DNA from: Candidatus Scalindua sp.
Lineage (GTDB): Bacteria; Planctomycetota; Brocadiia; Brocadiales; Scalinduaceae
Direction: 5' to 3'
Assembly: GCA_018670825.1 (NCBI GenBank)
Contig: JABHIW010000098.1
Coordinates: 1-64,000, forward strand
Length of the DNA stretch: 64,000 nt
Shown here: positions 1 to 64,000 of the stretch, one piece after another
Numbering within the stretch: position 1 is the stretch's first letter
Layout of the letters: every line of letters begins with the position of its first letter
Notes under the pieces: model-generated
The model's database searches: none
The model's input: only the letters and a program-made list of their open reading frames with translations
What the model was told of the DNA's origin: nothing
Made by a program: the position numbers and the translations under genes

Positions 1-137
1 AAGCTGCAGAGGAGGCGGGTCTGGAAGATTTTATTAATAAAATCGCAGACGAAACAATAGCCCAAACAGAAGAGGAAGTTTTGGAACATCTTCAAAAGGT
101 AGACCACCCTGTTCTTAAAATGGACCCTATGTTTTAA
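1..137 (+). CDS. acsB: Acetyl-CoA synthase beta subunit, C-terminal end (partial)
   Basis: Reading from base 3, an open frame of 44 residues ends at the TAA at 135-137 with the sequence HPVLKMDPMF. The tail is acidic and helical, and the ending resembles the C-terminus of the CODH/ACS acetyl-CoA synthase subunit as I remember it. That subunit joins CO, a methyl group and CoA at its Ni-Fe-S A-cluster. The catalytic part lies outside the window, so the call rests on this short tail and on the acsC, acsV, acsD and acsE genes that follow on the same strand. Confidence 0.7.
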   Translation, partial: AAEEAGLEDFINKIADETIAQTEEEVLEHLQKVDHPVLKMDPMF

Positions 138-159
138 ATAGAAAGAAATTAGAGAAAAT

Positions 160-750
160 ATGAATAATATAAACTTGCGAGAGAAAGACGAAAAAGAGGA
201 TAAGAAGCCAGACTCATTAGGCGAAAAGCTTTTAAAGAGCCGAATTGTTATGATTACGGACGAAGTTAATAAAAAAATGGCTCAGAGTGTAATCGCACAG
301 CTTCTACTTTTAGAACAGGATGATCCGGAAAAAGAGATTAAAGTATTTATTAATTCTCCCGGAGGCGACGCGGATGCAGGATTTGCAATATACGACATGA
401 TGAAATTTGTTAAACCTAAAGTCGTAAATATCTGCGCAGGTGTTGTTGCAAGTGCAGCCGCATTAATCCTTCTTGGCACGGATAAGGAAAACAGAGTGAG
501 CCTGCCGAATTCCAGAATTCTTATTCACCAGCCATCCACTGGAGTGCATGGTACGGCATCTGACATTCAGATTGAGGCAAGCGAAATATTAAAATGCCGT
601 GAAAAAATCAACAGAATGATAGCAGAGGAAACAGACCAGGAGTTTGAGAAGGTTGAAAATGACACAAAAAGAAACTACTGGATGTCTGCTGATGAGGCTG
701 TGAATTATGGACTAATCAGCAAAATAATAAAAAACAATGGCGATTTATAA
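160..750 (+). CDS. ClpP-family serine peptidase homologue with Ser-His-Asn triad
   Basis: This 196-residue protein has the ClpP/crotonase fold signature. It shows the oxyanion-loop motif FINSPGGD (63-70), the nucleophile Ser98 in AGVVASAAA and His123 in SRILIHQPS. It also has the family's C-terminal block NDTKRNYWMSADEAVNYGL. In E. coli ClpP this block reads RDTERDRFLSA, and the second Asp (Asp171) completes the triad; here that position is Asn172. The length equals that of a normal ClpP. No clpX or other Clp ATPase lies nearby; the gene instead sits 22 bases after acsB and 34 bases before acsC. It may be a degenerate or self-contained ClpP relative, perhaps acting on the acetyl-CoA synthase complex. 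That role is inference. Whether it can cut peptides cannot be told from sequence. Confidence 0.85.
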   Translation: MNNINLREKDEKEDKKPDSLGEKLLKSRIVMITDEVNKKMAQSVIAQLLLLEQDDPEKEIKVFINSPGGDADAGFAIYDMMKFVKPKVVNICAGVVASAAALILLGTDKENRVSLPNSRILIHQPSTGVHGTASDIQIEASEILKCREKINRMIAEETDQEFEKVENDTKRNYWMSADEAVNYGLISKIIKNNGDL

Positions 751-784
751 ACTTTTTAAAATATCTTAAATAAGGATAGGACAT

Positions 785-2122
785 ATGGCACTGACAGGTC
801 TTGAGATTTTTAAACTTCTCCCAAAAACAAACTGTAAAAAGTGTGGTAGAGCAACATGTTTAGCGTTCGCAATGCAACTGGCACAAAAGAAGGCCGAATT
901 GAGCGATTGCCCAGACGTTAGTGATGAGGCAAAAGGCATTTTAGGTGCAGCATCAGCTCCACCAATTAAACTGGTATCAATTGGGACCGGTGATAAACAG
1001 GTAAGCATTGGTGAAGAAAATGTACTCTTCAGACATGATGAGAAATTTTATAATCCTACCGGAGTTGCTGTTACGATAAGTGATGATCTGGATGATGAAG
1101 CATTTAATGAAAAGGTAAATAAAATTAATAATCTTAAGTTTGTGCGAGTTGGGACAGAGATTGAAATTGATCTTATTGCGTTACTGAATAAAAGCGGTGA
1201 TGCATCTAAATTTGCAAACAGGGCCAAACAACTCAGTGAAAATACTCACTTATCCCTTATCCTGGAGAGTAAATCAGCAGATAATATGAAAGCTGCTGTA
1301 GAGACCTGTTCAGACAAGAAGCCATTGATATATGGCGCAAATGCAGAAAACTGGGAAGCTATGGCAAGTATTGCTAAAGAGAAGAGTTGTCCAATGACAA
1401 TAAGCGCTTCTACCCTTGAGGATTTGGCAGATCTGACAGAAAAGATAAAGGGTGCTGGTGTTACAGACATCGTTTTGAACCAGGTTTCTGAAAGCACAAA
1501 AGAGGTTTTACAGGGCCTCACCAAAATAAGAAGAGCAGCGTTAAAAAAAGCATTTCGACAATTAGGTTTTCCTGCCATAACATATATGCCGAACCTTGAA
1601 CCTGCTCAAGAAGTGGCTAGTGCAGGCATTTTCATAGCAAAATATGCGGGGATAGTAGTAGTTGATGCATGTGAACCGTGGCAGATTATGCCTTTATTAA
1701 CAGTGCGTCAGAACATTTTTACCGATCCTCAAAAACCTGTACAGGTTGAGCCAAAACTTTACGAGGTTGGCCAGGTCGATGAAAATTCACCTGTTCTCTT
1801 TACTACAAACTTCTCATTGACATATTACACAGTTGAGGGAGAAGTGGAAGCAAGTCGTATACCGGCATATATACTTGCCGTTGGAACAGATGGTACTTCT
1901 GTCCTTACTGCATATTCAGGTGACAAACTAAACGAGGATGTGATTGCAAAGGCTATGGCTGATGCAAATATAGAGGAAAAAGTAAAGCATAAGAAGCTTA
2001 TCGTTCCCGGCCTTGTTGCCATATTATCGGCAAAGATCCAGGAAAAAACAAAATGGGAAACGCTGGTTGGTCCTAAAGAAGCATCAGGGTTACCAACATT
2101 CCTTAAGACTAACTGGAATTAG
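785..2122 (+). CDS. acsC: Corrinoid iron-sulfur protein large subunit
   Basis: The 445-residue protein begins with the [4Fe-4S] module of the CoFeSP gamma subunit: Cys17, Cys20, Cys25 and Cys42 in NCKKCGRATC...SDCP. A TIM-barrel region follows, then a C-terminal cobalamin-binding region (about 320-445). With AcsD it forms the heterodimer that takes the methyl group from methyl-tetrahydrofolate and gives it to the acetyl-CoA synthase A-cluster. The cluster near the N-terminus is used for reductive reactivation of cobalt. An AAGGA-type ribosome site precedes the ATG. Length and domain order match the family. It lies between the ClpP-like gene and the activator acsV. Confidence 0.95.
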   Translation: MALTGLEIFKLLPKTNCKKCGRATCLAFAMQLAQKKAELSDCPDVSDEAKGILGAASAPPIKLVSIGTGDKQVSIGEENVLFRHDEKFYNPTGVAVTISDDLDDEAFNEKVNKINNLKFVRVGTEIEIDLIALLNKSGDASKFANRAKQLSENTHLSLILESKSADNMKAAVETCSDKKPLIYGANAENWEAMASIAKEKSCPMTISASTLEDLADLTEKIKGAGVTDIVLNQVSESTKEVLQGLTKIRRAALKKAFRQLGFPAITYMPNLEPAQEVASAGIFIAKYAGIVVVDACEPWQIMPLLTVRQNIFTDPQKPVQVEPKLYEVGQVDENSPVLFTTNFSLTYYTVEGEVEASRIPAYILAVGTDGTSVLTAYSGDKLNEDVIAKAMADANIEEKVKHKKLIVPGLVAILSAKIQEKTKWETLVGPKEASGLPTFLKTNWN

Positions 2123-2146
2123 AAATATTAAATTAAAATGCCTATC

Positions 2147-2213
2147 CTTCGACTCCGCTCAGGATGACGTAACTCTGAATATGCAGGAAACGTCACACTG
2201 AGCGGAGTTGAAG
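2147..2213. repeat. REP-like palindromic extragenic repeat
   Basis: Two 24-base arms (2147-2170 and 2190-2213) pair with only three mismatches around a 19-base spacer. The core is GACTCCGCTCAG on one side and CTGAGCGGAGTT on the other. It lies in the 172-base gap between acsC and acsV. A degenerate relative is visible near 26655-26700 (ACTGAACGGAGTTGATGTGTTATC). That points to a dispersed family rather than an operon-specific hairpin. There is no T-tract, so it is not a standard terminator. Confidence 0.75.
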
Positions 2214-2294
2214 TGTTATCTTAATGCGATTGTCGGTTTTGTCCGGGCTAAGACTTTTTAATACCATGCCGTAGATTTCCACTTTAAAAGAACC

Positions 2295-4247
2295 ATGTCA
2301 GAAAACAGTAATACATTTAAGATACATTTCCTGCCCAATGATACGATTGTAGATATCAACGATGGCAGCACAGTTCTTGACGCTGCTCACAAGGCAAATA
2401 TTTACATTAACAGCATATGCGGAGGTGATGGCATATGCGGGAAGTGTAAGGTCATCCTCTCCAGTGGTACCGTAGACGCCCCTCCAACTAAGCTACTAAG
2501 CGATGATGAGGCTGGAAAGGATTATATCCTTGCTTGTGAAGCAAGTGTTACAAGTGATCTGCAGATTCTCATTCCCAAAGAAACGAGACTTGAAGGAAAG
2601 AAAATACTTCTAGATCAGAATGAGCAGCATTTTATGACATGGAAGGCAATACTTAATAAGGCAGAATTTAAAAACGATGCTCTCGTTAAAAAAATATGTC
2701 TTAAGTTGGAACCACCAACGATGGACGACAATGTTGCCGATCACGAACGGCTTTATCAGGCCATCATGATGAAACAGGGCATAGAGTTGAATGTTATGCA
2801 AACCGGTTATAGTATCCTAAAAAAGCTACCGGTTGTCCTGAGACAAAATGACTGGACAGTAACTGTTACACTTGGACATCGAGGAAGAATAATAGAGATT
2901 ATTGATATACAGCCAGGTGATACCAGCAATACAAATTACGGAATAGCAATTGATGTTGGAACAACAACTGTAGTTGCAAGTCTGCTTGAACTGGAAACGT
3001 CAAAGGTAGTTGATTCAGAAGCTGTTTATAATACGCAGATGAAATATGGAGAGGACTACATTCAGAGGATAATGTATGCGATACAGAATGATGCGCTTAA
3101 CGAAATGCAAAGATCTATCGTAACAGATATAAATACACTTATTTCTACATTAGTTAAGAGAAACAGTATTAATCTAGACGATATAACGGCAATCGTATGT
3201 GCTGGTAACACAGCAATGCATCACTTCTTATTAGGCCTGGATCCGGAACGTATCAGAAAAGAACCATATATTCCCACTGCCAACTTTATCCCGCCTATAC
3301 GGGCGATTCAACTGGGCATTGACATAAATAGCCGTGGACTCCTTTACGCACTTCCAAGTGTGGCAGCTTATGTTGGTGCAGATATAACCTCAGGTGCCGC
3401 AGCCATAAGGCTGGACAGGGAGGAGATGCCGACTCTCTTAATTGATATTGGAACTAATGGTGAAGTAGTACTTGGAAACAAAGAGTGGATGGTATGCTGC
3501 TCTGCTTCTGCTGGACCGGCCTTTGAAGGAAGTGGTATCAAACATGGGATGAGGGCCGCAAAAGGGGCTATTGAAATAATACATATCACAAAAGAATTTG
3601 AAGTAAGTTGTTCTACCATTGGAAACGTTCCTCCGAGAGGAATATGCGGTTCTGGCTTACTGGACTGTATTGCCGAAATGTTAAGAAGCGGAATTATTGA
3701 CAGATCAGGTAACTTTCAAAAAGGAATCGAAACAGACAAATTAAGAAAAAATGGTGATGAATATGAATTTGTCCTGGTACAAAAAGAAGATACAGGTATC
3801 GATAGTGAAATAGTGATATCACAGGCTGACATATCAAACCTGATCCGATCGAAGGGTGCTATCTATGCCGCAGTTGCACTCCTGATAGAGTCAATGGGTT
3901 TAAGCATAAGTGATGTACATTGTGTCTATCTTGCCGGTGGATTTGGAAATTACCTTAATGTTAGAAATGCCATCACTATTGGCATGTTACCAGACATGCC
4001 GGCATCAAGGATAAAATTTGTAGGCAATACATCCTTAACTGGTGCAAAGATGGCTTTAATATCAGAAGATGCATTTGAAACGGTACAGAACATCGCTTCA
4101 CAAATGACATATTTTGATCTTATGGGAAACCAGAAGTATATGGAAGAGTTTATGTCTGCCAATTTTCTTCCGCATACCAATCTTGATCAATTCCCTTCTG
4201 TACAGGAAGAATTATCATCACTAAATAAACCATTAACAGGAAAATAA
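2295..4247 (+). CDS. acsV: Reductive activator of CoFeSP (RACo), ASKHA-type ATPase with 2Fe-2S domain
   Basis: The 650-residue protein has an N-terminal plant-type ferredoxin domain with Cys42, Cys48, Cys51 and Cys81 (CGGDGICGKC ... ACEAS). A middle linker follows. The C-terminal DUF4445/ASKHA ATPase domain (about 215-620) shows AIDVGTTTVVASL, LLIDIGTNGEVVLGN and LAGGFGNYLN. RACo uses ATP hydrolysis to drive one electron uphill to Co(II) of the corrinoid protein, returning it to Co(I). The gene stands between acsC and the CooC-like ATPase, which is the expected acetogenic context. The preceding 172-base gap carries the palindromic repeat but no terminator. Confidence 0.93.
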   Translation: MSENSNTFKIHFLPNDTIVDINDGSTVLDAAHKANIYINSICGGDGICGKCKVILSSGTVDAPPTKLLSDDEAGKDYILACEASVTSDLQILIPKETRLEGKKILLDQNEQHFMTWKAILNKAEFKNDALVKKICLKLEPPTMDDNVADHERLYQAIMMKQGIELNVMQTGYSILKKLPVVLRQNDWTVTVTLGHRGRIIEIIDIQPGDTSNTNYGIAIDVGTTTVVASLLELETSKVVDSEAVYNTQMKYGEDYIQRIMYAIQNDALNEMQRSIVTDINTLISTLVKRNSINLDDITAIVCAGNTAMHHFLLGLDPERIRKEPYIPTANFIPPIRAIQLGIDINSRGLLYALPSVAAYVGADITSGAAAIRLDREEMPTLLIDIGTNGEVVLGNKEWMVCCSASAGPAFEGSGIKHGMRAAKGAIEIIHITKEFEVSCSTIGNVPPRGICGSGLLDCIAEMLRSGIIDRSGNFQKGIETDKLRKNGDEYEFVLVQKEDTGIDSEIVISQADISNLIRSKGAIYAAVALLIESMGLSISDVHCVYLAGGFGNYLNVRNAITIGMLPDMPASRIKFVGNTSLTGAKMALISEDAFETVQNIASQMTYFDLMGNQKYMEEFMSANFLPHTNLDQFPSVQEELSSLNKPLTGK

Positions 4248-4251
4248 TAAA

Positions 4252-5025
4252 ATGTCATATACAATTGCAATGGCGGGAAAAGGTGGTACTGGCAAATCAA
4301 CCACAGCGACCCTGATAATACGTTATATCTCAGAGGAACTTGGTAAACCGGTTTTTGCAGTCGATGCTGACCCTAACTCAACTCTAGGATTATCACTAGG
4401 TGTTGAGGTTAAGAGTACAATTGCAGATATACGTGATGATGTAGTTGAAAAAAGGGCTGACATACCTGCAACCATGTCAAAAGACAGATACATTGAATAC
4501 AGAATAGAAGAAAGTATTGTTGAAGAAAACAAGTTTGATCTGCTGACAATGGGAAGGCCTGAGGGGCCAAAATGTTACTGCTATGCTAACAATCTGCTTC
4601 GAAAATATCTTGATAAGGCGGAACAGAGTTACCCTTACATTGTAATTGATACCGAAGCGGGAATGGAGCATCTGTCACGTAGGACCACTAATGATGTTGA
4701 TTTACTCATAATTGCATTTGAATCTACAATTATTGGCGTACATACCGCTAACAGGATAACTGAATTGATTGCAAGCCTGCCTATTAAAATAAAAAAGATA
4801 ATATACGTTATGTGCAAAGTGCCTGCAAAAGGAGTAAGTGAAAAGGTTAAAGCAGAAATTTCCAAATTCGGAATTGAAGTATCGGCAGAATTGCCATTTG
4901 ATGACGAAATATATGACCATATTACCTCCGGTGAATCACTGTTGGAAATAAGTACAGAAAATAGTGTTTATAATGAAATTAAGAATTTAATGGATAAAAG
5001 CATAGCAGTTACAACTGATAAATGA
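4252..5025 (+). CDS. CooC/AcsF-type nickel-insertion ATPase
   Basis: The 257-residue MinD/SIMIBI-class ATPase starts with a deviant Walker A motif, GKGGTGKSTT. It also has the CooC signature GPKCYCYANNLLR (Cys-x-Cys at about residue 107) and a Walker B-like VIDTEAGMEHLSRR. CooC-family proteins dimerise with ATP, bind Ni through the CxC pair and mature the C-cluster of CODH; AcsF does the same for the A-cluster. It starts four bases after acsV and is translationally close to it. Sequence alone does not separate CooC from AcsF, so no symbol is given. Its place inside the acs genes favours A-cluster maturation. Confidence 0.9.
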   Translation: MSYTIAMAGKGGTGKSTTATLIIRYISEELGKPVFAVDADPNSTLGLSLGVEVKSTIADIRDDVVEKRADIPATMSKDRYIEYRIEESIVEENKFDLLTMGRPEGPKCYCYANNLLRKYLDKAEQSYPYIVIDTEAGMEHLSRRTTNDVDLLIIAFESTIIGVHTANRITELIASLPIKIKKIIYVMCKVPAKGVSEKVKAEISKFGIEVSAELPFDDEIYDHITSGESLLEISTENSVYNEIKNLMDKSIAVTTDK

Positions 5026-5051
5026 TTACATTTTAGTTTGGAGATAAAATA

Positions 5052-6008
5052 ATGGAAATTGCAAATGTAGTAGACAAGTGGTCAGGAAACGTAAAAGAAG
5101 TTACTATCGGAGCAACCAAAGATGAAGGTGGTACCAGAGGCAAGACAGTAACAATAGGCGGCGCAAACTGTATTCCGTTTATGGATTTTGACGGAAGCCC
5201 TGGTCACAAGCCGGCAATTGCAATGGATGTATATGATACCCCACCAGAAGAGTGGCCAGAACCACTTTTGAAGCATTATGCGGACGTTATTGACAACCCA
5301 GCAAACTGGGCCAAAAAATGTGCTGAATTTGGTGCGGATTTAATCTGTCTGAAACTTGATGGCATACACCCTGATAAGGGAAATAGAAGCGCTGACGAGA
5401 CAGTAAGCACTGTCAAATCGATTCTAGAGGCTGTTGATATACCACTCATCATATGGGGATGTGAAAATGATGAGAGGGATAATGAAATAATGCCAAAGGT
5501 TAGTGAAGCCGCTAAAGGAGAGAAATGCCTTCTTGGAGGTGCCACTCAGGAAAATTACAAAACTATCACTGCCGTCAGTCTTGCAGACGGACACAACCTG
5601 ATAACGCAAGCACCTGTTGACATAAACATTGGAAAGCAGATAAACATCCTGGTAACTGATTTAGGATTTCCTACTGACAGAATTGTAATGTTCCAGACTA
5701 CCGGTGCGCTTGGATACGGTATTGAATATTGTTACTCAATTCATGAAAGAGGCAGAATGGCAGCACTGTCAGGAGACCACCAGATGGCAACACCGGTTAT
5801 TTGTGATGTTGGCCACGAAGCATGGCGTGCAAAGGAAGCAAAGGCCAGTGACAGCGAAGCTCCTCAATGGGGATCTTTTGCGGATAGAGGAATAATGTGG
5901 GAAGCAATTACCGCTACAACTTTAATGCAATCCGGTGTTGACATAATCAGGATGAACCATCCTGAAGCAGTTTCAATTGTGAAAAAACATATAGAAAATC
6001 TTACATAG
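5052..6008 (+). CDS. acsD: Corrinoid iron-sulfur protein small subunit
   Basis: The 318-residue protein is a TIM-barrel with the conserved segments of the CoFeSP delta subunit, including GGANCIPFMDFDGSPGHKP, ADLICLKLDGIHPD and FQTTGALGYGIEYCYSIHE. It pairs with AcsC, and the two barrels hold the B12 cofactor between them. The ATG is preceded by a GGAGA ribosome site 26 bases after the ATPase gene. The next gene, acsE, follows after 12 bases, so the two are almost certainly co-translated. Confidence 0.95.
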   Translation: MEIANVVDKWSGNVKEVTIGATKDEGGTRGKTVTIGGANCIPFMDFDGSPGHKPAIAMDVYDTPPEEWPEPLLKHYADVIDNPANWAKKCAEFGADLICLKLDGIHPDKGNRSADETVSTVKSILEAVDIPLIIWGCENDERDNEIMPKVSEAAKGEKCLLGGATQENYKTITAVSLADGHNLITQAPVDINIGKQINILVTDLGFPTDRIVMFQTTGALGYGIEYCYSIHERGRMAALSGDHQMATPVICDVGHEAWRAKEAKASDSEAPQWGSFADRGIMWEAITATTLMQSGVDIIRMNHPEAVSIVKKHIENLT

Positions 6009-6020
6009 AAGGAGAAGAAG

Positions 6021-6806
6021 ATGATAACCCTGGCAGAAAGAATTAATGGGCAGTTTCTGGATGTAAAGAAGGCTATTAAAGAAAGAGATCCCTCTGTAAT
6101 CCATGAATTAGCAAAAAAACAGACTGAAGCAGGAGCTACATATCTGGATATAAACGTTGGCACTGCTGCTGCGGACCAGGAGGATGCCATGAAATGGCTG
6201 GTAGAGTCAACACAGGAAGCGGTGAAGACACCTATTGCTATTGATAGCCAGAAATTGAGTGTTATTAAAGCAGGCCTTGAGGTAATCAAAAACGATGTTA
6301 TGATTAATTCTGCTCAAGGTGATCCTGAAGTTCTTGACACATATATGCAACTTGCAAAGGAGCATAATGCTGCTTTGATTTGTCTCACTATGAACAAGGA
6401 AGGTATACCTCAAAATGTAGATACTCGTATTGAGATAGCAGCTGAGATTGCCGGAAAAGCGTTGGAACATGATGTTGATATGGACAAAATCTTTATTGAC
6501 CCTATTTTGTTCTCAATACCAGTTGACCAGAAACAACCCGCTTATATGCTGGAAGTTTTTAATCAGATAAAACTTATCTCTGATCCCTCTCCACACATAA
6601 CTGTCGGTTTAAGCAATTTGGCTCAGGGAACACAGGAAAAGTCTTTAATATGCAGAACGTTCTTAACGATGGCAATTGCTGCGGGCATGGACACTGCACT
6701 CATGGATGTGCTTGATACCGAACTCATGGATGCTGCAATCTGCGCTGAAATGCTTCTGAATAAGCAGATTTACAGTGATTCATTTCTCAAAGCAGCAAGA
6801 GCATAA
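6021..6806 (+). CDS. acsE: Methyltetrahydrofolate:corrinoid iron-sulfur protein methyltransferase
   Basis: The 261-residue protein is a pterin-binding TIM barrel. Visible family segments are AGATYLDINVGT, PIAIDSQK, INSAQGD, DKIFIDPILF and TVGLSNLAQG, followed by a C-terminal DTALMDVLD block. AcsE moves the N5-methyl of methyl-tetrahydrofolate to Co(I) of CoFeSP, joining the methyl and carbonyl branches of the Wood-Ljungdahl pathway. It has a strong ribosome site (AAGGAGAAG) and is the last gene of the operon: a rho-independent terminator begins 33 bases past its stop. Length is typical. Confidence 0.95.
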   Translation: MITLAERINGQFLDVKKAIKERDPSVIHELAKKQTEAGATYLDINVGTAAADQEDAMKWLVESTQEAVKTPIAIDSQKLSVIKAGLEVIKNDVMINSAQGDPEVLDTYMQLAKEHNAALICLTMNKEGIPQNVDTRIEIAAEIAGKALEHDVDMDKIFIDPILFSIPVDQKQPAYMLEVFNQIKLISDPSPHITVGLSNLAQGTQEKSLICRTFLTMAIAAGMDTALMDVLDTELMDAAICAEMLLNKQIYSDSFLKAARA

Positions 6807-6839
6807 CTTGATTTTACGGTTTAGAGTATAAAAATATTG

Positions 6840-6890
6840 AAAAATCCCCCTTCGTCTCTTATTTATAAAATGAGAGACAGGGGGATTTTT
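6840..6890 (+). terminator. Rho-independent terminator of the acs operon
   Basis: The left arm AAAAATCCCCC plus GTCTC pairs with GAGAC plus GGGGGATTTTT across an AT-rich loop. The hairpin is long, GC-cored and ends in a T-run. It follows acsE directly and separates it from the thioesterase gene. The A-run on the left gives a T-run on the other strand too, but no minus-strand gene runs into it. Confidence 0.9.
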
Positions 6891-6948
6891 CAATATATGT
6901 TTGTTTACTTTGCAATTAAATTTATTTACTACTCCCAGATAAATAACT

Positions 6949-7344
6949 ATGAAGTGCTGTGAAATAAATACCAGAGTAAGATACCAGGAAACCGACCAGA
7001 TGGGGATTGTATATTACTCAAACTACTTTGTTTATTTTGAGATAGGCAGGATAGAATTCTTACGTAGTCTTGGTATCTCGTACGCGGAGATTGAAAAGGA
7101 AAATGTTTTCCTGGCAGTAGCAGAGGCTCATTGTAAATATAAGGCCCCTGCCATGTTCGATGATCTCCTCGTTATTAAAACATGTTTATCTATGATGAAA
7201 TTAGCGAGAATTGAATTTTGTTATGAGATCAGGCGAATTAATGAAGAGAAACTGATTGCGGAAGGTTCAACCCTCCTTGCATGTCTGGGAGTTAATAAAA
7301 AACCAATGGCAATACCGGAAAAGATTAGAGATGCCCTATCCTAG
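6949..7344 (+). CDS. Acyl-CoA thioesterase of the YbgC/4-hydroxybenzoyl-CoA (hotdog) family
   Basis: The 131-residue protein has the hotdog-fold signature TRVRYQETDQMGIVYYSNYFVYFE. Asp16 sits at the catalytic position, and the helix that follows (EIGRIEFLRSLG) is also typical. Such proteins hydrolyse short or long acyl-CoA or acyl-ACP thioesters as tetramers; YbgC homologues are often tied to phospholipid metabolism or to the Tol-Pal locus. No tol gene is next to it here, and it appears to be a single-gene unit between two terminators. The substrate cannot be read from sequence. The ribosome site is weak. Confidence 0.87.
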   Translation: MKCCEINTRVRYQETDQMGIVYYSNYFVYFEIGRIEFLRSLGISYAEIEKENVFLAVAEAHCKYKAPAMFDDLLVIKTCLSMMKLARIEFCYEIRRINEEKLIAEGSTLLACLGVNKKPMAIPEKIRDALS

Positions 7345-7372
7345 AGTTCGGAAAAGAATGCAATCTAAATCT

Positions 7373-7393
7373 AAAAGGTTGGGCCTTTTGTTT
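7373..7393 (+). terminator. Weak terminator-like hairpin after the thioesterase gene
   Basis: AAAAGG and CCTTTT form a six-base stem around TTGGG, followed by GTTTT. It lies in the convergent gap between the thioesterase and the minus-strand unknown gene. The stem is short and the T-run interrupted, so this is a tentative call. Confidence 0.45.
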
Positions 7394-7457
7394 TGGATTT
7401 GTCCTTCTGCACTCCCTACCCGACGGTAGATGTGAAACCGCCCTATTTTTTCCTTAC

Positions 7458-7832
7458 TCATTGCTTTGATCTGTATGTCAGATTTGCAACAATGTAGCCT
7501 CTGTCCTCTAATAAACGAACAACCTTCTTATTCGCTTTCTGTATATTTGAATAATCAGGTAACCAGAATTTTGTTGTGTCTATACCGCTTATTGTTTTGT
7601 TATTAGAATTTATATATATAGTCTTTCTTGTGGAATTCGTATCCTCATATTTGACCATAGTCATACCGTCGTTCGGATCGAAATCAATATCAACCCTTAA
7701 ATTCTCCTCTCGGTATATCTCACCCAAATTCTTTACTATATCGATTAAATTATCTAATGAATCGCTCTTTTGCATAATATTTGGGATTGTGGCTGTCGTT
7801 GGGTAGTCAAAACATACTCTGAACACAGACAT
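7458..7832 (-). CDS. Hypothetical protein downstream of the retropepsin-like gene
   Basis: I do not recognise this 124-residue soluble protein. It has alternating charged and beta-prone stretches (LRVDIDFDPNDGMTMVKYED, TRKTIYINSNNKTISGID) and a basic C-terminus. No signal peptide or membrane segment is seen. It starts 14 bases after the protease gene and is presumably co-transcribed. No ribosome site is clear in front of the start at 7832; Met20 would be a shorter alternative. Being paired with a small aspartic protease suggests a functional pair, but nothing in the sequence names the function. Confidence 0.55.
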   Translation of the reverse strand: MSVFRVCFDYPTTATIPNIMQKSDSLDNLIDIVKNLGEIYREENLRVDIDFDPNDGMTMVKYEDTNSTRKTIYINSNNKTISGIDTTKFWLPDYSNIQKANKKVVRLLEDRGYIVANLTYRSKQ

Positions 7833-7846
7833 ATATTGGCATTGTA

Positions 7847-8236
<390 letters not shown>

Positions 8237-8286
8237 TTACTTCCTTTTTATAGTTTTAAAATCTCCATAATCCGTGAAATTAGTGT

Positions 8287-9117
8287 CTAATCCGACTTCA
8301 AAGCTTCTCGTATTCTTATTGCCTTTTTAAGAAGAGGAAGCAGTCGCTCTAATGGCAACATTGTAGCCGAATCAGATAATGCTTCCTCAGGTTTTTCATG
8401 CGTTTCTACAAATAATCCGTCGCAACCTACCGAAACTGCAGCATTTGTCAGAGGTTCAATCATCTCTCTCTGCCCGCCAGAGGTTGAACCCATTCCACCG
8501 GGTAATTGAACACTGTGCGTAGCATCAAAAACGACCGGAAAACCCATCTTCTTCATAATCACAATAGAACGCATGTCTGCAACTAGATTATTATATCCAA
8601 ACATTGCACCCCTTTCAGTAAATATTATATTCTTATTTCCTGTAGAAAGTACCTTTTCTGCTATGTGTTCTACATCCCCGGGAGCCAGAAATTGCCCCTT
8701 TTTAATGTTTATCGGCTTACCTGTTTTAGCAGCATGCAATAGTAAATCTGTTTGTCTGCAAAGAAATGCCGGTATCTGGATTACATCCAACACATCCTGC
8801 ACAATATCAATCTCACGACAACAGTGAACATCCGAAAGAACAGGCACGCCAATTTCTTTCTTAATCTTTGATAAAATCTTAATACCCTTTTTGACACCTG
8901 GGCCTCTGTAAGATTTGATAGAAGAACGATTTGCCTTGTCATATGATGCCTTGAAAATAAACGGAATATTTGCTTTGATGGCTATTTCTTTAATTTTCTC
9001 AGCAATCTGACAGCACTCCTTTTCCGTTTCAATCACGCAGGGCCCAGCAATTAAAACCAATGGGTGCTCTTCCCCGAACATGATGCCATTTATTCCAATA
9101 TTATTGTTGTTTATCAT
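8287..9117 (-). CDS. kdsA: 3-deoxy-8-phosphooctulonate (KDO-8-P) synthase
   Basis: The 276-residue DAHP/KDOPS-family TIM barrel shows LIAGPCVIE, FKASYDKANRSS, GVPVLSDVHCCREI, IPAFLCRQTDLL and VVFDATHSVQLPGG. It condenses arabinose-5-phosphate with phosphoenolpyruvate to make KDO-8-phosphate for the LPS inner core. HCCREI lies where metal-dependent forms also differ, but I cannot assign the metal class safely. With gmhA and hldE farther along, it shows that the cell makes a KDO/heptose core and so has an outer membrane with LPS. It is the first gene of a minus-strand group with the protease and the unknown gene. Confidence 0.95.
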   Translation of the reverse strand: MINNNNIGINGIMFGEEHPLVLIAGPCVIETEKECCQIAEKIKEIAIKANIPFIFKASYDKANRSSIKSYRGPGVKKGIKILSKIKKEIGVPVLSDVHCCREIDIVQDVLDVIQIPAFLCRQTDLLLHAAKTGKPINIKKGQFLAPGDVEHIAEKVLSTGNKNIIFTERGAMFGYNNLVADMRSIVIMKKMGFPVVFDATHSVQLPGGMGSTSGGQREMIEPLTNAAVSVGCDGLFVETHEKPEEALSDSATMLPLERLLPLLKKAIRIREALKSD

Positions 9118-9445
9118 TACAAATTATTTATTTTAGTTAGAATATTCGTTGATTTCTCTGTTCTTGGAAAAGGTATGATCGAGATTAACCAAGATCAATT
9201 TATTGGCGTAAATTTATCTATATCATAGTCATAAGTATTAGTCAAACCTTTAATTTCTGACAAATTTTATTTGCAATTATATATATATTTGATATAAATA
9301 TAGGATTCGTATTTTCATTTTCTGTTTTGAATTTAATTTGTATGACTCCTTCCAAGTTGCAAATTAGTGAAGTTGGTAATTTTGCAATACAATATATTTT
9401 ATAACTTTTAGCATTTACATTATTTATGAATTTGGAGCTAAGTTT
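9118..9445. other. Divergent intergenic region between kdsA and the TPR-alphaCTD gene
   Basis: This 328-base gap is very AT-rich and separates divergently transcribed genes, so both promoters should lie here. TA-rich stretches such as TATATATATATTTGATATAA near 9280-9300 could hold -10 elements, but no confident -35/-10 pair or conserved operator is visible. No open frame or hairpin of note was found. Confidence 0.5.
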
Positions 9446-10792
9446 ATGGTAAGTAGTGAGTTAGATTTAAATGAAGCACTTTCAACTGAACCGATGTCAA
9501 GAGAAAATATACTCTCGCTAAAAAATCAAATTTATACATCAAAAGCCAATTATGAAGAACTAGAAAACAAAATCAAGGAATTAAAGTCAACCATAAGCAC
9601 TGAAAAAGGCACTCCGGAGACGAAAAAAAATACTTTAATTTTAGGTATATGTTTATGGATATCAGGAAACCAGGCAGAGGCCTTTGAAGTACTTGCTACT
9701 GTACCATCCAGCAAATTTACCTGTTATTTTCTTGGAAAATGTCACCAGGAACGTGAAGAGTATGAAAAAGCACTGGATTACTTCGAACGAGCAAAACAAG
9801 CAAATGAAGAAGAGTTTGAAATACAAATAGATATAGCAGAAACACAAAGACTATCCGGAGACTATCAAGGTGCCTTAAAGTTGATCCAGAAATTATCTAA
9901 GGGACACGACAGCGAAGCCAGTCTTCACTATCAGTGGGCACACTGCCTTGATAACCTTGGAGAATATGAAGAGGCTTTGACACACTATAATCGCGCACTG
10001 GAAATTAATCCGGACCACACTAATTCGCTATTTCGACTTGCTTACTATTATGATCTAAACGGAGATGACGAAAACGCATTTGAGTACTATAAAAAATGTG
10101 TAGAGAACGCTCCGTTATACACCAATGCCATGCTTAATCTGGGTCTGCTATATGAAGACAATGATGATTATGAAAAAGCGATTTCCTATTATTATGCAGT
10201 TTTGCAATCATATCCGAACCATGAGACTGCAAGGCTTTTTCTAAAAGACGCAATAGCCGGTATGAATATGCTTTATGACGATGATAAGGTTAAGAAGCAG
10301 GATAAAGAAACCGAAGTATTAAACATTCCAATCTCAGATTTTGAACTTTCTGTTAGAAGTAAAAATTGTTTGGAACGCATGAATATACTAACACTGTTAG
10401 ACTTAACAAAAGTTACCGAGTTTGAACTATTATCATATAAAAATTTTGGAGAGACTTCTTTAACCGAAATAAAAAATATACTTAACCAGAAAGGGTTGCG
10501 CCTTGGACAGGCGGTTGAATCGGATTTATTTATTGATGCAGATACCAGTGGAAACGAAGACAACTTACCTAAAACCATTTCTGATATGGAACTTTCTGAT
10601 GAATGTAGGAATGCCATTGAAGAGATGGGTATTGAGACAATAAATGATTTGGCATCAAAAACAGAAATCGAACTTTTAGAGCGAGATAATTTTACGCAAG
10701 CATATGTCGATGAAATAATTAACCAACTGGATACGTTTGGATTAAAACTTCATAGCGGGAACAACGTAGGCGGAGTTGTTGATATAATTTAG
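9446..10792 (+). CDS. TPR protein with two RNA polymerase alpha-CTD-like domains
   Basis: The 448-residue protein has an N-terminal helical part, then about five TPR units (roughly 70-265, with ALDYFERAKQANEE, ALTHYNRALEINPD and AISYYYAVLQSYPN). Two domains homologous to the C-terminal domain of RNA polymerase alpha follow. The first (about 290-350) reads LSVRSKNCLERMNILTLLDL ... NFGETSLTEIKNIL. It keeps residues equivalent to E. coli Arg265, Asn268, Cys269, Gly296, Ser299 and Glu302, which contact UP-element DNA, and has Thr at Lys298. The second (about 375-440) is degenerate: Glu replaces Arg265 and Thr replaces Gly296. The genuine rpoA lies elsewhere. A role in transcription, recruiting partners through the TPRs, is inference. 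It stands alone upstream of ruvAB. Confidence 0.9.
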   Translation: MVSSELDLNEALSTEPMSRENILSLKNQIYTSKANYEELENKIKELKSTISTEKGTPETKKNTLILGICLWISGNQAEAFEVLATVPSSKFTCYFLGKCHQEREEYEKALDYFERAKQANEEEFEIQIDIAETQRLSGDYQGALKLIQKLSKGHDSEASLHYQWAHCLDNLGEYEEALTHYNRALEINPDHTNSLFRLAYYYDLNGDDENAFEYYKKCVENAPLYTNAMLNLGLLYEDNDDYEKAISYYYAVLQSYPNHETARLFLKDAIAGMNMLYDDDKVKKQDKETEVLNIPISDFELSVRSKNCLERMNILTLLDLTKVTEFELLSYKNFGETSLTEIKNILNQKGLRLGQAVESDLFIDADTSGNEDNLPKTISDMELSDECRNAIEEMGIETINDLASKTEIELLERDNFTQAYVDEIINQLDTFGLKLHSGNNVGGVVDII

Positions 10793-10980
10793 TATCAGGC
10801 CGCCTATTTGACAAATCTCATGAAACTTATGATGATCTTCATTAGTTAGCTTACCCACTCGTCTATTTAAATACATAAATTTTCCACATTTTTAAGTATA
10901 AAACAGTTCCAGTAATTTAACTGGCAAAACGTTGCCAATTTTGTATTTTTATTATAACAACTATATTTGACATTAGTTAA

Positions 10981-11568
10981 ATGTTTGATTTTATTTATGG
11001 TAATATAGCACACAAAACACCTACTACCGCAACAATTGAAACTAATGGTATAGGATATAAAATACATATACCACTATCAACTTTTGAGAAAATATCTAAT
11101 AAAGAAAGTACGAAATTATTCACAAAGCTTACTATTAGAGATGACGAAATAAAGATATATGGGTTTTTCTCATTAGAAGAAAGAAATCTGTTTAATTTGC
11201 TTCTTTCCGTAAATGGAGTTGGCTCTAATGTGGCGCTCACGATACTATCAAGTAGTTCAATTAGTCAATTTGGAAGCTATGTTGTCAGCAATGATTCGAA
11301 ATCATTACAGCGTATTAAGGGTATTGGTAAAAAAACGTCAGAAAGAATAATATTAGAATTGAAGGAAACTATAAAGTGCATTTTACCTGATTCAAAATCT
11401 TCGACAGATACAAAGAATACAGCAATAATTTCAGATGCGGTAATGGCGATGATTTCACTCGGATACGCAAAGCCTGAAGCGGAAAAGGCCGTGAATAAAG
11501 CTTCTGATAATGTTGATCCGACAGAAGGAATTGAAGTACTTATCAAAGAAGCCTTAAGTTGCGTATAA
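10981..11568 (+). CDS. ruvA: Holliday junction branch migration protein RuvA
   Basis: The 195-residue protein has the three RuvA domains: an OB-fold N-terminus (MFDFIYGNI...TIETNGIGYKIHIP), tandem helix-hairpin-helix motifs (LLSVNGVGSNVALTIL and LQRIKGIGKKTSERIILELK) and a short C-terminal three-helix domain (AVMAMISLGYAKPEAEKAV) that binds RuvB. RuvA tetramers grip the four-way junction and load RuvB hexamers. It lies 50 bases before ruvB on the same strand. No good ribosome site is visible. The resolvase gene ruvC is not in the window. Confidence 0.95.
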   Translation: MFDFIYGNIAHKTPTTATIETNGIGYKIHIPLSTFEKISNKESTKLFTKLTIRDDEIKIYGFFSLEERNLFNLLLSVNGVGSNVALTILSSSSISQFGSYVVSNDSKSLQRIKGIGKKTSERIILELKETIKCILPDSKSSTDTKNTAIISDAVMAMISLGYAKPEAEKAVNKASDNVDPTEGIEVLIKEALSCV

Positions 11569-11618
11569 TGTAAAGTCGAATATGGTTTTAGTGGACCAGA
11601 TGTCAAGGTGTTTTAAAC

Positions 11619-12638
11619 ATGTCTGATAATAATATCCTTTCTAGTGATAGTGCTCCAGAAGATAGTAATCTTGATATTGAGCTACGGCCAAAAAGATTTT
11701 CTGATTTCATTGGGCAGGAATCAATAAAAAAAAATCTGCATATTTATATTGAAGCCTCTAAGAAGAGAGGAGATGTACTCGACCATATTCTATTTTCAGG
11801 TTCGCAAGGGTTAGGGAAGACAACGCTTTCACAAATCATTGCTAATGAAATTAATGTTGACATTAAAGCAACTTCAGGGCCGATCCTTGACAAACCAGGT
11901 GATCTTGCCGGTATATTAACTAATTTGCAACATGGAGATATCTTATTTATAGATGAAATCCACAGATTAAACAAAACAACAGAAGAATATCTCTATTCAG
12001 CAATGGAAGATTATTCCATTGATATTCTGATAGATCAGGGACCAAGTTCCAGGTCTGTAAAGATCACTCTTCCACGTTTTACGCTTGTTGGAGCAACAAC
12101 ACGAGAAGGATTGTTAACACCATCCTTTCGTGCCAGGTTTGGCGTACTGGAAAGACTGGATTTTTATCCATGGAATGAGTTAAAAGAGATTGCTATTAAA
12201 TCTGCCAAAACTTTGAAAATAGAAATTAATGAAAAAGGCGCCGAGATGATTGCAAAAAGTTCTAGGGGTACACCAAGAATTGTAAACAGATTCATAAGGC
12301 GAATCAGAGATGTTGCACAGGTAAAAGGCAGCAACAAAATTACAGAAAGTATTGCAAAATTAGGTTTTGATATGTTGGGTGTAGACAAAGATGGCTTTGG
12401 CGACTTAGACAGAAAAATATTAAACGCTATTATACAGCATGGTGGCGGTCCTGTTGGATTAAAGACAATAGCAGTTTCCGTAAATGAACAGGAAGACACA
12501 ATAGAAGAAGTTTATGAACCTTTTCTGATTCAAAAAGGCTATTTGAGCAAAACACCTCGAGGTAGAATTGCAACACAAAGAGCTTATGAATACATGGGGC
12601 ATAAGACAGTCACAGGAAAACAAAGTACTCTTTTTTGA
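11619..12638 (+). CDS. ruvB: Holliday junction branch migration helicase RuvB
   Basis: The 339-residue AAA+ ATPase has the RuvB start LRPKRFSDFIGQESIKKNL, Walker A GSQGLGKTT, Walker B LFIDEIHRL, the sensor region TTREGLLTPSFRARFG and a C-terminal winged helix (GPVGLKTIAVSVNEQEDTIE ... TPRGRIATQRAYEYMG). It drives branch migration together with RuvA. The stop is followed after four bases by queH, so the genes are probably co-translated. Confidence 0.97.
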   Translation: MSDNNILSSDSAPEDSNLDIELRPKRFSDFIGQESIKKNLHIYIEASKKRGDVLDHILFSGSQGLGKTTLSQIIANEINVDIKATSGPILDKPGDLAGILTNLQHGDILFIDEIHRLNKTTEEYLYSAMEDYSIDILIDQGPSSRSVKITLPRFTLVGATTREGLLTPSFRARFGVLERLDFYPWNELKEIAIKSAKTLKIEINEKGAEMIAKSSRGTPRIVNRFIRRIRDVAQVKGSNKITESIAKLGFDMLGVDKDGFGDLDRKILNAIIQHGGGPVGLKTIAVSVNEQEDTIEEVYEPFLIQKGYLSKTPRGRIATQRAYEYMGHKTVTGKQSTLF

Positions 12639-12642
12639 TTAA

Positions 12643-13260
12643 ATGACAAATCTTCTACTACATATTTGCTGTGCAGGTTGTCTCTGTGCACCTCTTGATG
12701 AATTAAGGAGTGAGGGAATCAACGTCCATGGTTATTTCTATAATCCCAATATTCATCCATTATTGGAATTCAGAAAAAGACTTAAAGCTGTTCACATTTT
12801 CCAGGAAAGCGATCCGATAGAAATAGATTATTGTGAAGAATATGGATTGCGAGAATATCTGAGTGAAGTTAATTATGAAGGAGACAACAGGTGTGAAGAT
12901 TGCTATAGATTGAGACTCAGGACAACAGCACACCATGCAAAAGAAAAAGGGTTTGATTCTTTCTGCTCAACATTGCTTTTTAGTAAACAGCAAGATCACG
13001 AAAAGATAAGAGAGATAGGAGAGCAAATAGCAGAGCAGGTAGGAATACCTTTTGAATATAGAGATTACCGGCATTTATGTGAGTGCAGCCAGAAAATAGC
13101 AAAAAAGAAAATGCTCTATAGGCAATCGTATTGTGGTTGTATTTTCAGTGAATTTGAAAGATATAAAGATACAACACGTAACTTATACGAAGGTTGGAAA
13201 CTAAAAGAGAATTTGGCAAATAGTAACACTCAGAAAGAGGGAAAACTGAATTGCCCATAA
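12643..13260 (+). CDS. queH: Epoxyqueuosine reductase QueH
   Basis: The 205-residue protein matches the QueH (DUF208) family. It starts LLLHICCAGCLCAPL with the paired Cys motif, has CEDCYRLRLRTTAHHAKEKG and FCSTLLFSKQQDHEKI, and ends with CECSQKIAKKKMLYRQSYCGC. The Cys pairs bind an iron-sulfur cluster and a second metal, and the enzyme reduces epoxyqueuosine to queuosine in tRNA as a non-orthologous replacement of QueG. The next-but-one gene is tgt, the enzyme that inserts the preQ1 base, so two steps of queuosine synthesis share this unit. It overlaps the following gene by ten bases. Confidence 0.93.
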   Translation: MTNLLLHICCAGCLCAPLDELRSEGINVHGYFYNPNIHPLLEFRKRLKAVHIFQESDPIEIDYCEEYGLREYLSEVNYEGDNRCEDCYRLRLRTTAHHAKEKGFDSFCSTLLFSKQQDHEKIREIGEQIAEQVGIPFEYRDYRHLCECSQKIAKKKMLYRQSYCGCIFSEFERYKDTTRNLYEGWKLKENLANSNTQKEGKLNCP

Positions 13261-14483
13261 GCAAGGCGAAAATCAAATACGCCTTCATCGGTCTGGTTTT
13301 TGTTTTTTTATCAATTGCATTGCTTGTTTCATGTTTAAGCACTGACAATAATTCAGAGGCCGTATATAAATATGACAATTACTTAGAAAACCCACCGAAC
13401 ATTCGTGTTCTTTTACATAAGAATATAAAAGAGATTCAAATTGAAATTAATCAACCTTATAGTATTTCAGATTTCAAGAGTAATGAATTACTGGCTAACA
13501 GAGCAAATTTAATCAAGTCAGTCATATATTTAAAATCAGGTGACTTTAGAACAAGGCCTCTTACATCTGATGCTACTCACAATGCTGCAACTACTTTTGC
13601 AAAAGCAAAAGGAAATGTCGCTATTTCTACTAATAATGGTTTTGTAAAATTAAACAAATCTAAGTATTGTGGAAAACTTGTATTAGTTCCTAAAAAAGAC
13701 GATAGATTCTCCATATTAGAAGAGATCGGTATAGAAGAATATTTGCCCGGAGTTGTTGAAGGAGAAATGCCAAGTAAGTGGAAAGATGACGCAATACAGG
13801 CACAGGTAATTGCCGCACGGACTTATGCCATTTATCAGAGAAAAATAAAAAGTAATGCCCTTTACCACATTAACATACAGGATCTCGCTTATAACGGTTC
13901 TTACATGAACCTGGCAAAAACAAAAGAAATAGTAGATAAATCGAGAGGCACTGTCATGGTATATGATTGGAAACTGTTCCCAGGATATTTCCACAGTACA
14001 TGTGGAGGTCATACGGAAGATATCAATCTGGTTTTTAATCTCAAGAGTATACCACCTTTAAGCGGTGTAGATTGTGGATATTGCAATAAATCCAAATATT
14101 ATCGCTGGGAAAAGACGCTTGGAAAGAATGAAATAGAAAACAAACTAAATGTTCCCAAATCTAAAGTTAAAAAAATACGTAATATAACCACTGAAGAAAT
14201 TGGACCAGGCGGTCACTGTTCTACAATAAAGATTGAACATGCGGGAGGAACAAAAAGAGTTAATGCAAACGATTTCAGGCTTATAGTCGGTCCAAGTAAC
14301 CTTCGCAGCACTTCGTTTAGTATCAAAAACAATAAAGACTCATTTGTTTTCAAAGGTAGCGGATGGGGACACGGTGTTGGTTTATGTCAGTATGGAACAC
14401 AAAATATGGCAAAATCCGGATTTAAATGGTTTGACATTTTGAGACATTATTATCCGGAAATAGATCTGGTAAAAATTTATTAA
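13251..14483 (+). CDS. SpoIID/LytB-domain lipoprotein, probable peptidoglycan lytic enzyme or amidase enhancer
   Basis: The 410-residue protein begins with a lipoprotein-type signal ending LLVSC (lipobox, Cys at about 28). The SpoIID domain (about 155-400) has EYLPGVVEGEMPSKWK, AQVIAARTYAIYQ, FHSTCGGHTED and WGHGVGLCQYG. The Glu of GEMP corresponds to the proposed catalytic residue of SpoIID, which cuts glycan strands stripped of stem peptides. The start is TTG with a GAGGG ribosome site, overlapping queH by ten bases. In a non-spore-former such proteins are thought to act in cell-wall remodelling; the exact role here is unknown. It implies that the organism has peptidoglycan. Confidence 0.87.
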   Translation: MPISKAKIKYAFIGLVFVFLSIALLVSCLSTDNNSEAVYKYDNYLENPPNIRVLLHKNIKEIQIEINQPYSISDFKSNELLANRANLIKSVIYLKSGDFRTRPLTSDATHNAATTFAKAKGNVAISTNNGFVKLNKSKYCGKLVLVPKKDDRFSILEEIGIEEYLPGVVEGEMPSKWKDDAIQAQVIAARTYAIYQRKIKSNALYHINIQDLAYNGSYMNLAKTKEIVDKSRGTVMVYDWKLFPGYFHSTCGGHTEDINLVFNLKSIPPLSGVDCGYCNKSKYYRWEKTLGKNEIENKLNVPKSKVKKIRNITTEEIGPGGHCSTIKIEHAGGTKRVNANDFRLIVGPSNLRSTSFSIKNNKDSFVFKGSGWGHGVGLCQYGTQNMAKSGFKWFDILRHYYPEIDLVKIY

Positions 14484-14497
14484 GAAATATATTATAG

Positions 14498-15607
<1,110 letters not shown>

Positions 15608-15654
15608 AAAATTTTTCTTATTAAGAATCATCACATTTTTTTAGGAGATATTTA

Positions 15655-16065
15655 ATGGATTTTTTAATGGCAAAGCAAGGTAATCCTATTTTACAATTTG
15701 TGCCGATTTTGATTATAGTATGTCTGATTATGTGTTTTCTATTCCGCAAATCGATGAAACAAATACCAAGATTTTTTACAGCACTTTTTGATTTTTCTTT
15801 TGATAGGTCAGTCACCACAAAAATAATTAAATTTGGTTATGGTTTTGTTGTTGTATTTGCGGGTCTTTGTGGAATAGGCTACATTATCATTAGTTTTAAT
15901 TCCTCATTGGAAGTTGATATAGGAGCCTTAATCTGGTCACCATTTATGTATTTGATTATTATAATTTTTACGCGTATATTCCTAGAAACGTTGATTAGCA
16001 TATATCACATTTCAGAAAACACAGCACAGATAGCTGAACAGGGCAAGCAACGGAATGTCGTTTAA
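15655..16065 (+). CDS. Small integral membrane protein between tgt and yajC
   Basis: I do not recognise this 136-residue protein. It has three hydrophobic stretches, at about 14-32, 58-80 and 92-115, with a basic first loop. It lies exactly between tgt and yajC, which suggests a link with the Sec accessory genes. Its leader and first codons look like a copy of those of yajC: both have CACATTTTTT-AGGAGAT, and the proteins begin MDFLMAKQGN versus MEFLMQNQAN. The rest of the protein is not like YajC. Confidence 0.75.
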   Translation: MDFLMAKQGNPILQFVPILIIVCLIMCFLFRKSMKQIPRFFTALFDFSFDRSVTTKIIKFGYGFVVVFAGLCGIGYIIISFNSSLEVDIGALIWSPFMYLIIIIFTRIFLETLISIYHISENTAQIAEQGKQRNVV

Positions 16066-16153
16066 AAAGATTAAATAGTTAGCAAGCCATCTTTTTCATA
16101 CTGAAAAGAATGGTCACAAGTAATATTCATCACATTTTTTAGGAGATTTATTG

Positions 16154-16474
16154 ATGGAATTTTTAATGCAGAATCAAGCTAATGTTGGCCCCATGAAGAC
16201 ATTTCTGCCGCTTATGATTATAATGTTTGCAGTTATGTATTTCCTCATTATCAGACCTCAAAAACAAAAAGAGAAAAAAAGGCTGGAAATGATAACAAAT
16301 GTAAGAAAACAGGATAGAATAGTAACTGCTGGAGGTGTACACGGTGTTGTCGTAACCGTAAAGGAAAATGATGTCATAATTCGGGTTGACGATGCAAAAG
16401 ATGTTAAAATTAAAGTTGATAAAAGTGCTATAACTTCCGTAAGTGTACCGAAAGGCGAAAAGGAAGAGGCATAA
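16154..16474 (+). CDS. yajC: Preprotein translocase accessory subunit YajC
   Basis: The 106-residue protein has one N-terminal transmembrane helix (MKTFLPLMIIMFAVMYFLII) followed by the YajC signature RPQKQKEKKRLEMI and a small cytoplasmic domain (VRKQDRIVTAGGVHGVV). YajC associates with SecDF and SecYEG. A TTG lies directly before the ATG at 16154; I prefer the ATG because AGGAG at 16141 is then eight bases away. It is followed 39 bases later by the fused secDF gene. Confidence 0.95.
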   Translation: MEFLMQNQANVGPMKTFLPLMIIMFAVMYFLIIRPQKQKEKKRLEMITNVRKQDRIVTAGGVHGVVVTVKENDVIIRVDDAKDVKIKVDKSAITSVSVPKGEKEEA

Positions 16475-16513
16475 ATATAATATATGATTATAAGAGCTAA
16501 GGAGATAATTTAG

Positions 16514-19500
16514 ATGCCAAAGAATTTGAGATGGAAGATACCACTGATCGTAGTACTTATTGCTATTGCTATAATGGCGTTATGCCCAGTTGCGGATAAG
16601 CCAATAAAGTCAGAAAATATTACAGAAATTAACGGCAAAGTAACTGACCGTACTATAATAGATGACTCATTCTTTGGTTTCCTATTTAAAAATCTGATAA
16701 AGAAAGAAATAATAGTAAATAAAGAAACGAATGATAAAGGCGAAACCGTAATCCACAAGAAAGTAGATTACATAGCTAAAGGACAAATAAAACTCGGTCT
16801 TGATTTAAGGGGAGGTTCTGAACTCCTGTACAAAATCAAGGTTGATGAATCGGATCAACGTTCTGGTCTGACAGATGAAGTAATCGCTTTGTTAGAAAAA
16901 AGGATAGATCCACAGGGAGTGCTGGAATACAGACTACAGCAACAGGGTATGAGAAGAATTCTCATACAGGTTCCAGGCGCAACTAAGAGTGAAATTGACA
17001 GTCTTAAGAAAAGAATTACCCGACTTGGAAAACTTGAATTCAGACTGGCAGCAGCGCCTGACAGTAGCGAATTCGGTGATGCTAAAGCGGGAAAAGCGGT
17101 ACCGGGTTTTTACAAGCATTGGATTAGAAAGAAAAAAGGGGAAGTAGCAGATACGCAGGACTGGTATCTGGTACGAAACAAAATTGAAATTACTGGTGAG
17201 CATCTTACCAGAGTTTTTCCAGATCGTAAGGACATCAAGCCTGTCATAGGATTTGAGTTCGACCAGGCAGGCAGATCGAAATTTGGACGATTAACGGAAC
17301 GTAGTATAGGAAAACCATTGGCAATAATCCTTGACGGAACACTTTATTCCGCTCCGATAATACGCGACAGAATTCCCGGCAAAGGAATCATAGAGGGTAA
17401 TTTTACGCAAGAGGAAGTTAATGATCTGATCGCGGTTATGCGCGCAGGAAGCCTTCCGGCAGACCTTGAACTGGAAATGGAAACCACTGTAGGTCCCAGT
17501 CTGGGAAAAGATTCAATTCATAGAGGTCTCTTAGCCGGTATAATTGGCGGTATATTTGTCATAATCTTTATGTTCGCCTATTACTTTGGGGCGGGAGCAG
17601 TAGCAAATGCCACCTTTATTCTCAACATATTTTTTGTTGTAGGATCTCTGGCAATACTAAATGCAACCCTTACACTCCCAGGTATTGCAGGCCTCGTTTT
17701 AATGATAGGTATGGCAGTTGATGCAAATGTATTGATCTTTGAACGAATTAGAGAAGAGAAGAACAGAGGTAAGACAATAAGACTTGCCGTTAAAAATGGA
17801 TATGAAAGAGCTTTTACAACAATCGTTGATTCAAATATAACGACATTAATTACTGCACTTATTTTGTATGCGGTAGGGACCGGACCGGTAAAAGGTTTTG
17901 CAATAGTTTTGATTGCAGGTCTTTTGATCAACATGTTTACAGCCGTATTTGTTACCAGGGTAATATTTGAAATATTCCTTGGTGCAGGCATCATGAACAA
18001 ATTTTCGATGATGCAGTTTTTCAAAAAACCACAAACTTCTTTTGTCTGTTATCGTCGTATTTCCATGATTGCCTCACTTGTTTTAATTGTAATAGGTATG
18101 TCAGTATTTGCAATAAGGGGTAAAGACAACTATGATATCGACTTTACCGGCGGAACACTTATCCAATTAAAGCTGAATAAACCGACACCTGTCGGTGATA
18201 TTCGAAAGAAATTAGAAGTTGTAGGTTATCCTAACGCTGAAGTTCAGAATATATGGACAAGCAATGATGCGACTTCTGCATCAAACGATTCAACAGAATT
18301 CGGAATAAGAATCAAGAGCTTAAACGAAGATAAATCCGTACAAAAAGTTGCTGATGACATACAACACGTAGTTGATAAAAAGTTGTTTAAAGACATAAAT
18401 TTCAGCAAACCTTCAAATTATCAGTTAACATTGAACGAGCCTGTTGATGAATTTGTAATCCAAAATTACCTTACAGAGGCTGGTTATGGAAGTGATAATA
18501 TTCTTTCCTTATATCCTGTTGCAAAGAGTGGAAAAAAATATTCAATAAGAATTGGCGGTTTATCACAGAAGATTTCCAGAACGGACACAATAATCAATGT
18601 GACAGACGTGCTTACAGATCTCGTTGAAATACAATCACTAAAACCACTCTATAGTGATATAAAGGATGAGCTCCCAGATATTACAGCCGAAGGGAGAGGC
18701 GCACAATTCAGGTCCATATCCACGATGGATATAGATCTGAAAAAAGCTGTAGATCCGAACATCCTGGAAATCACACTTAAGAATGCAGGGCATAAAGATA
18801 TTGTCGTCTCAACAAGGCAGAATTCCAGAAGAGGAGTCGCTTCCAGGAAATTACAAGTTGCTGGGCCGAGAGATGTACTGGAAACTATTAAACTAACAGT
18901 CAGTTCCTTAAGTACGCCTCCAATAATGGTAGTTGACAATTCCTCAATCCAAATTGAATTTAAAAATAATATTGATGAAGATACTTTAAGAAAAAGGTTT
19001 GCAAATTCAAAGCTCTTAAAAAATAAAATTGGTGAAATAACCGGTATGGATATAACTGCCAATGAGTATATGATTGGCATGAAAGCATTAAATGCGGCAA
19101 AGATACAGGAAAAGATACGAGACGATTTATTTGTAACCTTTAAAGACAGGTTTTATGCTGAAGGTACAGATACTGAAGCGTCTAAACCTGATCCATTTAA
19201 AAGGGTCGTAAGTATTGGATCAACGGTTGCTGGTGAAATGAAGAGCAGAGCAGCTCTTGCCCTGTTTTTTGCATGCATTGCAATCATCATTTATATATGG
19301 TTCCGATTCGGTGAGCTTAAATTTGGTGTATCTGCTGTTATAACCCTTGTACACGACGTCTTAATTACTGTCGGAGCAGTTGCAGTAGCGGATCATTTCG
19401 GAAACGTATTTGGTGACGTAAAACTTAATCTTCCAATGGTCGCCGCATTTCTGACACTAATTGGGTATTCTTTAAATGACACGATTGTGCTGTTTGACCG

Positions 19501-19966
19501 AATAAGAGAGAACCTTGTCGGCAAGAATAAATCAATAACAAAAGAGTTGGTTAACAACAGTATTAACCAGAACCTTAATCGAACGATCATCACATCACTA
19601 ACAACATTTGGTGTAGTCGCTGCCCTATTCTTTGTCGGAGGCACTGCGATACACGGGTTTGCTTTTGTTATGATGGTGGGAGTTGTCGTCGGTACTTACT
19701 CTTCTATTTTTATTGCCAGTCCAATCCTGCTTGATTGGATAATCGTTAAAAAGGTCTTTAAGATAATTATAATTATTATCTTTTTCCCAATTTGGATTGC
19801 ATACAGGCTCTTGCATAAGACACCAGAGTCTTCAGGCACCTTAACTGCACCGTCTACGCCAAAAGGACCAATTGCACCAAAGGCGCCTACAGCACCAAAA
19901 GGAGCAAAGGGCTCGAAAAAGTCAAAAGGTCCGAAAGGAAAAAGAATTAAACCTTCCAGTGCATAA
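16514..19966 (+). CDS. secDF: Fused protein-export membrane protein SecDF with expanded periplasmic region
   Basis: The 1,150-residue fusion has a SecD half (about 1-490) with KLGLDLRGGSELLY, the P1 domain and TM helices containing LVLMIGMAVDANVLIFERIREE. The SecF half (about 510-1090) has DIDFTGGTLIQL and GYSLNDTIVLFDRIREN. Both conserved Asp/Arg helices are intact, so proton-driven pulling of secreted chains is plausible. The SecF periplasmic region between its first two helices spans about 370 residues, where about 100 is usual. It seems to hold repeated ferredoxin-like modules. The protein ends in a basic Pro/Lys/Gly/Ser tail (about 1100-1150) that could touch ribosomes; that is inference. 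It follows yajC in the same operon. Confidence 0.95.
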   Translation: MPKNLRWKIPLIVVLIAIAIMALCPVADKPIKSENITEINGKVTDRTIIDDSFFGFLFKNLIKKEIIVNKETNDKGETVIHKKVDYIAKGQIKLGLDLRGGSELLYKIKVDESDQRSGLTDEVIALLEKRIDPQGVLEYRLQQQGMRRILIQVPGATKSEIDSLKKRITRLGKLEFRLAAAPDSSEFGDAKAGKAVPGFYKHWIRKKKGEVADTQDWYLVRNKIEITGEHLTRVFPDRKDIKPVIGFEFDQAGRSKFGRLTERSIGKPLAIILDGTLYSAPIIRDRIPGKGIIEGNFTQEEVNDLIAVMRAGSLPADLELEMETTVGPSLGKDSIHRGLLAGIIGGIFVIIFMFAYYFGAGAVANATFILNIFFVVGSLAILNATLTLPGIAGLVLMIGMAVDANVLIFERIREEKNRGKTIRLAVKNGYERAFTTIVDSNITTLITALILYAVGTGPVKGFAIVLIAGLLINMFTAVFVTRVIFEIFLGAGIMNKFSMMQFFKKPQTSFVCYRRISMIASLVLIVIGMSVFAIRGKDNYDIDFTGGTLIQLKLNKPTPVGDIRKKLEVVGYPNAEVQNIWTSNDATSASNDSTEFGIRIKSLNEDKSVQKVADDIQHVVDKKLFKDINFSKPSNYQLTLNEPVDEFVIQNYLTEAGYGSDNILSLYPVAKSGKKYSIRIGGLSQKISRTDTIINVTDVLTDLVEIQSLKPLYSDIKDELPDITAEGRGAQFRSISTMDIDLKKAVDPNILEITLKNAGHKDIVVSTRQNSRRGVASRKLQVAGPRDVLETIKLTVSSLSTPPIMVVDNSSIQIEFKNNIDEDTLRKRFANSKLLKNKIGEITGMDITANEYMIGMKALNAAKIQEKIRDDLFVTFKDRFYAEGTDTEASKPDPFKRVVSIGSTVAGEMKSRAALALFFACIAIIIYIWFRFGELKFGVSAVITLVHDVLITVGAVAVADHFGNVFGDVKLNLPMVAAFLTLIGYSLNDTIVLFDRIRENLVGKNKSITKELVNNSINQNLNRTIITSLTTFGVVAALFFVGGTAIHGFAFVMMVGVVVGTYSSIFIASPILLDWIIVKKVFKIIIIIIFFPIWIAYRLLHKTPESSGTLTAPSTPKGPIAPKAPTAPKGAKGSKKSKGPKGKRIKPSSA

Positions 19967-19995
19967 TAAAAATTTTCTAGATAGAAAGGTAATCT

Positions 19996-20916
19996 ATGAG
20001 AAGAGACAATCAAATCGGAGTAATACTTGGTATTGTAATACTGGTAATTATTGGTGTGTTTCTTAGTACAAGAACGTCTGACAATGAAACGGTAATACCG
20101 GATTTGGTTTTGTCTGAAGATGTAAGACAGGAATCTGAAATTGAAGAAATTGATATAAATAAAATTACTAAAATATCAGAAAATTCTGAACAGAAAGAAG
20201 CTTCGTCTGTAGAATATCCTTCAGACGAAGCAGTGGTAAAGGAAGAACTTGTAAAACCAACACAACCAGAGGAGCAACCGGAACAAACTCTTGTTGAAAC
20301 CGCCAATGATGATACTTCATTAGAAGGTAAATGGGAAGGGATTGCGCAAGAAGTTGCAGAAGAAATAGTTGAAGAAGAAACAGTTGAAGAACCTGAATTA
20401 TCGGAAAAAGCTGAAGTAATAGTGGATGCCGAAATAGCACATAGATTTCCATCTACGGAAGAGACAGTTATACCAGAAGCAGAACAACAAACATCATCTT
20501 ATGGTTTCTCTAACGATATTATTTATAAAGTACAGTCGAATGATAGTCTCATTAAAATAGCGAGAAAACATTACGGAGATGATAAGAAATGGACCAGAAT
20601 ATATGAAGCAAACAGGGATAGTATGCCAGATCCTAATGCCCTTTATGTTGGCCAGGAATTGTTGATACCAAATAGTAGCCTTGGAAAAGAAGCAGATCAA
20701 GCTTTCCAAACATCAGCGAGAAAAAAGTCAAACAGAGAAAGATCTGCTAACGTCAACACCCACACGGTAGAAGCAGGAGATACACTTTATCGTCTTGCGG
20801 AAAAGTACTATGATGACCCTACCGTATGGATTGAGATCTATGAGGCAAATGAAGACACAATAGAAGATAAGGGATTATTGAAAAAGGGTCAAATCCTTAT
20901 CATTCCAAAGCTATAG
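19996..20916 (+). CDS. Membrane-anchored protein with two LysM domains
   Basis: The 306-residue protein has one N-terminal membrane helix (about 8-24: VILGIVILVIIGVFLS). A long acidic, Glu/Val-rich linker follows (about 30-165), then two LysM domains at about 172-225 (YKVQSNDSLIKIARKHYGDD) and 252-305 (HTVEAGDTLYRLAEKYYDDP). LysM domains bind N-acetylglucosamine in peptidoglycan, so the linker may span the periplasm and tether the membrane to the wall. It lies 29 bases after secDF with an AAAGG ribosome site and may be part of that operon. Confidence 0.9.
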   Translation: MRRDNQIGVILGIVILVIIGVFLSTRTSDNETVIPDLVLSEDVRQESEIEEIDINKITKISENSEQKEASSVEYPSDEAVVKEELVKPTQPEEQPEQTLVETANDDTSLEGKWEGIAQEVAEEIVEEETVEEPELSEKAEVIVDAEIAHRFPSTEETVIPEAEQQTSSYGFSNDIIYKVQSNDSLIKIARKHYGDDKKWTRIYEANRDSMPDPNALYVGQELLIPNSSLGKEADQAFQTSARKKSNRERSANVNTHTVEAGDTLYRLAEKYYDDPTVWIEIYEANEDTIEDKGLLKKGQILIIPKL

Positions 20917-21154
20917 TTGATTCTTTGTGTAGAGATGCATATTGCTCAAGCAAACAGGATTATACAACACTTGACATTCTGAGTAAGTGTTACAAAAGTT
21001 TCTTTTTTCTACTTTTCTCAGCTAATCAAGACTGAGATTTTTCATTTCTGATACTCATTCAGAATGACAAGACTCAACAACAAATCGTCTGTGAAATGTT
21101 GAATTAATCTTTATTAATAACGAAAATTGTATAAGTATACACGAAAGGAAACGC

Positions 21155-22312
21155 ATGAATTCCATCTTTACAATAATTGATTTCTTCAAATTTATAAAAA
21201 TAACTACTATTGCAATTTTCTTCATATCACTTGGAGTTGGAATTAATACGATCAACGCACAAGTAAATAAAAAAGAGCATTCCATGTTTATGCACGATCT
21301 TAAACATACTGGTCTCAGCGCATATCAAGATGCACAAATAAATAGATTAAAATGGAATACAATAACAGGCAATGAAATCTGGTCCTCTCCTGTAGTAGGC
21401 TCTGACAACATTGTTTATGTCTCAAGTACAGACGGCAATATTTTCGCATACAATCATGATGGAACTGAAAAGTGGCACTATAGAACAGGAGATGAGCTTT
21501 ACAGTACTCCTGCAGTCGGTCCTGATGGAACTATATATGTTGGTGGCAAAAACAAAAAACTTCTAGCTCTTAAACCGGACGGAAAGATCAAATGGGTGTA
21601 CTTTGTTGGTTCTGAAGTATATTCTTCACCTGCAATCAACAGAGATGGAACAATATATATTGGAGCATGGGATGGGAAACTGTATGCAATTAATCCCAAT
21701 GGAACATTGAAGTGGGCATACAGCACTGCAGCTCACATCCTTTCCTCATCACCAGCTATTGGTGATGATGGCATGGTGTATATTGGATCACAAGATGGGC
21801 GTATATATGCAATAAACCATGAAGGACGAATCAAATGGAGCTTCATGACAGAGGGCAAGATTGATTCTTCTCCATCACTGAGCAAAGACGGTATTTTATA
21901 CATTGGATCACAAAACGGCAAGCTTTTCGCTTTAGACTCTAATGACAAAGGGAAGCTAATATGGGAATATAACATTGGTTCGAGAGTAGATGCCACACCT
22001 GCCATCAGCGCTGATGGAATAATCTATGTTGGAGCAAAAAATGGAAATCTGTACGCAATTAATCCCAATGGCACATTGAAGTGGACTTACAATACCGGCA
22101 AAACAATAACTTCTTCAGCTACTATAAGCGCAGACGGAATAATCTTCATAAGCTCATGGAATGGTGTACTATATGCCATTAATCCTGACGGCACATTAAA
22201 AGAGAAACAGGATGTATCACGTTTCCCAATACTTTCATCACCATCTATCGATTCGAACGGTACTGTATATATAGGAAGTACTGACTGGAAAGTATATGCA
22301 TTCAGTAAATGA
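21155..22312 (+). CDS. Exported PQQ-like beta-propeller protein
   Basis: The 385-residue protein has a hydrophobic N-terminal signal (about 12-36, probable cut near INAQ). Eight or so propeller repeats of about 40 residues follow. Each reads like DGTIYVGSxxGKLYAINPNGTLKW, the PQQ/BamB-like blade pattern. No catalytic or lipobox residue is evident. Such propellers serve as scaffolds or binding surfaces in the periplasm; BamB is one example, but this protein lacks a lipobox and is not obviously BamB. It stands alone, convergent with the cysteine desulfurase gene. The repeats are very alike at DNA level too (for example GCAATTAATCCCAATGG twice), suggesting recent internal duplication. Confidence 0.87.
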   Translation: MNSIFTIIDFFKFIKITTIAIFFISLGVGINTINAQVNKKEHSMFMHDLKHTGLSAYQDAQINRLKWNTITGNEIWSSPVVGSDNIVYVSSTDGNIFAYNHDGTEKWHYRTGDELYSTPAVGPDGTIYVGGKNKKLLALKPDGKIKWVYFVGSEVYSSPAINRDGTIYIGAWDGKLYAINPNGTLKWAYSTAAHILSSSPAIGDDGMVYIGSQDGRIYAINHEGRIKWSFMTEGKIDSSPSLSKDGILYIGSQNGKLFALDSNDKGKLIWEYNIGSRVDATPAISADGIIYVGAKNGNLYAINPNGTLKWTYNTGKTITSSATISADGIIFISSWNGVLYAINPDGTLKEKQDVSRFPILSSPSIDSNGTVYIGSTDWKVYAFSK

Positions 22313-22326
22313 TTAATTATATTTAA

Positions 22327-23475
22327 TTATTTACTGCTGTCTGCTATTTTTTTTAAACCAGAGATAGTTTCATCAATCTCTTCCATCGTATTAAAATATC
22401 CGGGACTAATCCTTACCATACCTTCCGGAAATGTGCCTACTCTGCGATGAGTGTGAGGCGCACAATGCATCCCGGACCGTACCGCTATATTAAATGTATT
22501 GTCTAAAATAGCACCAACCTCACTCGGTTTTAATCCTTTTATATTTATCGAGACAATCCCTACCTTTCTGTCTCCATCCAGGCATCCGTAGATCTCGAAC
22601 CGATGATCAGTCTCCAGTGCCCTTATCATCCGCAGCACAAGTTTGCGTTCGTGTTGTCCTATTTTGTCAATACCCTCTTTAATACAAAACTCTAAACCGG
22701 TTTTCAGACCGATTATTCCAACTGAATTTGGAGTTCCGCTTTCTAACTTATATGGGAATGTATCAGGTTGTGAGAGTGATTCAGGCTCAAATCCGGTACC
22801 ACCTTCTCTCCATGCCCTCAGGTCTACCCTCTCTCCTACATATAATCCCCCGCTTCCCGGTGGACCATAAGGTCCCTTGTGTCCGGTAAATGCAAGCATA
22901 TCTATATTATAATCTTCAACATCTATCCTGCAGACTCCCATAGTCTGCGCTGCATCAACCATAAAGAGAAGATCTCTTTCACGAGCTATCTCCCCTATCT
23001 CCCTGATCGGCTGTATAGTTCCCAGTACATTAGAGGCGTGAGTACAGATAATCAATTTTGTATTTGATCTGATCGCCTTCTCAATATCATCTGCATCGAT
23101 AAATCCATCATCAGAATTTTCTACTCTCGTCACGGTGATTATTCCCTTATTTTCAAGGCCACCCAACGGCCTTGAAATAGAGTTGTGTTCAAGTTTGCTC
23201 GTTATTACATGATCACCTTCGCTTAACAACCCCTTTATGCCCATATTAAGCGCGTCTGTAGCACTGAAAGTAAATATCATCCTCTCAGTATTATTTATAC
23301 CCAGTAGCTTCGACACAACAACCCGTGTTTTCTCTATCTCCTGCTCTGCTTCAACCGACATGCGGTGTCCGGCACGTCCCGGATTTGCGCCCTTCTCTCT
23401 CAGGAATTTATCCATTGCCTCGTATACACACTCCGGTTTTGGGAATGTAGTAGCTGCGTTGTCCAGATATATCAT
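22327..23475 (-). CDS. Cysteine desulfurase (class V aminotransferase family)
   Basis: The 382-residue PLP enzyme starts MIYLDNAATTFPKPECVYEAM. It shows the PLP-lysine segment FTGHKGPYGPPG and the catalytic Cys loop in SGMHCAPHTHR. It fits the SufS/CsdA-like (type II) subgroup annotated as 'cysteine desulfurase family protein', and it releases sulfur from cysteine to make alanine. The gene lies 68 bases downstream of a ThiF/MoeB-type E1 gene, so its sulfur may go to a sulfur-carrier protein for molybdopterin or thiamine rather than only to Fe-S clusters. No isc or suf scaffold is adjacent, although nfu is 1.6 kb away. Confidence 0.93.
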   Translation of the reverse strand: MIYLDNAATTFPKPECVYEAMDKFLREKGANPGRAGHRMSVEAEQEIEKTRVVVSKLLGINNTERMIFTFSATDALNMGIKGLLSEGDHVITSKLEHNSISRPLGGLENKGIITVTRVENSDDGFIDADDIEKAIRSNTKLIICTHASNVLGTIQPIREIGEIARERDLLFMVDAAQTMGVCRIDVEDYNIDMLAFTGHKGPYGPPGSGGLYVGERVDLRAWREGGTGFEPESLSQPDTFPYKLESGTPNSVGIIGLKTGLEFCIKEGIDKIGQHERKLVLRMIRALETDHRFEIYGCLDGDRKVGIVSINIKGLKPSEVGAILDNTFNIAVRSGMHCAPHTHRRVGTFPEGMVRISPGYFNTMEEIDETISGLKKIADSSK

Positions 23476-23543
23476 AATAGCTTAATAAACTTTTTTAATA
23501 ATTTTGGTAAAGTATTTTATTGTAGAGTTTTGCATGACAGGAG

Positions 23544-24578
23544 TTACATACCAAGATATTTTGAATACAAATTTTTTGCAATACTCGAATCCGCGGTACC
23601 CGTAATTATTGCCCTTCCATCAGGAAAAACCGTAAACTCATGATTTTTCACTTTAAATTTCAACATGAAACTATTACGACTTACGTCTGCTATAGGTTGC
23701 AACCGTTGTTCTAATTGTTCCAGATCGATGTTACCGGTATTTCGAGACATCACCTGTACGGCTTTCTTTCCACAGAGAAAAGTGGTCATAACCCCATCCT
23801 TAGCCTCCAGAAGGTTATAATTGTGTAACTTGCACGTCGGGCAATTGCTTCCTTCTTTCAATCCTGAAATATCAATCTGTTTGAGTTTTACATCCCACAC
23901 ATCAATCTCTAGCAGTTTTTTATTTACTGAATCATAGTCTTTAGTCAAAATCTTGATTGCCTCCGTTGCTTGAAAAGATGCTATAATTCCTGCAATTGGT
24001 CCGATCACTCCCGCAGTATCACATGTCGGAAACGAGCCTATCTGAGGCATTGTTTCAAAAATACACCTCAGGCAGGGTGTCTCAGAAGGTATAATATTCA
24101 TTGTCAGCCCCCTACTCCCTATACATGCACCATAAATCCACGGAACACTATTCTTTACACAAAAATCATTAATCAAAAACCTTGTTTCAAAATTATCAGT
24201 ACCATCAATAATGATGTCAACATCTTTAGTTAATTCATCTATATTGGAATAATTAATATCACTAACAATTCCTTCTATTCTTATTGTAGTATTAATCTTC
24301 TGAAGTTTTTTTTCTGCCGCTATTGCCTTAGGGAGATTATTTGAAATATCATTTTCATCAAAAAGTATTTGCCTCTGCAAATTACTCTCTTCAATAAAGT
24401 CCCTGTCAATAATCCTAATATGTCCGATACCAGCCCGCGTAAGATAGCTGGAGGAAACAGTTCCCAGAGCTCCACATCCAATCACTAGAGCGGAGCTGTT
24501 CATCAATATTTCTTGACGTCCTTCACCTATATGTTGAAAAAGAATCTGACGTGAATATCTTTCATTATATTGTTCCAT
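23544..24578 (-). CDS. ThiF/MoeB/HesA-family sulfur-carrier adenylyltransferase
   Basis: The 344-residue E1-like protein has the nucleotide motif VIGCGALGTVSSSYLTRAG, then DRDFIEESNLQRQ, GTDNFETR, the catalytic-Cys segment FPTCDTAGVIGPI, and two CxxC pairs (CLRC, CPTC) that bind zinc. About 90 C-terminal residues (VMSRNTGNIDLEQLEQRL...) form an extra domain that carries no rhodanese signature. It adenylates the C-terminal Gly-Gly of a ThiS or MoaD-like carrier before thiocarboxylation. No such carrier is visible next to it, so the pathway (Moco, thiamine or another) stays open. It is followed by the cysteine desulfurase on the same strand. Confidence 0.9.
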   Translation of the reverse strand: MEQYNERYSRQILFQHIGEGRQEILMNSSALVIGCGALGTVSSSYLTRAGIGHIRIIDRDFIEESNLQRQILFDENDISNNLPKAIAAEKKLQKINTTIRIEGIVSDINYSNIDELTKDVDIIIDGTDNFETRFLINDFCVKNSVPWIYGACIGSRGLTMNIIPSETPCLRCIFETMPQIGSFPTCDTAGVIGPIAGIIASFQATEAIKILTKDYDSVNKKLLEIDVWDVKLKQIDISGLKEGSNCPTCKLHNYNLLEAKDGVMTTFLCGKKAVQVMSRNTGNIDLEQLEQRLQPIADVSRNSFMLKFKVKNHEFTVFPDGRAIITGTADSSIAKNLYSKYLGM

Positions 24579-24840
24579 GAGTTTTTACATAGCACAGCGT
24601 AACCGCAACCAGGTTTAACGTACCTAGCCAACCGGTTAGCCGTTCGAATGTGAAGTGAACTAAAGTACCTAAAGATAAAAGATTTTGGAAATACGAATCG
24701 ATATAATTACTCAAAAGTGAAGTATGCCAAATAGATGGTAATTTAACTTCCACCCAGATTGAAAAGTTTGTGTAGTCCCATCCTTCAGTCTTAATAGCTA
24801 TTAAAAAGGGACAAAGCATTAATTAATTATCAATAGATAC
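24579..24840. other. Intergenic region with no supported gene
   Basis: The only long frame here, on the minus strand from 24819, runs 14 bases into the ThiF gene, has no ribosome site and resembles nothing known. The sequence holds short repeats of the type GTACCT/AGGTT and looks like eroded non-coding DNA. The promoter of the ThiF gene should lie here. Between the terminator and nfu (24879-25090) I see nothing further except the repeat at 25079. Confidence 0.5.
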
Positions 24841-24878
24841 AAAAAAAGCTTGTCGTTATTTATAACGCAAGCTTTTTT
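24841..24878 (-). terminator. Strong bidirectional-type terminator after the nfu operon
   Basis: AAAAAAAGCTTG and CAAGCTTTTTT pair outside an inner stem CGTTAT/ATAACG. The stem is almost perfect and has a T-run on both strands. The genes that run into it are the minus-strand CcoN-like, DUF1858 and nfu genes, so minus is its likely working direction. Confidence 0.85.
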
Positions 24879-25078
24879 ATGTAGAATATATCTGGAGAAA
24901 ATTATTTCTTTATTTACCGTTTATTATGATATTCAGAAAACACTCAAACATCCTGAATCACCAGTAGCAATAGCCTTCTCCCTCTTATACTTTATCTTTG
25001 GATTGCTCCTTGTCCGAATCCCGCAATCCAGGAATTCAACATATCGCACATGATCCCAAATGATAAAAATATTAAACA

Positions 25079-25119
25079 GCTTCAACTTCCTTAATTTACC
25101 GCTTCAACTTCCTTAATTT
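25079..25119. repeat. 22-base tandem duplication over the nfu stop codon
   Basis: The 19-base unit GCTTCAACTTCCTTAATTT occurs at 25079-25097 and again at 25101-25119, a 22-base period. One copy encodes the last residues of Nfu (EIKEVEA) and the other lies just past the stop. It looks like a recent slippage event and may have changed the last two residues of the protein. Confidence 0.85.
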
Positions 25120-25321
25120 CAGGACAATCTTCCTTCACTCTAACCTCTATTCCCTGTTTGAGTGTCATTAGCGCACTTGGGCAAGTCCCGCAAGCTCCCT
25201 GCAATCTCACCTGTACGATTCCATCTTCTACAGCAACAAGCTCTACATTTCCACCATCTGCCATTAAAGCAGGTCTAATAGAGTCTAGTGATTTTTCAAC
25301 TCTTTCCATTAAGTCTGACAT
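25091..25321 (-). CDS. nfu: NifU C-terminal-domain iron-sulfur carrier
   Basis: The 76-residue protein is a stand-alone Nfu domain: RPALMADGGNVELV then GACGTCPSALMTLKQGIE. The CxxC pair holds a [4Fe-4S] cluster between two subunits for delivery to target proteins. It is the last gene of a three-gene minus-strand unit after a DUF1858 protein and a CcoN-like membrane protein, 114 bases below the DUF1858 gene. The C-terminal codons fall in a tandem duplication. Confidence 0.95.
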   Translation of the reverse strand: MSDLMERVEKSLDSIRPALMADGGNVELVAVEDGIVQVRLQGACGTCPSALMTLKQGIEVRVKEDCPEIKEVEAVN

Positions 25322-25435
25322 TATCAGTTACTCCTTCTATTTAATATTCTAAAAAAATAATTTCAAATTAAGTGTCTTAACGTTCCAAGGTTAATTTTAA
25401 TTGATAAGCAATAAGAAGATTTACCTGTAAAAGGT

Positions 25436-25669
25436 TTACTCCACCCCCGCTGACTTCTTTTTAATAGCTTCATTCAGCTCATCAATAATTTTCTCAGGTT
25501 CAATATTATGCATCATAGCACCAAAAGCAATATCTTCTATCTTCGAACCCGGGCAGGTAAAGCAACCGGAACCAAAATACTTCTGGAAGACAGGCTCGGT
25601 TTCTGGATACTTAGAAAATATTTCTCCAATAGTTGATTTCTTGGTAATTATGATGGTTTCATCACTCAT
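25436..25669 (-). CDS. DUF1858-domain protein with a redox-type Cys pair
   Basis: The 77-residue protein matches the DUF1858 family. It has ITKKSTIGEIFSKYPETEPVFQKYFGSGCFTCPGSKIEDI and a helical tail. The CxxC-like GCFTC motif, at the position where ScdA/RIC N-terminal domains carry a Cys pair, suggests metal or redox binding. A GAGG ribosome site precedes the ATG, 22 bases after the CcoN-like gene. Its neighbours point to a role in haem or iron-sulfur repair, or in the response to NO or oxygen; this is inference. Confidence 0.88.
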   Translation of the reverse strand: MSDETIIITKKSTIGEIFSKYPETEPVFQKYFGSGCFTCPGSKIEDIAFGAMMHNIEPEKIIDELNEAIKKKSAGVE

Positions 25670-25691
25670 AATATTTACCTCAAAACTTAAA

Positions 25692-26093
25692 TTAATCTTC
25701 CTTGGGTTTCCTTATACTAAAAAGAATATTCGTAACAAACATAATAATCCCTACCGCATTCATTACTGCAAATACCCTTTCCGGTACCTTGGTACATCCA
25801 TATCTACTAAGTCCCCACGTACTCACAAAACCAACTAAAGCTATATTTGCGACCCAAAAGTGTATAATAGCCAATTTTGGAAATGCTACAGGATTACCGT
25901 TAAACCTGGGAAGAATGTGATATCCCACCCCGTAAATCATCATCGCCATCCACCCCAGCATCATTAAATGAACATGAGCTTGAAATAACTGATGCTGGTT
26001 AATTTTACTAAACATGAAATGGACACCAATTAATGCGGCAATGGCAAAATATATCACACTCATACGTATAAAATTTCTTGCTACCGGGTCCAA
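25692..26093 (-). CDS. Small four-helix CcoN/NorB-like haem-copper oxidase-fold membrane protein
   Basis: The 133-residue protein has four predicted membrane helices (about 9-27, 42-62, 73-95, 108-127). The segment HQLFQAHVHLMMLGWMAMMI resembles helix II of cbb3 oxidase or NO reductase subunit I, where a His ligates low-spin haem. Further histidines (His25, His58, His75) lie in or near helices. A full subunit I has at least twelve helices, so this is a single-module relative and cannot itself contain the whole haem-copper centre. Stand-alone members of this kind exist in other bacteria but are, to my knowledge, uncharacterised. It heads an operon with a DUF1858 protein and Nfu, suggesting a haem-based sensor or NO/O2-protection function. 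Confidence 0.8.
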   Translation of the reverse strand: MDPVARNFIRMSVIYFAIAALIGVHFMFSKINQHQLFQAHVHLMMLGWMAMMIYGVGYHILPRFNGNPVAFPKLAIIHFWVANIALVGFVSTWGLSRYGCTKVPERVFAVMNAVGIIMFVTNILFSIRKPKED

Positions 26094-26888
26094 TATATGC
26101 CCCTTTCTTTATTACTATAACATAAATTTAAAGCTACAAACTATCTCAATTCCCTACTTTTGTCAATAAAAAAATGAGTATAAAACACTTACTTTATAAT
26201 ACGAAAGTCTTTAGATTTATTATACATACAGTAATAATTTGATATGATTATAGATTAGATTTAGTAAAAAAAAAGAGAGCAAATAATCATTGAGATATGG
26301 AATGGAAACTTCAATATAGTTGTTTAATCAATGAAGTATATACAGGAAATTGATTCATACCAAAAGGTACGAGCTGTCCGGCTGGGCAGTCGGATACAAC
26401 AATTTTATCAAAATAAATTGCCTTTTTGGTTACAGCAAAAAGACTGTACAAATTCACGTAATGAGCAACGTTAGATATGTGTTCTGTCTAAGCATCCTTA
26501 CAATGCTCAATATCAGAACTGCTCTGCCGACTTAAAGTATTCCTAAAATCTTATAAAGTGCCAGACATTGACATTACTTTATAGAAACCACTTACCCGCA
26601 CTTTTCTTTAAACACTCAACAATAGGTTACCATCACGATAAAAACCATATCCATTGACTGCACTCCTGATGACATCACACTGAACGGAGTTGATGTGTTA
26701 TCAACATTGAATTTCCTATGTATGAACTTCGCCGAGTGCTGTTACATTAAACTTGTTTCATTTGCATAATTTTTGCCATATAATATGCTAACGTATAGTT
26801 ATATAAACTATAGTCATTACGCTTTAATTAAAATATTTTACTATTAAATCAGGATATCACTCTTAAACTTTTCATTTGAGGAAATTTC
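26094..26888. other. Long non-coding region between divergent genes
   Basis: This 795-base stretch separates the minus-strand CcoN-like operon from the plus-strand sensor kinase. It contains a degenerate copy of the REP-like repeat (about 26655-26700). A palindrome TATAGTT-ATATA-AACTATA lies at 26794-26812, about 77 bases before the kinase start, and a TATAAT box at 26779 has no well-placed -35. A 61-residue frame at 26350-26535 has no ribosome site and no recognisable features, and is not called as a gene. Confidence 0.5.
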
Positions 26889-29570
26889 GTGATACGACAA
26901 TTAAACTTTCAGTTAGTGCTAAAGCGATTTTTACTTATTTTCTTACCTTTGTTGGCATTGGTGAGTACCATTGTAGCACTATTTTATTACATTGAAGCTA
27001 AAAATGCGAAAGCAGAAAGACGCATTTTTGAAACCAATGAGCTTAATTATGTAAATCTGCAATTGAAAACAATTATTAATGATTTCAATATGATAAAGTC
27101 CGATTTGATGGTACTTATCGGTCATCATGAAATGTATAAGATGCTTGAAACAGGAGAAGTTCATCATACACAAGCCCTTGCTAAAGAGTTTCTCTTGTTT
27201 TGCGATGCAAAGGGTATTTATGATCAGCTACGCTTACTGGATGAAAAAGGCATGGAAATTCTAAGGATTAATTATAATAATGGCAAGCCATACATCGTGC
27301 CGAAAGATCAACTCCAAAATAAGGGAAAGCGTTATTATTTTGAAGACACATTCAGTCTCAATGAAAAAAATGTGTTTGTATCACCATTCGATCTGAATAT
27401 TGAAGGAGGAGAGATTGAGCAACCACCAAAACCAATGATTCGCTTCTGCACTCCAGTCTTTGACAGCAAAGGGCGAAAAAGAGGTATTGTGGTACTGAAT
27501 TATTTAGGAGAGAACCTGATCAATGAACTTAAAACGGCATCAGCTAGTGCTCCTGGTCATGTTATGCTTGTTAATTCTGCTGGATATTGGCTACTGGGAA
27601 TCAAGCCTGAAGATGAATGGGCTTTTATGTACGAAGACAGAAAAGTCCTCACATTATGCAATACTTATCCAAATGCATGGCAACGGATTTCTTTGAACGA
27701 GTCGGGGCATTTTTACAATACCGAAGGGTTATTTACTTTTGAAACGGTGTCTCCCCTCTTTCAGGGTTGGAAATCTTCATCCGGTTCCGGCAAAGCCTTT
27801 GAAAGAAGCGATAAAGACTTAAAGGCAAATGAGTACACCTGGAAGATAATATCACACGTTACCCCTGGTATTTTAAGTGCAAGACTGGGTAATTATACAG
27901 TAATTCTCCTCTCAATATATGGGGTTGTGATCACATTGATAGGGTGTGGTTCCTGGATTGTGGCTAATTCTGGCGTACGTCGAAAGATCGCAGAAAGGAT
28001 GCTAAGAGAGAGTGAAAAACTTCTCAATGAAGCGCAGCATATAGCTAAAACAGGAAGTTGGGAGTATAACTTAGAGAACAATCAGATTAACTGTTCTTAT
28101 GAACAATACCGAATATTTGGATACGAACCAGATGAAATAGACCTGACATTTGACAATATACTAAAGACTATCCATCCGGATGATCGTAAAGCTTTTTTAG
28201 AAAATTATCGCAGATGTATTAAGGTAGATAGTACATACAGTAACGAATATCGGATTATTAAACCTGATGGTTCCGAGCGTGCCGTTTATTCAAAAGCAAA
28301 ACTAATACGTGACCGTTCAGGAAAATTAACTAAAATGCTGGGAACAATTCAGGACATTACCGAACACAAGAAGATGGAAGAGGCACTCTTGCAATCTGAG
28401 AAGCTAAAGTCAATTGGTACAGTAACCACCGGTATTGCCCATGAGTTTAATAATATACTCGCGATTATATCGGGTAATATCCAGTTAGTGGAAGATAGCT
28501 ATAAAGATCATGCAGAATTGACTGATGCTCTTTGCACTATTCAGAAGGCGGTAGATGACGGAGCCGAAATATCCAGTAAGATGCTTAAATTTACCAAGGT
28601 AATAAATGACGACAAAAAAGTAAAACCTTTTGATATAAGGGATATAATCAGGCAATCTATTGATTTTACAATGCCCAGATGGAAGAATATGGCCCAGGCT
28701 AACGGCATAAATTACCACTTTGACAAAGAGGACATGAAGACGGTTACTCCCGTTTTGTGTAATCCTACAGAATTAAGAGAGGTATTCATAAATATAATTA
28801 ACAATGCGCTTGAGGCAATGCCTGATGGTGGTACTATCACCGTGGCAACACGGTGTATTCTGAGCGAGGTGTCGGGAGTAGAGAGCAAGAAAGAGAATGT
28901 CTCCGAACTCCTCACTCCGAACGCCAAACCTAAGGGTGATTTTGTTGAAATTACCTTTACAGATACCGGTAAAGGGATGACTAAAGATGTAATAAAGAAT
29001 GTATTTGATCCTTTTTTTACGACAAGGAGACCGGAAGGAACAGGATTGGGCTTGAGTATTTCTTATGGCATAATTACCAGGCATGGCGGTAAGATAGATG
29101 TAGAAAGCAAGCTAGGAAAAGGTACTACTTTTACCCTGCGACTACCAACAACCATAAAAACGGTAAGTCAAAAAGAGGCTCCTTTGCTAGAGCAAAAAAT
29201 AAAAATTAAAGAGCTCTGTATCCTGGTGGTTGATGACGAAGAGGCTATATGCAATATTTTGATTAAATTTCTTTCAAAAGATAACCACAAAGTTAAGGCT
29301 GTTGACAATGGAGCAGAGGCAATAAGATTGGCAAAGAAAGAAAACTTTGATCTTGTATTATGTGACATTGCTATGCCTGAAGTATCTGGATATGATGTAA
29401 TACAAGCATTAAATATATTAGAGAGAAGGCCAAAGATAGGCATAATCACCGGCTGGGGTGAAAAGCTAAGACCGCTGAAAGGAGATAATATGAAAGTAGA
29501 CTTTATTCTCAGGAAACCATTTATCTCTGCAGAGCTGACAAGACATATAAATGATGCTTTAGAGGTTTAG
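26889..29570 (+). CDS. Membrane hybrid histidine kinase (dCache-PAS-HisKA-HATPase-REC)
   Basis: The 893-residue protein starts at a GTG. It has a first membrane helix (about 12-32), an extracytoplasmic double-Cache-like region (about 45-320), a second helix (about 335-355) and a PAS domain (about 385-490). The HisKA domain carries TGIAHEFNNILAI (phospho-acceptor His near 517), followed by a HATPase_c domain (NNALEAMPDGG, DTGKGMT, GTGLGLSI) and a C-terminal REC domain (VVDDEE, LVLCDIAMPEVSGYD, LRKPF). It senses a signal outside the membrane and phosphorylates its own receiver. The next gene is a cytoplasmic paralogue. No output protein is adjacent, and the ligand is unknown. Confidence 0.93.
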   Translation: MIRQLNFQLVLKRFLLIFLPLLALVSTIVALFYYIEAKNAKAERRIFETNELNYVNLQLKTIINDFNMIKSDLMVLIGHHEMYKMLETGEVHHTQALAKEFLLFCDAKGIYDQLRLLDEKGMEILRINYNNGKPYIVPKDQLQNKGKRYYFEDTFSLNEKNVFVSPFDLNIEGGEIEQPPKPMIRFCTPVFDSKGRKRGIVVLNYLGENLINELKTASASAPGHVMLVNSAGYWLLGIKPEDEWAFMYEDRKVLTLCNTYPNAWQRISLNESGHFYNTEGLFTFETVSPLFQGWKSSSGSGKAFERSDKDLKANEYTWKIISHVTPGILSARLGNYTVILLSIYGVVITLIGCGSWIVANSGVRRKIAERMLRESEKLLNEAQHIAKTGSWEYNLENNQINCSYEQYRIFGYEPDEIDLTFDNILKTIHPDDRKAFLENYRRCIKVDSTYSNEYRIIKPDGSERAVYSKAKLIRDRSGKLTKMLGTIQDITEHKKMEEALLQSEKLKSIGTVTTGIAHEFNNILAIISGNIQLVEDSYKDHAELTDALCTIQKAVDDGAEISSKMLKFTKVINDDKKVKPFDIRDIIRQSIDFTMPRWKNMAQANGINYHFDKEDMKTVTPVLCNPTELREVFINIINNALEAMPDGGTITVATRCILSEVSGVESKKENVSELLTPNAKPKGDFVEITFTDTGKGMTKDVIKNVFDPFFTTRRPEGTGLGLSISYGIITRHGGKIDVESKLGKGTTFTLRLPTTIKTVSQKEAPLLEQKIKIKELCILVVDDEEAICNILIKFLSKDNHKVKAVDNGAEAIRLAKKENFDLVLCDIAMPEVSGYDVIQALNILERRPKIGIITGWGEKLRPLKGDNMKVDFILRKPFISAELTRHINDALEV

Positions 29571-29571
29571 G

Positions 29572-29690
29572 TTTTACTATTGAAGATTTCTGATTAAATG
29601 AGTGTTGATTTAACAGAAAGCATAACGCTATAAATCATAGTACGATTTATGTACTGCACAGAAGATGATATGATTTGTATTCGCTAGATC
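29572..29690. repeat. Duplicated 3' flank, copy A
   Basis: The roughly 120 bases after the first kinase align throughout with those after the second kinase (32406-32525). Shared pieces include CTATTGAAGATT, GATTTATGTACTG and TTTGTATTC. The similarity continues from the homologous ends of the two kinase genes, so the duplication covered the gene 3' end and its flank. The first stretch of the second kinase's frame (29675-29743) is part of this flank and is not coding. Confidence 0.8.
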
Positions 29691-29743
29691 TTGCCGGGCA
29701 GATTAAAAATGATCTTGGCTTATTACAATATGGAGGAAAAAGA

Positions 29744-32404
29744 GTGACAGAGACACTGGAAAGCGTTAAAGGGTATATCCTGATTGTCGATGACAATCCT
29801 GGCAACCTAAAGTTATTAACTAAAATTCTAACTGAAAACGGTTTCCGGACAAGAGCCTCTGATAGTGGCAAACATGCTCTCAAATCCATAAAACAAGACC
29901 CTCCTGAACTTATTCTATTTGATGTCAAAATGCCTGAGATTGACGGTTATGAAGTTTGCCGTCAACTGAAGGCCAATCCTTTGTCAGCTAATATCCCGGT
30001 TATCTTTATTAGAGCCCTTAAAGATGAAGAAAATAAGGTAAAGTGTTTTGAAATGGGAGGAGTTGACTACATAACCAAACCCTTTCAGTCTGAGGAGATA
30101 CTCGCCAGGGTCCGCACACATGTATCAATGGGCCGTATGCAGCACCACTTGGAAGAAATAGTCCACGAACGCACATCTAAACTTCAAACAGAGAGAAAAC
30201 GTTTCCAGAAACTTTTCGAGTTGGCCTCTGACGGATTTTTCATCCATGATTTTGACGGTACTATTATTGATGTCAACCGGCAGGCTTGCAAAAGTCTCGG
30301 TTATACCCGTGAAGAGGTCCTTCATCTCAAAGTTTCCGAGATTGAAACAGGTGTTTCTCATGAGCAGATTATAGACTTATGTAATAGAGCAGATAAAGGC
30401 CAGCACATAATAATAGAAGGACAACACCGGCGAAAAGATGGTTCAGTTTTTCCGGTAGAGATCAGTCTGGGATTATTCCAGGAACAGGAACCCAAGCTCA
30501 TTCTTGCTATTGCACGAAATATCACCGAGCGAAAAAAAGCGGAGGAAAAATTGCGCCAGTACGGGTATGTTATATCCTGTTCCGCTGATATGATGGCGTT
30601 CATGGATAGGAGATTTATCTATATTGCTGCTAACCAGGCGTATCTGGCTGCATTTAATATATCACGAGAAGATCTGATTGGCCATACAACGTCTGAAGTG
30701 ATAGGAAAGGACTTTTTTGAAAAAGTTGTAAAGAAAAATGCAGAATACTGTCTGGCTGGGAATGTAGTCAATTATCAGGAGTGGGTTGAGTTTCCAGCTT
30801 ATGAAAAGAGGTACATGGATATTACTTACTCTTCGTATACCGATGAGAGCAACAAGATTAAAGGTTTTGTCGTGAATGCGAGAAATATTACCGAGCATAA
30901 GAAGATGGAAGAGTCGCTTCGGAAAAGTGAAAAAAACTTTAGGTCGATATTTGAAAATAATTCTATAAGCATTGTTTCCACTGATGATAACTATCGATTA
31001 CTGTTTGTAAATCCTGCCTTCTGCAAGTTATTAGGTTACAGTGCAGAAGAATTACGTCAATTGGGAATGCCGGATATCACATTACCGGAGGATGCAGAAA
31101 GAAGTATAGAACTGATTGGGAAAATGAAACGGAGAGAAATTGAGCAATTTACCACAGAAAAGAGATACAGAAGAAAGGATGGAATAATAGTATTTGCAAA
31201 AGTTTCAGTACGTGCCATATATGATGAAGCAGGTAAATATCTCCAGTCGGTGGCCACAATCGAAGACATCACAGAAAAAAGGAAGATGGAAGAAGCCATC
31301 TTACAGTCAGAAAAATTAAAGTCACTGGGAACAATAACCGCTGGGATTGCCCATGATTTCAATAATATCCTTGCAATCATTTCCGGTAAAGTACAGTTGT
31401 TGGAGATGGACTACAAAAGCAACAAAGAATTGTCTGATCAGCTAAGTATTATTATGAGGGCAATAGACGATGGGACAGAAATATCCCACAGAATGCTTAA
31501 ATTTACTAAAACAAAAAAGAATACAACAGGGTTTGTGTCTTACGATATAAAGGATCTATTAATAGACTCTTTAAATTTCACAATGCCCAGATGGAAGAGT
31601 ATGGCACAGGCTAAAGGCATAAACTATCATATAGATAAAGAAAACATTAAGGATGTACCAGCCGTACTGTGTAATCCTACAGAAGTAAGAGAGGTATTTA
31701 TAAACATAATCAACAACGCGCTTGACGCAATGCCTGAAGGCGGCAGTATCTCGTTCAGTACATGGAAAGGTGATGACACGGCATTTGCAGAAATCACCGA
31801 TACAGGAGAGGGTATGTCTGAGGATGTGAAAAAAAGAGTATTTGACCCCTACTTTACCACGAAGGAAGCGGAAGGGACTGGATTGGGTATGAGTATGGCT
31901 TACGGCATAATAACCAGCCATGGCGGCGAAATAGAGGTGGAGAGCAAGGTAGGAAAGGGTAGTACTTTTAAACTGCAATTTCCAATTACTACAAAAAAAG
32001 TCTGTGCAATAGTGACTCCTGAACCGGAACAGGAAACAAAGAATAAGAGCCTCCGCATCATGGTGGTAGATGATGAAGTGGCAATATGCTATATACTGGA
32101 TAAGGTCCTTTCAAGATACGGTCACAGGGTAAAGACTATTGACAATGGAGCAGACGCGATAGAACTGACAAAAACAGAGAGTTTTGACCTTGTATTATGT
32201 GACCTGGCAATGCCTGAAGTATCTGGATATGATGTAATAGAAGTATTAAACAGATTAGAGAAAAGTCCAAAGATAGGCATAATTACGGGCTGGGGAGAAA
32301 AGCTCAAGCCTCTTGAAGAACGCTTAAAAGTAGACTTTATTGTTAAAAAACCTTTCAAATTCTCAGCGTTAAAAAGGCAGATAAAGGAGACTTTTGAGGT
32401 TTAG
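29744..32404 (+). CDS. Cytoplasmic hybrid histidine kinase (REC-PAS-PAS-PAS-HisKA-HATPase-REC)
   Basis: I place the start at the GTG at 29744, seven bases after GGAGG. An upstream in-frame TTG at 29675 lies in duplicated flanking DNA. The product is 886 residues. The N-terminal REC has LIVDDNPGN, LFDVKMPEIDGYE and YITKPF. Three PAS/PAC units follow (about 145-270, 275-390, 395-520). HisKA has TAGIAHDFNNILAI (His near 536), followed by HATPase and a C-terminal REC with LVLCDLAMPEVSGYD. No membrane helix is present. The C-terminal half is paralogous to the preceding kinase and to the one at 58447. The two RECs suggest a phosphorelay with input from another kinase, perhaps the membrane-bound neighbour. 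Confidence 0.92.
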   Translation: MTETLESVKGYILIVDDNPGNLKLLTKILTENGFRTRASDSGKHALKSIKQDPPELILFDVKMPEIDGYEVCRQLKANPLSANIPVIFIRALKDEENKVKCFEMGGVDYITKPFQSEEILARVRTHVSMGRMQHHLEEIVHERTSKLQTERKRFQKLFELASDGFFIHDFDGTIIDVNRQACKSLGYTREEVLHLKVSEIETGVSHEQIIDLCNRADKGQHIIIEGQHRRKDGSVFPVEISLGLFQEQEPKLILAIARNITERKKAEEKLRQYGYVISCSADMMAFMDRRFIYIAANQAYLAAFNISREDLIGHTTSEVIGKDFFEKVVKKNAEYCLAGNVVNYQEWVEFPAYEKRYMDITYSSYTDESNKIKGFVVNARNITEHKKMEESLRKSEKNFRSIFENNSISIVSTDDNYRLLFVNPAFCKLLGYSAEELRQLGMPDITLPEDAERSIELIGKMKRREIEQFTTEKRYRRKDGIIVFAKVSVRAIYDEAGKYLQSVATIEDITEKRKMEEAILQSEKLKSLGTITAGIAHDFNNILAIISGKVQLLEMDYKSNKELSDQLSIIMRAIDDGTEISHRMLKFTKTKKNTTGFVSYDIKDLLIDSLNFTMPRWKSMAQAKGINYHIDKENIKDVPAVLCNPTEVREVFINIINNALDAMPEGGSISFSTWKGDDTAFAEITDTGEGMSEDVKKRVFDPYFTTKEAEGTGLGMSMAYGIITSHGGEIEVESKVGKGSTFKLQFPITTKKVCAIVTPEPEQETKNKSLRIMVVDDEVAICYILDKVLSRYGHRVKTIDNGADAIELTKTESFDLVLCDLAMPEVSGYDVIEVLNRLEKSPKIGIITGWGEKLKPLEERLKVDFIVKKPFKFSALKRQIKETFEV

Positions 32405-32405
32405 G

Positions 32406-32525
32406 GAATTGCTATTGAAGATTGCTGATTGAAGGATTGTCGATTTAATAGAAAGCACAGTACATAAATAATAGCATGATTTATGTACTGTGCGGAAGTT
32501 GAGATAGTTTGTATTCACGGGAACA
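32406..32525. repeat. Duplicated 3' flank, copy B, with 13-base hairpin
   Basis: This copy of the flank (see 29572-29690) contains a perfect inverted repeat, CACAGTACATAAA at 32456-32468 and TTTATGTACTGTG at 32480-32492, with an 11-base loop. In copy A the left arm has decayed. No T-tract follows, so it is not a clear terminator. Confidence 0.8.
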
Positions 32526-32703
32526 TGCCAAGCAGCTTGAAAATATTTCCCAAACCGGTAAGATTTCAGGTTTTTTCTGATGGATTACCATCCTTTTCAT
32601 CACTACCAATTAATATTTTGTTACCTCCTCAATAGTCCTCATACACAAACAAATCAAATGGATACCTTCCTCTCCCCTATCCTTCTTATTTATAAGGTTT
32701 TAA

Positions 32704-33858
32704 TTATAAATTCTGAACCTCACTGAGGACTTCAAGTAATATTTCCAAATCCTCTTTTGTGTGTGTTGACATAACCGTCATTCTAAGACGGCTGGAATTT
32801 ACCGGAACAGTCGGTGGGCGAATGGCCGGTATTAAAATGCCTCTCTCATAAAGTGACTTTGACATGTCAACTGCCTTTTGTGCATCTCCTATCAAGATTG
32901 GAATAATTGGGCTTTCTGATGATATTACGTTAAAATCCAGTGACTTCAGATTGTCATTTATAAAACGCACATTATGCCAGAGTGACTCTCGAATCGAAGG
33001 ATCTCTCTTAATTAAGTTTATAGCTGCAATAGACGCAGCGCATACAGCTGGTGGAAGCGCTGTTGTATACATGAAAGACCGTGCTTTGTTCCGAAGATAA
33101 TTGATTAAATCATTATCACCGGTGACATAACCACCCAGGCTTCCAATAGCTTTACTCAAAGTACCCATTACAATATCTATCTCATTATTCAAATTAAAAT
33201 GCTCAACAACCCCCCTGCCATTTCTCCCAAAAACACCGGTGCCATGGGCCTCATCAACCATGACCATCGCTTTGTATTTATCGGCAATTCTGACAATATC
33301 CGGAAGGGGCGCCAGATCACCATCCATACTGAATACTGAATCAGTAACAATAAGTTTACGATTATACCGGGAAGATTTCCTGAGTATATTTTCGAGTTTC
33401 TCCATATCACAATGTGCATAAACCCTGAAATCTGCACCTGATAACCGGCAACCGTCTATAATACTTGCATGGTTTAATTTATCACAAATAACAAGATCTC
33501 CTTTGGATACTAATGATGAGATGGCACCTAAATTAGCCATATACCCTGTCGGGAAAACCAAAGCAGCTTCTTTTCCTTTAAATCTTGAGATTACATTTTC
33601 GAGTGTTTCATGCAATGTCATATTCCCGGATACCAGCCTTGACGCGCCAGCCCCCCACCCATACTCTTCCACAGCATCTTTAACTGCTTTTACCACAGAT
33701 GGATTGTTTGCCAAGCCAAGGTAATTATTTGAGCAAAAAGATAAAAATGTTTTACCTTCAATTTCAATATGGGAATCCTGTGCGTTTCCAATAACTTTCA
33801 GCTCTCTATAAAGGCCTGTTTCTCTAATTTTGTTTAGTTCATCTGAAATATATTTCAT
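32704..33858 (-). CDS. bioF: 8-amino-7-oxononanoate synthase / alpha-oxoamine synthase
   Basis: The 384-residue PLP enzyme of the alpha-oxoamine synthase family has FLSFCSNNYLGLANNP, GWGAGASRLVSGN, ALVFPTGYMANLGAI, MVDEAHGTGVFGRNGRG and the PLP-lysine segment GTLSKAIGSLGGY. BioF condenses pimeloyl-ACP/CoA with alanine in biotin synthesis. KBL (glycine acetyltransferase) has a very similar sequence, so bioF is the likelier but not certain name. No other biotin gene is adjacent. A biotin need fits a CO2-fixing or acyl-CoA metabolism, but that is inference. Confidence 0.85.
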   Translation of the reverse strand: MKYISDELNKIRETGLYRELKVIGNAQDSHIEIEGKTFLSFCSNNYLGLANNPSVVKAVKDAVEEYGWGAGASRLVSGNMTLHETLENVISRFKGKEAALVFPTGYMANLGAISSLVSKGDLVICDKLNHASIIDGCRLSGADFRVYAHCDMEKLENILRKSSRYNRKLIVTDSVFSMDGDLAPLPDIVRIADKYKAMVMVDEAHGTGVFGRNGRGVVEHFNLNNEIDIVMGTLSKAIGSLGGYVTGDNDLINYLRNKARSFMYTTALPPAVCAASIAAINLIKRDPSIRESLWHNVRFINDNLKSLDFNVISSESPIIPILIGDAQKAVDMSKSLYERGILIPAIRPPTVPVNSSRLRMTVMSTHTKEDLEILLEVLSEVQNL

Positions 33859-34074
33859 TTTTCAAAAGCCAAGTCTTCTGGAAATTTTTATGTCTTCATA
33901 ACATCGGGTAACCTGCCCGCTGACAATTTTGAGGTAATTTTCACATTAACCATACATTTAACTATCTGTAATCATCAAAAAGAGTGACTTAATCGATATC
34001 CTCTTGAATTAAATTAATGGTAAAATCGGATTGCCAATCAAACTTAATGTGATATACTAAAAATGAAACACTAC

Positions 34075-34200
34075 AAAAAACCAGTATGATAAAAACATAA
34101 AGGCAACGGGCAAAAGACTAAGGAGTTCCAGGTCCTAAATGGCCAATTAGAACCAACCAGTAAAGAGTTGGCCCCTTTATATTGCGTGCTGGTTTTTTTT
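34075..34200 (+). ncRNA. Candidate structured RNA or attenuator upstream of cutA
   Basis: The region folds by eye into a closed multi-stem element. P1 pairs AAAAAACCAG (34075-34084) with CTGGTTTTTT (34189-34198). P2 pairs ATAAAGG (34097-34103) with CCTTTAT (34174-34180). P3 pairs GGCCAA (34141-34146) with TTGGCC (34168-34173), stacked directly on P2. A T8 run ends the element 46 bases before the cutA start. The order of stems with a terminator at the end is that of a riboswitch, attenuator or small RNA. I could not match it to a known riboswitch consensus. The outer stem also gives a T-run on the minus strand, so expression toward bioF cannot be excluded. Confidence 0.5.
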
Positions 34201-34246
34201 ATAGTCTATATTGAATAGAAATGTTTCCTATCTAAAATATTAAAAA

Positions 34247-34564
34247 ATGCCAGATTACATAGTAATTTATATTACCACAGGATCAGTAAATGAAGCAGAA
34301 AAAATTGGACGTGCATTGGTCGAAGAAAAGTTAGCGGCATGTTCCAACATAATTTCTCCCATTCGCTCAATCTACAGATGGCAAGGAAAGATATGTGATG
34401 ACAAGGAAGCATTGATGGTACTTAAAACCAGAAAAAAACATTTTGAGCAAATTGTAAAAAGAGTTGAAACACTACACAGTTACGATGTTCCGGAAATCAT
34501 TGCTATTCCCATAATAGAAGGTTCCAGTAAATATATGTCTTGGCTTAATGAAGAAACTAAATAA
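34247..34564 (+). CDS. cutA: CutA-family divalent-cation tolerance protein
   Basis: The 105-residue protein shows the whole CutA pattern: VIYITTGSVNEAEKIGRALVEEKLAACSNI, RSIYRWQGKI, EALMVLKTRKKHFEQI and the end SSKYMSWLNEE. CutA forms very stable trimers with a ferredoxin-like fold similar to PII signalling proteins. The copper-tolerance role known from E. coli is not general, and the molecular function is unsettled. No ribosome site is clear. A structured element with a terminator lies just upstream. It is convergent with the HD-GYP gene. Confidence 0.93.
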   Translation: MPDYIVIYITTGSVNEAEKIGRALVEEKLAACSNIISPIRSIYRWQGKICDDKEALMVLKTRKKHFEQIVKRVETLHSYDVPEIIAIPIIEGSSKYMSWLNEETK

Positions 34565-34568
34565 ATTA

Positions 34569-37100
34569 TTATTTTTCCTGCACTAATTCGTACACCTTTC
34601 CCTTAACAAACATATCAAACAAATCTGAGTCTACAAGATTACCCTTAACTTCGTAGCCAATAATGTCTAATGCTCTCTCATGAGGAACCGCTCTTTTATA
34701 AGGTCTGTCTTGTGCGGTTAATGCATCATATATATCGGTGATAGTCATCATCCTGGATTGTATTGGAATCTTATCTTCCTTTAAATTTAAAGGGTAGCCA
34801 TTCCCATTCAATTTTTCATGATGAGCATGTGCAATATCTGGCACATGCTCCAATTCTTTTGTCCACGGAATATTCTTTAAGAATTCATATGAATGAATTA
34901 CATGAGATTCAATTTCCTGTCTTTCTTCTTCATTTAACGTGCCTTTTCTAATGCTTAATAAATTCACTTCGTATGGGGTAAGATATGACCGCTTCTCTCC
35001 ACTATAATCCTGATACATATTGCCAGCAATATTTGTAAGTTCCTTACACAAATTATCTTCCAGAATTGTTGGCATATTCGCCTCTTCAATCACTCTTAAA
35101 TATGTATCCAGCTTTTGTAGTTCTTCTTTTAGTTGATCATCTATTTCATCAAAATACTTCTGAAAATCATCAGTCTTTTTACCACGTATTAAACTTATTT
35201 TCTTCTCAAGGAATTTACATTCCATAGATTTTTTAATAAAATCAAAACGACACCTTATATATTTTAACTCGTCCGGATACAACTTATTTGCCTTTACTAA
35301 CACATTTTCACGCACACCTACCTTACCGAAATCATGCAGCAATCCTGCATATCTAATTTCCTTGAGTTGGTCACTGGTAAAATGTATATCTCTGCACTTT
35401 CCGCTTGTTGTTCTGTCAACCACCTCTGCCAAGCCTACAGTCAATAAAGAAACCCTTTCAGAGTGACCACAAGTTGTAGGATCTCGTTGCTCAATAGCAA
35501 GTACTGAAGCTTTCACAAACCCTTCAAACAGATTTCGAATATTTTGATATAATAAATTATTTTCTATAGAAACGGCGGCTTGACTTGCAAGTGAACTTAC
35601 CATCCCAAAGGTTTTTTTATCAAACGGTACTACCTGACTCTTAACAACATAATCAGATGTCAGTTCAACATTTTTAAATTTCTTCCTGTTAATTAATTGT
35701 AATACACCAATAGTCTTATTCTTGTGATCCTTCATTGGCATCACCAGCATTGATTTAGTACGATAATTAAATTTAATATCAAAAGCCTTATTAAAAGTAT
35801 AATCTACATCATCGGGTACATTGTAAGCATCTTCCAGATTAACGAATTCGCCAGTGAGTGCGACATATCCTGCGAGACTGGTTCTCGTTAGAGGCAAAGC
35901 ATACTCCTTGAATTCTAAATTGGTCAATGAATCATTTTGTACCAGCTTAAATATTAATCTGCGTCCTTCATCTTTGCCTTCATCCAATAAATACAAACTC
36001 GCAGCATCACAATTTGTCACTTCTCTACTCTTTGTAAGAATTAAGGCAAGTAATTTTTCATAGTTTTGTTCTGTAGAAAGGGCAATACCAATCGCATTCA
36101 GTTCCTGTAACTCATACATCTTTCGGATAGTGTGAGACAATACTATAGCAGCCTGGCATGCGAGTATATTTAGTAGTCCCAAGGTCTTTTCGTCAAATGG
36201 AATTACCTCAGCATCAACAATCGCTTCAGATGTTAATCTGACATCTTTTGATTTCTTTCTGTTTATTAATTCCAAAACACCAATAATTTTGTTCCTGTAA
36301 TCCCTCATTGGGATTACCAGCATAGATTTAGTACGGTAAGAAAATCTTTTATCCAACTTATCATAGAAAGTATAATCTTCCCCTTCAGGTACATTGTAAG
36401 CATCTTTCAGATTAACATACTGCCCTGTGATAGCGACATAACCTGCCATGCTTGTTTTGGTAAGGGGTAGTATATGCTCCCTAAATGTAACATCAGGTAA
36501 TGAATAATTTTGAGATAGCTTAAAACTTAACACTCTCTTTCCAGCTTCATTTTTCTCCAGCAGATACAGGCTTCCAGCATCACAATTTGTTAATTCTCTA
36601 CTTTTTGTTAAAATCATTTTTAATAATTTGTCATAATCCTGCTCCGCTGAAAGGGCCATTCCAATTTCATTAAGACTACTTAACTCGCTGGTACGTGTAT
36701 CTAACACAGCATGCAGCCTTTCGCTCTCCAGCTTTGAGTGTATATAGCTAAACCCGCTTTTTATTGCATTCAACCATTCATTCTCTATAAATGGTTCTCT
36801 CAGGTAAAGAAAGACTTTTTCTCTATCTATAGCTTTACTGCTCTGCTGCCCTTGATCGCTATTAACAATAATTACCACACTGGAATTATTTTGACAGTAA
36901 ATTAATGCTGAATCTTCTTTGGTTAAATTATCAGCAAATTCTCTATCCATAAGGAAAACTTTTAAATCATCACATGACTCTAGACCTGCAATTTTAGAAG
37001 GAATTATTTCTCTCAAACAGATACCTTCTTCACTCAACAATGACTCAAAGGGTTCCAGTACAACATCCGGAGCGTAATATATAATTAATTTTTCGGACAT
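34569..37100 (-). CDS. GAF-GAF-HD-GYP cyclic-di-GMP phosphodiesterase-like protein
   Basis: The 843-residue protein has an N-terminal receiver-like region (about 1-125) without a clear phospho-acceptor. Two near-identical GAF domains follow (about 140-320 and 330-515, each with TNCDA.SLYLL and RTKSMLVIPMRD-type segments). The HD-GYP domain (about 530-830) has the HD pair in LLHDFGKVGV and the GYP motif in HHEKLNGNGYP, then MMTITDIYDALTAQDRPYKRA. HD-GYP enzymes degrade c-di-GMP. About 100 extra residues lie between the HD motif and the next conserved His, flanked by two similar K-L/T-L-x-x-E-E segments. It heads a minus-strand group with an MBL-fold protein 14 bases downstream. Confidence 0.9.
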   Translation of the reverse strand: MSEKLIIYYAPDVVLEPFESLLSEEGICLREIIPSKIAGLESCDDLKVFLMDREFADNLTKEDSALIYCQNNSSVVIIVNSDQGQQSSKAIDREKVFLYLREPFIENEWLNAIKSGFSYIHSKLESERLHAVLDTRTSELSSLNEIGMALSAEQDYDKLLKMILTKSRELTNCDAGSLYLLEKNEAGKRVLSFKLSQNYSLPDVTFREHILPLTKTSMAGYVAITGQYVNLKDAYNVPEGEDYTFYDKLDKRFSYRTKSMLVIPMRDYRNKIIGVLELINRKKSKDVRLTSEAIVDAEVIPFDEKTLGLLNILACQAAIVLSHTIRKMYELQELNAIGIALSTEQNYEKLLALILTKSREVTNCDAASLYLLDEGKDEGRRLIFKLVQNDSLTNLEFKEYALPLTRTSLAGYVALTGEFVNLEDAYNVPDDVDYTFNKAFDIKFNYRTKSMLVMPMKDHKNKTIGVLQLINRKKFKNVELTSDYVVKSQVVPFDKKTFGMVSSLASQAAVSIENNLLYQNIRNLFEGFVKASVLAIEQRDPTTCGHSERVSLLTVGLAEVVDRTTSGKCRDIHFTSDQLKEIRYAGLLHDFGKVGVRENVLVKANKLYPDELKYIRCRFDFIKKSMECKFLEKKISLIRGKKTDDFQKYFDEIDDQLKEELQKLDTYLRVIEEANMPTILEDNLCKELTNIAGNMYQDYSGEKRSYLTPYEVNLLSIRKGTLNEEERQEIESHVIHSYEFLKNIPWTKELEHVPDIAHAHHEKLNGNGYPLNLKEDKIPIQSRMMTITDIYDALTAQDRPYKRAVPHERALDIIGYEVKGNLVDSDLFDMFVKGKVYELVQEK

Positions 37101-37114
37101 ATTCTCCTCTGGTT

Positions 37115-37957
37115 TTAAAGGTTTAATTCCATACCTTCATACGCAGCATAAGATTCCTTAAATTCTTTTCTTGCTTCTCTTTCAAGCTTATCAACAAATT
37201 TATCATCATGTGCGGGATCATGGTGAAATAAAATAAACTTTTTCACTTTAGCGGCTTTTGCTACTTTAACTCCTTGCGTCCATGTAGAATGTCCCCAACC
37301 AGTTCTTGGAGGTCCTATTTTACCGGCATATTCATCTTCAGTATAATTACTATCATAAACAAGAACATCCGCATTTGAAGATAGTTTCAGTAACGATGCA
37401 TCCATACAGCTGAAATGTTCGGTATCAGTAGCATACACAAAGGACTTCCCGCCATACTCAATCCTATACCCTATACATCCCCCAGGGTGGTTGAGACGTG
37501 CAAGTTTGATTGTTACGTTATTTTTTCTTATGCTATCGTTTCTTGTTATTTCATTAAAGTTTATCTTTGCATTGAGATCCGATAATGATAAGGGAAAGTA
37601 CGGAAACATTAATTGAGCGGTAAACAGTTGTTCCAAAGTAAAATTTAATTTTCTTTCGCCAACCAGGGTTATTGAGTATTTACTATTAAAAACCGGTGCA
37701 AAGAAAGGAAACCCTTGTATATGGTCCCAATGGAAATGTGAAAACAGGATGTTTAAGTGTTGAGGTTTTTCCGTTAGTATTTTGTTTCCTAATTTCCTGA
37801 TACCACTACCGGCATCCAGAATGAATATTTCTTTACCACATCTGATTTCAATACACGATGTATTTCCACCATATTTAATGGTTTCTTTTCCCGGTGTGCA
37901 AATACTGCCTCTTACACCCCAGAATCGAATATACATTTTATCTGCCCTCACCATCTG
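37115..37957 (-). CDS. Metallo-beta-lactamase-fold hydrolase (first of two paralogues)
   Basis: The protein begins FWGVRGSICTPG and has YGGNTSCIEI, DAGSGIRKLG, the metal motif SHFHWDHIQGFPFF, then YATDTEH and a late HHD motif. These are the ligands of a two-metal MBL-fold hydrolase close to phosphodiesterase/PqqB-like members. I prefer the ATG at 37957 (281 residues), since AAAGGGG stands seven bases before it; an in-frame start at 37975 lacks a ribosome site. A paralogue lies at 40246-41085. It follows gmhA and precedes the GAF-HD-GYP gene on the same strand, so a role in nucleotide second-messenger or cell-envelope metabolism is possible. The substrate is unknown. Confidence 0.87.
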   Translation of the reverse strand, partial: QMVRADKMYIRFWGVRGSICTPGKETIKYGGNTSCIEIRCGKEIFILDAGSGIRKLGNKILTEKPQHLNILFSHFHWDHIQGFPFFAPVFNSKYSITLVGERKLNFTLEQLFTAQLMFPYFPLSLSDLNAKINFNEITRNDSIRKNNVTIKLARLNHPGGCIGYRIEYGGKSFVYATDTEHFSCMDASLLKLSSNADVLVYDSNYTEDEYAGKIGPPRTGWGHSTWTQGVKVAKAAKVKKFILFHHDPAHDDKFVDKLEREARKEFKESYAAYEGMELNL

Positions 37958-37994
37958 GTATCCCCTTTCACCCAAAGGTATTTTATAGTAAAAA

Positions 37995-38570
37995 TCACCC
38001 GAACAATTCTTTTTCTACTAGTGAACACAGAATATGACCGATTGTTATGTGACATTCCTGTATGCGTGCTGTATCTGTAGAGGGAATTTCCAGACATAGA
38101 TCAACATGATCTTTAAGTCTGCCGCCACCTTTTCCGGTAAAGGCAATCGTCTTTGCTCCCTTTTTTTTCGCTAATATAGTCGCATTTATGATGCCCACAG
38201 AATTGCCGCTTGTACTTAAACTGAAAACGACATCACCATTCTTAACAAATGCGTCTACCTGTCTTTCAAAACACAGATCATATCCGAAGTCATTGGCAAT
38301 TGCCGTTAATACTGATGTGTCTGTAGTTAATGCAAGTGCCGGCAACGGCTTTCTATTTTTTTTAAATCTTCCAACCAGCTCTCCGGAAATATGTTGTGCA
38401 TCTGCAGCGCTTCCACCATTACCCATGAGGTACAACGAGTGGCCAGTTTTAAATGCTTCTATCAACATATTTGCGATTTGAATAACAGACTCTACACTGC
38501 TGGAAAGAAGTTCAACCTTGATATTTATACTCTCATTTAATGATGATTCTATTTCCTTCTTCATATACAT
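37995..38570 (-). CDS. gmhA: Sedoheptulose-7-phosphate isomerase
   Basis: The 191-residue SIS-domain protein has MGNGGSAADAQHISGELVGRF and LTTDTSVLTAIANDFGYD, then FSLSTSGNS and the end CHITIGHILCSLVE. GmhA makes D-glycero-D-manno-heptose-7-phosphate, the first step of ADP-heptose synthesis for the LPS inner core. It lies about 110 bases downstream of hldE, which does the next steps, and the two are separated by a 19-base inverted repeat. gmhB and hldD are not in the window. Confidence 0.95.
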   Translation of the reverse strand: MYMKKEIESSLNESINIKVELLSSSVESVIQIANMLIEAFKTGHSLYLMGNGGSAADAQHISGELVGRFKKNRKPLPALALTTDTSVLTAIANDFGYDLCFERQVDAFVKNGDVVFSLSTSGNSVGIINATILAKKKGAKTIAFTGKGGGRLKDHVDLCLEIPSTDTARIQECHITIGHILCSLVEKELFG

Positions 38571-38648
38571 TAGCTCACCTAATTTACCCTTGTCTAGTGT
38601 TTCTCCATTCGAATAATATAGTCCGACAGGCTAAGTAAAACAACAAAG

Positions 38649-38708
38649 TTTTAGAACGTAATAGTAACCTAATTATTACTTATCGGGGATTACTATTACG
38701 TTCTAAAA
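38649..38708. repeat. Perfect 19-base inverted repeat over the 3' end of hldE
   Basis: Arms 38649-38667 and 38690-38708 are exact reverse complements (TTAGAACGTAATAGTAA core) with a 22-base spacer. The right arm encodes hldE residues of the tail ILERNSNPR, and the left arm is an inverted copy just past its stop. In the transcript this makes a very stable hairpin followed by CTTTGTTGTTTT. It may weaken transcription toward gmhA or protect the hldE mRNA end. Confidence 0.85.
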
Positions 38709-40197
38709 TTCTCGTAACAATGTCAGTTGTTGAAACGTTATTTACAAAGGGAGCCAAAATTACTTTACCACCATAAGATTCAACAAACTCTCGACCTACC
38801 ACACCTTTTTCTTTCCAGTCTTCCCCTTTTATAAGTACGTCCGGCTTAATCCTTCTTATAAGATCTTCAGGTGTCAATTCGTCAAAAAGAACCACATAAC
38901 TTACATCTTCCAGAGCGGAAATTAATCTTGCCCTTTCGTCTTCAGAAACAAAAGGCCTTTTATCTCCCTTTTGTTCTCTTACTGACCTGTCAGTATTTAA
39001 CCCAATTACCAGTACATCACCCTGTTGTCTGGAAAATTTAAGATATTCTATATGTCCAATATGAAGTATATCAAAGCATCCGTTAGTAAATACAATTTTT
39101 TCATTATTTCCCCTGTGTCTATTAAGTTTTTCTTCCAACTCATCCAAAACCTTAATCTTTGTATAAAGGGGATTCGCCCCTCCCATAAGCTCACTCAGGA
39201 TTTCACTCTTGCTAATAGGCACGGCCCCTATCTTACCTACCTCAACCCCGGCGGCAATGTTTGCAATCATTGCCGCATGTTCAAAACTATTTTTACTCCC
39301 CAATACAAAACCAAAAATACTCAAAACCATATCTCCAGCACCACTGACATCATAAACATCTTTAGGCACAGTAGAGATTAAGTCACAAGAACCATCCTTG
39401 CGGTATAAAAACATTCCATCCTTATCAGCCGTGATAATAACACACTCAAAGAGGGACTCTTCCAATAGCTTCCTTCCGGCAGACTTCATACTGTTAATGT
39501 CCGTTATTTTAATCCCTGTTGATAGTTTTGTTTCAAACCGGTTAGGCGTAATTGCTGTTGCACCCTTATAAATCGTATAGTCATTTGAAAGCCTTGGATC
39601 TACTATGACCGGTACTTTGTGATCTTTTCCTAATCTAATAACCGTATCAAGAATCCTCGTGGACAAAACTCCCTTATTCATATCAGATATCAGTATTATG
39701 TCTACATGTTGGACCTTGCTTTCAATTTTATTGACAATTTCATCCTGTATTTTCTCTTCTATGTCATCGGTCTTTTCATAATCAATTCTCAATATCTGTT
39801 GAATTCCTTTTCCCGCTGATTGAAGATGCCCCATCATTCTGACCTTTACCGTCGTCGGCCTATCTGAAACTTCTATAATCCCATCTGTCTCGACTCCTAT
39901 ACCATTTAAATCGTCTAATAGCAGCTTACCATCATTATCATTGCCAATTACACCATAACAACAAATATTAGCTCCAAGTTCTGCAAGATTGTTCGCGACA
40001 CTTCCTGCCCCACCCGGCCTTATTTCCTCAGAGGTCACGTTCAGTACAGGAATTGGTGCCTCCTGTGATATGCGCTTGACTTCACCCCATACATATTTAT
40101 CCAGCATAAAATCTCCTATTAACAGGATATTTGGACTGCCGATATTTGATAAAATATGTACCAGGTTATGTGATTTAAGCTCCGCTTTATCAGGCAA
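38680..40197 (-). CDS. hldE: Bifunctional heptose-7-phosphate kinase / heptose-1-phosphate adenylyltransferase
   Basis: The 505-residue protein joins a ribokinase-fold domain (about 1-330) and a nucleotidyltransferase domain (about 360-500). The kinase part has GGAGSVANNLAELGA and DVSGAGDMVLSIFG with the catalytic Asp. The transferase part has VFTNGCFDILHIGHIEYL (HxGH) and later GEDWKEKGVVG. HldE phosphorylates heptose-7-P at C1 and then adds AMP, giving ADP-heptose. With gmhA and kdsA it supports a heptose-KDO LPS core. Both catalytic signatures are intact and the length is typical for fused HldE. Confidence 0.96.
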   Translation of the reverse strand: MPDKAELKSHNLVHILSNIGSPNILLIGDFMLDKYVWGEVKRISQEAPIPVLNVTSEEIRPGGAGSVANNLAELGANICCYGVIGNDNDGKLLLDDLNGIGVETDGIIEVSDRPTTVKVRMMGHLQSAGKGIQQILRIDYEKTDDIEEKIQDEIVNKIESKVQHVDIILISDMNKGVLSTRILDTVIRLGKDHKVPVIVDPRLSNDYTIYKGATAITPNRFETKLSTGIKITDINSMKSAGRKLLEESLFECVIITADKDGMFLYRKDGSCDLISTVPKDVYDVSGAGDMVLSIFGFVLGSKNSFEHAAMIANIAAGVEVGKIGAVPISKSEILSELMGGANPLYTKIKVLDELEEKLNRHRGNNEKIVFTNGCFDILHIGHIEYLKFSRQQGDVLVIGLNTDRSVREQKGDKRPFVSEDERARLISALEDVSYVVLFDELTPEDLIRRIKPDVLIKGEDWKEKGVVGREFVESYGGKVILAPFVNNVSTTDIVTRILERNSNPR

Positions 40198-40245
40198 AAG
40201 TCAACTCCAATATTATTTTATAAATCCAACTACAAATAAAAAAAT

Positions 40246-41085
40246 TTAACAAAGATCTATTTCCAGTCCCTCATAAGCAGCAATGGAACCAGGGAATTCT
40301 TTTTGTGTCAGTAACTCGATTTTATCTATTTCTGTATCTTCATGTCCATGGTGAGTAAGGATAAGTTGATCTACATTTGCCGCCCTACACAACTCAACAG
40401 CATCCTTCCATGTTCCATGTCCCCAACCCTTACGTCCACCGCTGCCATCCGCACCAGAATACTCCTCCGGTGTGTAATGTGCATCAAATATAACCTTATT
40501 TGTTTCCTTGAGAAAATCAACCAGTCTCTGCTTTGATCTCTCGTTATGTTCATGATCAGTAATATACGCAACAGATTTATTATTACAGATTATTTTATAT
40601 CCAACGGACCCACTTGGATGGTTCAATGAAACACTTTTTACCTCTATTCTACCAATTTGGATATCTTCACCTATCTTTATTTCATTGAAATTCATCTTTG
40701 CCGGCATATCCTTCAATCGAATGGGGAAATAAGGTTTCTCCATCTGGCCTCGTAATGCGGATTCAATATCCACACCAGAATGTAATGAACTGTATATGTT
40801 AAGCTCATATTCCGGTTCAAAAGTTGGACGAAAAAAAGGAAAACCCTGTATATGATCCCAATGTACATGACTAAAAAAAACATACAGTTCCTTCTTCCCG
40901 TTTTCTTCTACAAAGTCCCTCTCCACAATGTCAAGGCCCAGTGCCCTAACACCAGATCCACAATCAAAAATGATTGTCTTTTCATCGCAATTCAATTCAA
41001 CACAGCTTGTGTTGCCTCCATACTTAGAGGTTTTTGGACCTGGCACAGGTATACTGCCTCGTACTCCCCAAAACTTTACCTTCAC
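40246..41085 (-). CDS. Metallo-beta-lactamase-fold hydrolase (second paralogue)
   Basis: The 279-residue protein closely parallels the one at 37115. It shows KFWGVRGSIPVPGPKTSKYGG, FDCGSGVRALG, SHVHWDHIQGFPFFRP, YITDHEH and LILTHHGHED. It has all the metal-binding His/Asp positions of a two-metal MBL hydrolase. It is the first gene of the strand segment that runs into hldE, with 48 bases between them. Copies on both sides of the heptose genes suggest duplication followed by separation. The substrate is unknown. Annotated relatives are often labelled ribonuclease Z-like or PDE-like. Confidence 0.87.
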   Translation of the reverse strand: MKVKFWGVRGSIPVPGPKTSKYGGNTSCVELNCDEKTIIFDCGSGVRALGLDIVERDFVEENGKKELYVFFSHVHWDHIQGFPFFRPTFEPEYELNIYSSLHSGVDIESALRGQMEKPYFPIRLKDMPAKMNFNEIKIGEDIQIGRIEVKSVSLNHPSGSVGYKIICNNKSVAYITDHEHNERSKQRLVDFLKETNKVIFDAHYTPEEYSGADGSGGRKGWGHGTWKDAVELCRAANVDQLILTHHGHEDTEIDKIELLTQKEFPGSIAAYEGLEIDLC

Positions 41086-41137
41086 ATTAAAACCCTTTTA
41101 TCAAAATATTTAAACAATTCTATTAAAATGTTGTGGT

Positions 41138-42148
41138 TTATTTGTTACCTACTAAAACAGAGAAAGACCTGGGAAGGTTTATATTCATTCTGGCGATACC
41201 TCTGAATCCGGCCTTCTCCAACCACCCTTCAATCTCTTCAAATGAATATGTACGCCCATTTTCTGTGAATAATAGCATATTAAGAGAAAAAAGAGCTGGA
41301 AACGGAGGAGAAGTTTTATCATTATCAAGTATAAAATCCTGAATTATTATCTTTCCCCCACTGTTTAGCGCATTATAAATCCTTTTCATTAATGCCATAT
41401 TTTCTATCTCTCCCTCACCATGAATAATGTTCGATAGGAACGCAACATCATATTGGCCCTTTATTTCTTTATTAAAATCGCCTTCTATCAGGTGAATCCT
41501 GTTACGGACATTGGAATTGAAAATCAATTCCTTTGTAATCTCCAGAGTACCCGACAAATCAAGAATAGTTGCATCGAGGTTACTATTTGCCTTACAGAAG
41601 AACACTGAATAAGTTCCAGCCCCTCCCCCTATATCGATTAATGTTTTGCTGCGACTTAAGTCTATCTCATTTGATAATATAGGTGCAACCGTCATTGCTG
41701 TATTGTGCATTGCCGTAATAAAATTTCTTGTTTCGTCCTTCACCTCTTGAAACATATCAGGCCTACGTACCGGATTTCCGGAAATAACGGACTCGCCCAG
41801 TGCACTCCACGCATTCCACATAACATCTTGGAGGTTAACAATATCTCCTATATACCTTTCACTGCCCTTAATAAATATCTCTCTGCCATTTTCCGTGTTA
41901 AAATACATCCTATCATCTTTTTTAAGCAAATCTAAACAAACCATTGCATCCAAAAACATCTTTGTAGCATTTACGTTCGATTTTAACTTTGTGGCAACAT
42001 CACAGGCAGAAATGCCTGTTTCACCAATTATATTAAAGACATCAAGCCTGGTTGCCGTCAATAACACCTTTGATTGAAAGAAAGAATACCCTAGTTCCAG
42101 TGCATGCTCTCTAAACTCGCTTACACTGTCTTTTATATGTTCTGTCAT
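41138..42148 (-). CDS. SAM-dependent O-methyltransferase of the AdoMet_MTase_2/CrtF-BchU type
   Basis: The 336-residue protein has an N-terminal winged-helix dimerisation domain (about 10-100: FFQSKVLLTATRLDVFNII). The Rossmann SAM domain has TLIDIGGGAGTYSVFFC, FLSNIIHGEGEIENMALMKR (the catalytic-His position of this family) and GGKIIIQDFILD. Such enzymes methylate hydroxyls of small aromatic or isoprenoid substrates (hydroxyneurosporene, acetylserotonin or bacteriochlorophyll intermediates). No carotenoid or pigment gene is beside it, so the substrate is open. It is 52 bases upstream of the MBL gene and may head that unit. Confidence 0.85.
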   Translation of the reverse strand: MTEHIKDSVSEFREHALELGYSFFQSKVLLTATRLDVFNIIGETGISACDVATKLKSNVNATKMFLDAMVCLDLLKKDDRMYFNTENGREIFIKGSERYIGDIVNLQDVMWNAWSALGESVISGNPVRRPDMFQEVKDETRNFITAMHNTAMTVAPILSNEIDLSRSKTLIDIGGGAGTYSVFFCKANSNLDATILDLSGTLEITKELIFNSNVRNRIHLIEGDFNKEIKGQYDVAFLSNIIHGEGEIENMALMKRIYNALNSGGKIIIQDFILDNDKTSPPFPALFSLNMLLFTENGRTYSFEEIEGWLEKAGFRGIARMNINLPRSFSVLVGNK

Positions 42149-42601
42149 AAATCGTTACGAGAACCAGTATTTTTGTAAATTACGAAGAGAAAAATGCAAC
42201 AATACAATCAGCACAACTTATTACCTGTTTCTTAATAAGTCCTGCGAGAATATCAGTTTAAAGTCATAGTGTCAACATAAATTGAACCTATACGAACGCG
42301 GTAATGATGTGCTTTACAATTAACTGAATTATAAATTTACCTCGGAAAAACAGAAATTAACAGATGAAAACCCCTATTGTAATAAAGGAAAAACATATTC
42401 AATTGTTTTAATCTAAATCCAGGAAATAGTTAAAATACGACTTCTAATCTCTATTGTTTTTTATTGCAACAGTTTGTGAACTCTGATAGAATGAGATGTT
42501 TATTAAATACACAGCAGATAAACACTTATAGAAGAGTATAAGCTACCTTTATATGTGCTTTTAAATTTTAGCGTTATTTTTATTAATGGAGACAAGTACT
42601 A
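42149..42601. other. Divergent non-coding region before rpmE
   Basis: This 453-base stretch lies between the minus-strand methyltransferase and the plus-strand rpmE-prfA-prmC genes. It is AT-rich and shows no supported frame, hairpin or repeat. Both promoters should be here. GGAGA just before 42602 is the rpmE ribosome site. Confidence 0.6.
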
Positions 42602-42907
42602 ATGAAAAAAGCAATTCATCCTGAAATTATGGAGACGACTGTTACCTGCGGTTGTGGAGAAACTTTTGTAACACGTTCAACAAAAAGTAAAATTCATGTC
42701 GAAGTCTGTTCACAGTGTCATCCTTTTTACACGGGAAAACAGAAATTTGTAGATACTGCAGGAAGAGTTGAAAGATTTAAACAGAAATTCAAATGGACTC
42801 AAGATTCAGCAAAAGGTGGTTCTGGTAATCCAGACGAAAGCACTAATGCTGATACCCAGGAGGCTGTTGCCGTAGAAGAGAAACCGGAGACCGGTAGTGC
42901 AGATTAA
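42602..42907 (+). CDS. rpmE: 50S ribosomal protein L31 (zinc-binding form, with C-terminal extension)
   Basis: The 101-residue protein begins MKKAIHPEI and has the zinc ligands Cys16, Cys18, Cys36 and Cys39 (VTCGCGETF...[15 protein letters not shown]), then [10 protein letters not shown]. The usual L31 ends soon after this point; here about 35 residues of acidic, low-complexity tail follow ([20 protein letters not shown]). The zinc form suggests that the ribosome is not adapted to zinc starvation through this copy. Its stop overlaps the GTG start of prfA, so the two are translationally coupled. Confidence 0.95.
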
Positions 42908-43994
42908 CGACAAACTGTTAAAGAAGCTGAAGGAGATGTTTGAGCGCAATAATGAGCTGGAAAAGCACCTTTCTGATCCAGAGGTTATTGCGGACAATAC
43001 CAGATATACCTCTTATGTTAAAGAACACGGTCGACTATCAAAGTTCGTAGCAAAATATCTCCAACTTGACGATACACTCAGGCAAAAAGAAGAAGCAAGT
43101 GCAATTATTTCCGAGAATAGCGGTGATAAAGACTTATACGAAATGGCCAGGGATGAACTGGGCAACCTTGAAGAGAAAGAAATAGAGCTTTTTGAAGAAG
43201 TTAAAGGGTGTTTCTTTACAGAAGGTGGCGATGCAACTAAGAGTGCGATAATGGAAATCCGTGCGGGAACCGGTGGTGATGAGGCCGCGCTATTTGCCGC
43301 AGACCTTTTCAAAATGTACTCAAGATATGCGGAAAAACGAAAATGGAAAGTTGAAATGATGGACTCCAGTCTTACAGAAATTGGAGGCTTTAAGGAGGTA
43401 ACCTTTTCCATTGAAGGGCAATCGGTTTATAGCAAGTTGTGCTTTGAAAGCGGAACTCACAGAGTACAGAGAGTTCCTTCAACAGAAACAAGCGGAAGAA
43501 TACACACCTCAGCAGCAACAGTCGCTGTCTTACCGGAAGTAGAGGATGTTGATGTTAAAATCGACCCAAAAGACATAACTGTCGACACGTTTCGATCATC
43601 CGGACCAGGAGGACAGAAAGTCAACAAAACCAGTTCTGCCATTAGAATTGTCCACTTGCCTACCGGTTTAGTTGTCAAGTGCATGGATGAAAAATCTCAG
43701 CACAGAAACCGTGCAAAAGCAATGCGAGTACTTCGAAGCCGTCTCTATACTTTTTATCAGGAACAGACAAGAAATGAACGTGACAAAACACGACGTACCC
43801 AGATAGGGTCCGGCGACAGAAGCGAGAAAATCCGCACATACAACTTTCCCCAAAACAGAGTAACTGACCACAGAATAAACCTCAATATATACAATCTGGA
43901 GAAAATAATGCTTGGAGAAATTGACGATTTAGTTGAGGCGATGACAGAATACGGAAAACAGGAAAAGATTAAAGAATTGGCTGCAACCCTTTAA
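42897..43994 (+). CDS. prfA: Peptide chain release factor 1
   Basis: The 365-residue class I release factor has the catalytic GGQ in [18 protein letters not shown]. Its recognition-loop motif reads [13 protein letters not shown], where the Pro-x-Thr form is that of RF1 (UAA/UAG) rather than RF2. The start is GTG and overlaps the end of rpmE; an ATG 39 bases further in has a ribosome site too close to serve. It is followed by prmC, which methylates the GGQ glutamine. Confidence 0.96.
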
Positions 43995-44070
43995 TTGTGT
44001 TTTCCCCTTACCTCATAACCCTGAAACCTATTACTAAACTCAATAATCTTTCTCCTCATTATCCGCAATC

Positions 44071-44976
44071 ATGGCTTATGCTCAAGACGGAAATACAATT
44101 CGTGATAGCCTGAAATGGGCGATTACAATATTAAAAAAATCTGAAATTGAATTTCCTGAAATAGATGCCGATACTCTATTAATCTATGTCTTATCATGTG
44201 ACAGAACCAGGCTCTATACAAATCAGGATAATATAATTGACGAAGCTGATATCTGTAAGTATAAAAAATTAATATATAAGAGGGCAAGTCATGTTCCCCT
44301 GCAATATATTACGGGTTGTGTAGAGTTTATGTCACTTGACTTCACCGTAGACGAACGAGTCTTAATACCCAGACCTGAAACAGAAATACTTGTAGAAACG
44401 ATTCTGGACAAAGCACAGGGTAATATACTTCCAGATAAATGCGTAATTATAATGGAAATAGGAACCGGATCAGGTAACATTGCAGTATCCTTGGCTAAAA
44501 ACCTGAGTAATGCAGAGATCTATACAAACGACATCTCACAGGAAGCACTCCTCGTAGCTGAGACAAATGTACAAAGACATGATATTGCTGACAAGGTCCA
44601 CCTCTTACACGGAAATTTCTTTGGTGTATTCAATAACTCTGTGGAGAAAGAACATGTAGACTTTATTGTCTCAAATCCACCTTACGTAAGCGAATCAGAA
44701 TGGAATGAATTAGAACCCGAAGTAAGAGAGCATGAACCACGGCAAGCACTGGTTGGTGGTGAGGATGGATTGCATTTTTATAGAAGAATAATCAATGATG
44801 CTGCTCACTGGTTAAGACCTGGCGGGTTTCTTGTTATTGAAATTGGAGAGACTCAGGCAAATGCTGTTTCCAAACTCATTGAGGACGAAGAGCATTACGA
44901 AAGAACTGAAAGAATCAAAGACCTGCAGGGAAAAGAACGCATAATTTCTGCAAGGAGAAGAAGTGAAAATAAATAA
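44071..44976 (+). CDS. prmC: Release factor glutamine methyltransferase
   Basis: The 301-residue protein has the PrmC N-terminal helical domain (LKWAITILKKSEIEFPEIDADTLL), HVPLQYITGCVEFMSLDF, the SAM motif IMEIGTGSGNIAVSLA and the hallmark VSNPPYVSESEW (NPPY). It methylates the Gln of the GGQ motif in RF1 and RF2. The position after prfA is the classic one. It is convergent with the giant gene, with a decayed domain between. Confidence 0.95.
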   Translation: MAYAQDGNTIRDSLKWAITILKKSEIEFPEIDADTLLIYVLSCDRTRLYTNQDNIIDEADICKYKKLIYKRASHVPLQYITGCVEFMSLDFTVDERVLIPRPETEILVETILDKAQGNILPDKCVIIMEIGTGSGNIAVSLAKNLSNAEIYTNDISQEALLVAETNVQRHDIADKVHLLHGNFFGVFNNSVEKEHVDFIVSNPPYVSESEWNELEPEVREHEPRQALVGGEDGLHFYRRIINDAAHWLRPGGFLVIEIGETQANAVSKLIEDEEHYERTERIKDLQGKERIISARRRSENK

Positions 44977-45088
44977 TGACACCTCTTCCTATAAGCAACG
45001 TTTTATCTAATGACGAAAAGAAATAAGTACATCCATGCAATTATCCACTGGCGCTTTATCTAATTTTTGTTGTAACCCATATACTCCT

Positions 45089-45520
45089 TTACCTTACCTC
45101 AACCCGACGCAAGACCGAATAGTCCGTGCCGTTACCATATTCGGCGCGGATTTTAAGCTCAGTTATGTTCGACATAATATCTTCCATAGACTGAGCCCCA
45201 CCGGAAAGCACCCAATTCTGGCCGCTAAGGGGAATATAATAGCGCAGCCATATTTACCTGTATGATTAGGTTTAATATCCATGCGGGCTGATTTTGAGCC
45301 ACTGCTAATCACTACGTCCCCATATGCAGCGTAAGAATACGGATCATAAAGCTACCACCCCAACTTCTCTTTTCAAACGTTAGAGTCTGCTGACCTCTCA
45401 ATTTGCCTAGAAAAGATTGCGGTACAATATAATAACTGGTCTTGCCTCACCTGCCGGGCTGGCACTGATCTCGTTCGGGCGAGTATTATACTTGCCATAA
45501 TCCACCTTCCACCCATTCAT
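45089..45520 (-). pseudogene. Decayed laminin-IV-like (LamB) domain
   Basis: Reading the minus strand with several frame changes gives a continuous laminin-IV-like domain. It runs MNGWKVDYGKYNT, then YYIVPQSFLGKLRGQQTLTF, WGGS, DPYSYAAYGDVVISSGSKSA, RYYIPLSGQNWVLSGGA and SNITELKIRAEYGNGTDYS, with a final TAA at 45091-45089. Breaks lie near 45450 (where a GC-rich repeat interrupts), 45350 and 45240. The order matches the domain's typical pattern of FLG, LTF, W.LSGG and L..L.IRAEY. The last codons of the 2,896-residue gene overlap the first part in another frame, so this may be its lost C-terminal domain. Confidence 0.75.
45445..45483. repeat. GC-rich dispersed repeat inside the decayed domain
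   Basis: The segment CTCACCTGCCGGGCTGGCAC followed by TGATCTCGTTCGGGCGAG is far richer in GC than its surroundings and is partly self-complementary. A related piece, GCCTGCCAGACATCTCGTTC followed by AGGCGGGCAG, lies at about 60434-60464. Both share ATCTCGTTC.GGCG. It breaks the laminin-like frame. Confidence 0.55.
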
Positions 45521-48500
45521 GCCTGCGTTTGCCTCTGGCGGAGGCAATTGGCTTGGGGCCAGGCAGTTTGTCTGCAAGGATGATTTGTACACCATAGGAT
45601 AGTTTATTGCGAACAATGGAGAGATACATTGTTTCTCCCGGTTTTTTCTGGCTCATAATCTCGGCAAATTGCTCTGCGGTTAAGATTCTCTCTCCATTCA
45701 ATGTGGTAACAATATCCCCCAATTGGATACCGGCACGATCTGCTGGTTTTCCGGGTACAACACTTGTGATCAAAACGCCTTCTTCAAGAGATGCTCCGTG
45801 TTTTTTTGCATAAGCTCTTTTAACGGTAAGTCCAGCAGTCCCAAATATTCCAGATCCTCCGGAAGGTTGATTTAAAACCGGGCCTATCTGTCCACTCATC
45901 TCTAACCTTTGAAGTTCAAAGCTAGCACGTGCTTTCCAAACTTGGTCCGGCTCATATTTAATGTAGTGCTGATAATTCATTGTTGCTTGATTAATCCAAC
46001 CTACCTTACCATAACATCGCGCAAGCCAATAATACGGTTTAGGATCAAAAGGTAATAAATGACTTGCTGCTAAAAAGTCAATGATTGCCCGCGAAAAATG
46101 TCCTATCTGATAATAATCAATTCCTTGATCAAAACGTTCCAGCCCTACATTTTGATCTTCATTTCTGACCTTGTCGTAAGCCGCTTGAATCATTTTCACA
46201 TCCATTCCTTTTCCCTCAATAATGCTTGCTTGATAAGACTCCGCTAATGCATTTCCAGGATTATTCTTTAACTCAAGATTGATCCAGGTTTGTGCATTTT
46301 CCCAGTCTTGTTTCCCAAGAAACGCATTGACAAGTTGGTTCCTGACTTGGGTCCTTTCTGTTTCATCAGTTGCAATACCCATAGCACTTGTCGCTGTTGC
46401 TACGGCTTGATCAAAATTTCCGTTGTATTCCAGGATTTTTGCAAGTTGTACTGCGGCTGTAACATCCCTGGGATTTCCTTGAAGTTGTTTTTGATAAAGA
46501 TTAAAAGCATCTTGATAGCGGCTAGAGAGCATCGCTTGATCTGCGTCATTCCTACTCAACGCTTGATTCGGTTGAGCTGTAGTAAGATCTTGAGAGGTTA
46601 TCTGCATCATTCCTCTTGATTGAGAGACAGGAGCTTTTCTTGCTGAAGCCGCAGGACCTGTTTGCATTACTTCTACATCATCAAATATAACACCCTCATT
46701 TCCCCACGAGTAAAGACCAACACTTCCCGTGTTCAATCCGTTTCCAGCCACTGCTCCGTCAAAAACATTAGCACCGTCCAGGAACACTTCAATCGAATCA
46801 CCAATTATAATTACCTTTATAACCATATCTACACTACGAGGATATTTCCCCTTGACTGTAGCTAGTGATGTCTCTACACCTCCAGCCACCCTCACCAATG
46901 AACGGAAATTGCGCTCATAGTCTATTTCCAGTTTGTAAAAATCCAGAGGGCTCTGATACCTGAACAATACTCCTATCCCATCGTTATCATTTGAATTTAC
47001 CGTAACGCTAAATGTATAGTCTGTCCACATTTGAGCTGTGTGGTCTCCCCAGTACACATACGTTCCTTTTCTTTTTGATATGGCACTTGAACTCGGCCCA
47101 TGGATGTTTGAAAGCTGGACTAATCGTTCTGACTTCACCTCCCATCTGGAAGAACTACCAGCCACTTCATCTACCGTTTCCCAACCTTTAAAATCTCCAC
47201 CACTGAAGTCATCCTGGAAATTATCAGCTTTCAACGTATTATCTTTTCTCTCTTCCATCTGTTCAGTATTCTTTTTTTTCTGAGAGGTCAACAAGGACTC
47301 CAGATATTCCTTCGATAATTTTTCAGCTTCCTCTATTTGGTCCAAAGACATTTTTCTAGCAAGATCTGATTTATTCTTAGCCGCACGCTTGTGTCCATTT
47401 GCCTCTGCCAGGCTGTACCACATGTAAGCTTTAACATAACTCTTCTTAACACCTTTTCCCGCATGGTATAGCAGACCAAGGGCAAATTGAGCTTTTGGGT
47501 CACCTTTTTGTGCTACAGGCGTTAACTGTTCAAGGGCTGTCTTGAAATCACCATTCACGTACGCCTCAAACCCTGCATCATAATCTCCTTCAACCGGTTG
47601 CTGTGATTGTTCGGTTACATGATCGTCGATCGTTGGAATTGTTTTCCCTGTCTGTTCATCTATAGCAGTGTGAGAGAGGTCAGCTTCAATGCTTTTATTA
47701 TTCACCAAGCCAATAGTTTCCTTTTCTGAATCAGATTTAGCATCAGTATTTGTGGTGGCGGGGAATACGTCACTCGTTACTTGAGAGCGTTCACTGCCTG
47801 CAGAGCTTACTTCATTTTCGGCGCTTACCGAATCGCTAACAGAGCTACCCTGGCGTTCACTTAGATCACTTTCAGTTATTCCTCTGTCCGTTAATGATTG
47901 TTCGTCAGACATAAGAGGTTTTGAGACATTACTTCGAGTGCTTTCACTATCAACAAAATCTTTTGCAGACGGGTTATTACTCCTCTGCCCGCTCTGCTGC
48001 ATTAAATCCTGGCTTTGAAAAACTCCTACCTTTTGCTTGCCCCTTTCAGACTTCTGGATAGTTACATTTAACTCCAGCTCCCCTCCTCCTTTCTTTAACA
48101 GGGATGTAGGACTTGATAGATGATTAGAAAAGAAGGTTAAAACACCATCAATTGGGAATTCATATGACCATTCACTTCCTGCCCCCATGACTGTCCTTGT
48201 CCATGTATTGGGCATTTCGACGTAAAGTGGTGATAAATCCGTTTGCTGATCTTTAGGAACGGTAGGAACAAAATATGCCATAAGAGAACCAGCCTTTTTA
48301 GACTTATGCTTCAGCATCCTTTTATGCCTCACCAATCCCACAGTTGCGTCTGACACCTTATTTGATGAATTTTCTCCTTTAACCTTATCAAGAATAACTG
48401 AGTCAGGTATTCCATCAGCTCCGTATGCACTTACTCCTTCGACACGAACAGGGTCCCAGTCTCCTTTAGCTGAAACGGTTAGAACATCACCCTGCTGCCC

Positions 48501-51500
48501 ATAGTATGAGGCTTTCTTAAATGCAGGAAGTTTCACCGGTTTAGGTTCAAAATAAACCTCAAATGGTTCCGACCATGTACTGCCGAGCTTGCCAGGCCTG
48601 ATATAGCTAAGCCTGGTCCTGAAATAAGCTCGGTCCCCGGGGTTAATTTTATTTGAAACAAATGATGTGTTCTCTTCGCTGTAAGGCACATTGTGGTACA
48701 GATCCTTCCATGGACCTTCAGGAAATGAAGAACCATAAACTTTAAGCTCAAACCCCTTCTCAGGTTTGTTGCCTGTAACCGGCAACGTTAATTTCCATAA
48801 ATTTACTTCATCAGAACTGGATGTTGTCTGTTCCCACTGAGGCTCATCAAAAGACGGCGCATTACCTGGACTTGACTCATTTAAATATTCATAAGAGACA
48901 AACAAGGATGCCAAATACTCTTTGTTGCTTCGTTTTAGTTTATTAAAGTGTAATTGTACATGACCTGTTTCCGGAGCAGTAAATACAGCTTCATTACCTA
49001 TTAGAAAGTACTCCTCCTTCAGATTCTTTTTTTCATCAGATGGCATATCAATCGCGTAACGCTTAAATCCGCCAATTAAGGCACCTAACTTAGCTGAAGG
49101 CAGCAGAGAATTTTCTTTCTGATAGTCAAACCATATTTTTTCATAATCGTCCAGTCTTGTCTTCAATTTTTCTTTAAGTTTTTCATACCTCTCGCCTACA
49201 CGGTCAGCCGGCTCATCATATGCATCCCAAAATCCTGAGATTTTCTCTTTACGTTCATCATCGATATATCGTTTATATGATGATTCATCAATGCCTTCAG
49301 TCCCATGAGGGACAAAGTACTCTTTGAAACCAATCATTGGTAAAAATTCTGCCCTGTCAACTACAAACCTGACACTTTGACCCTGCACTAACGGGATATC
49401 TAAAAAACCGGTTTTGTTCCAATCATCAATAATATTCTTTGTCGTATTCATGGTTACTTTAATATTAGCCCAATCTGAAGCAACAGAACCGCCTCTTGTA
49501 GGAACAATCCATCTGGCTCGTATCTCACCGGTCATACCTGGCAATAGTTCATTTAATTTGTTTGAGGTGAGATAATGTGTATACCCTGGTACATACTTCT
49601 TATGGGACTTTAAGTAGTCTTCGTCCGGAGCAAAATTATCAACATATTTAAATTGCCCGTCAGGACCAGCCAATAACATCTGAAGTTTAACCTTATCTAA
49701 TGGAACTTTGTCTAAAGGAGGCCTGAGTTCAGGCTGTTTCCAGGATATGCCATAATTATATATAGCAACATACTGATCTTCTTCCCATCTGGCGTATGCA
49801 CTTTCATCACTTCTATCAGGAGGCGGTTCCTCTCTCTTGCCGGGAAGGTAATCGAAACCCTCCTTTAACTTAGGAGGAGGAATAGTTAGATCAACAGTAA
49901 TTGAAGAAGCTTGACTAATATCCGGTTCCTCAACCTGAATACCATATTCATTACTCTTTTTAGGAAGAGCAATGTAATACCACTCGTTTTTTCCTCCAAT
50001 GGCGGCAGGAAAGTTATCCACCATCGCACTTTGGTCCTTTTCTTTGTCAACAGGATGTATATCAGATCGCAAAACTGTAAATGGGCCTTCTGCCGTGGGG
50101 CTCCTGCGAAGTTCATAATATTTCGCTTTTGGATTGGTCTTAGGAGTTATTGCAACACCTTTTACGTACCCATCATCTGAAACTTTCAAATCCAGAGCTG
50201 GAGGCTCAGGTTCAAGTATCTCCTCAGTGGAGCCTATTTCACCGCGCCAGGAATAAGGCATTTCCTTTCCATTTCTATCTTTCCAATGAACAACTATTAT
50301 ATTGTTAGCGTCAAGAACTGTTAGCTCCACTATAAGCTTACCTTTTTCAACAAATGATTTTTGCTTATATCTGTAAGGGCCGGGATGTTTGATTTCTCCG
50401 GGCAACGCATACTCATCATCATCATTCGCCACAACTGAAATTAATAGTTCCACAACTTCGCTCGACTCTTCTTCACCAGGTTTTTTCTGCATCACAACGC
50501 GCGGCCTAACATGTACACGGGGAGCAGGTTTTCTCGCCATATTCTTGTGCATATTGTGGATTAGAGCGACTGACAGCAGGGTTTTAGCTTCATCTGGATC
50601 TTCTGCGGTCCTAGCGTCATATAGCGCGAAAGTCCTGCCATGTACTTCAGCCGCTCGTCGTTCTTTCAGAGCTTTCCAAGCTTGGCTCTTAATCTGATTT
50701 TCTTTTGAATATTGGGCACCGCGCAAAATATCGTAACTGCGAAGCATGTCCTCTGCCATTCTCAACGCCAATTGCTGCCGCATTCCATAGTCAAACTTAT
50801 GTTCAAGAATCACGTTTTCATCAAGTTGGCTATAATCTCCTGTGGCGGTAATCCAGTCCAGCACCACTTTTATGCAAAAAGCAGCAATATGTTCAAACAC
50901 TTTTTCCGGTTCATCTATTTCCAGCCAAGGAGCTGCCATCAAGTGACTGCCATCATGTACCGTATAAAGGTTGCCCTCTTCATCCGGTACTTCTGTGCGC
51001 AGAAAAGCTATAAGCCTCTTTTCGTAATGATAAAACATGCCGGTGCGCTGAGACTCAAAACGTGACCTGTGATCTGTTGCCGCTTTATCTTTTAATTCCT
51101 GCCATTTTTCTCCCCCGCCTAGCAGCCTCTTCTTTACAAGATATTCATAGTCATCATTTAAAGTTGAGCTTATAAAATCCATATCAAAGGCCTTCTCTTT
51201 TGAAAACTCAGGTACTTCATACATTGGCACAGCATCACCTTTTTGATTTTTTACTTCATGGTAAAGCACGTTAGTTTCGACTCTGTAGAGTATATTTTCC
51301 CTTTGCGAGAGTTCATCTTCTTTCCATCCGGGACGCTGCATAATCCAGTCTATCCACCCTTGTTCTGTTTGGGCTATGTAACCCATATAAGTTTTCGAAG
51401 TAAGATCGTTTTTGAGAGGCTGTAAATAATAGTTGCCAAGAATAGATATTCCGGTAGTGGTCATTGAAATTGCGATATAAGCCTGGCCAAGCACAGGAAC

Positions 51501-54176
51501 ATAGATGGCACCACCTAACATTACAACTCCCTGAGGATTGTGATTGACGAGCATATCATAAATAGCTGCTCCCTGCGCCACATAAGGAAGATTCATAAAC
51601 ATCTCCCTTGCCGCCACCCATGCAGCTTCCTCAGGGCCTTGATTCTGATAAGCGTAAATTACCTGCAATGCGGAATCATAGTTGCCCGCAGAAGACATCA
51701 TGTTTGTTACAAGTTTTTTACCACTGAATTTTTGTTTACCCCATTCAATTTCTATAGTGGGCAACTTGTTTTCAGCCATAATTGGCCAGTACACATTAAT
51801 CCCTTTAACCCCTAATCCGACATTGCCACCTATTTCCACAAGCGCAGAAGCTGCTCTCTCACTTCCGGCGAGTAACATTCTTCTGGCCACAACCTGAGGT
51901 TTGTAATGGCCACTTTCAAAGTTTGCGACAGCCCTGCGATAGGTATCTTCAGAAATTGGAAGTTTCTTTAGTGTTTCCAGCAGATGATCATAGTAAGCAA
52001 AATCTCGCAAACGATCAGATTTTAACACAGAATCAGGCTCCACTGACAAACGTGTAATAGCGGCGTCGCGCGCTATCCGCTCCAATTGTCTGACAAGGAT
52101 ATCGCTACCAGAAGCCTTTAACTGATTCATCAGCTTTAAAGAGAGATCCCCTTCACGAGCAGCCCTTTCAAGTAGTTGGGCCTTCTTCTTTGGATCTTTT
52201 TCTATCATTGCCCTTGCAAAAGCAAAAGAGGGTCTTTTTCCAGATTCGGAAAAACCCATCAGGTCACTAATACCATGAAACAGCGATTTCTCAATCGCCG
52301 CCTGCTGTTTATCTCTGGGAGCTACCGGATGATTCAACTTCTGCAGCTTTTTGATCTCTTTTTCCGTAATCCCGGCGTCCCAGCTATAAGCAGATTCTTT
52401 GACAGCGCGGCTCATATTATCTATCATTAATTTCCTGGCTCGTTGTTCCCACGATTTCTTCGCAGCTTCTAACCTGGCTTTTTGTAAAATCTCAGGAGAA
52501 TACCCGGATAATTTTTCAACATCAGTAAGTGGAGGCATAAACTCCTTATACAAGAGAGCTTCCATTTGTGATGGCGTCATTTTAGATGGATCAATACCTG
52601 GAAGTGTTTTATCCTTATGTAGCAAACGTGCCTTTGCAGCTACATCCATTGTGTTGCGTATTTTTTTAAGTTCAGCATCTGATAAAGGTTTATTATCAGA
52701 ATAAATATTTTTTATAAGGTCATTAAGTGGTTTAGGATCCCCTGTTTCCATAAATTTTTTGTATAGAGGTTCGTACTCCTGTGGTCTTAATTTCTCATCA
52801 CCTTTAAGTTTGCGAAGCAAACTTGCTCCCTCGGCAAAACTACGTAATAGATATTTTGTCCGATTTCCCGGATGATGATCAAACATCAACCAGTTATCCC
52901 AGGAACCGTCAAAGGCAAATCTTTTTACCATCTCCGGCTCCATTTTTAACACCTTTTCACGGGTATCTGCCAAATGAGAAACTTTAGGTTCACCATCAGG
53001 GTTTTTAGGATCAAATTCAACTTCAGTCCATGGAGAATGTCGCTCAAACTCAGCTTTGAGTTTTTCAAGAGAAGCCTCAGGATTTTTGGGATCGAACTCT
53101 ACATGAGCAAACTCTTTTTGTTTACTATAATGCTCAATAAAATCTTGAATATTTTTTGCCCTTTTGCTTTCCCCATCAGGTTGATTATTGACCTTATCAA
53201 GTTCGGCAATCAGACGATCCATATGCAAAGAGCGCAGGGAATGTTCTTTCAGGGTTTCGTATCCACGACCTTCTGCCTGACTTTTAAGTTGCCCTTCAGA
53301 ACGATACGCTTCCGGGTTGGCACGCTTCTCACCCACAACGCGGTCCACTTCAACCTCGAAAGCACCCATAGTATTTTTAGACCTCCAATCAGGGAAGAAA
53401 TCAGCACCATTCATACTTTCAATTCCCAAACGCGCAGGCGTTACATCATATAAACCTTTAAATTCAGCGTTAAATTTTTCTATAACCTTATTAATAAGTT
53501 GTGACTCCGATTTAAGCCCAAGTTTCTTAAGTGCCTCTTCAACCTTGTCAGAAGGCATCAGGAAAATAGTTTGGTCTACATCACTGGCTATACCGCTATT
53601 TTTATTTCCTGAATCCAGCATACCGATAGAAATGCCCAAAGTACGATCAGGGTCAAATGATTTGATCGTCTTTGCCATTGCGTCATTGATCATTTGCCTG
53701 CGAGCACGACCCAAGAGATCAGAATTATGCGCATCTAACGGAGGTTTTTTTGACTTTTTAGCAAGTTTCTCTACCTCTTCCCAGGGATGATCAGCAAAAA
53801 TACGCTTAGCGGCATCAATGGTTTTGGAGTCTCGGGCTAATTTGGATAATTTTACCGTATCAGCACCTTTTAAGTCTAACTTTCCCGTTTCTCTTGTTAG
53901 AATATCTCGTAATTTATCCAGCCCCTTATCAGCGACTTCATTCTTATTACCTTGTCCGTCTTTTTCAACTATATCAGTAATATGACGAAGATCGGCAACA
54001 CCCTTATCTGAATATATTTTCTTTAACAGGCGGCCTGGAATTTTTATCCTGTGATCGTCCTCATCATCTTCTGCATTGCTCTGTGCTGCGTAAAGATTAT
54101 GATTAGTATCGGTAAAAATGGGAATGACAAGAGCGATAAGAATAAGTAAGAATGAGATATGAAATATTTTTGTCAT
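45486..54176 (-). CDS. Giant exported multidomain protein (Fn3-like, Sel1, concanavalin-like, TPR, PDZ)
   Basis: This 2,896-residue protein has a signal peptide (about 1-31, ending LYAAQ). A long charged helical N-terminal third contains a nucleotidyltransferase-like string SGIASDVDQTIF near 195 and a repeated EFDPKNP. A hydrophobic segment lies at about 880-920. Fn3-like regions lie near 1340-1430 and 1780-1880, a Ser/Asn/Asp-rich linker near 2050-2150, and a Sel1 repeat near 2200-2260 (ALGLLYHAGKGVKKSYVKAYMWYSLAE). A concanavalin-like DDFSGGDFKGW...FDDVEVM domain spans 2320-2505, TPRs 2550-2740, and a PDZ domain 2785-2870 (GVLITSVVPGKPADRAGIQLGD). The last residues RHEWVEGGLWQV lie over a decayed domain. 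The function is unknown. It is a single-gene unit, probably a cell-surface or periplasmic scaffold. Confidence 0.85.
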   Translation of the reverse strand: MTKIFHISFLLILIALVIPIFTDTNHNLYAAQSNAEDDEDDHRIKIPGRLLKKIYSDKGVADLRHITDIVEKDGQGNKNEVADKGLDKLRDILTRETGKLDLKGADTVKLSKLARDSKTIDAAKRIFADHPWEEVEKLAKKSKKPPLDAHNSDLLGRARRQMINDAMAKTIKSFDPDRTLGISIGMLDSGNKNSGIASDVDQTIFLMPSDKVEEALKKLGLKSESQLINKVIEKFNAEFKGLYDVTPARLGIESMNGADFFPDWRSKNTMGAFEVEVDRVVGEKRANPEAYRSEGQLKSQAEGRGYETLKEHSLRSLHMDRLIAELDKVNNQPDGESKRAKNIQDFIEHYSKQKEFAHVEFDPKNPEASLEKLKAEFERHSPWTEVEFDPKNPDGEPKVSHLADTREKVLKMEPEMVKRFAFDGSWDNWLMFDHHPGNRTKYLLRSFAEGASLLRKLKGDEKLRPQEYEPLYKKFMETGDPKPLNDLIKNIYSDNKPLSDAELKKIRNTMDVAAKARLLHKDKTLPGIDPSKMTPSQMEALLYKEFMPPLTDVEKLSGYSPEILQKARLEAAKKSWEQRARKLMIDNMSRAVKESAYSWDAGITEKEIKKLQKLNHPVAPRDKQQAAIEKSLFHGISDLMGFSESGKRPSFAFARAMIEKDPKKKAQLLERAAREGDLSLKLMNQLKASGSDILVRQLERIARDAAITRLSVEPDSVLKSDRLRDFAYYDHLLETLKKLPISEDTYRRAVANFESGHYKPQVVARRMLLAGSERAASALVEIGGNVGLGVKGINVYWPIMAENKLPTIEIEWGKQKFSGKKLVTNMMSSAGNYDSALQVIYAYQNQGPEEAAWVAAREMFMNLPYVAQGAAIYDMLVNHNPQGVVMLGGAIYVPVLGQAYIAISMTTTGISILGNYYLQPLKNDLTSKTYMGYIAQTEQGWIDWIMQRPGWKEDELSQRENILYRVETNVLYHEVKNQKGDAVPMYEVPEFSKEKAFDMDFISSTLNDDYEYLVKKRLLGGGEKWQELKDKAATDHRSRFESQRTGMFYHYEKRLIAFLRTEVPDEEGNLYTVHDGSHLMAAPWLEIDEPEKVFEHIAAFCIKVVLDWITATGDYSQLDENVILEHKFDYGMRQQLALRMAEDMLRSYDILRGAQYSKENQIKSQAWKALKERRAAEVHGRTFALYDARTAEDPDEAKTLLSVALIHNMHKNMARKPAPRVHVRPRVVMQKKPGEEESSEVVELLISVVANDDDEYALPGEIKHPGPYRYKQKSFVEKGKLIVELTVLDANNIIVVHWKDRNGKEMPYSWRGEIGSTEEILEPEPPALDLKVSDDGYVKGVAITPKTNPKAKYYELRRSPTAEGPFTVLRSDIHPVDKEKDQSAMVDNFPAAIGGKNEWYYIALPKKSNEYGIQVEEPDISQASSITVDLTIPPPKLKEGFDYLPGKREEPPPDRSDESAYARWEEDQYVAIYNYGISWKQPELRPPLDKVPLDKVKLQMLLAGPDGQFKYVDNFAPDEDYLKSHKKYVPGYTHYLTSNKLNELLPGMTGEIRARWIVPTRGGSVASDWANIKVTMNTTKNIIDDWNKTGFLDIPLVQGQSVRFVVDRAEFLPMIGFKEYFVPHGTEGIDESSYKRYIDDERKEKISGFWDAYDEPADRVGERYEKLKEKLKTRLDDYEKIWFDYQKENSLLPSAKLGALIGGFKRYAIDMPSDEKKNLKEEYFLIGNEAVFTAPETGHVQLHFNKLKRSNKEYLASLFVSYEYLNESSPGNAPSFDEPQWEQTTSSSDEVNLWKLTLPVTGNKPEKGFELKVYGSSFPEGPWKDLYHNVPYSEENTSFVSNKINPGDRAYFRTRLSYIRPGKLGSTWSEPFEVYFEPKPVKLPAFKKASYYGQQGDVLTVSAKGDWDPVRVEGVSAYGADGIPDSVILDKVKGENSSNKVSDATVGLVRHKRMLKHKSKKAGSLMAYFVPTVPKDQQTDLSPLYVEMPNTWTRTVMGAGSEWSYEFPIDGVLTFFSNHLSSPTSLLKKGGGELELNVTIQKSERGKQKVGVFQSQDLMQQSGQRSNNPSAKDFVDSESTRSNVSKPLMSDEQSLTDRGITESDLSERQGSSVSDSVSAENEVSSAGSERSQVTSDVFPATTNTDAKSDSEKETIGLVNNKSIEADLSHTAIDEQTGKTIPTIDDHVTEQSQQPVEGDYDAGFEAYVNGDFKTALEQLTPVAQKGDPKAQFALGLLYHAGKGVKKSYVKAYMWYSLAEANGHKRAAKNKSDLARKMSLDQIEEAEKLSKEYLESLLTSQKKKNTEQMEERKDNTLKADNFQDDFSGGDFKGWETVDEVAGSSSRWEVKSERLVQLSNIHGPSSSAISKRKGTYVYWGDHTAQMWTDYTFSVTVNSNDNDGIGVLFRYQSPLDFYKLEIDYERNFRSLVRVAGGVETSLATVKGKYPRSVDMVIKVIIIGDSIEVFLDGANVFDGAVAGNGLNTGSVGLYSWGNEGVIFDDVEVMQTGPAASARKAPVSQSRGMMQITSQDLTTAQPNQALSRNDADQAMLSSRYQDAFNLYQKQLQGNPRDVTAAVQLAKILEYNGNFDQAVATATSAMGIATDETERTQVRNQLVNAFLGKQDWENAQTWINLELKNNPGNALAESYQASIIEGKGMDVKMIQAAYDKVRNEDQNVGLERFDQGIDYYQIGHFSRAIIDFLAASHLLPFDPKPYYWLARCYGKVGWINQATMNYQHYIKYEPDQVWKARASFELQRLEMSGQIGPVLNQPSGGSGIFGTAGLTVKRAYAKKHGASLEEGVLITSVVPGKPADRAGIQLGDIVTTLNGERILTAEQFAEIMSQKKPGETMYLSIVRNKLSYGVQIILADKLPGPKPIASARGKRRHEWVEGGLWQV

Positions 54177-54305
54177 TGTTATGCTTGTATATGAAAGATG
54201 GCTATTGCTAAGGTTTCAAATTAAGAAAGAATGTTGAGAACTTAATAAATTGTTTGAAAATTTATGTAATCGAGACTTCTTCAACCTTCAACTGCTACTT
54301 AAATG

Positions 54306-54342
54306 ATTTTATTTTAATCCTTAATTTTATTTTAATCCTTAC
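54306..54342. repeat. 18-base tandem repeat upstream of the giant gene
   Basis: The unit ATTTTATTTTAATCCTTA occurs twice in a row about 130-165 bases before the start of the giant gene on the minus strand. It lies in the likely promoter region. No other signal is clear in this 289-base gap. Confidence 0.7.
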
Positions 54343-54465
54343 ATATGAAAGAAATTTTATTTTATAGTTGCATAAAAAGCAATAAATATTTGATGGAATA
54401 CAAATCCCTTCAAAAACTTATGGTTATAGATAATATTGTAATGTGTAAGCATGAAACCCATACGT

Positions 54466-55239
54466 TTATTTATCATCTTTTTGGTCGAATATTTTAGCTA
54501 CGTAATAAATCCACGCACTGTCCTTATCGTCACTATCAAGATCCAGTATATTTCCTAACGTATCATACATTTCAATAGTCTTGAAACCCATATCTTCAAG
54601 TTGTTTTACCTGATTCACTTTATCTATATAGTACGTCAGCATAGCATAATTATGTGCTACATCATTTAGGATTGCATATCGCTTATTAAATACCTGATGG
54701 TTTCTATTCTTTAAGTGGTTGCACATGGATTTAATAAATTTTGTAAAATTCTCGACTTGCCTACACGGTCTCATTGAAAATTCCATTTCTGGACGTGAGA
54801 TTGCATATCGGTGATTTCTATTATGTGAAGAGAAGACAAACAACCCTTCCTTCTTGAGTATTCTTCGTATTTCCATCAAGCCTTTAAGTCTGTCCTCATG
54901 GTTAATTGAATCAAGTCCATTAAATGAAAACATTACATAATCAAATTCCTCATTTTTAAATTTATTCATGTCCCTCACATCACCATGTAAAAAGCAGACA
55001 TCCTTAAATCTTTTCCTGCATGACTCTATCATATCTAATGAATAATCGATGCCGACATAACCATTGCTCAGATTCTTTAAAATTGCCGTTGTTCTGCCAC
55101 TACCACATCCAATATCAAGCACGTGTTTTCCTGCAATGGCTTCCCTGTATTTTACAAGAATCATTACTTCTGGATTCTGCAGCCTCATATTTATATAGCT
55201 TGAAACAACACTTTTGCTCTCATACTTTTTTTTGTTCAT
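54466..55239 (-). CDS. Class I SAM-dependent methyltransferase
   Basis: The 257-residue Rossmann methyltransferase has KHVLDIGCGSGRTTAIL (motif I), GYVGIDYSLDMIESC, FLHGDVRDMNKF, FDYVMFSFNGLDSI and RRILKKEGLFVFSSHNRN. It resembles Methyltransf_11/25 members that act on small molecules, lipids or sugars. The substrate is not apparent. It starts 12 bases after the SGNH hydrolase gene and is probably translated with it, suggesting a joint role in modifying an envelope glycan or lipid; this is inference. Confidence 0.87.
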   Translation of the reverse strand: MNKKKYESKSVVSSYINMRLQNPEVMILVKYREAIAGKHVLDIGCGSGRTTAILKNLSNGYVGIDYSLDMIESCRKRFKDVCFLHGDVRDMNKFKNEEFDYVMFSFNGLDSINHEDRLKGLMEIRRILKKEGLFVFSSHNRNHRYAISRPEMEFSMRPCRQVENFTKFIKSMCNHLKNRNHQVFNKRYAILNDVAHNYAMLTYYIDKVNQVKQLEDMGFKTIEMYDTLGNILDLDSDDKDSAWIYYVAKIFDQKDDK

Positions 55240-55251
55240 TCTATTATTCAG

Positions 55252-56358
55252 TTATTGTAATACCGTTGATAAAATATCATATACAACACGGTGTCCTTCT
55301 GCCGTCAGATGCCCTTCATTTGGATAGTACCATTTGCCCGGATCTCTCTGATAACGCTCCCGTAAGTATTTTGCAAGATCAATTACGCCAACCTTCATAT
55401 CCTCACTATTCTCCACTATCTTTTTTCTTAAGTACTCCTGAAATTGAGCAGAGACCGAATAAGGATGTTCAACAAAAGATCTGCCAGGCATTAAAATAAT
55501 ACTCATCCTGACTTCTTTTTGAGTACACGTATGACGTATCTGGCCAACAATAGCAGTAAAAAGATTGATGGCGTGCTCAAACCTATCGTTAAATTGAGCA
55601 GAATGATCCGGTGGTTTGAACAAAGCACGTTCTAATAACCTAAGCAATTCAATTCTATTCACAATACGTTCTACTAAACCATTTGATTTCAAATCCTCTC
55701 CCAAAACGACTCTTGTCAAATCCTTCTTGTTTTGTTCTTGAGGTTTATGATCGATAGGGACGGGTGTATTTCTCAGTATCAATTCATCAGACATTAATTC
55801 ATAAAACGGTTTTGCACGATTTGCCTGCAATGGATAAGGAAGCTCATTATCGAACAAATCATTACCAAGATAAACTACCAACAATATAACATCCGGTGAA
55901 AATTGCAAAACATTTCGTTGGATTATTAAACACTCCTGGTCAGTACTGTATCCCGGTACACCAAAATTATAATAAATGTTGCCATGCGTTTCTTGTGAAT
56001 TGAGGAGTTGAATAAAAGTTTCATTGTCATTAACTCCAAAGGAAAAGGTAAAGCTGTCACCAACAAAAGCATAGCTGAACCCTGCCTGACTATGTTTTAC
56101 ATTAAAATCATTGCGAAATCCGTGTGAGCTGGTCGAATAGCTTACGTCAAAGTCATAGTGTTTATGCCTACCACTCCAGTTAGGAGCGAGCTTCCAGCCC
56201 AACTGATTATCGTAATTAATCAAACCATAGTCAAGATGATCACTTCTCTCGATGTGGTACTTTTTAAATCTAAGTAGTATTTCACTTGCAACAAGCACAA
56301 CAAAAATACCGGACAGTGTAATTATCGTTACAAAGAGAATCCATTTTCCTTTAGACAA
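55252..56358 (-). CDS. Membrane-anchored SGNH/GDSL-type hydrolase
   Basis: The 368-residue protein has one N-terminal membrane helix (about 7-27) and an SGNH domain: block I FVGDSFTFSFGVND (Ser nucleophile), GVPGYSTDQE and VVYLGNDLFDN (Asn block). Block V reads PNEGHLTAEGH, where the usual Asp three residues before the catalytic His is Asn. Such proteins deacylate or acylate sugars in the periplasm and are related to AlgX/AlgJ or DUF459-type members. It overlaps in strand and context with the following methyltransferase gene. Confidence 0.83.
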   Translation of the reverse strand: MSKGKWILFVTIITLSGIFVVLVASEILLRFKKYHIERSDHLDYGLINYDNQLGWKLAPNWSGRHKHYDFDVSYSTSSHGFRNDFNVKHSQAGFSYAFVGDSFTFSFGVNDNETFIQLLNSQETHGNIYYNFGVPGYSTDQECLIIQRNVLQFSPDVILLVVYLGNDLFDNELPYPLQANRAKPFYELMSDELILRNTPVPIDHKPQEQNKKDLTRVVLGEDLKSNGLVERIVNRIELLRLLERALFKPPDHSAQFNDRFEHAINLFTAIVGQIRHTCTQKEVRMSIILMPGRSFVEHPYSVSAQFQEYLRKKIVENSEDMKVGVIDLAKYLRERYQRDPGKWYYPNEGHLTAEGHRVVYDILSTVLQ

Positions 56359-56525
56359 TTATTATTTTCCTTCGCGTCTGACGAACAAGAATGATGTTTT
56401 TTGTTAAATATTTGTATGTTATTTAAAGAACTGAATTATACAAAAATTATATAAAAAATAGAATAACTTCATTTAACATTTTTTTATTTTGATAACTATG
56501 GCATTTTCGGTTAAAAAATAAGTCT

Positions 56526-57845
56526 ATGAAAAGTGACAAGAAAAAAAATGTCTTTGCATGGTATATGTACGATTGGGCAAATTCCGCGTTTGCAACAACC
56601 GTCATAGCTGCTCTTTTACCCATATACTTTGCCACTGTTATCGTTCCCTCTGATGGATGGGAATTTAGATTCTGTGGTATTGAAATATCTACCAATGCTA
56701 CCACACTATGGGCCTTTCTCTCCGGAACTACCGCTCTTCTTGTATTTTTAACGGCTCCAATCCTTGGCGCAATTGCGGACATATCAGAATCAAAAAAGAA
56801 ATTTCTGATGGCCTTCTGTTTTGGTGGGAGTCTGTTTACCACACTTTTATTTTTTAGTCAGAGCGGTGATGTGTGGATGACTATGATCTTTTTCTTCCTT
56901 GCCAATACCTGTTTTATCAGTGCAAATATTTTTTATGACTCTTTTCTTCCTCACATTGCTTCCACTAGCGAGATTGATCAGGTTTCGGGGAGAGGTTATG
57001 CCTATGGATACCTTGGAGGTGGCCTACAGTTCTTAATCTGCATAATCTTAATCCTTGTCCACAGTAAGGTCGGTATTGAGAAAACAATGGCAGTGAGAAT
57101 AAGCCTGTTGTTTTCAGGTGTCTGGTGGGCTGGTTTTTCAACAATCACACTTGTATGGCTGCACGAACCCAGGAATAACAAAACATCTCCTCAACAATAT
57201 CAAGGCAATAATAGTTCATGGATCTACGTAAAATTTGGATTATCAAGAACGTGGCTCACCATTTTGAGAGCTAAAAGACACCGTAACCTTGCTCTCTTTC
57301 TGATAGCCTTTATGTTTTATAATGATGGTATACATACGGTTATCAGAATGGCCGCTATTTATGGAAAGGATGAACTGGGACTCAAGAATGAAACTCTTAT
57401 GGGCACTCTTTTATTAGTACAATTTATCGGCATTGGAGGTGCACTGTTATTCAGCCGAATTTCCAAAACTTTTGGTGCAAAGAGAATATTGATTTTCGTT
57501 TTGTTTCTCTGGTTGGGCATCTTATGCTATGCATATATTATGACTAGAGCTCTTGACTTCTGGATACTGGGCATTGCAGTAGGTTTTGTCCTTGGTGGCT
57601 CTCAAGCGATAAGCAGGTCTCTTTACGGAGCAATGATTCCCGCAAAGGAATCAGCCGGGTTTTTTGGATTTTACTCTGTTTTCGAGAAATTCTCTGCTAT
57701 ATGGGGGCCGTTTGTTTTCGGTATTGTTCGTCAAATCACGGGAACATCTCGTCTTGCCATCTTGTCACTAGTCATTTTCTTTATTATTGGAATTGTGCTC
57801 TTATGTTTTGTAAAAGAGAATAGTAAAACCCCGGCATTGGCTTAA
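56526..57845 (+). CDS. Major facilitator transporter of the UMF1 (Atg22-like) family
   Basis: The 439-residue protein has about twelve membrane helices. Its start, NVFAWYMYDWANSAFATTVIAALLPIYF, is the hallmark of UMF1-family MFS proteins, and GAIADISESKKKFL occupies the MFS loop 2-3 position. The second half has SRSLYGAMIPAKESAGFFGFYSVFEKFSAIWGP, also typical. The yeast relative Atg22 exports amino acids from the vacuole; bacterial substrates are unknown. It is a single plus-strand gene, divergent from the SGNH gene. Confidence 0.9.
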   Translation: MKSDKKKNVFAWYMYDWANSAFATTVIAALLPIYFATVIVPSDGWEFRFCGIEISTNATTLWAFLSGTTALLVFLTAPILGAIADISESKKKFLMAFCFGGSLFTTLLFFSQSGDVWMTMIFFFLANTCFISANIFYDSFLPHIASTSEIDQVSGRGYAYGYLGGGLQFLICIILILVHSKVGIEKTMAVRISLLFSGVWWAGFSTITLVWLHEPRNNKTSPQQYQGNNSSWIYVKFGLSRTWLTILRAKRHRNLALFLIAFMFYNDGIHTVIRMAAIYGKDELGLKNETLMGTLLLVQFIGIGGALLFSRISKTFGAKRILIFVLFLWLGILCYAYIMTRALDFWILGIAVGFVLGGSQAISRSLYGAMIPAKESAGFFGFYSVFEKFSAIWGPFVFGIVRQITGTSRLAILSLVIFFIIGIVLLCFVKENSKTPALA

Positions 57846-57880
57846 ATATTTACGGCAAGTATTTTGATGTTATAACTTCT

Positions 57881-58371
57881 TCAACTCTTAAAGATAAGAC
57901 GCTGCGCCCTTGTGCTGTCTCCGCGTTTTACAGGTATTATCAATTCAGAATCTTCTCTCTGGAACTCATAGACCAACTTCCCACCTTCCTTATCAGAGTG
58001 TGTACAGTATAAAATTTTCCCTGATACAGTATCTCCGTCCAGATTAGCGGCGATAACTCTTAAAGGCAAACAGCAGGCAGCATGAAAGACTATCTTATTA
58101 TCTAATGCAAGAAGTCGTGTATAATGAGGTTTCCTCCCCCCCCCATACCTGCATTTTTTGAGGACTGTTTATGTATTTCGCCTAAGACATTTTCAATCAA
58201 GTACTTTTCATTCGCCTCAATTTGATTATCCAGACCAACACACCCATCTTTCTCTACAAGACTCATTATCCTTTCGGCATCTGCATTGTCCTGTTTTATA
58301 GACTCCTCTGAAGGGCCCTTAGCTGTTTTAACCCTACGGTTTTCAACCTTTGGAGCTTTAAGATTAACCAA
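57881..58371 (-). pseudogene. Small unknown gene split by a frameshift at a G9 tract
   Basis: On the minus strand a frame opens at a TTG at 58371 and ends at 58102 just after KNAGMGGG. A second frame continues the reading without a stop from the G-run (RKPHYTRLLALDNKIVFHAA) to a TGA at 57881, ending RGDSTRAQRLIFKS. The join is a run of nine Gs (nine Cs at 58136-58144 on the plus strand). One more G, or a -1 slip of the ribosome, would give one protein of about 163 residues. I do not recognise it; there is no signal peptide. It may be a phase-variable gene, a recoded gene, a recent pseudogene or a sequencing error. Confidence 0.6.
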
Positions 58372-58446
58372 AGGTAGTTTTTATAAGACAATATAGAGTT
58401 ATTATCAAACTGATTTAGTTAGTTTTCTGTTGCGGAAAGATAAATA

Positions 58447-60318
58447 TTACTTAAAAGTATTATTTATGTGTTTCACTATCTCTGAAAACGAAAAAGGCTT
58501 TTTAATTATAAAATCAACTTTTAAAGCCATATCCTCTATAGGTTTGAGTTTATCACCCCAGCCGGTAATTATACCTATTTTTGGTCTTCTCTCCAACTCA
58601 TTCAGTGCCTTTATTACATCATATCCAAAGACTTCAGGCATAACCATATCACATAATACAAGATCATAACTAGAATTTTTAGCTAATATTATAGCCTCTG
58701 CACCATTATTTACGGCCTTAACCATGTGACCATCACTAGAAAGGAGTTTCTCCAGAATATCGCATATTTCACTTTCATCATCTATCACAAGGATTTTGAG
58801 ACCATCTCTCTTTGTTTCTTGTTCCGGCACAGATATTTCTTTTGTACTACATGCTCCAGTCGCTATCGGAAATTGGAGAGTAAATGTACTGCCCTCTCCC
58901 ACCTTACTTTCAACTGCAATTTCCCCACCATGCCTTATGATTATGCCATAAGTAATACTCAACCCTAATCCTGTACCTTCCGGTCTCCGTGTGGTAAAAA
59001 AAGGATCAAATATCTTCTTCTTCACATCTTCTGTCATACCCTTACCGGTATCAGAAATGCTAATGAACACAGCACCATCTTTGTTCCATGTACTAAATAT
59101 AATCCGACCACCGTCAGGCATTGCATCAAGGGCGTTGTTAATTATATTAATAAATATCTCTCTATATTCTGTTTGATTACCATACACTTCTGGCACTTCC
59201 CTGATATCCTTTGAGTCCATGTGGTAGCTTATACCATTGGCTTGAGCCATGTTTTTCCATCTGGGCATCGTAAAATCAATAGACTGTTTTATTAAATCTC
59301 TTATATCACAAGACACCAACTCTGTAGTATCTTGACTTGACTTGGTAAACCTAAGCATCTTGCTGGATATTTCAGCACCATCATTTGTTGCCTTCTTAAT
59401 CGTGCGAAGTGTATCAATCAATTCTACATGATCTTTATAGGTTTTTTCCATCAACTGTACATTACCTGAGATGATTGCGAGTATATTATTAAACTCATGA
59501 GAAATTCCAGCAGTTATTGTCCCAATGGACTTTAGTTTCTCTGACTGCAAGAGTGCTTCCTCCATCTTCTTCCGATCTGTTATATCCCGAAAGATGCCTC
59601 TTGTGGAAACAGGTTTCCCCTCAGCATTAAAACGACAGTTTACACTTCCCTCAACAACGATCTTTCTACCGTCCTTTGTAATAAATATAACTTCAATACT
59701 TTTAACCTTTTCTCCAGATGTCACCCGCTTGAACATATCCATGCAATGTGCATGACTATCGGGATGGACAATATCAAATAATATTAGTCTGGCAATATCT
59801 TCTTCGTTATACCCAAGCGTTTCTTTCCATGCATTATTAACATACACTACCCGTCCTTCCGGTGTAATACACTGAATAAGGTCATTGACATTTTCAAATA
59901 GGTCCTTATACCGTACCTCTCCCTCCTCCAGTTCCTCTTCTGCCCTCCTACGCTTGGTGATTTGGCCAAGTAGAGAGAGAAGACGTTCCATATCTATCGG
60001 CTTTGTTTCATATGAAATTACATTATTCTGCTTCACTGCATCAATAGCACTATCTAGCGAAGCATAGGCTGTTATATGGATAAATTCCATTGAAGAAGAA
60101 ATACTTGACAGTTTTTTTACAAGTTCGGAACCGGACATATCAGGCATCTCAATGTCTACAAGGGCTACATCGTATTTATTATCTTGTACAAGAGCAATTG
60201 CATCTTTGCCACAATTAGCACACTCAACAGCATACTCTTCATGCTCCAGAAACTCCTTAATACCATCACTGAGCTCTTCGTTATCATCAACAACAAGTAT
60301 ATTTGCTTTTATTTCCAT
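58447..60318 (-). CDS. Cytoplasmic hybrid histidine kinase (REC-PAS-HisKA-HATPase-REC)
   Basis: The 623-residue protein has an N-terminal REC (VVDDNEEL, VALVDIEMPDMSG, YETKPI), one PAS/PAC unit (about 135-255), HisKA with TAGISHEFNNILAI (His near 288), HATPase_c (NNALDAMPDGG, DTGKGMT, GTGLGLSI) and a C-terminal REC (VIDDES, LVLCDMVMPEVFGYD, IKKPF). From HisKA to the end it is closely paralogous to the kinases at 26889 and 29744, including the odd GIITGWGDKLKP segment of the last REC. No membrane helix is seen. A MITE-like element lies directly upstream. Confidence 0.92.
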   Translation of the reverse strand: MEIKANILVVDDNEELSDGIKEFLEHEEYAVECANCGKDAIALVQDNKYDVALVDIEMPDMSGSELVKKLSSISSSMEFIHITAYASLDSAIDAVKQNNVISYETKPIDMERLLSLLGQITKRRRAEEELEEGEVRYKDLFENVNDLIQCITPEGRVVYVNNAWKETLGYNEEDIARLILFDIVHPDSHAHCMDMFKRVTSGEKVKSIEVIFITKDGRKIVVEGSVNCRFNAEGKPVSTRGIFRDITDRKKMEEALLQSEKLKSIGTITAGISHEFNNILAIISGNVQLMEKTYKDHVELIDTLRTIKKATNDGAEISSKMLRFTKSSQDTTELVSCDIRDLIKQSIDFTMPRWKNMAQANGISYHMDSKDIREVPEVYGNQTEYREIFINIINNALDAMPDGGRIIFSTWNKDGAVFISISDTGKGMTEDVKKKIFDPFFTTRRPEGTGLGLSITYGIIIRHGGEIAVESKVGEGSTFTLQFPIATGACSTKEISVPEQETKRDGLKILVIDDESEICDILEKLLSSDGHMVKAVNNGAEAIILAKNSSYDLVLCDMVMPEVFGYDVIKALNELERRPKIGIITGWGDKLKPIEDMALKVDFIIKKPFSFSEIVKHINNTFK

Positions 60319-60357
60319 CGTTTGTATTCTAGAAATGAGACAATTGAAGTAAATTTG

Positions 60358-60549
60358 TACTCATCTCAAAATAGTTTTCGGATTAAATCAAAAAACTAAT
60401 TTGAGATGAGTATAACTGTAACCAAGATTTGGTTGCCTGCCAGACATCTCGTTCAGGCGGGCAGTTATCCCTGGGCAAAAGGCGCCGAGGACTTTACCCG
60501 GGCATAATGGTTTTTGGATTTTTCCAAAAACCATTTTGAAATGAGTATA
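60358..60549. mobile_element. MITE-like element with inverted ends and an internal third arm
   Basis: The left end TACTCATCTCAAAATAG... (60358) recurs in inverted form twice: at 60391-60412 (21 of 22 bases, making a tight hairpin) and at the right end ...CATTTTGAAATGAGTA (60549). The right end also contains a perfect 12-base hairpin, ATGGTTTTTGGA/TCCAAAAACCAT (60507-60534). The 192-base element contains the GC-rich repeat seen at 45445 and has no coding potential. This fits a non-autonomous miniature transposon, but no target-site duplication is certain. It lies 40 bases before the kinase start at 60318. Confidence 0.6.
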
Positions 60550-60721
60550 TCTTCCAACCTTAAACCACCCAACATACTGGAATCATTTCAAAAGGAAGGG
60601 AATGTCCTGTTCTCACCCGGAATATGGAGCACATCATCAGTGCTGATGCGTATTAAAAGCAGTAACATGGCCACTACACTCAAGAAAACGACCCTGTACA
60701 ACAATTTTGGAAGCTATTCAT
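60550..60721. other. Non-coding gap between the MITE-like element and the REC-REC gene
   Basis: A plus-strand frame runs through this stretch (ILESFQKEGNVLFSPGIWS...), but it starts inside the MITE-like element and runs into the REC-REC gene. It has no ribosome site and is probably not expressed. Nothing else is recognised. Confidence 0.45.
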
Positions 60722-61459
60722 CTAGTTTCTATCTTCCAAAGCATTTTGCATGACTTCAAGCAGATTATCTATATCTAATGGTTTTTCAAGTAATGCACAA
60801 ATGTCATTTTTTGAATCCTGATCAAAAAGACTTTCAGTCTCTTGTTTATTATCTGTAATAATGACAACTTGCACATCAGGACGAAAATCAATAATCTTCT
60901 GATATGTTTCAAGGCCATCCGCGTCTTTCAGCTTCATATCAAGAATGATAATATCGAATTTTTTTTCACTTGCCGCTCGTATTGCTGTTTCTCTATCTCT
61001 AACAACTACTCCCCGGTATCCCTTTTCAGCAAACGTATCAAGTAAGTTTGAACAGAGTTCTTTGTCGTCATCTGCTATCAAAACCACTGCTCCTTCCGAA
61101 AAAGACTTCTTTATACTACAAATAAGTCTTTCATTATCTACAGGCTTTTGAAAGGTGCCAAAGACTCCATTTCGCAATGCTTCCCTGAGACGGCTTTCTA
61201 CCGCAAAAGCCGTCATCAAAATAGTGGGAGTTTCTGGAGAAACTTCTTTAAGTTTCTGAAATGTTTCAACCCCATCCATCCCTGGCATTCTGACATCCAT
61301 TAACACCATATCAAACTCTTCTTTCTTGATAGTTTCAAGGGCCTTGAAACCATCATGAACACCTATAGCATCAAAACCTTCCATTTCCAAAAAATCTATT
61401 ATACCCTCACAGTAGTCTATATTATCATCCACTACAAGTATCCTTCTATTAGTCTTCAC
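60722..61459 (-). CDS. Double receiver-domain (REC-REC) response regulator without output domain
   Basis: The 245-residue protein is two CheY-like domains. REC1 (about 5-120) has VVDDN, MVLMDVRMPGMDG with the phospho-Asp, LMTAF and FQKPV. REC2 (about 125-240) has LIADDDKE, IIILDMKLKDADG, VIITDN and LEKPL. No DNA-binding or enzymatic domain follows, so it must act through phosphotransfer or protein contact. An AAGGAG ribosome site precedes the ATG. It lies 95 bases downstream of the PAS kinase gene, its likely partner, in the operon of the NasA-like oxidoreductase. Confidence 0.92.
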   Translation of the reverse strand: MKTNRRILVVDDNIDYCEGIIDFLEMEGFDAIGVHDGFKALETIKKEEFDMVLMDVRMPGMDGVETFQKLKEVSPETPTILMTAFAVESRLREALRNGVFGTFQKPVDNERLICSIKKSFSEGAVVLIADDDKELCSNLLDTFAEKGYRGVVVRDRETAIRAASEKKFDIIILDMKLKDADGLETYQKIIDFRPDVQVVIITDNKQETESLFDQDSKNDICALLEKPLDIDNLLEVMQNALEDRN

Positions 61460-61554
61460 AATTAACTCCTTTGGTTTACAATATCACTATATTTCACAAT
61501 ATTATACAAACTATCAATTTATAAGTCTTTAAGTAACCTTACTTATCGAGCTAT

Positions 61555-62655
61555 CTAGTGCTCAGTATCAGCAGATGGAAAGCGTAATATGAAAGTTGCG
61601 CCTTTACCCTCTTCTGACACAGCATCTATCGTACCTCCATGTTTTTCCATAATCATCCTGCATATCGTAAGCCCATAACCAAAACCCTTTACCTTAGTCC
61701 CATAGAATGACTGAAAGATTTTGTTTACGTCTTCAGCCGTAATGCCGTGCCCGGAATCCCTTATTGAAATAACAATATTACCATCTTCCTCTTTATAAGC
61801 AACTATCCAAATTGTCCCTTGATTATCCATTGCATGTACGGCATTAGACAAAATATTTCTTAATACTATAGAGATTTGCTTTTCATCTACATCCACGAAT
61901 AACTCGTTTTTCGTCATCGAATTAATAAAATGCACACTTTGTGGTGACTTTGATAAACCTATTCCATTCCCAATAATATCACTAATATCCCATCTTCTTT
62001 TGTTAGGTGCTTCCAGTTTTGACAGGTCTTGCAGACTTTGTATAGTATCAACAGTTTCCTTAACCTGTTTGATTATTCGATTTATTTGAGATTTAGTTTT
62101 TTCATCTGCACCTTCGAGCTTTCTCTTCAGATTTAATGCAGAAATATCTATCGTAGCCAGGGGATTTCTTATTTCATGAGCAATACTGCCTGCTAACTTA
62201 CCCAAAACAGCAAGACGTTCGGACGCGGCAATTTGCTCTTCCATATGCACTTGTTTCGTGATGTCACGCCAATTACTTATGATAATACCCTGATCCTCTG
62301 TAGACTCCTGTGCTACAAGTGAAGCATTAACACTTAAATGCCTTACCCCTTTAGTTAATGTGATATTGAAATTGACATCATAACAATAACCGTCACGATA
62401 GACACTATCCACCAATTTTGCCCATAAATCTACGGATCCATTATCAAGTTGTTGAAGCCAGACAAAAAGGTTTGTCTCAATAACATCCCTCCAATGTTGT
62501 CGAAAAAAGGAGCTGAACCTTCCATTAACTAACACTATATTCTGAGATGCATCTGTAACGACAACACCATTTGGGGTTGAACGTAATAATCCCTCAAAAA
62601 ACTTAACGGTTCTTCTTGTCGATTCTAATTCACTTACATTTGAAATTTTATCCAT
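61555..62655 (-). CDS. PAS-containing NtrB-type sensor histidine kinase
   Basis: The 366-residue cytoplasmic kinase has a PAS domain (about 20-135: LLRSTPNGVVVTDASQNIVLVN), HisKA (about 155-215: KLAGSIAHEIRNPLATIDIS, phospho-acceptor His near 165) and HATPase_c (about 250-365: LSNAVHAM, RDSGHGI, GFGYGLTICRMIMEKHGG). No membrane helix is seen. It starts 11 bases after the molybdopterin oxidoreductase stop, so it is almost certainly co-transcribed. The REC-REC protein downstream is the likely target. A link to nitrogen-oxide sensing is inference from the operon. Confidence 0.92.
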   Translation of the reverse strand: MDKISNVSELESTRRTVKFFEGLLRSTPNGVVVTDASQNIVLVNGRFSSFFRQHWRDVIETNLFVWLQQLDNGSVDLWAKLVDSVYRDGYCYDVNFNITLTKGVRHLSVNASLVAQESTEDQGIIISNWRDITKQVHMEEQIAASERLAVLGKLAGSIAHEIRNPLATIDISALNLKRKLEGADEKTKSQINRIIKQVKETVDTIQSLQDLSKLEAPNKRRWDISDIIGNGIGLSKSPQSVHFINSMTKNELFVDVDEKQISIVLRNILSNAVHAMDNQGTIWIVAYKEEDGNIVISIRDSGHGITAEDVNKIFQSFYGTKVKGFGYGLTICRMIMEKHGGTIDAVSEEGKGATFILRFPSADTEH

Positions 62656-62666
62656 AGTGATTATCT

Positions 62667-64000
62667 TTACGTCTGAACTGCTTTAGCTACTTTCACAACG
62701 CTGTACTTGTATTCCGGTTGTTTAGAATGCAGATCGTATACATGATTAGTAAGCAAGTTTGCCAGTCTGCCATCACCAACATTCAGCGCACTGCCATAAT
62801 GCATTGGCATGAAAATGGTGTTTGCAAGCATACGGTCAGTAATGCATACCGCACCTCTAACAGAACCTCTTCTCGACGTCACCTCTACTTCATCACCCTC
62901 AACTATACCTAAATGTGCAGCCGTATCTGGGTTAATCTCAACAAAGTTGTCCGGTGCAGAGGACTCAAGTTCGGCAACACGGCCAGTACGAGTACGGGTG
63001 TTGAAATGCCATTGTAAACGTCCGGTAATAAGGATATAAGGATATTCTTCATCTGGTGTTTCACATGGCAGTTTGTATTCCCGGGGTAATAACGCAGCAC
63101 GGCCATCAGGTCGGGGAAATCGCCGGTCAGTAAACAAACGCTCTGTTCCCGGATGGTCTTCAGTTGAACATGGTAATTGAGGACCAATATTTTTTCTTAA
63201 ACGTTCGTATGTCACACCATTCATATCACATATCCGTCCCTTAGTTATTTTCTTAAGTTCCTCGAACACTTCTTCTGACGAAGAAAATTGAAAATCATTT
63301 TTAAAACCCATGGCTTGTGCCACTCTGCAAATAATATCATAATCAGGTTTTACATTACCATACGGTTCAACTATCCCATCTACCAGTTCTATGCGTCGTT
63401 CTGATGAAATAAAAGTACCTGTCTTTTCAAACCAGTGTGCACCTGCCAGCACAACATCTGCCATCATGGATGATTCTGTTGGATGAAATATATCCTGGAC
63501 AATAAGCAGTTCTGCTTTTGCCAAACCTTGCCTGACCCATTTTGTATCAGGCAAAGACGCTGCGGGGTTTGCTGAAACAATCCAGAGAGCACGTACGTCT
63601 CCGGAATGGAGACCTTCTACCATTTCTATAATTGATCTTCCTGGAGTAGGCTTTATCTTATCTATTGGAATTTCCCAGAAGTCAGCAAGTTCTTGCCGGT
63701 GTTGTGGGTTAACTACCATACGCATTCCCGGAAGCAAATGTGAAAGCCCGCCCACCCATCTGTTGCCGAGGGCATTAGATTCTCCTGTAATTGATAGCGG
63801 CCCTGCTCCCGGCCGGCAAAAGTTATCAGTTAACAACCACAGATTGTGTAACGTATTATTTTTGAATACCGCCTGTGTAGAATGGTTATATCCTTGGAAC
63901 CAGAAAACGAGCATCGCTTTTGCTTTTCCGATGAGACGAGCAGCCTCTCTGATTTGGCCTTCCGGGCAACCGGTAATTTTTGAGACGCGTAATGGTGTAT
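62667..64000 (-). CDS. NasA-like molybdopterin oxidoreductase, probable assimilatory nitrate reductase catalytic subunit (partial)
   Basis: The frame remains open to the window edge, so the N-terminus with its iron-sulfur cluster and first Mo-domain is missing. The remaining 444 or so residues show FCRPGAGPLSITGESNALG, WIVSANPAASLPDTKWVRQ, GAHWFEKTGTFISSERRIE, ITGRLQWHFNTRTRTGR and a final Mo-pterin dinucleotide-binding domain (MHYGSALNVGDGRLANLLTN). These blocks follow bacterial NasA/NarB more closely than NarG or formate dehydrogenase, as judged from memory. It is the first visible gene of an operon with a PAS kinase and a REC-REC protein. Confidence 0.85.
   Translation of the reverse strand, partial: TPLRVSKITGCPEGQIREAARLIGKAKAMLVFWFQGYNHSTQAVFKNNTLHNLWLLTDNFCRPGAGPLSITGESNALGNRWVGGLSHLLPGMRMVVNPQHRQELADFWEIPIDKIKPTPGRSIIEMVEGLHSGDVRALWIVSANPAASLPDTKWVRQGLAKAELLIVQDIFHPTESSMMADVVLAGAHWFEKTGTFISSERRIELVDGIVEPYGNVKPDYDIICRVAQAMGFKNDFQFSSSEEVFEELKKITKGRICDMNGVTYERLRKNIGPQLPCSTEDHPGTERLFTDRRFPRPDGRAALLPREYKLPCETPDEEYPYILITGRLQWHFNTRTRTGRVAELESSAPDNFVEINPDTAAHLGIVEGDEVEVTSRRGSVRGAVCITDRMLANTIFMPMHYGSALNVGDGRLANLLTNHVYDLHSKQPEYKYSVVKVAKAVQT

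Follow-up and report, generated by a model that had tools for sequence, protein, structure and literature searches.

A TPR protein with two RNA polymerase alpha-CTD domains is conserved across Planctomycetota and may act in transcription

Introduction

The C-terminal domain of the RNA polymerase alpha subunit (alpha-CTD; PF03118, RNA_pol_A_CTD, RpoA residues ~249-329) is a main contact point of bacterial RNA polymerase with its regulators, and it is regarded as part of RpoA. We take the acids at alpha-CTD positions 259 and 261 to contact sigma, and C269, G296, S299 and E302 presumably belong to the same DNA-binding surface as R265 and N268. The last two residues are critical for DNA binding in E. 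coli, as established by experiment (PMC11434276). AfsR is a transcription factor that combines a TPR region with a DNA-binding domain (PMC10936776).

Here we describe TPR-CTD, a protein encoded in a 64,000-nucleotide stretch of DNA (the window) whose host, to judge from the named organisms nearest to it, is Candidatus Scalindua (Planctomycetota, Brocadiales). The first of its two alpha-CTDs, CTD1, resembles the RpoA domain in profile, predicted fold, DNA-contact residues and the acids at 259 and 261. Unlike RpoA, TPR-CTD lacks the alpha N-terminal domain, carries its two CTD copies on TPRs and is encoded apart from rpoA; residues K293 and E297 are also specific to CTD1. Like the AfsR-type SARP regulators, the protein is predicted to couple a TPR region to a DNA-binding domain. 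However, the DNA-binding domain of AfsR is of the SARP type and is accompanied by a NOD ATPase, and AfsR reaches RNA polymerase from outside, whereas TPR-CTD has neither domain and has borrowed the alpha-CTD itself. An alpha-CTD-like stretch outside RpoA is also found in NCBIfam NF005841 (PRK07758), a short hypothetical protein. CTD1 matches this model at 37.3 bits, against a cut-off of 115, and the model spans 95 positions with no TPR, in contrast to TPR-CTD.

We searched the literature for alpha-CTD with TPR, for Planctomycetes with alpha-CTD and for the Pfam name, and found no description of such a protein in the sources covered, which exclude most subscription journals. This agrees with an earlier note on the same DNA, which had suggested a kind of transcription factor not well described. 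The domain combination may well be annotated in databases already. The parts are known; what is apparently undescribed is a protein that joins them, occurs phylum-wide and has an invariant CTD1.

Results

The TPR-CTD gene occupies positions 9446..10792 of the window on the plus strand, where an open reading frame with an ATG start encodes 448 residues. About five TPRs are followed by a 33-residue helix and two RNA_pol_A_CTD domains. The TPR region, a series of helical pairs (residues ~57-259, 9614..10222), is covered by Pfam TPR families over residues ~57-260, with TPR_1 above its cut-off at 86 bits in 4 stretches, and it is modeled by AlphaFold2 with pLDDT values mostly of 80-96. The helix (residues 260-292, 10223..10321) leads from the last TPR into CTD1 and contains a motif, FLKDA...M.YDEE..K, that is kept phylum-wide. 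CTD1 itself lies at residues 284-347 (10295..10486), and a flexible linker (residues 357-374, 10514..10567; pLDDT < 50, dN/dS 0.19-0.34) separates it from CTD2 (residues ~369-429, 10550..10732), which is degenerate in the Scalindua lineage. All of these features are on the plus strand.

A profile search of the genome with PF03118, the check proposed in the earlier note, recovered both domains above the curated cut-off of 23.8 bits: CTD1 at 76.2 bits (E 6.5e-21) and CTD2 at 44.9 bits (E 4.1e-11). With the open reading frame and the TPR family matches, this confirms the earlier description of a TPR protein carrying two alpha-CTD-like domains. Apart from these two domains, PF03118 matches the genome only in the true rpoA, a separate and normal gene (G000:C141; locus L001). 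TPR-CTD is not an RpoA protein, scoring 107.9 bits against the TIGR02027 cut-off of 227.8, with a best stretch that covers model positions 217-297 only. An RpoA fragment or a misassembly is ruled out by the independent rpoA and by orthologues in ~80 families, and a generic HhH domain or chance match is ruled out by the PF03118 scores and the phylum-wide conservation.

We modeled the full-length protein with AlphaFold2 using 20 orthologues (mean pLDDT 81.6). The model begins with helices at the N-terminus and continues with about five pairs of TPR helices, the 260-292 helix, CTD1, the low-confidence linker and CTD2. CTD1 looks as if it is held on a rigid arm and CTD2 as if it is tethered flexibly, although in this single prediction (pTM 0.57) the relative placing of the domains is not fixed. 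Modeling the CTD tandem on its own gave pLDDT blocks of 81-89 for both domains. When this tandem was compared with solved structures using Foldseek, its nearest neighbors were RNA polymerase alpha-CTDs, with TMt up to 0.93. The matches include the Caulobacter alpha-CTD bound to AT-rich DNA (9zum) and the E. coli domain in complexes with CAP and DNA (1lb2 and 3n4m) and with sigma region 4 and UP DNA (3n97). Each alignment spans one domain-sized stretch at 40-50% identity, mostly CTD1; the predicted fold of CTD2 rests on its profile match and on a matching order of helices in the model. By profile and predicted fold, both domains are alpha-CTDs and not generic HhH units, in support of the earlier note.

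TPR-CTD is near-universal across the sampled Planctomycetota, and its architecture is kept throughout the phylum. Strong matches (E <= 1e-24) were found in 287 of 292 genomes; the five without one (G081, G137, G206, G220 and G280) are all multi-contig drafts, and G137 still has three PF03118 matches. At least three PF03118 matches, corresponding to rpoA plus two, are present in 114 of the 118 genomes screened with that profile. Of 59 genomes related at order level or closer, 58 contain an orthologue, and the exception (G008, 79% complete) has TPR matches only. The class-level search gave the same picture, except for a few matches that were weak or partial. Two low-scoring loci, L096 and L104, are rpoA and were left out. 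Phage, plasmid and viral contig collections yielded no full-length relative, which argues against a phage or plasmid origin.

Such a distribution, with two DNA-binding-type domains in most members, would also suit a nucleoid-associated protein, a general binder of AT-rich DNA that shapes the condensed planctomycete nucleoid and does not act in initiation. We consider this very unlikely, because the sigma-contact acids are kept and some members have one CTD only.

We then compared CTD1 across 81 orthologues using E. coli numbering. R265, N268, C269, N294, G296, S299 and E302 are present in all 81, as are K293, F295, E297 and T298. The earlier note had pointed out Arg265, Asn268, Cys269, Gly296, Ser299 and Glu302 in the Scalindua protein, and we find them both there and in every orthologue. 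Acids also occupy position 259 (D in 92%, E in 7%) and position 261 (E in 98%). Over 62 columns, distant members share a mean pairwise identity of 0.73 in CTD1, compared with 0.61 in the RpoA alpha-CTD and 0.47 in CTD2. In comparisons between Scalindua species, CTD1 has the lowest dN/dS (0.05-0.09), followed by the TPRs (0.08-0.11) and CTD2 (0.18-0.32). CTD1 is under strong purifying selection, and it is missing from none of the full-length members examined.

CTD1 differs from the RpoA of the same phylum on the DNA-facing loop. E297 is found in every CTD1, whereas 92% of RpoA sequences have K297, and most CTD1 domains have S or A at position 291, where RpoA has K291. K293 and E297 form a signature of CTD1 as read from the alignment, with E297 a charge reversal. 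These differences indicate that CTD1 is a distinct, fixed variant that was not copied recently from rpoA. In a tree built from 119 domains, CTD1, CTD2 and the RpoA CTDs form three separate groups (SH-aLRT 88, 68 and 94), although the support is weak at 62 columns. This topology is consistent with a single origin for each before the phylum radiated.

Replacement of K297 and K291 leaves the DNA-facing loop less positive. CTD1 could therefore be a decoy or hub that mainly binds the partners of the RpoA alpha-CTD (sigma region 4, activators and NusA-like factors), titrating or relaying them, with DNA binding secondary or absent. The conserved acids at 259 and 261 fit this model, as does the fact that a single working CTD suffices in several genera. 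We nevertheless regard it as unlikely, since invariance of R265, N268, C269, G296 and S299 in 81 of 81 orthologues would be unexpected for a domain with no role on DNA.

In the Scalindua protein, CTD2 (LSDECRNAIEEM...NFTQAYVDEI) carries R265E, C269A, G296T and S299Y, and retains N268 and E302. By R265E and G296T it lacks the DNA-contact set that CTD1 preserves. The earlier note had reported loss of Arg265 and Gly296 from the second domain; this is correct for Scalindua, where E and T stand in their place, but it does not extend to the family. In a wider sample of 46 CTD2 domains, six of them from Brocadiales, R265 and E302 are each present in 46/46, G296 in 40/46 and S299 in 39/46. Within the Brocadiales set, R265 is kept in 22 of 35 CTD2 domains. 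Five genomes in three genera have no CTD2 at all, and a sixth (G021, locus L146) has a long acidic Asp/Glu tail in its place. By sequence comparison, a decayed or missing CTD2 characterizes Scalindua and its fellow Brocadiales, and not the whole family.

The gene directly downstream of TPR-CTD in the window is ruvA (10981..11568, plus strand). Defining direct adjacency as same strand with a gap <= 250 bp, we found ruvA immediately downstream in 22 of 38 distant loci and in 15 of 20 near relatives. Upstream neighbors vary. The whole cluster in Brocadiales comprises TPR-CTD, ruvA, ruvB, queH, spoIID and tgt. The spacing between TPR-CTD and ruvA is often < 60 bp in distant members. In Scalindua, by comparison, the gap is 188 bp (10793-10980) and includes a weak hairpin resembling a terminator (10922-10937), so co-transcription of the two genes is less certain there. 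Three loci of one Brocadiales group (L051, L052 and L053) have 600-750 bp between TPR-CTD and a divergent ruvA. TPR-CTD does not replace RuvC at the usual operon position: RuvC is encoded elsewhere in 55 of 59 genomes, including the host genome.

This gene order raises the possibility that TPR-CTD is a DNA-repair accessory working with RuvA, in which the CTDs would hold DNA and the TPRs would hold RuvAB or the replication machinery. Direct linkage to ruvA and retention of the cluster in Brocadiales speak for such a role, but 16 of the 38 distant loci lack ruvA in the directly downstream position, and spoIID (5) or tgt (2), both members of the same Brocadiales cluster, follow in some of them. 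The order ruvA-ruvB-queA-tgt is old and widespread in bacteria, and synteny with ruvA may therefore be passive. The domains are also alpha-CTDs by profile, and do not belong to the HhH families of repair proteins. We judge a repair function improbable.

Upstream of TPR-CTD, the intergenic region shared with kdsA contains an unusually conserved block (9210..9304) that is present in single copy in the genome. Most loci of the family show 83-95% identity over this block, which is traceable further, though more weakly. We read it as back-to-back promoters, with the putative kdsA promoter on the minus strand (TTGACT 9245-9240, 17-bp spacer, TATAGA 9222-9217) and the putative TPR-CTD promoter on the plus strand (TTGCAA 9271-9276, 16-bp spacer, TATAAA 9293-9298). 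The two putative -35 elements are separated by ~25 AT-rich bp, which the divergent promoters would share as an upstream stretch. This reading is comparative, and a promoter consensus scan listed neither promoter in the block. The kdsA half is not seen in Brocadia (L049) or in L050, both of which lack an adjacent kdsA. A small RNA or repeat was rejected, because the block has no credible Rfam match and is single copy. An obvious first candidate for a DNA target of TPR-CTD, including in autoregulation, is the AT-rich stretch, and the block offers a useful view of sigma-70-type promoters in anammox bacteria.

Further upstream, the window encodes a small protein (7847-8233, minus strand) with an ADTGS motif like that of clan AA (retropepsin-type) aspartic proteases, adjoining a conserved hypothetical protein of ~124 residues (7458-7832). 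At 4252-6806 lie a CooC-like ATPase and two genes resembling an acetyl-CoA synthase (Wood-Ljungdahl) subunit and a methyltransferase.

Discussion

We favor, with little better than even confidence, a model in which TPR-CTD is a phylum-wide transcription factor of Planctomycetota that offers an alpha-CTD in trans. The architecture, predicted fold, conservation, distribution and gene order are established here, and to these the model adds, by inference, DNA binding, contact with RNA polymerase, a partner for the TPRs and an effect at promoters. CTD1, joined by its long helix to the TPR superhelix, would bind the minor groove of AT-rich DNA upstream of promoters, in the manner of the RpoA alpha-CTD, and would meet sigma region 4 together with regulators and activators that read the alpha-CTD. 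The TPRs would bind a recruiting partner, either RNA polymerase or a regulator; because TPR conservation falls largely at structural positions, no partner site could be named. For most of the phylum, CTD2 on its flexible linker would serve as another module for binding DNA, and its decay or loss in Brocadiales would mean that one working CTD is enough there. At promoters the outcome could be activation, competition with the RpoA CTD or bridging of regulators, and sequence cannot decide among these.

This role in trans is supported, at the level of sequence, by the invariant DNA-contact residues and sigma-facing acids of CTD1, its identity above that of the RpoA alpha-CTD and its low dN/dS. Further support comes from the PF03118 scores, the alpha-CTDs as nearest solved folds, the distribution, the three-group tree and the retention of R265 in CTD2 of the wider sample. 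On the other side, the less positive loop means that the affinity or target of CTD1 may differ, and the conserved gene order, with a recombination gene and not a transcription gene, counts against the model.

A broader version, which we hold only as a tentative possibility, is that TPR-CTD is a general and possibly essential factor. It would then supply an auxiliary alpha-CTD unit in trans at many promoters, where alpha-CTDs beyond the two of RpoA would be at hand, and regulators would read mainly CTD1 in place of the RpoA CTD.

Planctomycetota thus carry a phylum-wide extra alpha-CTD on a separate scaffold, more strictly conserved than RpoA's own. A role in transcription is open to direct test in the genetically tractable Planctopirus limnophila. 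If TPR-CTD is active in transcription, Planctomycetota, anammox bacteria included, would recognize and activate promoters in ways that differ from textbook models.
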